From NCBI GenBank assembly GCA_946538975.1, contig CAMNHF010000007.1, positions 1 through 43,992 of the forward strand: a stretch of DNA of 43,992 bases, written 5' to 3'. Positions 1-43,992 of the stretch are shown one piece after another (the first letter of the stretch is position 1; each line of letters opens with the position of its first letter). The DNA is from an uncultured Clostridia bacterium (lineage in GTDB: Bacteria > Bacillota > Clostridia > Christensenellales > Aristaeellaceae). The notes under the pieces were generated by a model. The model saw only the letters and a list, made by a program, of their open reading frames with translations, made no database searches and was not told the DNA's origin. A program made the position numbers and the translations under genes.

Positions 1-128
1 CATTACCCAAGAAGAAAGCTCGACTATGCTTCAGCTTTTGAGCGTTCTCCTCTCGTTCCCATTCTCTCAGATACCTGCGTCATTTAAACTTGCAATTTTC
101 ACTCGGCAAAATCCCTCAAAAAAAGTGC

Positions 129-160
129 TTGACAACTTGCGCAAACTCTGCTAATATAAT
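129..160 (+). promoter_or_regulatory. Promoter for the tRNA pair (TTGACA 129-134; TAATAT 152-157 at 17 nt, overlapping TATAAT 155-160)
   Basis: Consensus -35/-10 hexamers just upstream of the tRNAs. Confidence 0.6.
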
Positions 161-184
161 CCTTGCCGTTCGACAGAACGTCGA

Positions 185-255
185 TGGGGAATGGTGTAAC
201 GGCAGCACCTGCGACTCTGACTCGTATAGTCCTGGTTCAAATCCAGGTTCCCCAG
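185..255 (+). tRNA. tRNA-Gln (anticodon CTG), CCA not encoded
   Basis: Acceptor TGGGGAA/TTCCCCA, anticodon stem TGCGA/TCGTA with loop CTCTGAC, T-arm GGTTCAAATCC. Confidence 0.93.
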
Positions 256-260
256 CTTAT

Positions 261-336
261 GCCTCCGTTGTGTAGTGGCCTAGCACGCCGCCCTCTCAAG
301 GCGGTAACACCGGTTCGAATCCGGTCGGGGGTGCCA
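261..336 (+). tRNA. tRNA-Glu (anticodon CTC), CCA encoded
   Basis: Acceptor GCCTCCG/CGGGGGT, anticodon stem CCGCC/GGCGG with loop CTCTCAA, GGTTCGAATCC T-arm, terminal GCCA. Confidence 0.93.
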
Positions 337-338
337 TC

Positions 339-373
339 AGCCATCCGGATCCCAGAGATCAGGATGGCTTTTT
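339..373 (+). terminator. Rho-independent terminator after the tRNA pair
   Basis: AGCCATCC...GGATGGCT followed by TTTTTT. Confidence 0.7.
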
Positions 374-398
374 TACTGCCGTTTTTCGCCGCCGCGCA

Positions 399-427
399 TT
401 GCATTTGGCCGCCGTCTGCGGTACAAT
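399..427 (+). promoter_or_regulatory. Promoter for GH27 gene (TTGCAT-17-TACAAT)
   Basis: Hexamers with 17-nt spacer upstream of the gene. Confidence 0.5.
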
Positions 428-465
428 GTCCGCAGCGCCCATTACGCACACAGGAGGAAGAATCC

Positions 466-1647
466 ATGCTTCTCAACACACCGCCCATGGGCTGGAACAG
501 TTGGAACACGTTCGGCGGCAGCATCTCCGACAGCCTGATCCGGGAGACGGCGCAGGCCATGCGGGACAAGGGCTACCTGGCCGCGGGCTACAACTATATT
601 GTCATCGACGACTGCTGGAGCCTGCGGGAGCGCGGGGCCGACGGCCGATTGGTGCCGGATCCGGAGAAGTTCCCCCACGGCATGAAGGCCCTGGCCGACT
701 ATGTGCACAGCCTGGGCTTCAAATTCGGCATGTACTCCTGCGCGGGCGTGCAGACCTGCGCGGGCTATCCGGCCTCGTTCGACCATGAGTACATCGACGC
801 GGAGACCTTCGCAGCGTGGGGCGTGGACTACCTGAAGTACGACTTCTGCAACTTCCCTGCCTCGGCCGACGGCAGAACCCGCTACGCCACCATGTCCATG
901 GCGCTGAAGGCCACCGGCCGCGACATCCTGCTGGCCGCCTGCAACTGGGGCACGGACGCGCCCTGGGACTGGATGAAGAGCCTCGGCGCGGGCATGTACC
1001 GCTCCACCGGCGACATCCAGGACAATTTCAAGTCCTTCACCGGCATCGCCCGCTCCCAGCTGGCGCATTTCGCCTGCAGCGGGCCGAGCTGCTTCAACGA
1101 CATCGACATGCTGACGATCGGCATGTACGGCAAGGGGAATGTGGCGCTGGGCGACAAGCCGACCGACGCGGAGTACGTCACCCAATTCGCGCTGTGGTGC
1201 CTGCTGGGCGCGCCGCTGATGATCGGCGGCGACGTGCGGAATATGCCGCCCTTCGCGGAGAAGCTGCTGCTGAACGGGCGCTTCCTGCGGATCAATCAGG
1301 ACCCGGAGTGCCGCGTGCCCCAGCCGGTCTACCAGGGCCGCATCATCAACAACGAATACGACCCGGAGACCGGCACCTGGTGGCGCGAATACCCGGACAG
1401 CGGGCTGACCCTGTTCAAGCACATGGCCGGGAACACCTTCGCGGTGGGCTATTTCAACTTTGCCCCCAAGGCCGGCGAGGTGCAGTTCATCTTCGCGGAG
1501 GCGGGCCTGCCCTGGGGCAGCGGCTATGGGCTGCGCTTCACCGACGCGCTGACCGGCGAGGAGCTGGGCGTGCACCGGGATTACTTCCACCAGCGGGTGG
1601 ACGGCCACGCCTGCCGGGTGCTGCTGGCGGAGCTGGTGCGCGCATGA
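466..1647 (+). CDS. GH27 alpha-galactosidase
   Basis: MGWNSWNTFGG, DDCW, YLKYDFCN and DIDMLTIG motifs; AGGAGG upstream of ATG 466. The 163 start in the ORF track runs through the tRNAs. Confidence 0.9.
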   Translation: MLLNTPPMGWNSWNTFGGSISDSLIRETAQAMRDKGYLAAGYNYIVIDDCWSLRERGADGRLVPDPEKFPHGMKALADYVHSLGFKFGMYSCAGVQTCAGYPASFDHEYIDAETFAAWGVDYLKYDFCNFPASADGRTRYATMSMALKATGRDILLAACNWGTDAPWDWMKSLGAGMYRSTGDIQDNFKSFTGIARSQLAHFACSGPSCFNDIDMLTIGMYGKGNVALGDKPTDAEYVTQFALWCLLGAPLMIGGDVRNMPPFAEKLLLNGRFLRINQDPECRVPQPVYQGRIINNEYDPETGTWWREYPDSGLTLFKHMAGNTFAVGYFNFAPKAGEVQFIFAEAGLPWGSGYGLRFTDALTGEELGVHRDYFHQRVDGHACRVLLAELVRA

Positions 1648-1862
1648 GCGGCGAAGCCTGCGCCCGCTGCGGCCGCCCGCTCAGCCGGGACGAAATCGCG
1701 GTGACGAAGAAGCTGATCAACCGCGGCGCCTCCGCCTGGTACTGCGTGGCCTGCCTGGCCGCCCATTTCGAGGTCAGCGAGGCGGCCATCCGCGAACGCA
1801 TCGCGTACTTCAAGGAGACGGGATGCACGCTGTTCACGAGGAAGACGGAGTCAGAACCATAG
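1644..1862 (+). CDS. Small zinc-ribbon-like protein with two CxxC motifs
   Basis: 72 aa, ATGA overlap with the GH27 stop; CARC and CVAC. Confidence 0.65.
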   Translation: MSGEACARCGRPLSRDEIAVTKKLINRGASAWYCVACLAAHFEVSEAAIRERIAYFKETGCTLFTRKTESEP

Positions 1863-1884
1863 ACTGGGGGAAGGACAGCTTTTC

Positions 1885-1963
1885 CCGGGGGAAGGAAACC
1901 CTTTTCGTGGCCGAAAAGGGCTTTCCTTCCCCCGGACCCCTATTCTTCCGAAAAGGCCATTTG
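1885..1963 (+). repeat. Family A hairpin repeat, copy 1
   Basis: CCGGGGGAAGGAAACCCTTTTCG/CGAAAAGGGCTTTCCTTCCCCCGG stem (1885-1935), then ACCCCTATTCTTCCGAAAAGGCC tail. Confidence 0.85.
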
Positions 1964-2130
1964 GGGGGAAGGGGCTTTTTTTGTTTATGGAGGCTTAGCG
2001 CATGGGAGGGCACGATCAGGCGCTGCGCGCCAGCTCTCCCGGAGGGAGCGGTGCGGTGGGAGAAGGCGGAGAGGGCTTTGGCGGCATGCAGCCGAAACTT
2101 CCCCGCACCTCCGCTTTCTTTCCCGCTCTC

Positions 2131-2159
2131 TTGTAATTTGCCGGATAAACCGCTATAAT
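2131..2159 (+). promoter_or_regulatory. glnS promoter (TTGTAA-17-TATAAT)
   Basis: Consensus -10, 17-nt spacer, 68 nt before the start codon. Confidence 0.7.
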
Positions 2160-2226
2160 AGGCGCTGATCACACTTTCGTCCCGCCTCCGGGCGGGGCTG
2201 ACTGAATGGACCGGGAGGTTGACACC

Positions 2227-3963
<1,737 letters not shown>

Positions 3964-3978
3964 GGGAGGGCGGCCCGC

Positions 3979-4458
3979 ATGATCCTGTACCACGGAAGCA
4001 GTGTGGCGGTGCGGGAGCCGCGTCTTCTCGCCGTTCAGCGAGAGCTGGACTTTGGGAAAGGTTTCTACACCACCAGCGATTTTGACCAGGCGGCCCGGTG
4101 GGCCAGACGGACTGCTCTCCGCCAGCGGCAGAAGCAGGCCTATGTGACGGCGTACGAAGTGAACGATGCGGCATTGCAGGCGCTGCGTGTGCTCCGCTTT
4201 GACAGGCCGGATGGAGAGTGGCTCCGCTTCGTTGCTGCGTGCAGGCGCGGCGAAAGCCCCGCGGAGGTATGGGATGTCATTTGCGGACCGGTCGCGAATG
4301 ACCAGACCATGCCCGTAATCAGTCTGTATGCCGCCGGGATGTATGACGAGGAGGAAGCGGTCAAGCGGCTGCTCCCCCAGAAGCTGAAAGATCAGTACAC
4401 CTTCAAAACCGAGGCGGCCATCCGGCTGCTGCAGCTGAAAGAAGTGGTGTCCCTGTGA
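3979..4458 (+). CDS. DUF3990-like protein, possible ADP-ribosyltransferase-fold toxin
   Basis: MILYHGS...DFGKGFYTTSDFDQA, recalled DUF3990 pattern and similar to H-Y-type ART motifs. Confidence 0.7.
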   Translation: MILYHGSSVAVREPRLLAVQRELDFGKGFYTTSDFDQAARWARRTALRQRQKQAYVTAYEVNDAALQALRVLRFDRPDGEWLRFVAACRRGESPAEVWDVICGPVANDQTMPVISLYAAGMYDEEEAVKRLLPQKLKDQYTFKTEAAIRLLQLKEVVSL

Positions 4459-4706
4459 GCCAGATCCCGCCCTATGTGCTGGCCTGGTATGATAAGGCCG
4501 TGGTACAGCGCATCATGGAAAAATACGCCATGACCGAGATGGACGCTGCCCGCGCCTTCCTGACTTCCGAGGTCCACGCGATGCTGGAAGATCCGGAGCT
4601 CGCTATGTGGGAGTTCTCCGAACGCGCCATCTTTGACATGTGGGAGTGCGAGCGGGTCACCGGCGACCCGCGGAATTCGGTGCACCTGAGGAGTGAGATC
4701 GCGTGA
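4455..4706 (+). CDS. Small DUF3990-associated protein
   Basis: 83 aa, GTG start inside a GTGA overlap with the upstream stop. Confidence 0.7.
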   Translation: MSQIPPYVLAWYDKAVVQRIMEKYAMTEMDAARAFLTSEVHAMLEDPELAMWEFSERAIFDMWECERVTGDPRNSVHLRSEIA

Positions 4707-4921
4707 CGGAGGAGATGGCGTTCTTTCTCTGGCTGATTGAGAGCTATGCCGCGGCGCGCGGCCGGTCCGCCGGCGACGTGCTCCGGGAATGGGACGAAAA
4801 GGGCATGACGCAGGAGGTTTTCGACGGCTGGTGGCAGTACCATCAGGAGCGCATCGAAAACGCCTTTGCCGACATCGACAGCCTGGCCGCGGCCGGCGTG
4901 CACGACGATGCCGGAAACTGA
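4703..4921 (+). CDS. DUF3791-like small protein
   Basis: 72 aa, GTG start in a second GTGA overlap; FFLWLIESYAAARG...WWQYHQERIENAFADID. Confidence 0.7.
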   Translation: MTEEMAFFLWLIESYAAARGRSAGDVLREWDEKGMTQEVFDGWWQYHQERIENAFADIDSLAAAGVHDDAGN

Positions 4922-4948
4922 TCATCAACGAAAGGAATGGAAATCATT

Positions 4949-6406
4949 ATGGAAGTCAGAACGCGCTTTGCGCCGAGCCCTACGGGCTTCATGCACCTGG
5001 GCGGCGTGCGCACCGCCCTGTACGCCTATCTGTTCGCGAAGCAGAACGGCGGCAAGTTTATCCTGCGCATTGAGGACACCGACCAGGAGCGCTATGTGGA
5101 GGGCGCGACGGAGGTCATCTATGACACGCTGCGGGCCTGCGGGCTCAACTGGGACGAGGGCCCCGACATCGGCGGCCCCTGCGGCCCCTATGTCCAGTCC
5201 GAGCGCAAGGCGACCTATCTGCCCTACGCGCAGCAGCTGGTGAAGAGCGGCCACGCCTACTACTGCTTCTGCTCCAAGGAGGAGATCGACCGGCGGCGCG
5301 CGGCGGTGGAGGCGGCCGGCGGCACCTGGCGCTACGACAAGCACTGCCTGCACCTGTCCCCCGCGGAGGTGGAGGCGAAGCTGGCGGCGGGCGTCCCCTA
5401 TGTGATCCGCATGAACGCCCCGACCGAGGGCGAGACCAGCTACCACGACACGGTGTTCGGCGACATGACCTTCCAGAACAGCGAGGCCATGGACGACATG
5501 GTGCTCATCAAGCAGGACGGCATGCCCACCTACAACTTCGCCAACGTCATCGATGACCACCTGATGGGCATCACCCACGTGATGCGGGGCATGGAGTACC
5601 TGTCCTCCACGCCGCGCTACAACTATCTCTACACCGCCCTGGGCTGGGACATCCCGGTCTACATCCACCTGCCCACCGTGATGCGCGACGCCACGCACAA
5701 GCTGTCCAAGCGCGACGGCGACGCCTACTATTCCGACTACATCGGCAAGGGCTATCTGACCGAGGCACTGATCAACTATCTGGCGCTGGTGGGCTGGAAT
5801 CCCGGCGACGACCGCGAGTTCTTCACCCTGCCGGAGCTGGTGGAGGCCTTCGACGTGCACCGGCTGAACAAGGCGCCGGGCATCTTCGACGTGGACAAGC
5901 TGACCTGGTTCAACGCGGAATACATCCGCCGCCTGCCCTTTGAGAAGTATCTGGAGCTGGTGACGCCCTGGTTCGACCAGGTCTTCGCCGGAAAGCAGAT
6001 CGATTACCGCCGCCTGGCGGAATTGATGCAGGACCGCACCGAGATCTTCAGCCGCGTGCCGGACATGGTGCGCTTCCTGGCCGAGCTGCCGGACTATGAC
6101 ATTGACCTGTACACGCACAAGAAGATGAAGACCAACCCGGAGGTGGCCCTGGCGTCCCTGCGGCTGGTGCGGCCCGTGCTGGAGGCCATCCCGGAGGCCG
6201 AGTGGACGGAGCAGAACCTGCACGACCGCCTGATGGCGTGCATCGCGGAGGCCGGCATGAAGAACGGCGCGGTGCTCTGGCCGCTGCGTATCGCGATCTC
6301 CGGCCAGGCCAGCACGCCCGGCGGCGCGATGGAGATCGCCTACCTGCTGGGCAAGGAGGAGACACTGCGCCGCCTGGACGACGGCCTGCGCAGGCTCGGC
6401 GCGTGA
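4949..6406 (+). CDS. gltX: Glutamyl-tRNA synthetase
   Basis: RFAPSPTGFMHLGGVRTALYAYLFAK, KLSKRDGD; ATG 4949 fits the RBS better than 4937. Confidence 0.96.
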   Translation: MEVRTRFAPSPTGFMHLGGVRTALYAYLFAKQNGGKFILRIEDTDQERYVEGATEVIYDTLRACGLNWDEGPDIGGPCGPYVQSERKATYLPYAQQLVKSGHAYYCFCSKEEIDRRRAAVEAAGGTWRYDKHCLHLSPAEVEAKLAAGVPYVIRMNAPTEGETSYHDTVFGDMTFQNSEAMDDMVLIKQDGMPTYNFANVIDDHLMGITHVMRGMEYLSSTPRYNYLYTALGWDIPVYIHLPTVMRDATHKLSKRDGDAYYSDYIGKGYLTEALINYLALVGWNPGDDREFFTLPELVEAFDVHRLNKAPGIFDVDKLTWFNAEYIRRLPFEKYLELVTPWFDQVFAGKQIDYRRLAELMQDRTEIFSRVPDMVRFLAELPDYDIDLYTHKKMKTNPEVALASLRLVRPVLEAIPEAEWTEQNLHDRLMACIAEAGMKNGAVLWPLRIAISGQASTPGGAMEIAYLLGKEETLRRLDDGLRRLGA

Positions 6407-6432
6407 AAAAGCATTTCGCCGGAGGAGAACGG

Positions 6433-7008
6433 ATGAAGCAGAAAAAGCTGAATGTTTACAGCCTGACCACCGCGGCGGTGATGGCGGCGCTGGTGTACAT
6501 CGTCACCCTGTTCCGCTTTCCGCTGCTGGGCTCTAAGGTGCACTTTGCCAACGCGGTCTGCCTGGTGGCTGGCATGCTGCTGGGCCCGGTGATGGGCGGC
6601 ACGGCGGCGGGCCTGGGCTCCGCGCTGTACGACGCGCAGGCCGGCTATGACCTGGCCAATGTGCTGATCACCTATGTCAGCAAGTTTGCCATGGCCTGGG
6701 TGGCCGGCATGATCGTCCGCCGGGGGGAGCGGCAGCGGGACCTCCGCTGGACCCTGACCGCCTCCGTCAGCGGCGCGCTGACCTATGTCGCGCTCTACAT
6801 GCTCAAGACGCTGATCTATCAGCGCTTCGTCTACAGCTATCCGATGGACGCTGTCTGGGCGACGATGGTCAGCAAACTGATTCCCTCGCTGATCAACGCG
6901 GGCGCCGCCGTCATCGCCGCGCCGCTGTTCCTGCACGCGGTGACGCCCGTGCTGCGCTCTGCCGGCATCCTGGGGCAGCTGCGCGGGAACCCGATGTCAA
7001 AGGACTGA
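6433..7008 (+). CDS. ECF transporter S component (ECF-ribofla_trS-like), substrate unknown
   Basis: Hydrophobic protein with VHFANAVCLVAGMLLGPVMGGTAAGLGSALYD; GGAGG upstream. Confidence 0.75.
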   Translation: MKQKKLNVYSLTTAAVMAALVYIVTLFRFPLLGSKVHFANAVCLVAGMLLGPVMGGTAAGLGSALYDAQAGYDLANVLITYVSKFAMAWVAGMIVRRGERQRDLRWTLTASVSGALTYVALYMLKTLIYQRFVYSYPMDAVWATMVSKLIPSLINAGAAVIAAPLFLHAVTPVLRSAGILGQLRGNPMSKD

Positions 7009-7014
7009 TATGAA

Positions 7015-7944
7015 ATGAAGAAATGGCTGTGTCTGCTGCTGTGCGCGGCCCTGCTGCTGCCCGCGGCCGCCCTGGGCGAGCCGAAGCAGCTGAGCTCCCT
7101 GTCGGAGAAGCCGGCCGTCAACGGCGACGGCTTCCTGAACGCGGGCGAGCAGGCGGCGTATTACAAGAATCACGCGGAGGGCGTCTGGTTCTACGTGGAC
7201 GAGGATGTGCGGATCGAGATCACCCGAAGCCAGACGAAGAAGCCGCTGCTGACCTGGTATATCGCGGAGATCCACTGCCGCCGCGGCACCACGATGTACA
7301 CGGTGCCCTGGAATGAAAAAAGGCCGGGCCGCACCAACGGGCTGCCGCAGGACCTTGCGCAGCGGGCCCGCGCGGTTTTCGCCATGAGCGGGGATTTCTA
7401 CTCCTACCGCATCAGCCACGACCGCTATCCCGGCGTCATCATCCGCGACGGCAAGGTGCTCTACAAGAAGACCTACACGAAAAAGGCCATCGTCGCCGTG
7501 CCGAACCTGGACACCTTCGCCTTCTATCCCTCGGGCAAGGCGGAGGTGAACGTGGCCTTCGAGAAGAACGCAAAGTACTTCACCGAGAACGGCGCGGAGA
7601 CCGTGCTGGCCTTCGGGCCGATGCTGCTCCGCGAGAATGAGCCCGCCGATCTGGACAAGCCGGAGTACAACCACGAGGAGCCCCGGGTGTGCATCGGCTA
7701 TGTCGGCCCGGGTCACTTCGTCGCGCTGCTGGTGGAGGGCCGCAACAACCATTCCAGCGGCGCCACCCTGGCCGAGTGCCAGGAGATCCTGCAGGACATC
7801 GGCTGCTCCGACGCGCTGAACCTGGACGGCGGCAACACGGCGGCCATGCTCTTCATGGGCGAGTCCGTGATGCTGAACGACGCCGGCGGCCCGGACGAAA
7901 ACACCCGCGCCATCCCCGACATCCTCTGCGCGGGGCGGTACTGA
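7015..7944 (+). CDS. Exported phosphodiester glycosidase (NAGPA domain) family protein
   Basis: Signal peptide; FAMSGDFY, GPMLL, VCIGYVGPGHFVALLVEGR, ALNLDGGNTAAM motifs. Confidence 0.85.
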   Translation: MKKWLCLLLCAALLLPAAALGEPKQLSSLSEKPAVNGDGFLNAGEQAAYYKNHAEGVWFYVDEDVRIEITRSQTKKPLLTWYIAEIHCRRGTTMYTVPWNEKRPGRTNGLPQDLAQRARAVFAMSGDFYSYRISHDRYPGVIIRDGKVLYKKTYTKKAIVAVPNLDTFAFYPSGKAEVNVAFEKNAKYFTENGAETVLAFGPMLLRENEPADLDKPEYNHEEPRVCIGYVGPGHFVALLVEGRNNHSSGATLAECQEILQDIGCSDALNLDGGNTAAMLFMGESVMLNDAGGPDENTRAIPDILCAGRY

Positions 7945-7968
7945 CGCCCCATTTCCCTGCAACAAAAA

Positions 7969-8016
7969 GCCATCGCACCGGACAGGCTGAACTGCCCGGC
8001 GCGATGGCGCTTTTGC
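7969..8016. terminator. Bidirectional terminator between convergent genes
   Basis: AAAAAGCCATCGC...GCGATGGCGCTTTTG. Confidence 0.75.
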
Positions 8017-8017
8017 T

Positions 8018-9502
8018 TTACAGGGTTACGCCGCCCTTGAAGATGGCCAGGTCGTGGAAGCCGTGCTCCTCGCCCTTCACCTTTTCGCCGGAGGCGACGC
8101 GCAGCACCTGCTCCAGCAGCTCGTCGGCCAGCTCCGGCAGGGGCTTGCCCTCGCTGAGCAGGCGGCCGGCGTCGAAGTCGATCCAGCCGGCCTTCTTCTG
8201 GCGCAGGGGGGTGTTGGAGGAGATCTTCAGCGTGGGCACCGGCGACGCGAAGGGCGTGCCGCGGCCCGTGGAGAACAGCACCAGGTTTGCACCCGCCGCG
8301 GCCAGGGCCGTCGACGCCACCAGGTCATTGCCCGGGGCGGAGAGCAGGTTCAGGCCGCGGCGCTGCACCCGCTCGGCGTAGCGCAGCACGTCAGACACCG
8401 GGGCGAAGCCGCTCTTCTGCGTGCAGCCCAGCGCCTTGTCCTCCAGCGTGGAGATGCCGCCCGCCTTGTTGCCGGGGCTGGGGTTCTCGTAGATGGTCTG
8501 GTGATGCTCCTCGAAATAGCGCTTGAAATTGTTGATGAGGGCGACGGTCTTGCGGAAGGTTTCCTCGTCCTCGCAGCGGTTCATCAGGATGGTCTCGGCG
8601 CCGAACATCTCCGGCACCTCCGTCAGAATGGTGGTGCCGCCCTGGGCGATCAGCCGGTCGGAGAAGCCGCCGATGACCGGGTTGGCCGTGATGCCGGAGA
8701 AGCCGTCCGAGCCGCCGCACTTGAGGCCCACCACCAGCTTGGCGGCCGGGCAGGGCACGCGCTCCTCACCGCGCATCTGCTCCGCCAGCTCGCGCAGAAG
8801 GGCCATCGCGGCCTCGTGCTCATCCTCGACCTGCTGGCAGATCAGCGTGCGCAGGCGCTTCTCGTCGGGGGAGGCCATGTGCGCGCGGATGATGTCCACG
8901 CCGCTGTTCTCGCAGCCCAGGCCCAGCAGCAGCACGCCGCCGGCGTTCGGATGGGTGCACAGGTCTGCCAGCACCTGGCGGGTGTTCTCCTGATCGTCGC
9001 CCATCTGGGAGCAGCCGTAGGGGTGGGTGAAGGCGCAGACCCGATCCACGCCGGGCCCCAGCAGCGCCTGCGCGTCCCGCTCCAGCGCGCGGGCAATGTC
9101 GTTCACGCAGCCCACGGTGGGGATGATCCACAGCTCATTGCGGATGCCCACCCGGCCGTCCGCCCGCGGATAGCCCAGGAAGGTGCGCCCCTCGCGGGGC
9201 TCCAGCTGCGGATGGGTCGGCTGCCAGACGTATTCCAGCTCGCCGCCCAGCAGGGTGCGGAGGTTGTGCACGTGCACGTGGCTGCCGGCGGGGATGGCCT
9301 CCTTCGCCGCGCCGATGGGGAAGCCGTATTTGATCACCTTCCCGCCCTCCGGGATGTCCTCCAGGGCTACCTTGTGCCCGGCGGGGACATCGGTCTTCAG
9401 CAGCACGGAAAAGTCTTCCCCTGCCGCCGTCCGGCCCGCCGCCAGGGGCTGCAGCGCCACGGCCACGTTGTCTTTCGGGGTGATTCTGAGCAGCTCCGCC
9501 AT
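8018..9502 (-). CDS. uxaA: Altronate dehydratase
   Basis: N-terminal SAF-like domain, LGYPRADGRVGIRNELWIIPTVGCVN, GLKCGGSDGFSGITANP. Confidence 0.95.
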   Translation of the reverse strand: MAELLRITPKDNVAVALQPLAAGRTAAGEDFSVLLKTDVPAGHKVALEDIPEGGKVIKYGFPIGAAKEAIPAGSHVHVHNLRTLLGGELEYVWQPTHPQLEPREGRTFLGYPRADGRVGIRNELWIIPTVGCVNDIARALERDAQALLGPGVDRVCAFTHPYGCSQMGDDQENTRQVLADLCTHPNAGGVLLLGLGCENSGVDIIRAHMASPDEKRLRTLICQQVEDEHEAAMALLRELAEQMRGEERVPCPAAKLVVGLKCGGSDGFSGITANPVIGGFSDRLIAQGGTTILTEVPEMFGAETILMNRCEDEETFRKTVALINNFKRYFEEHHQTIYENPSPGNKAGGISTLEDKALGCTQKSGFAPVSDVLRYAERVQRRGLNLLSAPGNDLVASTALAAAGANLVLFSTGRGTPFASPVPTLKISSNTPLRQKKAGWIDFDAGRLLSEGKPLPELADELLEQVLRVASGEKVKGEEHGFHDLAIFKGGVTL

Positions 9503-9517
9503 GGGTCTGTCCTCCCT

Positions 9518-10996
9518 TTACAGCGCGAATTTGTCAGCCACAACGGCGGGCATGCCGCGGGTGAGAATGTCCTCCAGGGACGCGGTGACGCTCTCCAGCA
9601 GGCCGGGGATTTGCGTCAGGTCCTGGCCGAAGAACGCCTCGCAGCTCAGGAACGCCTTCGCCTGCTCCGCCGGGGCGCACGCCGAGCTCTCGTCGAAGAA
9701 CTTCAGCACGGCGATGTCGTCCTGCAGCTCGTAGGGCTGGCCGCCGCGCTCGCAGTGGAGCTTGCCGTCCTCGCCCAGCTTGCCGCCGCGGTACAGGCTG
9801 ATCATCGCGGCCAGGGAGAAGGTCAGGTGCTCGGGCAGCCGGCCGTTCTTCTCCACATAGCCCAGCAGGGAGGGCAGGCAGCGGGCGCGCCACTTGCTGA
9901 CGCAGTTCAGGCAGATGGACAGCAGCTGGTGCTTGATGAAGGGATTGCGGAAGCGGCCGGTCACCGCCTCGGCGAAGGCGGTCAGATCCTCCTTGGGCAG
10001 GGTCAGGGTCGGGATCACCTCGTCGTAGAGGGTCTTCTGCATGAAATTGCGGATCAGGTCGTCGTCCATGGCCTGCAGCACGATGTCGTGCCCGCACTGG
10101 AAGGCCATCGGCACGAAGGAGGTGTGCGCGCCGTTGAGGATGCGCACCTTGCGCTGCTTGTAGGGCTTCTGGTTGTCGGTGTAGACGACCGGCAGGCCGC
10201 AGGCGGGCAGGGGCAGCTCTCCGCTCAGGTCCTTCGCGCTCTCGATGACCCACAGGCCGAAGGGCTCCGCGGTGACCAGGATGCGGTCCTCATAGCCCAG
10301 CTTCTCCCAGATCGCCTGGTCCTCGCCGCGGGGATAGCCGGTCACGATGCGGTCCACCAGCGTGGAGGTGAACACGCAGGCCTCCTCCAGCCAGTTCTCG
10401 AAGCGCTCGCCCAGCTGCCACTTTTTCGCCAGCGCCTTCACGCAGCGGTGCAGCTCGATGCCGTTGTCGTCGATCAGCTCCACCGGCAGAATCACCAGGC
10501 CCTTGTCGGCGGCGTAGCCGAAGTGCTCGGCGCGCTCGAAGAGGAACTTGGTCAGCTTGCCGGGATAGCTCTTGGGCGGGCAGAGCTCCAGGGCGTCGCT
10601 CTCGTCCAGCACGATGCCGGCCTCGGTGGTGTTGGAGATGATGAAGCGCAGGGTGTCGCACTTCGCGTAGGCGCTGTAGCGGTCATACTCGGCGTAGGCG
10701 TCCACCGCGTCGGACACGGAGGTGATCACCCGGCTGGTTTCCACCGGCTTGCCGTCCACCAGGCCGCGCAGCATCACGGTGTAGCGGTAGTCCTGCTCCC
10801 GGAACGCGGGGAACAGGGTGCCGATGCTGATCGGCTTCACCAGCACGATGCTGCCGTCGAAGCCGGCTTTTTCATTGGCGATGTCGATCATCCAGTCACA
10901 GAAGGCGCGCAGAAAATTGCCCTCGCCAAACTGCAGGACGCGCACGGGGCGCTGCGGGGCGGGACAGAGGTTCGCATTCAGCCGCTGCATGTTCAT
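9518..10996 (-). CDS. uxaB: Tagaturonate reductase
   Basis: VLQFGEGNFLRAFCDWMID, ILNGAHTSFVP; mannitol dehydrogenase superfamily; uxaA neighbour. Confidence 0.93.
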   Translation of the reverse strand: MNMQRLNANLCPAPQRPVRVLQFGEGNFLRAFCDWMIDIANEKAGFDGSIVLVKPISIGTLFPAFREQDYRYTVMLRGLVDGKPVETSRVITSVSDAVDAYAEYDRYSAYAKCDTLRFIISNTTEAGIVLDESDALELCPPKSYPGKLTKFLFERAEHFGYAADKGLVILPVELIDDNGIELHRCVKALAKKWQLGERFENWLEEACVFTSTLVDRIVTGYPRGEDQAIWEKLGYEDRILVTAEPFGLWVIESAKDLSGELPLPACGLPVVYTDNQKPYKQRKVRILNGAHTSFVPMAFQCGHDIVLQAMDDDLIRNFMQKTLYDEVIPTLTLPKEDLTAFAEAVTGRFRNPFIKHQLLSICLNCVSKWRARCLPSLLGYVEKNGRLPEHLTFSLAAMISLYRGGKLGEDGKLHCERGGQPYELQDDIAVLKFFDESSACAPAEQAKAFLSCEAFFGQDLTQIPGLLESVTASLEDILTRGMPAVVADKFAL

Positions 10997-11022
10997 TCCT
11001 CCCTGGTGTTCGTCAATTCGGA

Positions 11023-11038
11023 GTGTAAATGATTACAC
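11023..11038. promoter_or_regulatory. LacI-type operator GTGTAAATGATTACAC upstream of uxaBA
   Basis: 6-bp inverted arms GTGTAA/TTACAC downstream of the uxaBA promoter. Confidence 0.65.
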
Positions 11039-11050
11039 CGATGTATTTTC

Positions 11051-11079
11051 ATTGTACTCTTTTCCCCGGCTTTCGTCAA
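11051..11079 (-). promoter_or_regulatory. uxaBA promoter (TTGACG-17-TACAAT)
   Basis: Read on minus strand, 17-nt spacer. Confidence 0.65.
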
Positions 11080-11240
11080 GGAAAAACGCGCTTCTGCCGG
11101 AAATTTGTCAAGGCCCGGGGGCCGTCCGCCGCCGCGCCGGATTGGTCCGCACCGGGAGATCCTTTTCCGGATCGCACAAAAATGGGGGCATCCGGCGGCA
11201 AAAAAACGGTGCGAACCGGTGCGGCGGCGCAAAAATCCGG

Positions 11241-11269
11241 TTGAAAGTTGACGCTTTGCATGCTATAAT
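11241..11269 (+). promoter_or_regulatory. lacI-family gene promoter (TTGAAA-17-TATAAT)
   Basis: 17-nt spacer, consensus -10. Confidence 0.6.
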
Positions 11270-11284
11270 GAATTGAAAGTTGGC

Positions 11285-11300
11285 GTGTAAACATTTTCAT
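11285..11300. promoter_or_regulatory. Second LacI-type operator candidate GTGTAAACATTTTCAT
   Basis: 13 of 16 positions match the uxaBA operator read on the minus strand (GTGTAATCATTTACAC). Confidence 0.45.
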
Positions 11301-11322
11301 GCAGAGGACAGGGGGCGGCAGA

Positions 11323-12336
11323 ATGAATATCTATGATATTTCCCGGGAGGCGGGAGTATCCATCGCCACCGTTTCCCGGGTGCTGAACAATAATCCGCAT
11401 GTCAGCGAGGAGACCCGCCGCAGGGTGCTCAGCGTGATGGAGGCGCACAGCTACGTGCCCAACGCTTTCGCCCGGGGCCTGGGGCTGAACACGATGCAGA
11501 CGATCGGCCTGCTCTGCCCGGACGCGGCGGACAGCTACCTCGCCGCGGCCCTGGCGGATCTGGAGCACAGCTTCCGCACCCGCGGCTACAACTGCCAGCT
11601 GGTGTGCACCGGGCGGGAACACGCGGAGCGCGAGCGCGGCGTGGAGCTGCTCCGGCTGCGCCACATGGACGGCCTCGTGCTGATGGGCTCCACCTTTGTG
11701 GAGGAGACGGACGAGGGCAACGCCTACATCCGCGAAGCCGCCGCGCAGGCGCCGGTGGTGCTGCTCAACGCGGCCTATCCCTCGCCGAACGTGTACGGCG
11801 TGCTGTGCGACGACACCCAGTCCACCCGGGACGCGGTGACCTGGCTGATCCAGGCCGGCCGCCGGCGCATTCTCTACGTCTACCACTCGATGAACGACTC
11901 CGGCAAGCGCAAGCTGGCCGGCTATCAGGAGGCCCTGCGCCGCGCCGGCCTGCCGCTGGAGGAGGAGCTGCTCTGCTTTGTGCCCCGCGAGGAGGCCGAC
12001 GTGCCCCACGTGCGCGGCCGGCTGCTGGCCCTTAGGGAGAAGGGCCTGCGCTTCGACGCGGTGATGGCCAGCAACGACGTGGTCGCCGTCGGCGCGCTGA
12101 AGTACGCCCACGCCGCGGGCATCTCCGTGCCGAAGGAGCTGGCGGTCATCGGCTACAACGACTCCGACCTGTGCGTCTGCTGCGAGCCGGAGCTGAGCAG
12201 CGTGGACGGCCGCCTCAGCCCGATCTGCACGCAGATCGTGGAAACCATGCTCGGCGTGCTGCAGGGCCGCGAAATGCCCCAGCGCATCGTCTTCAGCGGC
12301 AACCTCGTCCTGCGCGGCACGACGCCGGCGCGGTGA
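11323..12336 (+). CDS. LacI-family transcriptional regulator, probable uronate regulator
   Basis: MNIYDISREAGVSIATVSRVLNNNPHVSEETRRRV HTH and periplasmic-binding-like domain. Confidence 0.92.
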   Translation: MNIYDISREAGVSIATVSRVLNNNPHVSEETRRRVLSVMEAHSYVPNAFARGLGLNTMQTIGLLCPDAADSYLAAALADLEHSFRTRGYNCQLVCTGREHAERERGVELLRLRHMDGLVLMGSTFVEETDEGNAYIREAAAQAPVVLLNAAYPSPNVYGVLCDDTQSTRDAVTWLIQAGRRRILYVYHSMNDSGKRKLAGYQEALRRAGLPLEEELLCFVPREEADVPHVRGRLLALREKGLRFDAVMASNDVVAVGALKYAHAAGISVPKELAVIGYNDSDLCVCCEPELSSVDGRLSPICTQIVETMLGVLQGREMPQRIVFSGNLVLRGTTPAR

Positions 12337-12421
12337 GCCGCCCCATGTGTTTTCCCCGCGCCTGGCGCGTTGGAAATAGCCCTGCCCCGAGAGGGGCCGT
12401 ACCTGAAAGGAGAGGATCCCC

Positions 12422-13837
12422 ATGAAACCGTTTATGGACAAGGACTTCCTGCTCAGCACCGAGACTGCGCAGCGCCTCTTCCACGAGGTGGCCGAGAAGT
12501 GCCCCATCATCGACTACCACTGCCATCTCAGCCCGAAGGAAATCTGGGAGGACCGCCGCTATGACAACATCACCCAGGTGTGGCTGGGCGGCGACCATTA
12601 CAAGTGGCGGCTGATGCGCTGCGCCGGCGTGGATGAGAAGTACATCACCGGCGACGCCAGCGATTATGAAAAGTTCTGCAAGTGGGCCGAGGTGCTGGGC
12701 AAGGCGATCGGCAACCCGCTGTACCACTGGAGCCACCTGGAGCTGCAGCGCTTCTTCGGCTGGCACGGCGTGCTCAGCGCGAAGACCGCCGACGAGGTGT
12801 GGCAGGTGACCGGCGAAAAGTTCAAGGATCCCTCCTTCTCCGCCCGCGGCCTCATCCGCCAGAGCAATGTGGACATCATCTGCACCACCGACGACCCCGT
12901 CGACAGCCTGGAATACCATGAGAAGCTGGCGGCCGACAAGACCTTCGCCACCACCGTGCTGCCCGCCTGGCGGCCCGACAAGGCGATGAACATCGAGAAG
13001 CCCGAGTGGACGGACTATCTGGCGAAGCTGGCGGAGGTCTCCGGCGTCGCGATCGACTCCTTCGCGGCGATGAAGCGGGCGCTGGCGAATCGCATGGACT
13101 TCTTCGCGGCCCACGGCTGCGTGCTGTCCGACCACGCGCTGAACTATGTGATGTACGCCCCCGCCGACGAGGAGGCCGTGGAGGCCATCTTCGCCCGCCG
13201 CCTGGCCGGGGAGCTGCCCTCCGCCGCGGAGGAGAACATGTTCAAGTTCGCCTTCGTCGCGTACTGCGCCTCCGAATACACGAAGCGCGGCTGGGCGATG
13301 CAGCTGCACTACGGCTGCCGCCGCGACAACAACCGCACGATGTACGCCCGCCTCGGCCCGGACACCGGCTACGACTGCATCAGCAACTTCGCGCCTTCCG
13401 CCGAGACCGCGGCCTTCCTGGGCCACCTGGAGGCCGCCGGCTCCCTGCCCCGGACGATCCTGTACAGCCTGAACCCCGGCGACAACCAGGCCATCGACAC
13501 GATCTGCGGCTGCTTCCAGTCCAGCGAGGCCGTCAGCAAGATCCAGCACGGCTCGGCCTGGTGGTTCAACGATCACTTCGTGGGCATGACCGACCAGCTG
13601 ACCAGCCTGGCCAACCTCGGCTACCTGGCCGGCTTCGTGGGCATGCTGACCGACAGCCGCTCCTTCCTCAGCTATCCGCGGCATGAGTACTTCCGCCGCA
13701 TCCTGTGCCGCCTGCTGGGCGAATGGGTCGAGGACGGCCGCTTCCCCGCGGACTTCGACATCCTCGCCGACATCGTCCGCGGCGTCAGCGTGGAGAACGC
13801 CCGCCGCTACTTCCACTTCGCGGAAAAGCAGATCTGA
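12422..13837 (+). CDS. uxaC: Glucuronate isomerase
   Basis: MKPFMDKDFLLSTETAQRLFHEVAEKCPIIDYHCHLSPKEI. Confidence 0.96.
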   Translation: MKPFMDKDFLLSTETAQRLFHEVAEKCPIIDYHCHLSPKEIWEDRRYDNITQVWLGGDHYKWRLMRCAGVDEKYITGDASDYEKFCKWAEVLGKAIGNPLYHWSHLELQRFFGWHGVLSAKTADEVWQVTGEKFKDPSFSARGLIRQSNVDIICTTDDPVDSLEYHEKLAADKTFATTVLPAWRPDKAMNIEKPEWTDYLAKLAEVSGVAIDSFAAMKRALANRMDFFAAHGCVLSDHALNYVMYAPADEEAVEAIFARRLAGELPSAAEENMFKFAFVAYCASEYTKRGWAMQLHYGCRRDNNRTMYARLGPDTGYDCISNFAPSAETAAFLGHLEAAGSLPRTILYSLNPGDNQAIDTICGCFQSSEAVSKIQHGSAWWFNDHFVGMTDQLTSLANLGYLAGFVGMLTDSRSFLSYPRHEYFRRILCRLLGEWVEDGRFPADFDILADIVRGVSVENARRYFHFAEKQI

Positions 13838-13852
13838 TCCCCCAGCCTCCCG

Positions 13853-13881
13853 ATCCGGAGAAGAGATTCTCCGGATTTTTC
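13853..13881 (+). terminator. uxaC terminator
   Basis: ATCCGGAGAAGAGATTCTCCGGATTTTTC. Confidence 0.8.
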
Positions 13882-13891
13882 ATTGCAAATT

Positions 13892-13944
13892 CTGCGCGGC
13901 AAAAAGGAGCGGCCCCTCACAGGCCGCCCCAAAGCTCCGCGCAG
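13892..13944. repeat. Long interrupted palindrome (CTGCGC/GCGCAG, GGAGC/GCTCC, GCGGCC/GGCCGC)
   Basis: Nested inverted arms in the convergent gap between uxaC and the DUF3592-like gene. Confidence 0.55.
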
Positions 13945-14001
13945 CAGGATGATCTGGAAAACCATTTCAACAGAATCTCCTTGATTCCCGGACGAGGCGC
14001 C

Positions 14002-14448
14002 TTACCAGTGCACCTGGCCGCCGGGGATCTCCACCCATGACCGCTTCGGCCGTTCCGGATCATAGTGAACCGTGACCTTCATGTTGAGAAACCGATCCAT
14101 GTCCTTCTGGTGCTCCAGGCCGGAGGTGACCTTGCGCTGGTATTGCACGCCATCCACGCGGTAGCGGACCCAGAACCTGCTCGGCAGATCTGCTCCGTCG
14201 CCCCCGCTGGCACTCTCCCGGGCCCTGCAGACCACGCCCGTCGTCAGGCCGATGGCCTTCTCTCTGACACCGTCCCGGTACAGGGTGATTGCGACGCCAA
14301 CGCTCACGGCGGCCAGCACCGCGGCGAGAAAGGCTGCAAACGCCTGGAATCCGTCCGAAAATTCAGCATTGAAGATGACGCCGGCGATCAGGGCGGCGGC
14401 CAGAGCCAGCAGGCCTGCGATGAGCAGGATCTTCTTCCAGTGTTTCAC
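14002..14448 (-). CDS. DUF3592-like membrane protein
   Basis: 148 aa, two N-terminal TM segments, FWVRYRVDGVQYQRKV and VTVHYDPERPKRS. Confidence 0.65.
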   Translation of the reverse strand: MKHWKKILLIAGLLALAAALIAGVIFNAEFSDGFQAFAAFLAAVLAAVSVGVAITLYRDGVREKAIGLTTGVVCRARESASGGDGADLPSRFWVRYRVDGVQYQRKVTSGLEHQKDMDRFLNMKVTVHYDPERPKRSWVEIPGGQVHW

Positions 14449-14549
14449 GCTCGCAGCCCCCTCTCCGGCAGGTTTTCAAAGGCCTTCATGCCCGGCTCCG
14501 CCGCAGGGGAAGCCATGGCAGGAAAACGACGGGGATGTGGCGCCCTCTT

Positions 14550-16535
14550 TCACAGCCCTTCCGGCGCCAGCACGATGGCAGTCCGCGCGGGCAGATAGAG
14601 GCGGACGAAATTGCCCTCGCGGCCGGGGATGCAGGCGCTGACCGGGTCATGCGCCACGCGGCCGTAGCCGTTGTAGCAGCTGTCGTCGCTGCTGAAGAGC
14701 GGATGCCAGTCCACGCCGCGGCTGACGGGGATGACGTAATCCGTGTAGCTGTGATCGGGGGAGAAGTTGAACACGAACAGCAGCCCGCCGCGCTCGAAGG
14801 CCAGCACGTGGTCATCCTCGTGCACCCAGCGCAGCTCGGGGTATTCCTGCTCCAGCACGTGGTACTTCGTCACCGTGTGCACCATGTCGCGGTCGAAGGC
14901 GTACAGGGCGCCGTATTTCAGCTCGGGGTTGGTCATCAGGCTCCACTGGCGGCGGCAGTAGGTGAAGCTGTTGCCGTTGCCGGGCCGCGGGAAGTCGATC
15001 CACTCCGGGTGGCCGAACTCATTGCCCATGAAGCACAGGTAGCCGGTGCCGCCGGCCGCGATGGTCAGCAGGCGGATCATCTTGTGCAGGGCGACGGCGC
15101 GGTCGATCACCTGGGTGTGGCAGTCCATGCTCATCTGGTCGTACATGGCGGCGCCGGCCAGGCGGAAGATCATCGTCTGGTCGCCCACCAGGGCCTGGTC
15201 GTGGCTCTCCACATAGGCGATGGTCGGGGCGTTGCGGAAGGTCAGCTCCTTCCACAGCGTGCCCAGGTGCCAGTCCTCGTCGCGGCGCTCCTTCACCCAC
15301 TTGATCCACAGGTCCGGAATGCCCATGGCCAGCCGGTAGTTGAAGCCGATGCCGCCGTCCTCGATGGGCTCGCACATGCCCGGCATGCCGCTCATGTCCT
15401 CGGCGATGGTCAGGGCGTGGGGATTGACCTGGCGGATCAGCTCATTGGCCAGCTGCAGGTAGGTGACGGACTCGGTGTCCGTGTTCATCGTGAAGTAGTG
15501 GGACAGGTCGCTGAAGGCCACGCCGAGGCCGTGGTCGTGGTAGAGCATGGAGGTCACGCCGTCGAAGCGGAAGCCGTCGAAGTGGAACTCCTCCATCCAG
15601 AACTTCAGGTTGCTCAGCAGGAAGTGCAGCACCTGTGGCTTGTCGTAGTCGAACAGCTTGGTGCCCCAGGCCGGATGGTTGCCCTCGGCGCCGTCGTGGA
15701 AGAACTGGTAGGAAGTGCCGTCAAACATGTTGATGCCTTCCAGCGTGTTGCCCACGGCGTGGGAGTGCACCACGTCCAGCAGCACGCGGATGTGCATGCT
15801 GTGCGCCTTGTTGATCAGGTACTTCAGGTCGTCCGGGTAGCCGTAGCGGCTGGAGGCGGCGAAGAAGCTGCTGACCTGGTAGCCGAAGGAGCCGTAGTAC
15901 GGATGCTCCATGATGGCCATCAGCTGCACGGTGTTGTAGCCGGCGTCCAGCACATGGGGCAGCACGTTGTCGGCGAACTCGCGGTAGGTGGCGATGCGGC
16001 TGTCCTCGCTGGCCATGCCGACGTGGGCCTCATAGATCAGCGGGGGCTCCTCGCTGTGGAAGCCCGCGTCCGTCCACGGGTAGGGGGTCAGCTCGTCCCA
16101 CACCTCGCAGCACCAGCTCTGGGTGACCCAGTCCTGGGTGACCCGCCGCGCGTACAGCGGCACATGCTGGGTCAGTCGGTCGCCGTTGCGCACGATGGTC
16201 AGCACCCGGCTGCCCTTGTGCAGGGTGTCGCCGGGCAGGAAGATCTCCCAGCTTCCGCCCTCCAGCCGCCGGAGCGGGGTGTCCGTCCAGTGCCAGTCGT
16301 TGAAATCGCCGGTCAGGTACAGCTGATCGGCCGCGGGCGCCCATTCCCGATAGACCCAGCCGTCCTTCTCCTGATGGAAGCCGTACCAGTTGTGCGCGTT
16401 GGCGAAGTCCAGCAGCCTGCCGCCCCCCGGCAGGAGCTGCCGGTGCTTGCGCTGATATAGGTCCATCCGCAGCTTGAGGTCCGCCTCAAAGGGCCGCAGC
16501 TCCGGGTGCGTTTTGATGATCCGCAGCATCTGCAT
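14550..16535 (-). CDS. glgB: 1,4-alpha-glucan branching enzyme (GH13)
   Basis: YEAHVGMASED, VLLDVVHSHA, FDGFRFDGVTSMLYHDHG, FMGNEFGHPEWIDFPR. Confidence 0.93.
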   Translation of the reverse strand: MQMLRIIKTHPELRPFEADLKLRMDLYQRKHRQLLPGGGRLLDFANAHNWYGFHQEKDGWVYREWAPAADQLYLTGDFNDWHWTDTPLRRLEGGSWEIFLPGDTLHKGSRVLTIVRNGDRLTQHVPLYARRVTQDWVTQSWCCEVWDELTPYPWTDAGFHSEEPPLIYEAHVGMASEDSRIATYREFADNVLPHVLDAGYNTVQLMAIMEHPYYGSFGYQVSSFFAASSRYGYPDDLKYLINKAHSMHIRVLLDVVHSHAVGNTLEGINMFDGTSYQFFHDGAEGNHPAWGTKLFDYDKPQVLHFLLSNLKFWMEEFHFDGFRFDGVTSMLYHDHGLGVAFSDLSHYFTMNTDTESVTYLQLANELIRQVNPHALTIAEDMSGMPGMCEPIEDGGIGFNYRLAMGIPDLWIKWVKERRDEDWHLGTLWKELTFRNAPTIAYVESHDQALVGDQTMIFRLAGAAMYDQMSMDCHTQVIDRAVALHKMIRLLTIAAGGTGYLCFMGNEFGHPEWIDFPRPGNGNSFTYCRRQWSLMTNPELKYGALYAFDRDMVHTVTKYHVLEQEYPELRWVHEDDHVLAFERGGLLFVFNFSPDHSYTDYVIPVSRGVDWHPLFSSDDSCYNGYGRVAHDPVSACIPGREGNFVRLYLPARTAIVLAPEGL

Positions 16536-16639
16536 CTACCTTTCTGTGCAGTCGTATTCAGCTGAACGGGCCTTCCGCCCTGTTCTCCGGCTCAATTTTA
16601 CCACAGGCGGCGGAGAGAATCAAGCGCCAGTTCCGCCGC

Positions 16640-16668
16640 TTGCAAGTCCCGGCCCTTTGCGGTACAAT
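16640..16668 (+). promoter_or_regulatory. murB promoter (TTGCAA-17-TACAAT)
   Basis: 17-nt spacer, shortly before murB. Confidence 0.6.
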
Positions 16669-16704
16669 AGAGGCAGTGAGAAAGGCAGCGGGGAGGCAGA
16701 GCGG

Positions 16705-17637
16705 ATGATGGAGCTGGAGGCATTGGTGCGGCAGCTGCGGGAGGCGGGCGTGCCGGCACAGACCGGAGAGCCGATGGCGCGGCACACGACCCTGCGGCTG
16801 GGCGGCCCGGCGGAGGTCTTCTGCGAGCCGGCCAGCGAGGCGGAGATCGCGGCGGCGCTGCGCGTCTGCCGGGCGGCGGGCGTGCTGCTGTGCGTCATCG
16901 GCAACGGCAGCAACCTGCTCGTGCGGGACGGCGGCGTGCGCGGCGTGGTGATGCGCATCGGCGGGGCCTTTGCGGGCGCGCGGTGGCCGGAGGAAAATGT
17001 GCTGGACGCGGACGCCGGCCTCTCCCTGGCGCAGGCGGCGCGCATGGCGGCGGAGCGCGGGCTGGGCGGCCTGGCCTTCGCCTCCGGCATCCCCGGCACG
17101 GTGGCCGGCGGCGTGATGATGAACGCCGGGGCCTATGGCGGGGAGATGGCCGATGTGGTGGAGGAGGTGCGCGGGCTGACGCCCTCCGGCGAGGCCTTCA
17201 CGCTGCGGCGGGAGGCCCTGGGCTTCGGCTACCGAACCTCGGCCCTGCAAGCCGGCGGCCGGGTCATCACCGGCGTGCGCTTCCGCCTGACGCCCTCCGA
17301 CGCGGAGGAGGAGCGGCGGAAGATTGCGGAGCTGAGCGAGAAGCGCCGCGAGAAGCAGCCGGTGGACAAGCCCAGCGCGGGCAGCACCTTCAAGCGCCCG
17401 GCGGGGGCCTTCGCGGCGGCGCTGATCGATCAGTGCGGGCTGAAGGGCGCGCGGGTCGGCGGGGCATCCGTCAGCGAGAAGCACGCGGGCTTCCTCATCA
17501 ACGAGGGCGCGTCGGCGGCGGATTTCCTCGCGCTGATGCAGCTGGTGCGGGACCGCGTGCTGCGGGAGACCGGCTTCGGGCTGGAGCCGGAGGTGCGGAT
17601 CCTCGGGGAGGACGGAGACCGGGAAGGCGAAGGGTGA
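16705..17637 (+). CDS. murB: UDP-N-acetylenolpyruvoylglucosamine reductase
   Basis: NGSNLLVRDGG, GIPGTVAGGVMMNAGAYGGEM, PSAGSTFKRP. Confidence 0.95.
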   Translation: MMELEALVRQLREAGVPAQTGEPMARHTTLRLGGPAEVFCEPASEAEIAAALRVCRAAGVLLCVIGNGSNLLVRDGGVRGVVMRIGGAFAGARWPEENVLDADAGLSLAQAARMAAERGLGGLAFASGIPGTVAGGVMMNAGAYGGEMADVVEEVRGLTPSGEAFTLRREALGFGYRTSALQAGGRVITGVRFRLTPSDAEEERRKIAELSEKRREKQPVDKPSAGSTFKRPAGAFAAALIDQCGLKGARVGGASVSEKHAGFLINEGASAADFLALMQLVRDRVLRETGFGLEPEVRILGEDGDREGEG

Positions 17638-17644
17638 GGTGCGG

Positions 17645-18547
17645 ATGAAATTCTTTTTGCTGACGGGCATGAGCGGGGCCGGCAAGACGGCGGCCCTGCG
17701 CTTTCTGGAGGACTCCGGCGGCTTCTGCGTGGACAATCTGCCGCCGGCCATGATGCTGCAGATGATCACCCTGTGCGAGCAGAACAAGACCGGGGCCTTC
17801 GCGGCCTTCTCGGTGGACGTGCGCAGCGGAGCCTTCTTCGACGCGAAGGCGGTCAGCGACACCATCGCGGAGGTGCGCCGCCTGGGGCATTCGGCGGAGA
17901 CGGTCTTCCTGGAGGCCGGCGACGACGTGCTGCTCAGCCGCTACAAGGAATCCCGCCGGGAGCATCCGCTCTCCGGGAAGAACACCTCCCTCCCCGAGGC
18001 GATCGCCATGGAGCGCGGCCTGCTCTCGCCCCTGCGGGAGACCGCCGACTGGGTTATCGACACCAGCCAGATGAAGCTCCGCGATCTGCAGAAGCGGCTG
18101 CGGACGCTGGCCCTGGGCGGGGAGAGCGCCGCGGACGCCCTGCGCGTGGAGGTGATGTCCTTCGGCTACAAGCGCGGCCTGCCCCGGGAGGCGGATCTGG
18201 TGTGGGACGTGCGCTTCCTGCCGAACCCGTTCTACATCCCCGAACTGAAAAAGCTGACCGGCCTGGACGCCCCCGTGCGCGAATACGTGCTGGGCAGCGA
18301 GGTGACGCAGGCCTTCCTGCACCATGCCGGGGACATGCTGACCTTCCTGCTGCCGCATTACCGCGAGGAGGGCAAGCACCGCCTGGTGATCGCCGTGGGC
18401 TGCACCGGCGGCGCGCACCGCTCCGTGGCCATCGCGGAGGCGATCGGCGCGGCCCTCCGGGCGCAGGGCTGGCCGGTCACTCTCGGCCACAGGGACATCG
18501 CGCTGGAGCAGGCCCGCTGGCAGACCGGCGGCGCGGAAGAGGAATGA
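17645..18547 (+). CDS. rapZ: RNase adapter protein / nucleotide-binding protein
   Basis: LLTGMSGAGKTAALRFLEDSGGFCVDNLPP; IAVGCTGGAHRSV. Confidence 0.95.
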   Translation: MKFFLLTGMSGAGKTAALRFLEDSGGFCVDNLPPAMMLQMITLCEQNKTGAFAAFSVDVRSGAFFDAKAVSDTIAEVRRLGHSAETVFLEAGDDVLLSRYKESRREHPLSGKNTSLPEAIAMERGLLSPLRETADWVIDTSQMKLRDLQKRLRTLALGGESAADALRVEVMSFGYKRGLPREADLVWDVRFLPNPFYIPELKKLTGLDAPVREYVLGSEVTQAFLHHAGDMLTFLLPHYREEGKHRLVIAVGCTGGAHRSVAIAEAIGAALRAQGWPVTLGHRDIALEQARWQTGGAEEE

Positions 18548-18548
18548 G

Positions 18549-19697
18549 ATGTCGTTTTCAAGCGAACTGAAGGAAGACCTGCTGCACATGCCGCCGGAGA
18601 AGGCCTGCGACCTGCGCGCCGAGCTGGCCGCCCTGACGCAGACCAGCGCCAGCCTGGGCTTCCGGGGCGGCGGCCGGATCACCGTCACCTACCGCACGGA
18701 GAACGCCGCGCTGGCCCGGCGGATCTTCCGCATGCTGCGCGGCCTGCGCCTGGCGCCGCAGCTGCACTTCGTGGAGCACGCGCGGCTGGGCGGCCGCAAG
18801 ACCTGCGTGCTGACCGTGGAGGGCGACGACGCCTCGGCGCTGCTGCGGGAGATGGGCATGATGGAGGACACGGCGGAGGGACCGGCGCTGCGCCGCACCA
18901 CGCCGCATGTGCCGGTGTCGCGGCAGTGCTGCCGCCAGGCCTATCTGCGGGGCGCCTTCCTGGGCGCCGGCGCGATCACCGGACCGGACCGGGGCTATCA
19001 CATGGAGTGGGTCTGCCAGGACGAGGCGATGGCGCAGACGCTGCGCCGGACGCTGGAGCACAGCGGCATCCCCGGCATTGTGTACCAGCGGCGGGGCCGC
19101 ACCGTGGTCTGCCTGAAAAACGCGCAGCACATCGCGGACGCCCTCGCCCTGATGGGCGCGGCGCGGGCGCGCATGGCCCTGGAGGACATCCGCATCCGCC
19201 GGCAGACCCGCGGCAACATCAACCGCGCCAACAACTGCGACGAGCACAATGACCAGCGCATGATCGACGCCAGCGAGCGGCAGGTGCGGGACATCGTGCT
19301 GATCTCGGTGGAGCGCGGCCTGTTCACCCTGCCGCCGGAGCTGCAGCAGCTGGCGCAGGCGCGCCTGGAGCACCCGGAGATGGGCCTGCAGCAGCTGGGA
19401 CAGCAGCTGACACCGCCGCTGAGCAAGAGCGGCGTCAACAGCCGGATGCGCCGCCTCACCCGCGTGGCTGAGGAGGTGCGGCAGCGGCTGGAGAAAGGAG
19501 GAAATGCCCGTGGTACGGCTGAGCATTCGGGAGGAAGCGCTGAAGGGCTGGCAGATGCGGGACGCGCAGGAGATCGTCTCCCTGGCGGAGAAGTTCCGCT
19601 CCCGGCTGATGATCGCCCGGGGCGCGTCGCTGGTGAACGCCCGCTCCCTGCTGGGGCTGGTGTCCCTGGCGAAGATGGAGGGCGAGCCGGTGATTGA
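18549..19697 (+). CDS. whiA: WhiA family regulator with an apparent C-terminal run-on
   Basis: MSFSSELKEDL, RRQTRGNINRANNCDEHN, PPLSKSGVNSRMRRL. Confidence 0.9.
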   Translation: MSFSSELKEDLLHMPPEKACDLRAELAALTQTSASLGFRGGGRITVTYRTENAALARRIFRMLRGLRLAPQLHFVEHARLGGRKTCVLTVEGDDASALLREMGMMEDTAEGPALRRTTPHVPVSRQCCRQAYLRGAFLGAGAITGPDRGYHMEWVCQDEAMAQTLRRTLEHSGIPGIVYQRRGRTVVCLKNAQHIADALALMGAARARMALEDIRIRRQTRGNINRANNCDEHNDQRMIDASERQVRDIVLISVERGLFTLPPELQQLAQARLEHPEMGLQQLGQQLTPPLSKSGVNSRMRRLTRVAEEVRQRLEKGGNARGTAEHSGGSAEGLADAGRAGDRLPGGEVPLPADDRPGRVAGERPLPAGAGVPGEDGGRAGD

Positions 19698-19773
19698 GGC
19701 CGAGGGCGAGGACGAGGAGGAGGCCGCCTGGGCCCTGTGGCGGCTGATCGAGGAGCCGCAGGAGTCCGCCTGA
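19510..19773 (+). CDS. HPr-family phosphocarrier-like protein
   Basis: NARSLLGLVSLAKMEGEPV; AGGAGG 8 nt before GTG 19510. Confidence 0.75.
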   Translation: MVRLSIREEALKGWQMRDAQEIVSLAEKFRSRLMIARGASLVNARSLLGLVSLAKMEGEPVIEAEGEDEEEAAWALWRLIEEPQESA

Positions 19774-19846
19774 GCCCGCGCCGCCGGTGAATGACGGAAT
19801 CCCATGAAAGCAAAATCAATCAAAATACAGGAAAGGAAGATGCCCC

Positions 19847-21175
19847 ATGACCCCCATCACCCCGCAGGATCTCGCCCGGTGGTCCGCCGCCTACCGCTCC
19901 AGCCCGGAGCGCCGCCTGGCCACCCTGGCCCTGTCCCAGAGCGACCTGAAGGCTGTCGCCTTCGCGCCCGACGCGGCCAATGCGATGCATCAGGTCTTCT
20001 CCCTGGAGGTGCCCACCCTGCCGGTCACCAACCAGAAGCATTCCGGCCGCTGCTGGCTCTTCGCCGCGGCGAACGTGCTGCGGGAGAAGATCGCGAAGGA
20101 GCTGAACCTGGAGCAGTTCGAGCTGTCCCAGTCCTACCTGGCCTTCTGGGACAAGTTTGAGCGGGCGAATTACTTCCTTGACGCAATGATTTCCCTGGCG
20201 GAGCGGCCCACCAACGACCGCACCGTCGCCTTTGTGCTGCAGACCGGCGTGCACGACGGCGGCCAGTGGGATATGTTCGCCAATATTGTTGAGAAATACG
20301 GCGTGGTGCCCAAGGACGCCTTCGACGAGACCTGGCAGTCCTCCAATTCCCGCGCGATGAACTACGTGCTGAACCGCGCGCTGAAGGCCGCCGCCGTGAA
20401 GCTGCGCGCCCTGTGCCGCGAGGGCGCCCCCGCGGAGCAGATCGACGCGGAGAAGAAGGCGGTGCTGGGCCGGGTGTACGGCTTCCTGTGCTCCTGCTAC
20501 GGCGAGCCGCCGCGCACGTTCGACTTCGCCTGCACCGATAAGGACAGGGTCTTCCACGCCGAGCGCGGCCTGACCCCGCAGGCCTTCGCGGAGAAGTATG
20601 TGATGGACCTTGTCCGCGGCGCGGTCAGCTGCATCCACGCGCCGACCGCCGACAAGCCCTACCACCGCACCTTCACCATCGCCCAGCTGGGCAATGTGGC
20701 CGGCGGCCGCGCGGTGAAGCACCTGAACCTGCCCATGGAGGAGCTGAAGGCTGCCATCATCCGGCAGCTGCAGGACGGCCGCATCGTGTGGTTCGGCAGC
20801 GACGTGGGCCACGACGGCGAGCGGCAGGCGGGCATCTGGGACGACAAGTGCTTCGAGCTGGAGCTGCTCAGCGGCCTCGACCTGGGCATCAGCAAGGCGG
20901 ACGCGCTGGATTACGGCTTCGCGGCGATGAACCACGCCATGTGCCTGACCGGCGTGGATCTGGTAGACGGCAGGCCGGTGAAGTGGAAGATCGAGAACAG
21001 CTGGGGCGACGAGAGCGGCCGCAAGGGCTACTACATCTGCTCCGACAGCTGGTTCGATCAGTACGTCTTCCAGGCCGCGATTGACCGCGCCTACCTGGGC
21101 GAGCTGGCCGCGCTGGCGGATCAGGCGCCCATCGAGCTGGCCCCGTGGGATCCCATGGGCACGCTGGCCGACTGA
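19847..21175 (+). CDS. pepC: Aminopeptidase C (C1 bleomycin hydrolase family)
   Basis: NQKHSGRCWLFAAANVLRE, NHAMCLTG, WKIENSWGDESGRKGYY. Confidence 0.95.
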   Translation: MTPITPQDLARWSAAYRSSPERRLATLALSQSDLKAVAFAPDAANAMHQVFSLEVPTLPVTNQKHSGRCWLFAAANVLREKIAKELNLEQFELSQSYLAFWDKFERANYFLDAMISLAERPTNDRTVAFVLQTGVHDGGQWDMFANIVEKYGVVPKDAFDETWQSSNSRAMNYVLNRALKAAAVKLRALCREGAPAEQIDAEKKAVLGRVYGFLCSCYGEPPRTFDFACTDKDRVFHAERGLTPQAFAEKYVMDLVRGAVSCIHAPTADKPYHRTFTIAQLGNVAGGRAVKHLNLPMEELKAAIIRQLQDGRIVWFGSDVGHDGERQAGIWDDKCFELELLSGLDLGISKADALDYGFAAMNHAMCLTGVDLVDGRPVKWKIENSWGDESGRKGYYICSDSWFDQYVFQAAIDRAYLGELAALADQAPIELAPWDPMGTLAD

Positions 21176-21184
21176 CAGGCCAAA

Positions 21185-21223
21185 GCGCCCGCCGCTCCGG
21201 GCCAGACCGGGACGGCGGGCTTT
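21185..21223 (+). terminator. pepC terminator
   Basis: GCCCGCCGCTCCGG...CCGGGACGGCGGGCTTT. Confidence 0.7.
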
Positions 21224-21249
21224 CACGTTGGAAAAGGGAGGCGGGGCCG

Positions 21250-21960
21250 GTGAAGGATCTGCTGATCCGTTCGCTGACGGTGGACTGGACGGAGGTGGCC
21301 GAGGACTCCTACCTGCGGGAGATCCCTGCGCTGCGGGGGCTGGAGCACTTGGCCTTCCGCCGACCGGTCACCTTTTTCGCCGGGGAGAACGGCTCCGGCA
21401 AGTCCACCCTGCTGGAGGCCATCGCGGTGGCGTACGGCTTCAACGCGGAGGGCGGCAGCAGGAATTTCCACTTCAGCACCTACGAGGACGTGTCCGAGCT
21501 GGGCGAGGCGGTGCACTTCGTCCGCGGAACCGTGAAGCCGGGGGCGGGGTACTTTTTCCGCGCGGAGAGCTTCTTCAACGTGGCCACGGCCATTGTGGAG
21601 CGCTACAACGACGGCGCCCAGCCGGATTATCATCAGCGATCCCACGGGGAGAGCTTTCTGGAATACATGAGCCGCTCCGGCCGCCCGGGCCTGTATCTGA
21701 TGGACGAGCCGGAGGCCGCCCTGTCCGCGCAGCGGCAGCTGACCCTGCTCTGCCACATCGCCCAGCGGGCCGCGGCCGGCTCCCAGTTCATCATCGCCAC
21801 CCACTCGCCGATCCTGCTGGCCGTGCCGGACGCGGAGATCCTCGAATTCTCCGAAAGCGGCATCCATCCCTGCGCCTGGCGCGACACGGAGAGCTACCGG
21901 GTGACGAAGCTCTTCCTCGACAACCCGGAGCGCATGCTGCAGCGGCTGCTGGAGGAGTGA
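21250..21960 (+). CDS. AAA ATPase, ABC/SMC-like stand-alone
   Basis: FFAGENGSGKSTLLEAIA, YLMDEPEAALS, FIIATHSPILLA; GTG start at 21250. Confidence 0.8.
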   Translation: MKDLLIRSLTVDWTEVAEDSYLREIPALRGLEHLAFRRPVTFFAGENGSGKSTLLEAIAVAYGFNAEGGSRNFHFSTYEDVSELGEAVHFVRGTVKPGAGYFFRAESFFNVATAIVERYNDGAQPDYHQRSHGESFLEYMSRSGRPGLYLMDEPEAALSAQRQLTLLCHIAQRAAAGSQFIIATHSPILLAVPDAEILEFSESGIHPCAWRDTESYRVTKLFLDNPERMLQRLLEE

Positions 21961-21978
21961 GGGGGCGCAATTTCCCCC

Positions 21979-22007
21979 TTGCAATTTCGCCGCCGCCCTG
22001 CTACAAT
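21979..22007 (+). promoter_or_regulatory. tyrS promoter (TTGCAA-17-TACAAT)
   Basis: 17-nt spacer, immediately upstream of the T-box leader. Confidence 0.65.
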
Positions 22008-22014
22008 ATGGCTG

Positions 22015-22260
22015 CAAGCGTTGATGGGGACAAGTAGCGCGGCGAGACCCTGACAGAGAGCGCCCGGGTGGTGGAAGGGCGCAGGGACGCGGCGTGAATA
22101 CACCCCGGAGCTGTCCTCCGAACCGGCACGGCCGCAGTAGGCGGGACCGGGTGCGCCCGATACAGCGCAGGCGAGGGATGCTGCGGCATCCGAAGCAGAG
22201 GTGGTACCACGATTCGCTCCATCGTCCTCTGTTCCCCATGCGGGAACGGGGGCGATTTTC
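22015..22260 (+). promoter_or_regulatory. Tyrosine-specific T-box leader
   Basis: GACAAGTAGC stem I, CAGAGAG, specifier TAC (22099-22101) in GAATACAC, T-box AGCAGAGGTGGTACCACG (22194-22211) with TGGT fitting discriminator A, terminator CGTCCTCTGTTCCCC...GGGAACGGGGGCGATTTT. Confidence 0.93.
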
Positions 22261-22320
22261 ATTGTCAGCCCTGCGCTGACAGCATAGGGCTCTCCCCCGG
22301 GGAGAGAAAGGAGGCATTCC

Positions 22321-23547
22321 ATGGGAATCTATGAGGAACTGCAGGCCCGCGGGCTGATTGCCCAGGTGACCGACGAGAAGGAGATCCGCGAGCTGATCAA
22401 TGGCGGCGGCGCGCGCTTCTACATCGGCTTCGACCCCACGGCGGATTCCCTGCACGTGGGCCACTTCATGGCGCTGTGCCTGATGAAGCGGCTGCAGATG
22501 GCGGGCAACAAGCCCGTGGTGCTGCTGGGCGGCGGCACCGGCTACATCGGCGACCCCACCGGCCGCACCGACATGCGCGCGATGATGACCCCCGAGACCA
22601 TCGAGCACAACTGCGAGTGCTTCAAGAAGCAGATCAGCCGCTTCATCGAGTTCGGCGAGGACAAGGCCATCGCGGTCAACAACGCGGACTGGCTGCTGAA
22701 GCTGAACTATGTGGAGCTGCTGCGCGAGGTCGGCCCGCACTTCTCCGTCAACAATATGCTGCGCGCCGAGTGCTACAAGCAGCGGATGGAGCGCGGCCTG
22801 TCCTTCCTGGAATTCAACTACATGATCATGCAGAGCTACGACTTCCTCTACCTGCATGAGCACTACGGCGTCAACATGCAGTTCGGCGGCGACGACCAGT
22901 GGAGCAACATGCTGGGCGGCACCGAGCTGATCCGCCGCAAGCTGGGCCACGACGCCTTCGCCATGACCATCACCCTGCTGCTCAACAGCGAGGGCAAGAA
23001 GATGGGCAAGACGCAGAAGGGCGCGCTCTGGCTGGATCCGGAGAAGACTTCCCCCTTCGAGTTCTACCAGTACTGGCGGAACATCGACGACGCCGACGTG
23101 ATGAACTGCCTCCGCATGCTGACCTTCCTCCCGCTGGAGGAGATCGAGGAGATGGAGCACTGGGACGGCAGCCGCATCAACGAGAAGAAGCAGATCCTGG
23201 CCTGGCAGCTGACCGCGCTGGTGCACGGCGAGGCGGAGGCCGACAAGGCCCGCGATGTCAGCGCGTCGCTGTTCTCCGGCGCCGGCCATGACGAGAACAT
23301 GCCCTCCACCACCCTCTCCGCCGACGAGGTGCCCGAGGGCGGCATCGAGCTGCTGAGCCTGATGGTGCGCTGCGGCCTGACCGCCAGCCGCTCCGAGGCC
23401 CGCCGCCTCGTGCAGCAGGGCGGCGTCGCCCTGAACGGCGAGAAGGTCACGGACATCGCCGCGGTCTGCCAGGCGGATCAGCTCCGCGAGGGCCTCGTCA
23501 TCCGCAAGGGCAAGAAAATCTTCCACAAGGCGCTGCTGGGGGAATAA
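22321..23547 (+). CDS. tyrS: Tyrosyl-tRNA synthetase
   Basis: FYIGFDPTADSLHVGHFMAL, GGDDQWSNMLGG, KMGKT, C-terminal S4 domain; T-box upstream. Confidence 0.97.
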   Translation: MGIYEELQARGLIAQVTDEKEIRELINGGGARFYIGFDPTADSLHVGHFMALCLMKRLQMAGNKPVVLLGGGTGYIGDPTGRTDMRAMMTPETIEHNCECFKKQISRFIEFGEDKAIAVNNADWLLKLNYVELLREVGPHFSVNNMLRAECYKQRMERGLSFLEFNYMIMQSYDFLYLHEHYGVNMQFGGDDQWSNMLGGTELIRRKLGHDAFAMTITLLLNSEGKKMGKTQKGALWLDPEKTSPFEFYQYWRNIDDADVMNCLRMLTFLPLEEIEEMEHWDGSRINEKKQILAWQLTALVHGEAEADKARDVSASLFSGAGHDENMPSTTLSADEVPEGGIELLSLMVRCGLTASRSEARRLVQQGGVALNGEKVTDIAAVCQADQLREGLVIRKGKKIFHKALLGE

Positions 23548-23610
23548 GATCCTGTATCCATAACCCGGAAACAGCCGCAAAACCAATCCGAACGGCAGCC
23601 CGGACTGTGT

Positions 23611-23720
23611 TTGGTCCAAACCGCAAACAGGCTGTGCGTCAGCGTGCCTTCATGGCGTCGCCGGCTCACAGCCTGTTTTGTTATCCGGGGTTTTCGTGTG
23701 CACTGGTTCGCGCTGCCGGC
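23611..23720 (+). repeat. Family B 110-nt structured element, copy 1
   Basis: Aligns without gaps to the minus strand of 30297-30406 (about 91/110 by hand); hairpin CAAACAGGCTGTG...CACAGCCTGTTT. Confidence 0.88.
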
Positions 23721-23797
23721 CGCCGCCGCAATTGCAGGCCGGCTTCCTCTGTCGGCTTCCTCTGTCAATGAAGAAACGAAGGCTGGCCGTGCCGTGA

Positions 23798-24550
23798 TTA
23801 TTCTGCATACGCCAATTGCAGCACAGGTTCGTTCTCGTACAGAGGCTGAATAATGATTCTGCCCTGTGTATCCCCGATTCCAAATAAATTGTCCTCAAGC
23901 GAGAGAATCACCAGATATCCGGCCTCGTTCGGCGTCGAAAAAGGAGAGATGCCGTCAGGGAATGCGACGGATTCCCCCCTTTCATCGATCAGCAGGTATT
24001 CCTCATATACGTCATACCATTCCATATCGTCATCGTAAAACGCTTTGACCACAATCGCATAGCCATTCCGGAAATCCTCATAGATACCGTCATATTGGCA
24101 TGGAATCACCGTTTCCCCCGAGGTACGGTCGCAGAATCCCCATTGTTCATCCTCGCAGACCGCAACCAGTTTTGCTTCATTGTCTGTGAAAAACGAGATG
24201 GATTCAAATCTCGGTTCGCAAAAACAGCGGCTCTGTTTATCGAAGAACCCATACAAATTGTGATCACCCATATCGCGCAGCACGATGACGAGGTCCGCCC
24301 GATCCTCATAATCGTCCGAACAATCCAGCAGAATCCAGTCGTTTTCCAGGAGCTTGTTTCCGTTCTCATCCAGGATGTTGCCGAACACATAGCCGAGGTA
24401 GTCGCCGTCCTCATTGTCATAATACGGCTCCCCGATTACAGAGAGCCCGGTGACGGGTTTCGCATCCATATCTTCCGCAGACGCATATGCAGCTGCACTG
24501 ACACACATCACAATGCACATCAGTAATGCGAAGATTTGCTTTTTCATCAT
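23798..24550 (-). CDS. Exported WG-repeat-like protein
   Basis: Signal peptide MMMKKQIFALLMCIVMCVSAAAYASA; repeated W/YGFxDxxxx...I motifs; GGAGG upstream. Confidence 0.75.
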   Translation of the reverse strand: MMKKQIFALLMCIVMCVSAAAYASAEDMDAKPVTGLSVIGEPYYDNEDGDYLGYVFGNILDENGNKLLENDWILLDCSDDYEDRADLVIVLRDMGDHNLYGFFDKQSRCFCEPRFESISFFTDNEAKLVAVCEDEQWGFCDRTSGETVIPCQYDGIYEDFRNGYAIVVKAFYDDDMEWYDVYEEYLLIDERGESVAFPDGISPFSTPNEAGYLVILSLEDNLFGIGDTQGRIIIQPLYENEPVLQLAYAE

Positions 24551-24583
24551 CACAATTTCCTCCCTGTCATCTGGTGAGCACAG

Positions 24584-24680
24584 GTATCAATCTGTCCCGC
24601 CGCGCCGCACCTTTGTCCTGCGCGCTCATCCGCTTTCATCATACTCCGTTTCCATGCTCCGGTCAAGCAGGTGATCCCGC
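24584..24680 (-). promoter_or_regulatory. Shared cassette promoter/leader, copy 1 (TTGACC-17-TATGAT)
   Basis: 97 nt, about 81% identical by hand to 28865-28963; -35 at 24661-24666 and -10 at 24639-24644 on minus strand. Confidence 0.85.
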
Positions 24681-24849
24681 AGCCGGTCGGACTGCACCCA
24701 CGCCCGCGCGTTCCCAAGACCTCGCGGCGGAGGCGCGATTTTTGCATGGTTCGTTTACGGCTTCGCCACAGATGGATCGCCGGCTGAACGGGCGAACAAA
24801 AAGCGCGTGGAAGCGCATCCCATCGCTTCCCCGCTCTTTTTCGCTTTCC

Positions 24850-25338
24850 TTATTCCGCCTCCCGGCTGAAGCTGATCCACTGGTCCACCTCGTCCGGGAG
24901 GGGCGGCTCGAAGCGGCTGAGACACTTCTGCAGCAGGCCCTCGTCCACGAAGTAGACGTCCGCGCCGCCGGCGGCATTGCGCTTCTCGGCGTTGCGGCGA
25001 ATCTGCCCGATCGGCGTGTCCAGGTACCACCAGCGGAAGGGGATGCCCGCGCCGCGCAGCGTCTCCGAGACCTCGCGCCGGTTCTGCTGCGACCAGAAGC
25101 CCCAGTCCAGCACCACGTTTGCGCCGGCCCGGGCGATCTCCACGGCCTTGCGCAGCAGCAGGGCGTTGACAGCCCGGGAGAATTCGTCGAAGCGGTCCGA
25201 GGACAGGGGATCCGGCCACAGGCGCGTGAACTCATCGGTGGAGAGGATCACCGCGTTCTCCTCCCGTGCCAGACGGCGGGCCAGCGTCGACTTGCCGCTG
25301 CAGATCATGCCGCAGAGGCATTCAATCCGTGCTTCCAT
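24850..25338 (-). CDS. P-loop kinase (AAA_33-like)
   Basis: CLCGMICSGKSTLARRLA Walker A, STDEF, NVVLDWGFWSQQNR; overlaps the end of the caspase-like gene. Confidence 0.75.
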   Translation of the reverse strand: MEARIECLCGMICSGKSTLARRLAREENAVILSTDEFTRLWPDPLSSDRFDEFSRAVNALLLRKAVEIARAGANVVLDWGFWSQQNRREVSETLRGAGIPFRWWYLDTPIGQIRRNAEKRNAAGGADVYFVDEGLLQKCLSRFEPPLPDEVDQWISFSREAE

Positions 25339-26860
25339 CGTGCTCCTCCTCCCCGTTCCGCAGCAGAATCGGCGCGGACCAGGCCTCGTAGCGGACGCCG
25401 CCGATCTCGGTGCGCGCGTGCAGCCGGTATTCGCCTGCCGGGGCCATCGTCCCGTCCGCCAGGCGGCCGTTCCAGACCACGGTGGTGGCGGTGGGATCCT
25501 GCTGCTCCGGCCGGCTGGGTTCATCGGTCATCAGACGGCGGACCACGGCGCCTTCCGCGTCCTCCACGGTCACGGTCAGGGCGCAGGGCAGGCTGTGGGC
25601 GACGGCGGCGACGGCCTCCCCGCCCCGGTCGGGCGTAAACTCCGCGGCGGCGGTGATGGCCAGCTCCGGATCCCCCTCGCTGGCCGGCACGCACACCACG
25701 CAGGAGGCCGCGATGGCCACCTCGCCCCCGTCCAGCGTCAGCACCTGCACCAGGGCATAGCCGGAGGGCGGATCCTCGGCCTCGCCGGGCCGGAGCACGA
25801 TCACGCGATCGCGAAGGCCCGGGCTCAGCAGGCCGGGGGTGTCGCCCCACGCGCCGAAGCGCTCCTCATCGTCGAACTGCACGGCGGCGTGGTCGAAATC
25901 CCAGCGCCCGCCCCGCTGCAGCACCACCTGGTAGCCCACGCGCACGGGCCGCGTGACCGTGAAGCTCAGCGCCAGGCCCGCGTCCTCGGCGGTGAGCAGA
26001 TTGCCCTCAAAGTGCAGCCCGCGCAGGGCATCGCCGCGCTCACCGCCGGCGGCGGGGCTGCAGCGGAACACGGGGAAGTCGTCCTCCTCCGGGTAGGTCT
26101 GCACGGTGGAGGCCCCGTGCTGCTGGCGGAGGAAGCGCTTCAGCTCGCTGAGCGTGATCTCCCCGTCGCCGTTGGTGTCCGCGGCGCGGCCATTGCCGGC
26201 GGAAAGCCCGCGCTGCAGTGCGCCGGAAAAGTAGCCCGCGCCGTTCAGCCGCGTCTGCGTGCCCTCGTAGCCGGACCAGAACCAGCTCTCCTCCGCGCCG
26301 CCGGAGGAGCAGATCACCTTGTAATCGGGCCCGGCGAAGAGGTTGTCGAAGGGCGCCGGAACGCCCTTGCCGATCATCGCGCCGGAATGGCAGGCGTCGA
26401 TCAGCAGCACCTTCACACCGGGCACGCGGTCGAGCATCTCCCGGAGCTGCGCCGCGGTGAGGCCCTCCTCATGCGTGCCGTCGGAGAGCAGCAGCGTCAT
26501 GGCGGCGTTGTCGTCGCCCGGGCTCCACCGGCCGTGGGTGCTGATGTAGAAATAGCTGACATCCTCCGCCCGCGCGCCGCGGAAGGCCTCCGTGATCAGC
26601 GCGTCCAGCTCCGCCGCGCCGGAGACGCCCTCCGGCCGCAGGATGAGGCTGGCCGGCTCCTCGCGTCCCTCCCGGAGCACGGCGGCCATCTGCAGCACAT
26701 TGTTCTGGGAGGAGGGGGCGGTGTCCTCCTCGGTGAGGAAGAGGTCGCAGCCGATCAGCAGGGCCCGGCTGACCCCGTCCGTGCGCGCCGCCGCGGGCCA
26801 CAGCAGCACCGCCATCAGCAGCGCCAGCATGAGATCGCGCACGCCTCTCCCTCCTTTCAT
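25322..26860 (-). CDS. Exported caspase-like peptidase with EF-hand loop and FlgD-like Ig C-terminus
   Basis: Signal peptide; YFYISTHG and VLLIDACHSG dyad; DTNGDGEITLSEL; TTVVWNGRLADGTMAPAGEYRLHA. Confidence 0.82.
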   Translation of the reverse strand: MKGGRGVRDLMLALLMAVLLWPAAARTDGVSRALLIGCDLFLTEEDTAPSSQNNVLQMAAVLREGREEPASLILRPEGVSGAAELDALITEAFRGARAEDVSYFYISTHGRWSPGDDNAAMTLLLSDGTHEEGLTAAQLREMLDRVPGVKVLLIDACHSGAMIGKGVPAPFDNLFAGPDYKVICSSGGAEESWFWSGYEGTQTRLNGAGYFSGALQRGLSAGNGRAADTNGDGEITLSELKRFLRQQHGASTVQTYPEEDDFPVFRCSPAAGGERGDALRGLHFEGNLLTAEDAGLALSFTVTRPVRVGYQVVLQRGGRWDFDHAAVQFDDEERFGAWGDTPGLLSPGLRDRVIVLRPGEAEDPPSGYALVQVLTLDGGEVAIAASCVVCVPASEGDPELAITAAAEFTPDRGGEAVAAVAHSLPCALTVTVEDAEGAVVRRLMTDEPSRPEQQDPTATTVVWNGRLADGTMAPAGEYRLHARTEIGGVRYEAWSAPILLRNGEEEHDGSTD

Positions 26861-26970
26861 CCCGGCATTCCGGCTCTCCGGCCGTGAAAGCGCATGAAAA
26901 GAGTATACGGCTTTCCGCCCGGTTCGTCAACCGAAGGGGCGAACGCGCGGCGGAGGGTACGGCTCAGCTT

Positions 26971-27062
26971 CCGGGGGAAGGAAACCCTTTTCGAGGCCGA
27001 AAAGGGCTTTCCTTCCCCCGGACCCCCATCTTTCCCCAAAGGCCTTTTTTCTTTGGGGAAGG
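26971..27062 (+). repeat. Family A hairpin repeat, copy 2
   Basis: 51-nt hairpin 26971-27021 differs from copy 1 by one loop base; tail GGACCCCCATCTTTCCCCAAAGGCC. Confidence 0.87.
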
Positions 27063-27362
27063 AGTTTTCCCGGCCTTGCGGATGCGCTCCCGACCCTCGC
27101 AGACCCATCAGGTCCGGCTGCGCATGCAGACCGTGCAAAAATCCCATTTTCCCAAAGGAAGGCCTTTAAGGAAGGATAGCCGCTTCGCAGTATCCTCCAT
27201 GAAATGCGTGTCTTGCCCTGCGTCCGCCGTCTGTGAGCGGCGGGTGAATTTCGTGAATAGTCTGTAACATTTTGGCGGGAAAGGTTGCGCGGGGCCGGAA
27301 AACATGGCATAATACGCTTGTTCACCCGCGGCGGAAGCGGGTCCGGAAAGGAAGACGACACA

Positions 27363-28751
27363 ATGATGAAGAGATGGATCGCCCTGCTGCTGGCGGCGCT
27401 GCTGCTGGCCTCGACGGCCGCGCTGGCCGAGACGCCCGCGCAGGATGTGGTGATGGCCACCGTCAACGGGCATGAGATCATGGCCTCCGCCGTGGTCAGC
27501 ACCTACGAGAATGTGATCACCTATTACACCCGCCAGGGCTACGACATGACCACCGAGGAGAACATGCAGGCCGCGCGGTGGATCGCCCTGCGCTCCGCGG
27601 TGCAGGAGGAGGTCATCGCCCAGAAGGCCGTCGAGCTCGGGCTGGACAAGGTGAGCGATGAGGACATGGCCCGCCTGACCGCCGAGAACGACCAGATGTG
27701 GGAGGACGCCATCAAGGCCTATGTCGATGCGCACGTGGGCGAGAACGCCACCGAGGAGGACATCAACGCCGCCCGGACCGAGGCCATCGCCTACTACGAG
27801 AGCGCCGGCTACACCATGGACGGCACCCTGCAGGAGAGCGTCACCGCCTTCATCAGCGAGCGCGTGCAGGCCTCCCTGGTGGAGGAGGCGGTCGTCACCG
27901 ATGAGGACATTGCCGCCCTGTTCAACAGCTACGTGGAGGACGACAAGTCCTACTACGAGGGCAATGTGTTCATGTATGAATACATGACCAACTACTACGG
28001 CCAGCAGAGCTACTACATGCCCACCGGCTACCGCGGCGTCACCCACATCCTGCTGAAGGTGGACGAGGACCTGCTCCACACCTATGACGAGCTGGCCGAC
28101 GCCTATGCCGCCCAGCAGGAGGGCACGGCCGCCGATGGCACCGAGAACACCGAAGCCACCAGCACCGACGTGGCGCCCGTGGTCACCGAGGAGGAAGTCG
28201 CCGCCGCCCGGGCCGCGGTCATTGCCTCCGTGCAGCCCACCATTGACGAGATCATGGCGAAGTTCAACGCCGGCACGCCCTTCGCGGAGCTGATCGCGGA
28301 ATACGGCACCGATCCGGGCATGCAGAGCGAGCCTTACAAGAGCGAGGGCTACGCCGTGCACGCGGACAGCATCGTGTGGGATCCCGCCTTCATCGAGGCT
28401 GCCATGTCCATCCCCGAGGTGGGCGGCGTCAGCGAGCCCGCTGTGGGCAGCTACGGCGTGCACATCGTCTACTACCTGCGCGACATCCCCGGCGGCCCGG
28501 TGGAGCTGACGGAGGAGATGCAGAACGAGCTGCGCGAAACCCTGATGGCCGAGAAGGAGAACGAGCTGTTCAACGCCGCGATGGCGCAGCTGCTGGGTGA
28601 GGCCGAGATCGTCTACACCGAGTACGCCAACGACTGGCGCGAGCCCGAGGAGACCGAAGAGGCCGCGGAGGAGACTGTGGAAGAAACCACTGAGACCATC
28701 GAAGCCGTCGAGGAGACCGTGGAAGAGACCGCGGAGGAACCCGCCGAGTAA
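27363..28751 (+). CDS. Exported peptidylprolyl isomerase (PrsA/SurA-like)
   Basis: Signal peptide; SurA-N-like VATVNGHEI region; parvulin core GVTHILLKVDED...FAELIAEYGTDPG...VGSYGVHIVYY; Glu/Thr-rich tail. Confidence 0.85.
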   Translation: MMKRWIALLLAALLLASTAALAETPAQDVVMATVNGHEIMASAVVSTYENVITYYTRQGYDMTTEENMQAARWIALRSAVQEEVIAQKAVELGLDKVSDEDMARLTAENDQMWEDAIKAYVDAHVGENATEEDINAARTEAIAYYESAGYTMDGTLQESVTAFISERVQASLVEEAVVTDEDIAALFNSYVEDDKSYYEGNVFMYEYMTNYYGQQSYYMPTGYRGVTHILLKVDEDLLHTYDELADAYAAQQEGTAADGTENTEATSTDVAPVVTEEEVAAARAAVIASVQPTIDEIMAKFNAGTPFAELIAEYGTDPGMQSEPYKSEGYAVHADSIVWDPAFIEAAMSIPEVGGVSEPAVGSYGVHIVYYLRDIPGGPVELTEEMQNELRETLMAEKENELFNAAMAQLLGEAEIVYTEYANDWREPEETEEAAEETVEETTETIEAVEETVEETAEEPAE

Positions 28752-28759
28752 GGGCGATT

Positions 28760-28799
28760 CGAGCCGGAGAGCGCAGCAGATGCCTCTCCGGTTTTGCTT
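28760..28799 (+). terminator. PPIase terminator
   Basis: CCGGAGAG...CTCTCCGGTTTTGCTTT. Confidence 0.7.
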
Positions 28800-28864
28800 T
28801 GCCTTTCTGCCGGCCCTGCCGGAAAGACGGAGCATCCTGCATTGCGCGCACGGCTCACAGGCCC

Positions 28865-28963
28865 GCGGGATCGTCTGCTTGACCGGATCGTGGAAACGGG
28901 GTATGATGAGAGCAGGAGGGCGTGCAGAACCAAGGCGCATGACGCGGCGGGACAGATGGATAC
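28865..28963 (+). promoter_or_regulatory. Shared cassette promoter/leader, copy 2 (TTGACC-17-TATGAT)
   Basis: -35 at 28879-28884, -10 at 28902-28907; conserved to GCGGCGGGACAGATGGATAC. Confidence 0.85.
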
Positions 28964-29118
28964 GGGGAAGGTTGATTGCGACCACCCCGCACTTCTTCTG
29001 CGACAGCGAGAACCGGCCTGCGATTGTGGTTTCTGGCGGCGAGCACTATGATCTGCTGCCTGCGTATGATACAGCAAAGGGGGTCAGCATCGATGAGTTC
29101 AACCGGGGTCTTGAATAA
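28939..29118 (+). CDS. Possible 59-aa protein at the head of cassette 2
   Basis: MTRRDRWIRGRLIATTPHFFCDSENRPAIVVSGGEHYDLLPAYDTAKGVSIDEFNRGLE; protein-like composition but N-terminus lies in the shared leader. Confidence 0.3.
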   Translation: MTRRDRWIRGRLIATTPHFFCDSENRPAIVVSGGEHYDLLPAYDTAKGVSIDEFNRGLE

Positions 29119-30202
29119 AGAAGAAATCAAGAATACGAGAACGCTTTCCTGCGCGTTTTGCATCTATGCCTTTGTTTTCGCCATTGCAGCGCACTTGCCG
29201 ACATATGGTTCCGATCCGAAACACACGAAGTATATTTGGCTTGCGTATTTCATCATGATCTGTTCAACGGTCATCAGCATTTTGCTTGTTCAGACGAAAC
29301 ACAAAAAAGTGTGTCTTGTTGTGCAGTCCATCATCTATGAATTGAATTTGGTTTACATTGCGCTGTCAATTGCAACAACAGAGTTGATTGCTTATGTGCC
29401 CCTTCAAATCCTGATTATTTTTCTATGGAGATACCTGATCCCTAACAAGAAGTCAGACAGGATAACCACTGCAGGAACGCTGTATATTCTCAATGCAGTA
29501 TTGCCTCTGTACATCGTTTTGCATCTGGTTCTTTCCAGTTTCGGAGTAGGCAGTCTGGTATTGCACTTCGTTTACAGACTTGCGTGCGTACTCTCCATTG
29601 CATTGTGCCTTTTCATTTCTATACAGTCTGCAGTGTCAGATGCCAAGACAGGTAACGATAAAAACATGCGCAGCGCATTTTATACCAGTTGTCTGCTTAC
29701 CGTTTGGGTACCAATCATCTTCAATTTGTCAACAAGGGTAATGTTCCGTGATAACATTGGCTTCAGCCTGCTGTCGTTCAGCGACGAGATCCTGAACGCT
29801 ATCCTGGCCATTGTGCTTTTCTGCCTGACGTGCAAAAACAAACATATCCAAATCCAACTGGCCATTGTCGTGGTATTCATCATATTTGAGTTTGGCAGGA
29901 TGAGCCTTCTGATGCGTGATGTGACAATTGGGAATCGAAACGCTTTGATCGATTTGCTGTGTCATATTCTGTTTGTAATCATTTGCTTTGTCATCGCGCT
30001 GCATGTTAAAGGTGAACTCTCAAGCCGAATGCTGCAAAGGGTATTGTCTGTGTCCGCGATCGCCTTTGTTGTCATCCTTTGCATCCAGCTGCTTTTGACA
30101 GGATTCCATGATGATGACTATAGCAGGTATCCTTTATTCTTTGCCTGTTTCTGTCTGAACGGACGCATCACCACTTTGCGACAACCGCGGAATGAAGGCT
30201 GA
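29093..30202 (+). CDS. Polytopic membrane protein, unknown function
   Basis: Many TM segments; visibly AT-richer than flanks; ATG 29093 about 10 nt after AAAGGGGG. Confidence 0.75.
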   Translation: MSSTGVLNKEEIKNTRTLSCAFCIYAFVFAIAAHLPTYGSDPKHTKYIWLAYFIMICSTVISILLVQTKHKKVCLVVQSIIYELNLVYIALSIATTELIAYVPLQILIIFLWRYLIPNKKSDRITTAGTLYILNAVLPLYIVLHLVLSSFGVGSLVLHFVYRLACVLSIALCLFISIQSAVSDAKTGNDKNMRSAFYTSCLLTVWVPIIFNLSTRVMFRDNIGFSLLSFSDEILNAILAIVLFCLTCKNKHIQIQLAIVVVFIIFEFGRMSLLMRDVTIGNRNALIDLLCHILFVIICFVIALHVKGELSSRMLQRVLSVSAIAFVVILCIQLLLTGFHDDDYSRYPLFFACFCLNGRITTLRQPRNEG

Positions 30203-30296
30203 AACGGTTATCGTTCTGCACCTGGACAGAGTCAGGTATGGCGGTTGAGCGCCGTTGCCAGCTGTGTGCAGCTTCCCGACGGCACAAGGCACTGCA

Positions 30297-30406
30297 GCCG
30301 GCTAAGCGAAGCGGTGCACACGAAAACCCAAAACGATAAAACGGGCCGTGAGCCGGCGACGCCATGACGGCGCGCTGACGCACAGCCCGTTTGCAGTTGG
30401 GGCCAA
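30297..30406 (-). repeat. Family B 110-nt structured element, copy 2
   Basis: Ungapped match to 23611-23720 in the opposite orientation. Confidence 0.88.
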
Positions 30407-30478
30407 TTCCGCTGTGAAGATGCGGTTTTGATTGTGATGGGGTCTAAGCCGTCCGGGGGAGCGGCTCTCCGGGCAGCC

Positions 30479-31561
30479 TTACACCGCTGTCTGCGCCATC
30501 TCCGTGCACATCAGCAGGAAGGCGCCGACGCCGTGCAGATCGTTCACGCTGACCGGCCTGCCGCAGTAGAAGGCGTAGTCGCCCACGCCGGTGCCGATGC
30601 ACACATTGCCGACCAGCACGCGCCCGTCCTCCCAGCCGAGATCGCGGATGACGCCCTCATAGCCGCGGCGGGCGGCGTCGAGGAAGCTCACGGGCAGCAC
30701 GCCCCGGCGCACGGCGCGGCACAGGCCCGCCACGTACAGGCAGGAGCAGGAGTTCTCCAGCCAGTTGCCGGGCTGATCTCCCTTGTTCACGACCTGATAC
30801 CAGCGGCCGTCCTCGCTCTGGAAGGGGCACAGGGCCCGCAGCAGGTCGGCGGCGAGCGCCTGCAGCGACGCCTTGCCGTCGCCCTCGGGCAGCTGATCCG
30901 CCGCGTCCAGCAGGGCCACCGGCACCCAGCCCATGGAGCGCCCCCAGAATTCCGGCGCGCGGCCGGTCGCCGGGTCGGCCCAGGCGGTCTTGCGGTCGCC
31001 GTCCCAGGCGTGGAACCACAGCCCCGTGGCCTCGTCGCGGGTGTGCTTCGCCACCAGCTGCGCCTCCCGCACCACGTCCTCCGCCATGTCCGGCCGGGCA
31101 TAGCGGCGGGCGTACTCCGCGCATAAGGGCCCGGCCATGTACAGGCCGTCCAGCCAGAGCTGGTTGGGCAGGGTGGTCTTGTGCCACCAGCCGCCCTCCG
31201 CGGTGCGCGGGATGTCCCGCACCTCAGCCATCACGCTCTCCAGACACTTTGCGAAGAAGGGGTCGTCGCTCCGATCCATCAGGGGGAAGAGCAGGATGCC
31301 CGGCTGGATGTCGTCCAGATCGGCGTGGACGCCGCTCAGAATGCGGCCCTCCGGGTCGAACACGCTGCGCACCCACCGCTCAATGTAGTCCATGTACGCT
31401 TCGCGGCCGTTCAGGCGGTATGTGTGCTCCATGCCGCTGAGGAACACGCCCTGATGGTAGTGGAAGCGGCCCTTGGGCGGCAGATCCTCCGGAGCCCAGG
31501 TTTGCATCATGGTGTCGCAGGCGGCCTCCGCCCACCGGAGCGGGGAATCGGGTCTCGTCAT
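30479..31561 (-). CDS. GH105 unsaturated rhamnogalacturonyl/glucuronyl hydrolase (YteR-like)
   Basis: YHQGVFLSGMEHTY, WWHKTTLPNQLWLDGLYMAGPL, EFWGRSMGWVPVALLD; AAGGAGG before ATG 31561. Confidence 0.92.
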   Translation of the reverse strand: MTRPDSPLRWAEAACDTMMQTWAPEDLPPKGRFHYHQGVFLSGMEHTYRLNGREAYMDYIERWVRSVFDPEGRILSGVHADLDDIQPGILLFPLMDRSDDPFFAKCLESVMAEVRDIPRTAEGGWWHKTTLPNQLWLDGLYMAGPLCAEYARRYARPDMAEDVVREAQLVAKHTRDEATGLWFHAWDGDRKTAWADPATGRAPEFWGRSMGWVPVALLDAADQLPEGDGKASLQALAADLLRALCPFQSEDGRWYQVVNKGDQPGNWLENSCSCLYVAGLCRAVRRGVLPVSFLDAARRGYEGVIRDLGWEDGRVLVGNVCIGTGVGDYAFYCGRPVSVNDLHGVGAFLLMCTEMAQTAV

Positions 31562-31599
31562 GACAGCGTTCCTCCTTTGATTGCGCAAATGACTGAACC

Positions 31600-31682
31600 G
31601 GGGGAAGGCCACCCCTTTCTCTGAGAGAAAGGGGCTGTCCTCCCCCCAGTCCCCTCTTCTTCCTGAAAGAGCACTTCAGGGG
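31600..31682 (+). repeat. Family A hairpin repeat, copy 3
   Basis: GGGGGAAGGCCACCCCTTTCTC/GAGAAAGGGGCTGTCCTCCCCC then AGTCCCCTCTTCTTCCTGAAAGAGCACTTCAGG. Confidence 0.8.
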
Positions 31683-31737
31683 GCGGCAGCGGGCCTTGTT
31701 TCGAAAACAGCATTCGCGGCGGGGCGGCGTTTTCCTG

Positions 31738-33042
31738 CTATTCGTCCCATTCGCCGTGCAGGCTGCGGCGCAGGCCCTTGGGCATGTGATTCTTCAGCTG
31801 GCCATTCACCGCCTTGCCGAAGCCCAGCGGCAGGCCCTGCAGCGACGGCAGCACCCAGCCCTGCACAGGCAGCTCGCAGGGCAGCTGTTCGCCGTTCAGC
31901 CAGCGGACGGCCTCGGCCTCGCGCAGCGGCACCCGCGGCAGCTCCGGCGGCGCGGCGGACACGGCCCAGGCGTGATCCGGCTGGAAATACCGCTCCTTCG
32001 CCGTGCCCAGGTGCAGCCCGCAGCGCCACACCCGCAGGCCGCGCAGGTCGGGGCAGCCGGGCAGGGATACCAGCGTGCCGCCCCACAGGAAGCACTCCGG
32101 CGCCGGCGCGAAGTCCCGCAGCAGCCGCAGCGCGTTCCGGTCCGGCGGCGTCTGGCGGGCGGCGGGCAGGCCGGCGGGCGAGTTCCCTTCGCGCAGGAAC
32201 AGGGCCGCGAACTGCCCCTCTCCGCGCATCCGGTGGGGATAGCAGGTCAGCATGCCCTCCGGCGCGTCGGCCCCCGGCAGGGAGAAGGGCGCCAGGGCGA
32301 AGTCCGGGTGCTGCCGGAGGAAGTGCCGCACATTGCCTTCGTTTTCGATGCCGTTGAGGGTACAGGTGGCGTAGACCAGCCGACCGCCGGGGCGCACCAG
32401 CATGGCCGCCGCGTCGAGGATCTCCCGCTGGCGAAGGGCGCAGCCGTCGCGGGCGGCGGGGGACCACTCGGCTCGGGTCTCCGGATGCCGGCGGAACATG
32501 CCCTCGCCGGAGCAGGGCGCGTCCACCAGCACCGCGTCGAAGCCGCCGGGCCAGCGCGCCGCCAGCGCCGCCGGCAGCTCGGAGATGACCAGCGTGTTCG
32601 TGAGGCCCATGCGCTCCACATTGCGGGAGAGGATCTGCGCGCGCTTCGCCACCGGCTCATTGGCGACCAGCAGCCCCTCGCCGCGCAGCATCGCGCCCAG
32701 CTGGGTTGTCTTGCCACCGGGGGCCGCGCACAGGTCGAGCACCCGCTCTCCCGGGCGGACGCCGAGCACAGCCGCGGGCAGCATCGCGCCAGGATCCTGC
32801 AGGTACCAGGCCCCTGCCTCGTGCAGCGGCACGGCCCCGGCGCGGGAATCCAGCGGCAGATAGAAGCCGTCCGCCGCCCAGGGCACCGGCTCCAGCGGCG
32901 GCAGGCCCGTCTCCGGCTGCTTGAGCGGATTGCGGCGCAGGCCCCGGCAGGGCTCCGCCTCCATCGCGCGCAAAAAAGCCGGCAGTTCGTCTTGCAGCTG
33001 CCGGCTCATCTCTTCCACAAAGGCTTCAGGAAGCTGTGTCAT
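31738..33042 (-). CDS. RsmF/NOL1-NOP2-Sun family RNA m5C methyltransferase
   Basis: VLDLCAAPGGKTTQLGAM, VDAPCSGEGMFRRHP, YATCTLNGIENE. Confidence 0.93.
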   Translation of the reverse strand: MTQLPEAFVEEMSRQLQDELPAFLRAMEAEPCRGLRRNPLKQPETGLPPLEPVPWAADGFYLPLDSRAGAVPLHEAGAWYLQDPGAMLPAAVLGVRPGERVLDLCAAPGGKTTQLGAMLRGEGLLVANEPVAKRAQILSRNVERMGLTNTLVISELPAALAARWPGGFDAVLVDAPCSGEGMFRRHPETRAEWSPAARDGCALRQREILDAAAMLVRPGGRLVYATCTLNGIENEGNVRHFLRQHPDFALAPFSLPGADAPEGMLTCYPHRMRGEGQFAALFLREGNSPAGLPAARQTPPDRNALRLLRDFAPAPECFLWGGTLVSLPGCPDLRGLRVWRCGLHLGTAKERYFQPDHAWAVSAAPPELPRVPLREAEAVRWLNGEQLPCELPVQGWVLPSLQGLPLGFGKAVNGQLKNHMPKGLRRSLHGEWDE

Positions 33043-33583
33043 CGGTGCTCTCCTTCGCGCGGCGGCGCCGGACTGTCCGCCGCTGCCCGGCTTCCGGGGC
33101 GTTGTCGTCGGGATGCCGCCACTTCGGCGGAACATAGGGCCTGTGGAAGGCGTCCTCCTTGCTCAGCTGCTCCGGGCCGCGCCGCGGGATACCGTAGGCG
33201 GGCGTGTCGTCGTCCGCGATGCCGGCCATCATCGCCTGCAGCCGCTGCCGCAGACGGGAGGGCTGCCGCTCCACGGCGGGGGCGGGCTCCGGCGGCTCCT
33301 CAACGGGAGGCTGCGCGGCGGTCTCGGGGAGGATCGGCGGCCGGGGATGGCGCAGGCGGCGGAAGAAGCTCCTCCACACCTCGATGGGCCGCCAGCGCAG
33401 CAGGTACACGGTGATGTCCGCCGCGGTGCCGATGATCAGCAGCACGATGACCAGCGCCTTCCAGTTGGCCGTCAGCCAGCCGCCCAGCCCGTCCGGCGCG
33501 TACCACAGCGCCCACAGCTGGGAGGCAATGCCCCGCACCCAGCTGAGCAGGGCACTGAGCACGCCGGTCGCAAAGCCGTTCAT
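33026..33583 (-). CDS. Membrane protein with basic, Pro-rich cytoplasmic tail
   Basis: One or two TM segments near the N-terminus; start 33583. Confidence 0.6.
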   Translation of the reverse strand: MNGFATGVLSALLSWVRGIASQLWALWYAPDGLGGWLTANWKALVIVLLIIGTAADITVYLLRWRPIEVWRSFFRRLRHPRPPILPETAAQPPVEEPPEPAPAVERQPSRLRQRLQAMMAGIADDDTPAYGIPRRGPEQLSKEDAFHRPYVPPKWRHPDDNAPEAGQRRTVRRRRAKESTDDTAS

Positions 33584-33661
33584 CCCGCACCGCCTTTCTG
33601 TGTACAGGTTTTCAGGTGTTGAAGCTGAGAAAGAAACCGGTGGTTCGCGTACCGCTGAGTT

Positions 33662-33768
33662 CAACCCCTCCGCCCTTCGGGCACCTCCCCTGATCGGGGA
33701 GGCAAGCTTTCGTGCCCCCCTGGCTCCCCGATCAGGGGAGCTGTCGCCGCCAGGCGACTGAGGGGTTG
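33662..33768. repeat. CAACCCCTC...GAGGGGTTG palindromic MITE/REP-like element
   Basis: 9-bp terminal inverted repeats and two internal hairpins (CTCCCCTGATCGGGGAG, CTCCCCGATCAGGGGAG). Confidence 0.8.
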
Positions 33769-33821
33769 CTCTTGGGGCTGCGGGCGGAACTGGTGATTCT
33801 CCCATCGTCAGGCGGCGAGAT

Positions 33822-35153
33822 TTACTCGCTGATCGTCACCTGGACCGTCGCGGGGGTCATCACGATCTCGAAGGACTCGCCGTCGGGGCTGTTGACCGTG
33901 CAGTTGAGCGGCAGCTCGTAGGTGCCGGGGCCCAAGCCGGTGACGTCGCAGCTGAGGCCGAGCATGCTGGAGCGCAGGCCGCCCAGGGACAGGAACGCGC
34001 CCTGCACCATCACGTCCGCCGTGTAGGAGGACAGGACGATGCGCTGGCCGGCGCTCTGGCTGGTGACCGCAATGCGGATGCCGGGGAAGCTGCGCGTGGC
34101 GATGACCGGGCCGATCTCCACGGCGACGGTGACGCTGTCCGGGTTCAGATAGACCAGCTCCGAGGGGACGCGAATCTTGATTTTCTTGTTCACGGAGGAG
34201 GACAGGCCGCTGACGTCCAGGGTGCTGTCCGGGTAGAGGACGTCCAGGCCCTCCAGCGCCGCGGCCTGGGCGGCCACGGTGACCTGGGCCGGGGTGATCG
34301 TGACGGCCTTCACCTCGTAGCCCTCCGCGGGCGTGCCGATGACCATGCCCACATCGCTGAGGCCGATCGTCTTGGCCGGGTAGAGATCCTGCTCGACGAC
34401 CACGCGGCCCGAGGCGCTCTCGGTGCTGGCGATCTCCAGCAGCGCGCTCTCCACGTTGTTGCCCTCGCTGTCCACCAGGCGGAAGGGCAGGGAGGTTCGG
34501 GCCGTACCCTCGCGCAGCTTCACGGTGGAGAGATCCAGCGTGACCTCGGCGCGGACAATGCTCTCCACCAGGCTCTTCGGCCCGCTGACCGTGATGATGG
34601 AGGGATCCGCCTTCGGCACGGTGTGATACCAGCCGCTGTCCAGCTCGCCGGTCAGATTGACCTGCACGGGCACGCGGTAGCTGCTCTCGTACTCCTCCAC
34701 CTCCACATGCACCGTGGAGGGCTCCACGCTGGACACATTGCCGTAGGTCGTGCTGTTGGTGAACATCACCGTCAGCTCCTGCGGGCCGGCGCTGTGCACG
34801 CGGCTCAGGTCGATGCGCAGATTGTAATCGGAGACGGAGGCATCCTCATATTTCAGCTGGGGCACGTCCACCCGCATGGTGACGTTGTTCAGCTGGTCGG
34901 TGAGATCGTTCACGACGATGAAGCCGTTGCGCTTGATGGTCTGGTCGCCGATCTCGCTGATGGTCGCGGTGGTGAAGACCTTCTCGCGGGTCAGCTTCTC
35001 GTCCTGGGAGATCAGCGCGGCCCAGAGGACCAGCGCCATCGCGAGGGAGAGCAGCTTGAAGCCCCAGTTGTTCGTCAGGGCTTCCCACAGGGCCTTCAGC
35101 ACCACGACAAGGCGGCGGCGCTTCGGGGCCTCCGGAGCGGGGGTGTTGCTCAT
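33822..35153 (-). CDS. cdaR: YbbR-domain protein
   Basis: N-terminal TM NNWGFKLLSLAMALVLWAAL, YbbR repeats, overlaps the end of cdaA. Confidence 0.92.
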   Translation of the reverse strand: MSNTPAPEAPKRRRLVVVLKALWEALTNNWGFKLLSLAMALVLWAALISQDEKLTREKVFTTATISEIGDQTIKRNGFIVVNDLTDQLNNVTMRVDVPQLKYEDASVSDYNLRIDLSRVHSAGPQELTVMFTNSTTYGNVSSVEPSTVHVEVEEYESSYRVPVQVNLTGELDSGWYHTVPKADPSIITVSGPKSLVESIVRAEVTLDLSTVKLREGTARTSLPFRLVDSEGNNVESALLEIASTESASGRVVVEQDLYPAKTIGLSDVGMVIGTPAEGYEVKAVTITPAQVTVAAQAAALEGLDVLYPDSTLDVSGLSSSVNKKIKIRVPSELVYLNPDSVTVAVEIGPVIATRSFPGIRIAVTSQSAGQRIVLSSYTADVMVQGAFLSLGGLRSSMLGLSCDVTGLGPGTYELPLNCTVNSPDGESFEIVMTPATVQVTISE

Positions 35154-36007
35154 TCCTCCACCTCCTTTTTGCGCAGGAGGTCGCGCGCCATGGTGTGCAG
35201 GCTGCGGCGGCGCGGCTCCGTGGCGGCTTCCAGCACCGTGCGGAGGGAACGGCTGTCCATATGGCGGGTCAGCCTGCCGCCCCGGGCGACGGACATGATG
35301 CCGGTCTCCTCGGAGACGATCAGGGCGATGGCGTCGGTGCTCTCGCTGACGCCCAGGGCCGCCCGGTGGCGGGTGCCCAGCTCACGGCTGACGGTCGGGT
35401 TCTCGGTGAGGTTCAGGATGCAGGCGCCCGCCACCACGCGGGTGTCGCGGATGATCACCGCCCCGTCGTGCAGGGGGGTGTTGGGCTCGAAGATGTTCTC
35501 CAGCAGCGGGGCGGAGACGCGGCCGTCGATGGCGGTGCCGGTCTGGATGATGTCCTGCAGGCCGGTCTTCTGCTCGATGACGATCAGCGCGCCCACACGG
35601 CGGCGGCTCAGGTCGTTCATGCACTGGATGATCTCGGAGATCATGTGCTCGCGCTCCTCGGCGCCGTCGGCCTGCCGCCCCGAGGCGAGCAGGGTGCCGC
35701 GGCCCAGCTGCTCCAGCGCCTTGCGCAGCTCCGGCTGGAAGAGGATCACCAGCACCACCGCGCCATTGTTGATGACGGTCATCAGCAGCCAGTTGAGGGC
35801 GGTCAGGCCCAGCAGGGTGCTCACGCCGGTGACGACCAGCAGGGCGATGAGGCCCTTCAGCACGGCGCTGCCGCGGGTCTGGCGCATCAGCATGATGACT
35901 TCATAAATAATGACCGCCACGATCAAAATGTCCACCACATCCCGGGGGGAGATCCGGTGGGTCACATTCCAAGCGGCGGTCTGGATCATCTGCCAGATGT
36001 TCGTCAA
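35150..36007 (-). CDS. cdaA: Diadenylate cyclase (TTG start)
   Basis: LHDGAVII and GTRHRAALG motifs; GGAGG 7 nt before TTG (36007). Confidence 0.94.
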   Translation of the reverse strand: MTNIWQMIQTAAWNVTHRISPRDVVDILIVAVIIYEVIMLMRQTRGSAVLKGLIALLVVTGVSTLLGLTALNWLLMTVINNGAVVLVILFQPELRKALEQLGRGTLLASGRQADGAEEREHMISEIIQCMNDLSRRRVGALIVIEQKTGLQDIIQTGTAIDGRVSAPLLENIFEPNTPLHDGAVIIRDTRVVAGACILNLTENPTVSRELGTRHRAALGVSESTDAIALIVSEETGIMSVARGGRLTRHMDSRSLRTVLEAATEPRRRSLHTMARDLLRKKEVEE

Positions 36008-36177
36008 AGCCCTGCCTCCGTTGCTGCAGCCAGTGGGAAAACGGGAATACCGACGCCTGCCGCACAGACAGGGCGTCATTCATGATTATACAACATTCCC
36101 CGCGTCAGGTGAACCGGTTTTTCAGAATTTTTACGAAAAGTTTTCCGAATGATTTCAAAGGCGGAGCCGGGGAAGGT

Positions 36178-36213
36178 GGAGGAGCTGGCGGAGTTGGAGG
36201 AGCTGGCGGAGCT
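36178..36213 (+). repeat. 18-bp tandem duplication (GGAGGAGCTGGCGGAGYT x2)
   Basis: Direct read; abuts family A copy 4. Confidence 0.75.
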
Positions 36214-36298
36214 GGGGGAAGGGGCACCCCTTTCTCTGAGAGAAAGCGGTTCCCCTTCCCCCAGGCCCCCATCCTCTCCGGAAAGAGCATCCTTGGGG
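36212..36298 (+). repeat. Family A hairpin repeat, copy 4
   Basis: CTGGGGGAAGGGGCACCCCTTTCTC/GAGAAAGCGGTTCCCCTTCCCCCAG then GCCCCCATCCTCTCCGGAAAGAGCATCCTTGG. Confidence 0.82.
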
Positions 36299-36315
36299 CC
36301 GGGCAGGATGATGAT

Positions 36316-36347
36316 CACAGAAAAAACGCCCCGGCAGCGCGGGGCGG
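36316..36347 (-). terminator. Terminator of the BspA-like gene
   Basis: Minus strand GCCCCGCGCTGCCGGGGCGTTTTTT. Confidence 0.75.
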
Positions 36348-36382
36348 GGTGGGGAAGGGAAGATCAGTTGAAGAGCCAGTCG

Positions 36383-37990
36383 TTAGCGTCGAGAATAAAC
36401 ATAGCTGACATTGTTGTCCTTGCAATAACGCTCGGCGTAGCTGCCGCGGGCAACTGTAACCGTAAGAGAAGGGCAAGAATCAAAGGCAAGTTTCCCAATA
36501 CTGGAGATACTATCTGGTATCGTCACTCTCGTCAAGAAACGACATTGCCAAAATGCGCGTTCTCCTATACTCTTCACGCTATTTGGGATTGTTACTTTAG
36601 TTAAGTTATAGCAGTTTTCAAATGCCGAATCTCCGATTGCAGTAATGCCCTGCGGGATCGAGAATACCTTATCGCCGAGCCCTTCAGGATAGCAAACGAG
36701 CCTATTCGTTGATTTCTCATAGAGTACACCGCCAATTGCTTCAAAATAGGGGTTCTTCCACGAGACCTCAATACGGTATAAGATATTGCATCTGCGGAAT
36801 GGATTCCCAACCATTTCCTTTACGCTTTCCGGAATGGTTATGCTGGTCAGTTTGTTGCAACTGCTAAACGCACCATTGCCAAGACTGATCACGCCATTTG
36901 AGATCGTTATACTGGTCAGACTTTCACATAAGTCGAAGGCCAATTTTTCGATACTGGTGACACTGCCTGGAATGGTAACGCTAATGAGACCACAACCAGC
37001 GAATGCTGAATCCTCAATACAAGTCACACTGTCTGGTATAGTTACATCAGTCAGGTTTCTGCAATAAGCAAAAGCATAACTGCCAATGGAGGTGATTCCT
37101 TGAGGTATGGAAAAGCTTTTGGCGTTTGATCCCGCTGGATAACATACAAGCTTACTCGTACTATTTTCATACAGTATTCCATTTTTGGTCCCGAAATATG
37201 AGTTCTTGGATGACACGTCGATCTGTTTAAGTGCTTGACAATTGCAGAATGGGTTTTTACCCATGTGCTTAACACTGCTCGGTATTGTCACGCTTGTCAA
37301 ATCTGTGCACAAATTGAAAGCTTGGTCCCCAATGCTGGTAACACTGCTCGGAATTGTGATGCTCCTCAGAGCAACACATGTACTAAACGCCTTGGCTCCG
37401 ATACTGATGACGCTGCTTGGAATTGTGATACTTGGAATCTTAATGCAACCAAAAAACGAATAGTCGCCAATTTTCGTGACACTGTCAGGAATTGAAACAC
37501 TGGTTAGATTTTTGCAATAGTTAAATGCATTCCTGCCGATCACTACAGTCCCTTGGGGGATTTCATACTTTTTTGCAGTTAATGCTTTGGGATAGCAAAT
37601 GAGAGTTTTTGTGGCCTTCTCAAAAAGCACACCATTCTTGACATAAAAATATGGGTTTTTAGATGAAACAGTGATCTGTTTCAGATTATCGCAAGAGGCA
37701 AATGGATTTCCTCCCATTTCTCTTATACTTTCCGGGATTGTTACACTCGTCAGTTTACTTAAAATCCCAAATATGTCATCGCCAAGGCTCGTAACCTTTT
37801 TCTTGTTCAATGTATCAGGAATGGTTAGTTTCTCTGCGTTTCCCCGATACTTGATGATCCTCACCGTGCCGTTTGGCAGCACTTCGTATTCATAATCACC
37901 CGTTCGCAGCGTATCGCTGTCTGCCTGCGCAAAGCCGCACAGGCTGGCCACCAACATCACGACCAGCAGAACGCAAAAACACTTCTTCAT
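36383..37990 (-). CDS. Exported BspA-like leucine-rich repeat (LRR_5) protein
   Basis: Signal peptide MKKCFCVLLVVMLVASLCGFAQA; repeated LTSVTIPxSVxSIGxxAFxxC units. Confidence 0.92.
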   Translation of the reverse strand: MKKCFCVLLVVMLVASLCGFAQADSDTLRTGDYEYEVLPNGTVRIIKYRGNAEKLTIPDTLNKKKVTSLGDDIFGILSKLTSVTIPESIREMGGNPFASCDNLKQITVSSKNPYFYVKNGVLFEKATKTLICYPKALTAKKYEIPQGTVVIGRNAFNYCKNLTSVSIPDSVTKIGDYSFFGCIKIPSITIPSSVISIGAKAFSTCVALRSITIPSSVTSIGDQAFNLCTDLTSVTIPSSVKHMGKNPFCNCQALKQIDVSSKNSYFGTKNGILYENSTSKLVCYPAGSNAKSFSIPQGITSIGSYAFAYCRNLTDVTIPDSVTCIEDSAFAGCGLISVTIPGSVTSIEKLAFDLCESLTSITISNGVISLGNGAFSSCNKLTSITIPESVKEMVGNPFRRCNILYRIEVSWKNPYFEAIGGVLYEKSTNRLVCYPEGLGDKVFSIPQGITAIGDSAFENCYNLTKVTIPNSVKSIGERAFWQCRFLTRVTIPDSISSIGKLAFDSCPSLTVTVARGSYAERYCKDNNVSYVYSRR

Positions 37991-38030
37991 GGATACAGCC
38001 TCCTTATTTGGAACCTGCATCAATTGTACT

Positions 38031-38080
38031 ACATTCAATGATAAAACACAACATTGGTTTTGATTTCCTGCATTGAATGT
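38031..38080. promoter_or_regulatory. Inverted repeat ACATTCAATG...CATTGAATGT over the BspA-like promoter
   Basis: Perfect 10-bp arms 30 nt apart; one arm in the spacer of a minus-strand TTGTGT-17-TACAAT promoter. Confidence 0.55.
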
Positions 38081-38142
38081 GTCATTTTTGTATACTGTCT
38101 TTTAACGTAAGATGAACTTTCTTCAGTCAATACAACACCTCA

Positions 38143-38232
38143 CCCAAAAGGGTGTTCTTTTGGAATAGGATAGGGGTTTGGGGGAAGGGAATGACCTTTT
38201 CTTTTGAAGAAAAGGTCTTCCCTTCCCCCAAA
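38143..38232 (-). repeat. Family A hairpin repeat, copy 5 (inverted orientation)
   Basis: TTTGGGGGAAGGGAA...ACCTTTTCTT/AAGAAAAGGT...TTCCCTTCCCCCAAA; minus-strand tail ACCCCTATCCTATTCCAAAAGAACACCCTTTTGG. Confidence 0.82.
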
Positions 38233-38256
38233 AGCTCGCCTTTCTCCCAGCCCCCC

Positions 38257-40026
38257 TCACTCAAACTGCGCCGTGTACAGCTTCCTGTAGAACCCGTCGC
38301 GGGCCATGAGCTGGCGGTGGGTGCCCTGCTCGACGACGTCGCCGTCGTTCATGACGAGGATGTTGTCGGCGTTCTCGATCGTGGAGAGGCGGTGGGCGAT
38401 GACGAAGCAGGTGCGGCCGCGCATCAGCTCCCGCATGGCGCGCTGGATCTCCCGCTCGGTGGAGGTGTCCACATTGGAGGTCGCCTCGTCCAGGATCAGC
38501 ATCGGCGCGTCGTAGAGCATGGCGCGGGCAATGGTCAGCAGCTGCTTCTGGCCCTTGGAGATATTGCCGCCATCCTCGGAGATCACGGTCTGATAGCCGT
38601 CGGGCAGGCGCATGATGAAGGGATGGATGTGGGCGGCCTTGGCGGCGGCGGCCACCTCCTCCATTGTGGCGTTCTCCTTGCCGTAGGCGATGTTGTCGAA
38701 GATCGTGCCCTCGAACACCCAGGTGTCCTGCAGCACCATCGCGTAGGCGCTGCGGACGCTCCGGCGGGCGGTCTCGCGGATGTCGTGCCCGTCAATGGTG
38801 ATCCGCCCGCGATCCACGTCATAGAAGCGCATCAGCAGGTTGATGATCGTCGTCTTGCCCGCGCCGGTGGGGCCGACAATGGCGGTCAGCTTGCCCGCCT
38901 CGGCGTGCAGCGACAGATCATGGATGATCTCCCTGGACGGATCATAACCGAAGGCCACGTGCTCCATGCGGACATCGCCGCGCACATCGCGCAGCACCGC
39001 CGCGCCCTCCGCGTCCGCGCTCTCCTCGGCCTCGTCCAGCAGGGTGAACACGCGCTCCGCCGCGGCCAGGGCGGAGAACAGCTCGTTGACGATCTCCGCG
39101 ATCGCGTTGATCGGGCCGGCAAACTTGCGCGAATAGAGCACGAAGGAGGAAATGCTGCCCAGCTGAATGCCGCCGCGCATGTACATCACCGCGCCCAGCA
39201 GCACAATCAGGCTCAGGCTCAGGTTGTTGATGGAGCCCATGGTGGGGCCGATCGTGACGCCGTAGTGCTCCGCGTCGGCATAGGCGTCCGCGGCGCTGTG
39301 GTTGATGGCGTCGAAGCGCTCGGCCACCTTGTCCTCGTAGGCGTAGGCCAGAATGGTCTTCTGCCCGGAGAGCATCTCCTCCACAAAGCCGTTCAGGGTG
39401 CCGTAGCTGCGGGAGCGCTTCGCATAGCGCGGCTGCGTCCGCTTGCGCATCCAGGCCGTGTAGCCGATGGCCACCGGCACGGTGATCAGGGTCACCGCGG
39501 AGAGCGGCAGGGAGATGCTCACCATCATCACCAGGGAGCCGACCACGGTCACCGTGCTGGTCAGGATCTGCACCACGTCCGTGGCCATGCAGGTGGAGAT
39601 CACGTCGATGTCGTAGGAGACGCGGCTGATGATGTCGCCGGCCTGATGGGTGTCGAAGTAGCCCACGGGCAGGCGCATCAGCTTGTCGAACACGCGCTGC
39701 CGCATCTGCAGCGCCATCCGCTTGCTGACGTTCAACATGATGCAGCCGATGGCGATGCCCAGGAGGGAGGAGGAGAGATAGCAGGCCAGCATCAGGCCCG
39801 CGTCGTGGTTGACCTTGGCGAAGTCGACCTTGCCCTTGCCCGCCGCTGCCGCGTTGATCGCGGAGCCGGCCAGGTTCGGCCCCCACAGGGAGAGCACGTT
39901 GCTGATGAGGCTGAGGATGCACACCGCCAGAATCACCCAGCGGTAGGGGCCGAGGAAGGAGAGCAGCCGGCGGGCGGTGCCGCGGGTGTCCTTGGGCTTG
40001 CGCATCACGGTGTCGCGCCGGGCCAT
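38257..40026 (-). CDS. ABC exporter, fused TMD-NBD
   Basis: GPTGAGKTTIINLLMRFYD, ISKGQKQLLTIARAMLYDAPMLILDEATSNVD. Confidence 0.96.
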   Translation of the reverse strand: MARRDTVMRKPKDTRGTARRLLSFLGPYRWVILAVCILSLISNVLSLWGPNLAGSAINAAAAGKGKVDFAKVNHDAGLMLACYLSSSLLGIAIGCIMLNVSKRMALQMRQRVFDKLMRLPVGYFDTHQAGDIISRVSYDIDVISTCMATDVVQILTSTVTVVGSLVMMVSISLPLSAVTLITVPVAIGYTAWMRKRTQPRYAKRSRSYGTLNGFVEEMLSGQKTILAYAYEDKVAERFDAINHSAADAYADAEHYGVTIGPTMGSINNLSLSLIVLLGAVMYMRGGIQLGSISSFVLYSRKFAGPINAIAEIVNELFSALAAAERVFTLLDEAEESADAEGAAVLRDVRGDVRMEHVAFGYDPSREIIHDLSLHAEAGKLTAIVGPTGAGKTTIINLLMRFYDVDRGRITIDGHDIRETARRSVRSAYAMVLQDTWVFEGTIFDNIAYGKENATMEEVAAAAKAAHIHPFIMRLPDGYQTVISEDGGNISKGQKQLLTIARAMLYDAPMLILDEATSNVDTSTEREIQRAMRELMRGRTCFVIAHRLSTIENADNILVMNDGDVVEQGTHRQLMARDGFYRKLYTAQFE

Positions 40027-41796
40027 TCAGCTCACCTCCCCCATCTGCGTCTCATAGATGTCGCGGTATACCGGGCAGCGCTCCAGCAGCTCCTCATGGG
40101 TGCCCAGGCCGATGGCCTCGCCCTCGTGCAGCACGAGGATCTGATCCAGCGCGAGGATGGAGGAGACGCGCTGGGCGATGACCACCGCGGTGCTGGCGCT
40201 GTGGTGCTCGCGGATCGCCTTGCGCAGGGCCGCGTCCGTGCGGTAGTCCAGCGCGGAGGAGGAATCGTCCAGGATCAGGATCTCCGGGTGGGCCGCCAGG
40301 GCGCGGGTGATGAGCAGGCGCTGCTTCTGGCCGCCGGAGAAGTTCGCGCCGTGGATGGCGGCCTCGTGGTCGTAGCCGTCGGCGTACTCCTCCACAAAGC
40401 CGCTGGCCATCGCGTCCCGGGCGGCGAGGCGCAGGGCGTCCTCGCTGACGTCGCGGCCGAAGACCACATTCTCGCGGATCGTGTCGGCGAAGATCACGTC
40501 GTTCTGGAACACCACGCCGAACTTGCGGTGCAGGCTGTCCCGGTCATAGGCGCGCACATCGCGGCCGTCGACGAAGACATGGCCCTGCTGCGGGTCGTAA
40601 AAGCGCATCAGCAGGTTGACGATGCTGGTCTTGCCGCTGCCGGTGGCGCCGATAATGCCCAGCGAGCCGCCCCGGGGCACGGAGAAGCTGATGTCGCGCA
40701 GGCATTGCCGCCGGCCCTCGCCGAGGAAGCGGCTGCCGTCGTCCTGGCCGTCGGCGCTGTCCGCGTCATAGCTGAAGGTGACGTGGTCGAAGATCAGCAT
40801 GTCCCCGGTGGCGGGGTGGGCGGTCTCCGCCTCGGGCAGGGGCGTCAGATCCTCGGGCGTGTCGACGACCTCCGCGATGCGATTGGCAGAGGCGTTCGCC
40901 TTGGAGAGCATCATGAAGATGCGGTTCAGGCCCATGATGCCCATCAGGATCATGTTGAAATAGGTCAGGAAGGCGAGAATGACGCCGGGCTCGATGTCGC
41001 CGCTGTTCACCCGCCGCGCGCCGATGAGCACCACCAGCGTCAGGCCCACGTTCAGGAAGAGGGTGACCAGCGGGCCGGGCAGGGACATGATGATGCTGGC
41101 GCGGATCTCCTTGCGCGCGGTGTCGCGGTTCGCCTCGCCGTAGCGGCGCATCTCGAAGGGCTCCTTGCTGAGGGCCTTCACCACGCGGATGCCGGTGATG
41201 TTCTCCCGCATGATGCGCACGATGGTGTCCAGGGCGCGCTGCACCTGATCGTACAGGGGGATGCCCTTCATCGAGACGAAGACCACCAGCGCGATCATCA
41301 CCGGCGCCATCACGCACAGGATCAGCGCCAGCCCCGTGTCCATGGTCAGGGTGATGATGATGCCGCCAAAGAGCATGATCGGCGCGCGGATGCCCATGGT
41401 CTGGATCATGCGGACGAAGTTCTGCACATTGTAGGTGTCGCTGGTCATCCGGGAGATCAGCGAGGGCAGACCGACCCGGTCCATCTGTCGCCCGGACAGG
41501 CGCAGCGCGGTCTGGAACAGGTCGCGGCGGATCGCGAAGGTGGTCTCCTTGGACACCCGCACGCTGAGCCGGTTCGCGTTCACGTTGAGGAAGCGGGTGA
41601 GCAGCGTCAGCCCCAGCATGGCCAGGCCCCACAGCAGCACCGGCCAGACGTTCTCCGCCGCCGGCACCACCCGGTCCAGTATATGCTCCATCACATAGGG
41701 GATCAGCAGCTCCGTCCCGGTGCCCAGCAGCTTGACCAGCATCACGCCGGCGATGTACCACCGGTACTTCCGCGCATACCGCAGAATCAGTCTCAT
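40027..41796 (-). CDS. ABC exporter, fused TMD-NBD, heterodimer partner
   Basis: GATGSGKTSIVNLLMRFYDP, FSGGQKQRLLITRALAAHPEILILDDSSSALD; abuts the next gene. Confidence 0.96.
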   Translation of the reverse strand: MRLILRYARKYRWYIAGVMLVKLLGTGTELLIPYVMEHILDRVVPAAENVWPVLLWGLAMLGLTLLTRFLNVNANRLSVRVSKETTFAIRRDLFQTALRLSGRQMDRVGLPSLISRMTSDTYNVQNFVRMIQTMGIRAPIMLFGGIIITLTMDTGLALILCVMAPVMIALVVFVSMKGIPLYDQVQRALDTIVRIMRENITGIRVVKALSKEPFEMRRYGEANRDTARKEIRASIIMSLPGPLVTLFLNVGLTLVVLIGARRVNSGDIEPGVILAFLTYFNMILMGIMGLNRIFMMLSKANASANRIAEVVDTPEDLTPLPEAETAHPATGDMLIFDHVTFSYDADSADGQDDGSRFLGEGRRQCLRDISFSVPRGGSLGIIGATGSGKTSIVNLLMRFYDPQQGHVFVDGRDVRAYDRDSLHRKFGVVFQNDVIFADTIRENVVFGRDVSEDALRLAARDAMASGFVEEYADGYDHEAAIHGANFSGGQKQRLLITRALAAHPEILILDDSSSALDYRTDAALRKAIREHHSASTAVVIAQRVSSILALDQILVLHEGEAIGLGTHEELLERCPVYRDIYETQMGEVS

Positions 41797-41909
41797 GTCA
41801 TCCCTCCGCCCCGGCGAATCGAAAAAAGCAATACGAGGCATTATACCACAATTTGCCTGAAACGCGCCATGGGGTGGGATGGATTATTTTGGAAGGGCCG
41901 GACGAGGCT

Positions 41910-41991
41910 GGGGGAAGGAAACCTTTTTCCGGGCGGAAAAAGGCTTCCCTTCCCCCGGACCCCTATTTTTCTAAAAAGGCTTTTCTGCGGG
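41910..41991 (+). repeat. Family A hairpin repeat, copy 6
   Basis: GGGGGAAGGAAACCTTTTTCCG/CGGAAAAAGGCTTCCCTTCCCCC then GGACCCCTATTTTTCTAAAAAGGCTTTT. Confidence 0.85.
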
Positions 41992-42103
41992 CGAGAGGGA
42001 ATTTCAGGTCAAGAATTTGCCCGCTGCCGGAGGAAAGCGAAGGTGCAGCGGGAATGGGAAAGCATTTGCTGCAGGAGATGGGGAGAAAATGACCGATGCT
42101 GAT

Positions 42104-42133
42104 TTGACAGGAAGCGCAGCGAAAGCATATAAT
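42104..42133 (+). promoter_or_regulatory. Strong promoter (TTGACA-18-TATAAT)
   Basis: Both hexamers consensus; about 55 nt upstream of the 70-aa gene. Confidence 0.7.
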
Positions 42134-42188
42134 AAAACGCTCAGACCTGCGCCGAGGATACCGGCGCGGCAAGAAAGGAAGATGATCC

Positions 42189-42401
42189 ATGAATAACAAA
42201 TCAGGCTGCGGAACCCTGATCGCCGTCTGCGTCGTCCTGCTGATCCTGCTGATGAGCATGGGCAGCTGCGGCAAAAACAGCAGCTCCTCGGGCAGCTACA
42301 CCCGGCGGACGCAGACCCAGTCCAACCCGATCCGCGACAGGGATCCCGAGTTCTACGACTACCTGGAGGACCGCTACAACAGGATGACCCAAAACAAATG
42401 A
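42189..42401 (+). CDS. Small membrane or lipoprotein-like protein, 70 aa
   Basis: Hydrophobic segment LIAVCVVLLILLMSMGSCG then polar tail; AAGGAAG upstream. Confidence 0.6.
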   Translation: MNNKSGCGTLIAVCVVLLILLMSMGSCGKNSSSSGSYTRRTQTQSNPIRDRDPEFYDYLEDRYNRMTQNK

Positions 42402-42447
42402 GTGGAGAATAGAGCCCATGTAACGCCCCCCACACGCACAAAACCCC

Positions 42448-42480
42448 CTCCGGCTCATCACCGGAGGGGTCTTTTCGGTC
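42448..42480. terminator. Bidirectional terminator between the 70-aa gene and tsf
   Basis: CCCCTCCGGCTCATCACCGGAGGGGTCTTTT with upstream A-tract. Confidence 0.8.
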
Positions 42481-42493
42481 TCTTAAGCTATTC

Positions 42494-43429
42494 TTACGCC
42501 TTGGCGCCGGCCATCGCGGCGATTTCCGCGGCCAGGTCGTCCTTGCGCTTTTCGATGCCCTCACCGCGCTCGAAGCGGGCGAAGCGCAGGATGCGGACGG
42601 GGCTGCCGGCCTTCTTGGCGATCTCGGCCATGAGGCCCTTGATGTCCTTGTCGCTGTCCTTCACGAACGCCTGGTCCAGCAGGACGACTTCCTTGTAGTA
42701 CTTCTCGATCTGGCCGTCCACGATGCGGTCGACGATCTTCTCGGGCTTGCCGCTCTCGATGGCCTTGGCCCGCTGGATCTCACGTTCGCGCTCCAGCTTC
42801 TCGGTGTCGACTTCCTCGCGGCTGACAGCCTCGGGCTTGGCCGCGGCGATCTGCAGGGCCACGTCGTGCGCGAAGGCAGCGATGTCGGCGTTGTCACGGC
42901 CGGCCTCGTCGGTGCCGATTTCCACCAGCACGCCGACCTTGCCGCCCATGTGGATGTAGGCGGACACGACGCCCTCGGTCTTGTAGCGGACGAAGCGGCG
43001 CACGGAGATCTTCTCGCCGATGGCCACGGTCGCTTCGCTGACCAGGTCGGAGATGGTCTTGGAGGGATCGTCGACGAAGGGCTGCGCCATCAGGGCATCC
43101 ACGTCGGCGGGATCGCACTTGGCGATGTGCTTGGCCACGTTGTTGGCGAAGGCCAGGAAGTTGTCGGTCTTGGCGACGAAGTCGGTCTCGCAGTTGACTT
43201 CCACCAGCACGCCGGTGCAGCCGCACTCGGTGACGTAGCTGGTCACGACGCCCTCAGCGGCGACGCGGCCGGCCTTCTTGGCGGCCTGGGCCAGTCCCTT
43301 TTCGCGCAGCCAGTCGATGGCCTTTTCCATATCGCCGTCGGAAGCCAGCAGGGCCTTCTTGCAGTCCATCATGCCGGCGTTGGTGCGCTCGCGCAGATCC
43401 TTGACCATCGCAGCGGTAACCTGAGCCAT
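42494..43429 (-). CDS. tsf: Elongation factor Ts
   Basis: [46 protein letters not shown]. Confidence 0.97.
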
Positions 43430-43485
43430 ATCAATCATTCCTCTCTTTTCACATTTCGGGAACGGGGCGGGATGATTCCGCCTTC

Positions 43486-43992
43486 TTATTCGGCCTTTTC
43501 GGCGTCGTTCTGCTCGCCCTGACGGCCTTCCAGCACGGCGTCGGCCATCTTGCCGGCGATCAGCTTGACCGCGCGGATGGCGTCGTCATTGCCGGGGATG
43601 ACATAGTCGATCTCGTCCGGGTCGCAGTTGGTGTCCACGATGCCCACGATCGGGATGCCCAGCTTGCGGGCCTCGCTCACGGCGATGTGCTCCTTGCGGG
43701 GATCCACGACGAACATGCAGCCCGGCAGGCCCTTCATCTCACGGATGCCGCCCAGGTTGGCTTCCAGCTTTTCGCGCTCGGCCACCAGCTTGGCGACTTC
43801 CTTCTTGGGCAGCACCTCGAACTTGCCGTCGCGCTCCATCTTGTCGATGGTGTTCAGGCGGTTGATGCGGGTGCGGATCGTGCGGAAGTTGGTCAGCATG
43901 CCGCCCAGCCAGCGGTTGTTGACGTAGAACATGTTGCAGCGCTTGGCCTCGGACTCGATGGACTCCTGGGCCTGCTTCTTGGTGCCGACGAA
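43486..43992 (-). CDS. rpsB: 30S ribosomal protein S2, partial (5' end outside window)
   Basis: [47 protein letters not shown]; frame stays open to the window edge. Confidence 0.96.

Follow-up and report, generated by a model that had tools for sequence, protein, structure and literature searches.

Gene units with common ends and unrelated cargo in an uncultured rumen-type Clostridia bacterium: a candidate family of small non-autonomous mobile elements

Background

Transporons are passenger-carrying insertion elements without a transposase. A mobile insertion cassette (MIC), MIC231 of Bacillus cereus, is described in the account of Chen et al. (1999, cited in PMC6542083) as passenger genes lying between insertion-sequence ends in place of the transposase, and REP elements are known targets of insertion sequences (PMC1525189). 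Here, we analysed a window of 43,992 nucleotides (64% GC; contig CAMNHF010000007.1, here C7, of assembly GCA_946538975.1) from the 2.9-Mb, 214-contig genome of an uncultured Clostridia bacterium, which is a rumen-type gut bacterium. An earlier, sequence-only reading of this window had drawn attention to two loci in which a common 5′ leader and a common 3′ block surround unrelated genes.

These loci resemble mobile insertion cassettes and transporons in being small, in having common ends with passengers in the middle, in lacking a transposase, and in being dispersed within one genome. They differ from mobile insertion cassettes in that their ends match no identifiable insertion-sequence family and bear no clear terminal inverted repeats, and in that they have a predicted promoter at one end and a captured host-gene tail with an apparent terminator at the other.

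Results and discussion

Two units in the window

Both repeat pairs lie where they had been reported: the 5′ leaders (24584-24680 and 28865-28963) are 82% identical (E 2e-19), with TTGACC-17-TATGAT in each of them, and the 3′ repeats (23611-23723 and 30294-30406, 113 nt) are likewise 82% identical (E 2e-25). Protein comparison found no similarity between the two enclosed proteins, in agreement with that reading. The loci, here units A and B, consist of the following features.

Unit A
24584..24680, minus strand: leader (BLAST; four copies in the genome, with an abrupt start at GCGGGATC)
24680-24673, minus strand: left edge GCGGGATC, conserved
24666-24661, minus strand: -35 hexamer, TTGACC
24643-24638, minus strand: -10 hexamer, TATGAT
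23798..24550, minus strand: cargo gene, exported WG-repeat protein of 250 aa (PF14903, E 1.8e-16)
23682..23723, minus strand: degraded end of a BspA/FN3-type gene (alignment of eight copies)
23614..23689, minus strand: terminator-like hairpin (covariance model, 95.2 bits)
23554..23618, minus strand: right end (RE), ending in ...GGGTTATGGATAC, a few bases from the tyrS stop codon

Unit B
28865..28963, plus strand: leader with GCGGGATC edge (same basis as the unit A leader)
28879-28884, plus strand: -35 hexamer
28902-28907, plus strand: -10 hexamer
28972..29118, plus strand: open frame of 48 codons, overlapping the start of the membrane-protein gene (GC 56%)
29093..30202, plus strand: cargo gene, polytopic membrane protein of 369 aa, an ORFan
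30251..30328, plus strand: remnant, last codons of a BspA/FN3-type gene (69% identical to the C11 frame)
30328..30403, plus strand: terminator-like hairpin (covariance model, 93.7 bits)
30396..30450, plus strand: right end, strongly diverged (alignment; boundary approximate)

The composition of the cargo genes (WG-repeat gene, GC 49% and GC3 58%; membrane-protein gene, GC 44% and GC3 54%) departs from that of their neighbors (GC 65-72%, GC3 90-96%). No family match was obtained for the 48-codon frame of unit B, and relatives of the membrane protein were found neither in 308 genomes of its family nor in plasmids, viral contigs, or Pfam; its AlphaFold model (pLDDT 51) was too poor for use. In the same part of the window, a minus-strand gene with caspase-like/CHAT-like, EF-hand, and FlgD_ig matches (25322-26845) overlaps a gene for an AAA_33 (zeta-toxin-like) kinase (24850-25338), and a T-box leader (22012-22232; Rfam RF00230, 106.5 bits) stands just upstream of the tyrosyl-tRNA synthetase gene (22321-23547).

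A predicted promoter and a composite 3′ block

Homology begins sharply at GCGGGATC in all four leaders of the genome. The leader on contig C136 has diverged in the spacer and retains the left edge, both hexamers, and the hexamer spacing, and in the remaining copies 86% of positions up to and including the -10 hexamer are invariant versus 67% of the others, so that the leader fits a promoter. We predict that it carries a sigma-70-type promoter, which would be active in the cell.

The 3′ block had been taken for a 110-nt element; the repeat is there, but the full block extends to ~260 nt in its best copies and is a composite, made up in order of an FN3 coding tail, a stop, a hairpin, and a ~75-nt RE that terminates in GGTTTATGGATACCC and has the right edge GCnGGGTATCC. 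The tail derives from a BspA-type LRR/FN3 surface-protein gene, of which it keeps the final 10-60 codons, and encodes the C-terminus of the FN3 domain (...LTGLKPDTDYWFKVWSYVQLPDGTRYYGQQSEAVHTKTLK-stop), and alignment of eight copies places its cut at differing points among them. Large BspA-type LRR_5 + fn3 proteins that the same genome encodes intact end in homologous sequence, and because the intact genes have other 3′ flanks, one gene end appears to have been captured and multiplied. The element had also been described as antisense to the gene, which does not hold functionally, as the remnant FN3 frame is co-directed with the cargo gene and the hairpin is nearly symmetrical.

The hairpin is strong (fold z-score -4.7 for the C11 copy) and 96% of its pairing is kept, with a single compensatory change and with shuffles performing equally, so that a role as RNA is neither established nor dismissed by covariation. 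We read the hairpin as an intrinsic terminator, which would act as such in the cell, and the 3′ element as a whole has the look of a captured gene end with its terminator, not of a control RNA. No relevant Rfam family was matched at E up to 1 and covariation is almost nil. Of the two possibilities raised by the sequence-only reading, a regulon of accessory genes under shared control RNAs at both ends is left with the shared promoter as its backing; the mobile module fared better.

Copies and cargo across the genome

The two copies of each block seen in the window have further counterparts elsewhere in the source genome. The leader occurs four times, three copies being recovered by BLAST (C7 twice and C11) and a diverged fourth (C136) solely owing to the hairpin at that locus; the 3′ block has eight strong copies (C7 twice, both in the window, C11, C16, C25, C123, C127, and C144), and two degenerate hairpins occur on C136 and C2. 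The C2 hairpin (locus L146, 9203-9281, 48.3 bits) is intergenic and has neither leader nor FN3 tail. A weight matrix built from the four leaders returned no fifth in 0.67 Mb of fetched loci and a 395-kb genome sample, and hairpin matches at loci L084 and L143 were rejected as ordinary terminators. Other genomes of the genus and family yielded neither the leader nor the FN3-plus-hairpin combination, and the C11 unit was found in neither phages nor plasmids, its viral pattern matches being due to chance. In the sister species, tyrS and a SurA-like gene are present, but their neighbors differ and the neighborhoods are not syntenic.

Each of the four leaders precedes a co-oriented 3′ block by 0.6-1.5 kb, the diverged C136 leader lying 0.5 kb upstream of its hairpin, and for the first three leaders alone the probability of such an arrangement by chance is ~1e-8. 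The cargo of these four units is mutually unrelated by protein comparison, comprising, besides the two genes of the window, ORFs of 86 and 187 aa on C11 and a DUF3592-like protein on C136, the latter with a composition near the host's. Among the leaderless copies, C25 has two exported or membrane ORFs, C123 a membrane protein of 96 aa, and C127 an exported protein of 189 aa whose start codon lies ~15-20 nt from the left border. Most units have cargo of 39-49% GC, versus 64-70% in the host, and wherever orientation could be judged, cargo is co-oriented with the FN3 tail. No cargo matched a transposase in Pfam, nor in NCBIfam where this was scanned. Relatives of the C11 proteins were absent from plasmids and, for the 86-aa protein, also from viral contigs; a weak match to a C11 ORF in genome G001 was rejected as chance, and membrane cargo of C25 and of sister species G004 looks alike by eye, a similarity that is not significant. 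At C25 (locus L049), a remnant that by eye resembles the C-terminus of an IS66-type transposase lies between cargo and FN3 tail.

The proposal of a mobile module in which shared ends enclose interchangeable cargo is well supported: four leader-cargo-3′ block units differ in their cargo, further 3′ blocks adjoin other genes, and one copy has inserted into a REP-like repeat (below). A simple duplication with no further copies, which the sequence-only reading had named as the finding that would count against it, is contradicted by the extra copies with other cargo. The same survey bears on a possible, though somewhat unlikely, alternative, namely that the loci are debris of dispersed repeats, in which an old transposon end with the captured tail and terminator was copied, foreign genes settled beside it at intergenic sites prone to recombination, and the units never moved whole. 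Consistent with this are the five of nine clear 3′ blocks that have no leader, the hairpin of L146 that stands alone, the mobile remnants plain near C25 (IS66-like, by eye), and the varying points at which FN3 tails end, but debris would account poorly for four out of four leaders preceding a 3′ block in one orientation and for cargo running with the tail in every judgeable case.

A right end common to sister species, and apparent insertion into REP-like repeats

The RE is also present in two sister species, both sheep-omasum Clostridia MAGs (three times in G004, twice in G002). In G004 it forms the leader of a tnpV gene (PF14198) and adjoins a captured gene tail and low-GC genes. At two G004 loci (L068, 9162-9621; L070, 14996-15701), behind tnpV and its RE leader comes the 3′ tail of a neighboring gene, a gene-tail capture of the same kind as in the window genome. 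Judged by its sequence contexts, the RE is the end of a mobile element and delimits the inserted DNA. The units are like the tnpV transposon remnants of Clostridia, whose leader in the sister species equals the RE, and unlike them in holding cargo and FN3 tail in the place of tnpV. The RE was absent from tnpV genes elsewhere in the genus, and a 24-nt RE match in CAMVEX010000012, beginning where GC drops, was discarded, ~1 such match being expected by chance.

On C127, a REP-like repeat encloses the unit (left flank ...CCCCCATCTTTCC, right flank AAAGGCC.TTCTTTGGGGAAGG), and the two flanks, once joined, align along an intact REP; this restoration argues that the units were inserted. Right ends abut a REP half at C25, C123, C127, and C16, and the leader of C136 follows a REP at a distance of ~60 nt. 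The repeat occurs about once per 18 kb in the sampled genome; in the window, this palindromic intergenic sequence (GGGGGAAGGAAACCCTTTTCG...CCCCCATCTTTCCCC) is found at 26965-27050, 1876-1962, and 41910-41984. REP-like repeats are the apparent insertion target of the cassettes. With REP-targeting insertion sequences the units share the placement of at least one of them in a REP-like repeat and of several right ends against one, but they have no transposase, the REP-like family differs, and target specificity is putative. No transposase or recombinase tied to the ends was found.

It is against these observations that a second, distinctly unlikely alternative has to be set, in which a promoter-plus-terminator scaffold was duplicated to several loci as an expression site and homologous recombination with incoming DNA of matching ends replaced the middle, with no need for unit transposition. 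The ends (98 and ~110-260 nt) are sufficiently long to recombine, and conservation is highest in the promoter hexamers and the hairpin, yet such recombination leaves unexplained both the insertion of the C127 unit into a REP-like repeat and the RE common to the tnpV leaders of sister species.

Very improbable, in our view, is a third alternative, that the units are orphan toxin-immunity modules of a polymorphic toxin system and the leader a decayed piece of the toxin core. One leader frame reads LLDRIVETEYDESGRACRTK, which is YD-repeat-like and open in two of three copies, and the short C11 ORF ends just ahead of the second ORF, an arrangement known from toxin and immunity genes. However, one leader copy has a stop in this frame, changes counted by eye on the leader alignment have no third-position bias, the C136 leader keeps promoter elements alone, the YD-like peptide has no family match, and no toxin, immunity, or YD-repeat family was matched at all. 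Integron gene cassettes, in which the hairpin would serve as attC site, share with the units small ORFan cargo in promoter-poor ORFs followed by a conserved, imperfectly palindromic hairpin, but are hardly credible here, the units being solitary and dispersed rather than in an array, four having their own promoter, and attC core boxes being absent (an RYYYAAC...GTTRRRY pair brackets the hairpin in none of eight copies, on either strand).

A probable family of mobile gene units

Recurrence, co-orientation, the insertion of C127, and low-GC cargo together suggest that the cassette reading is mostly right, and we consider that the window loci probably belong to a family of small non-autonomous mobile gene units. 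Each unit would run from a GCGGGATC edge with its promoter, through one or more passenger genes and the captured BspA/FN3 tail with terminator hairpin, to the RE. Such units may disseminate by inserting at new sites, often next to or within intergenic REP-like repeats, with a recombinase presumably supplied in trans. The passenger would be replaced and the ends would persist, so that acquired low-GC genes would gain a promoter in front and a terminator behind; exchange might proceed by recombination between shared ends or through imprecise second ends.

The closest known kind is the mobile insertion cassette. Unrelated passengers lie between common ends in the four units that have both ends, and no transposase is found inside a unit; the left GCGGGATC and right GCnGGGTATCC have a similarity that is not significant in a simple test, and a target duplication (TAAA) is possible in C127 alone, with none seen in other copies. 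We therefore regard the units as a MIC-like variant rather than a proven member. That they constitute a new class, promoter-to-terminator gene-capture units of rumen Clostridia whose fixed ends provide the start and stop of transcription, whose cargo is swapped, and which a recombinase aims at intergenic REP-like repeats, so that foreign genes would be acquired and expressed in integron-like fashion without an integron, is an unlikely extension of this reading.

Conclusions

If these units move whole, they would explain how a poorly studied rumen lineage acquires single ORFan genes that are expressed at once, since each would arrive with a ready promoter and terminator and in safe intergenic repeats. 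If this is true, the GCGGGATC...leader, the hairpin, and the RE would together provide a handle with which to list recently acquired genes in such genomes.
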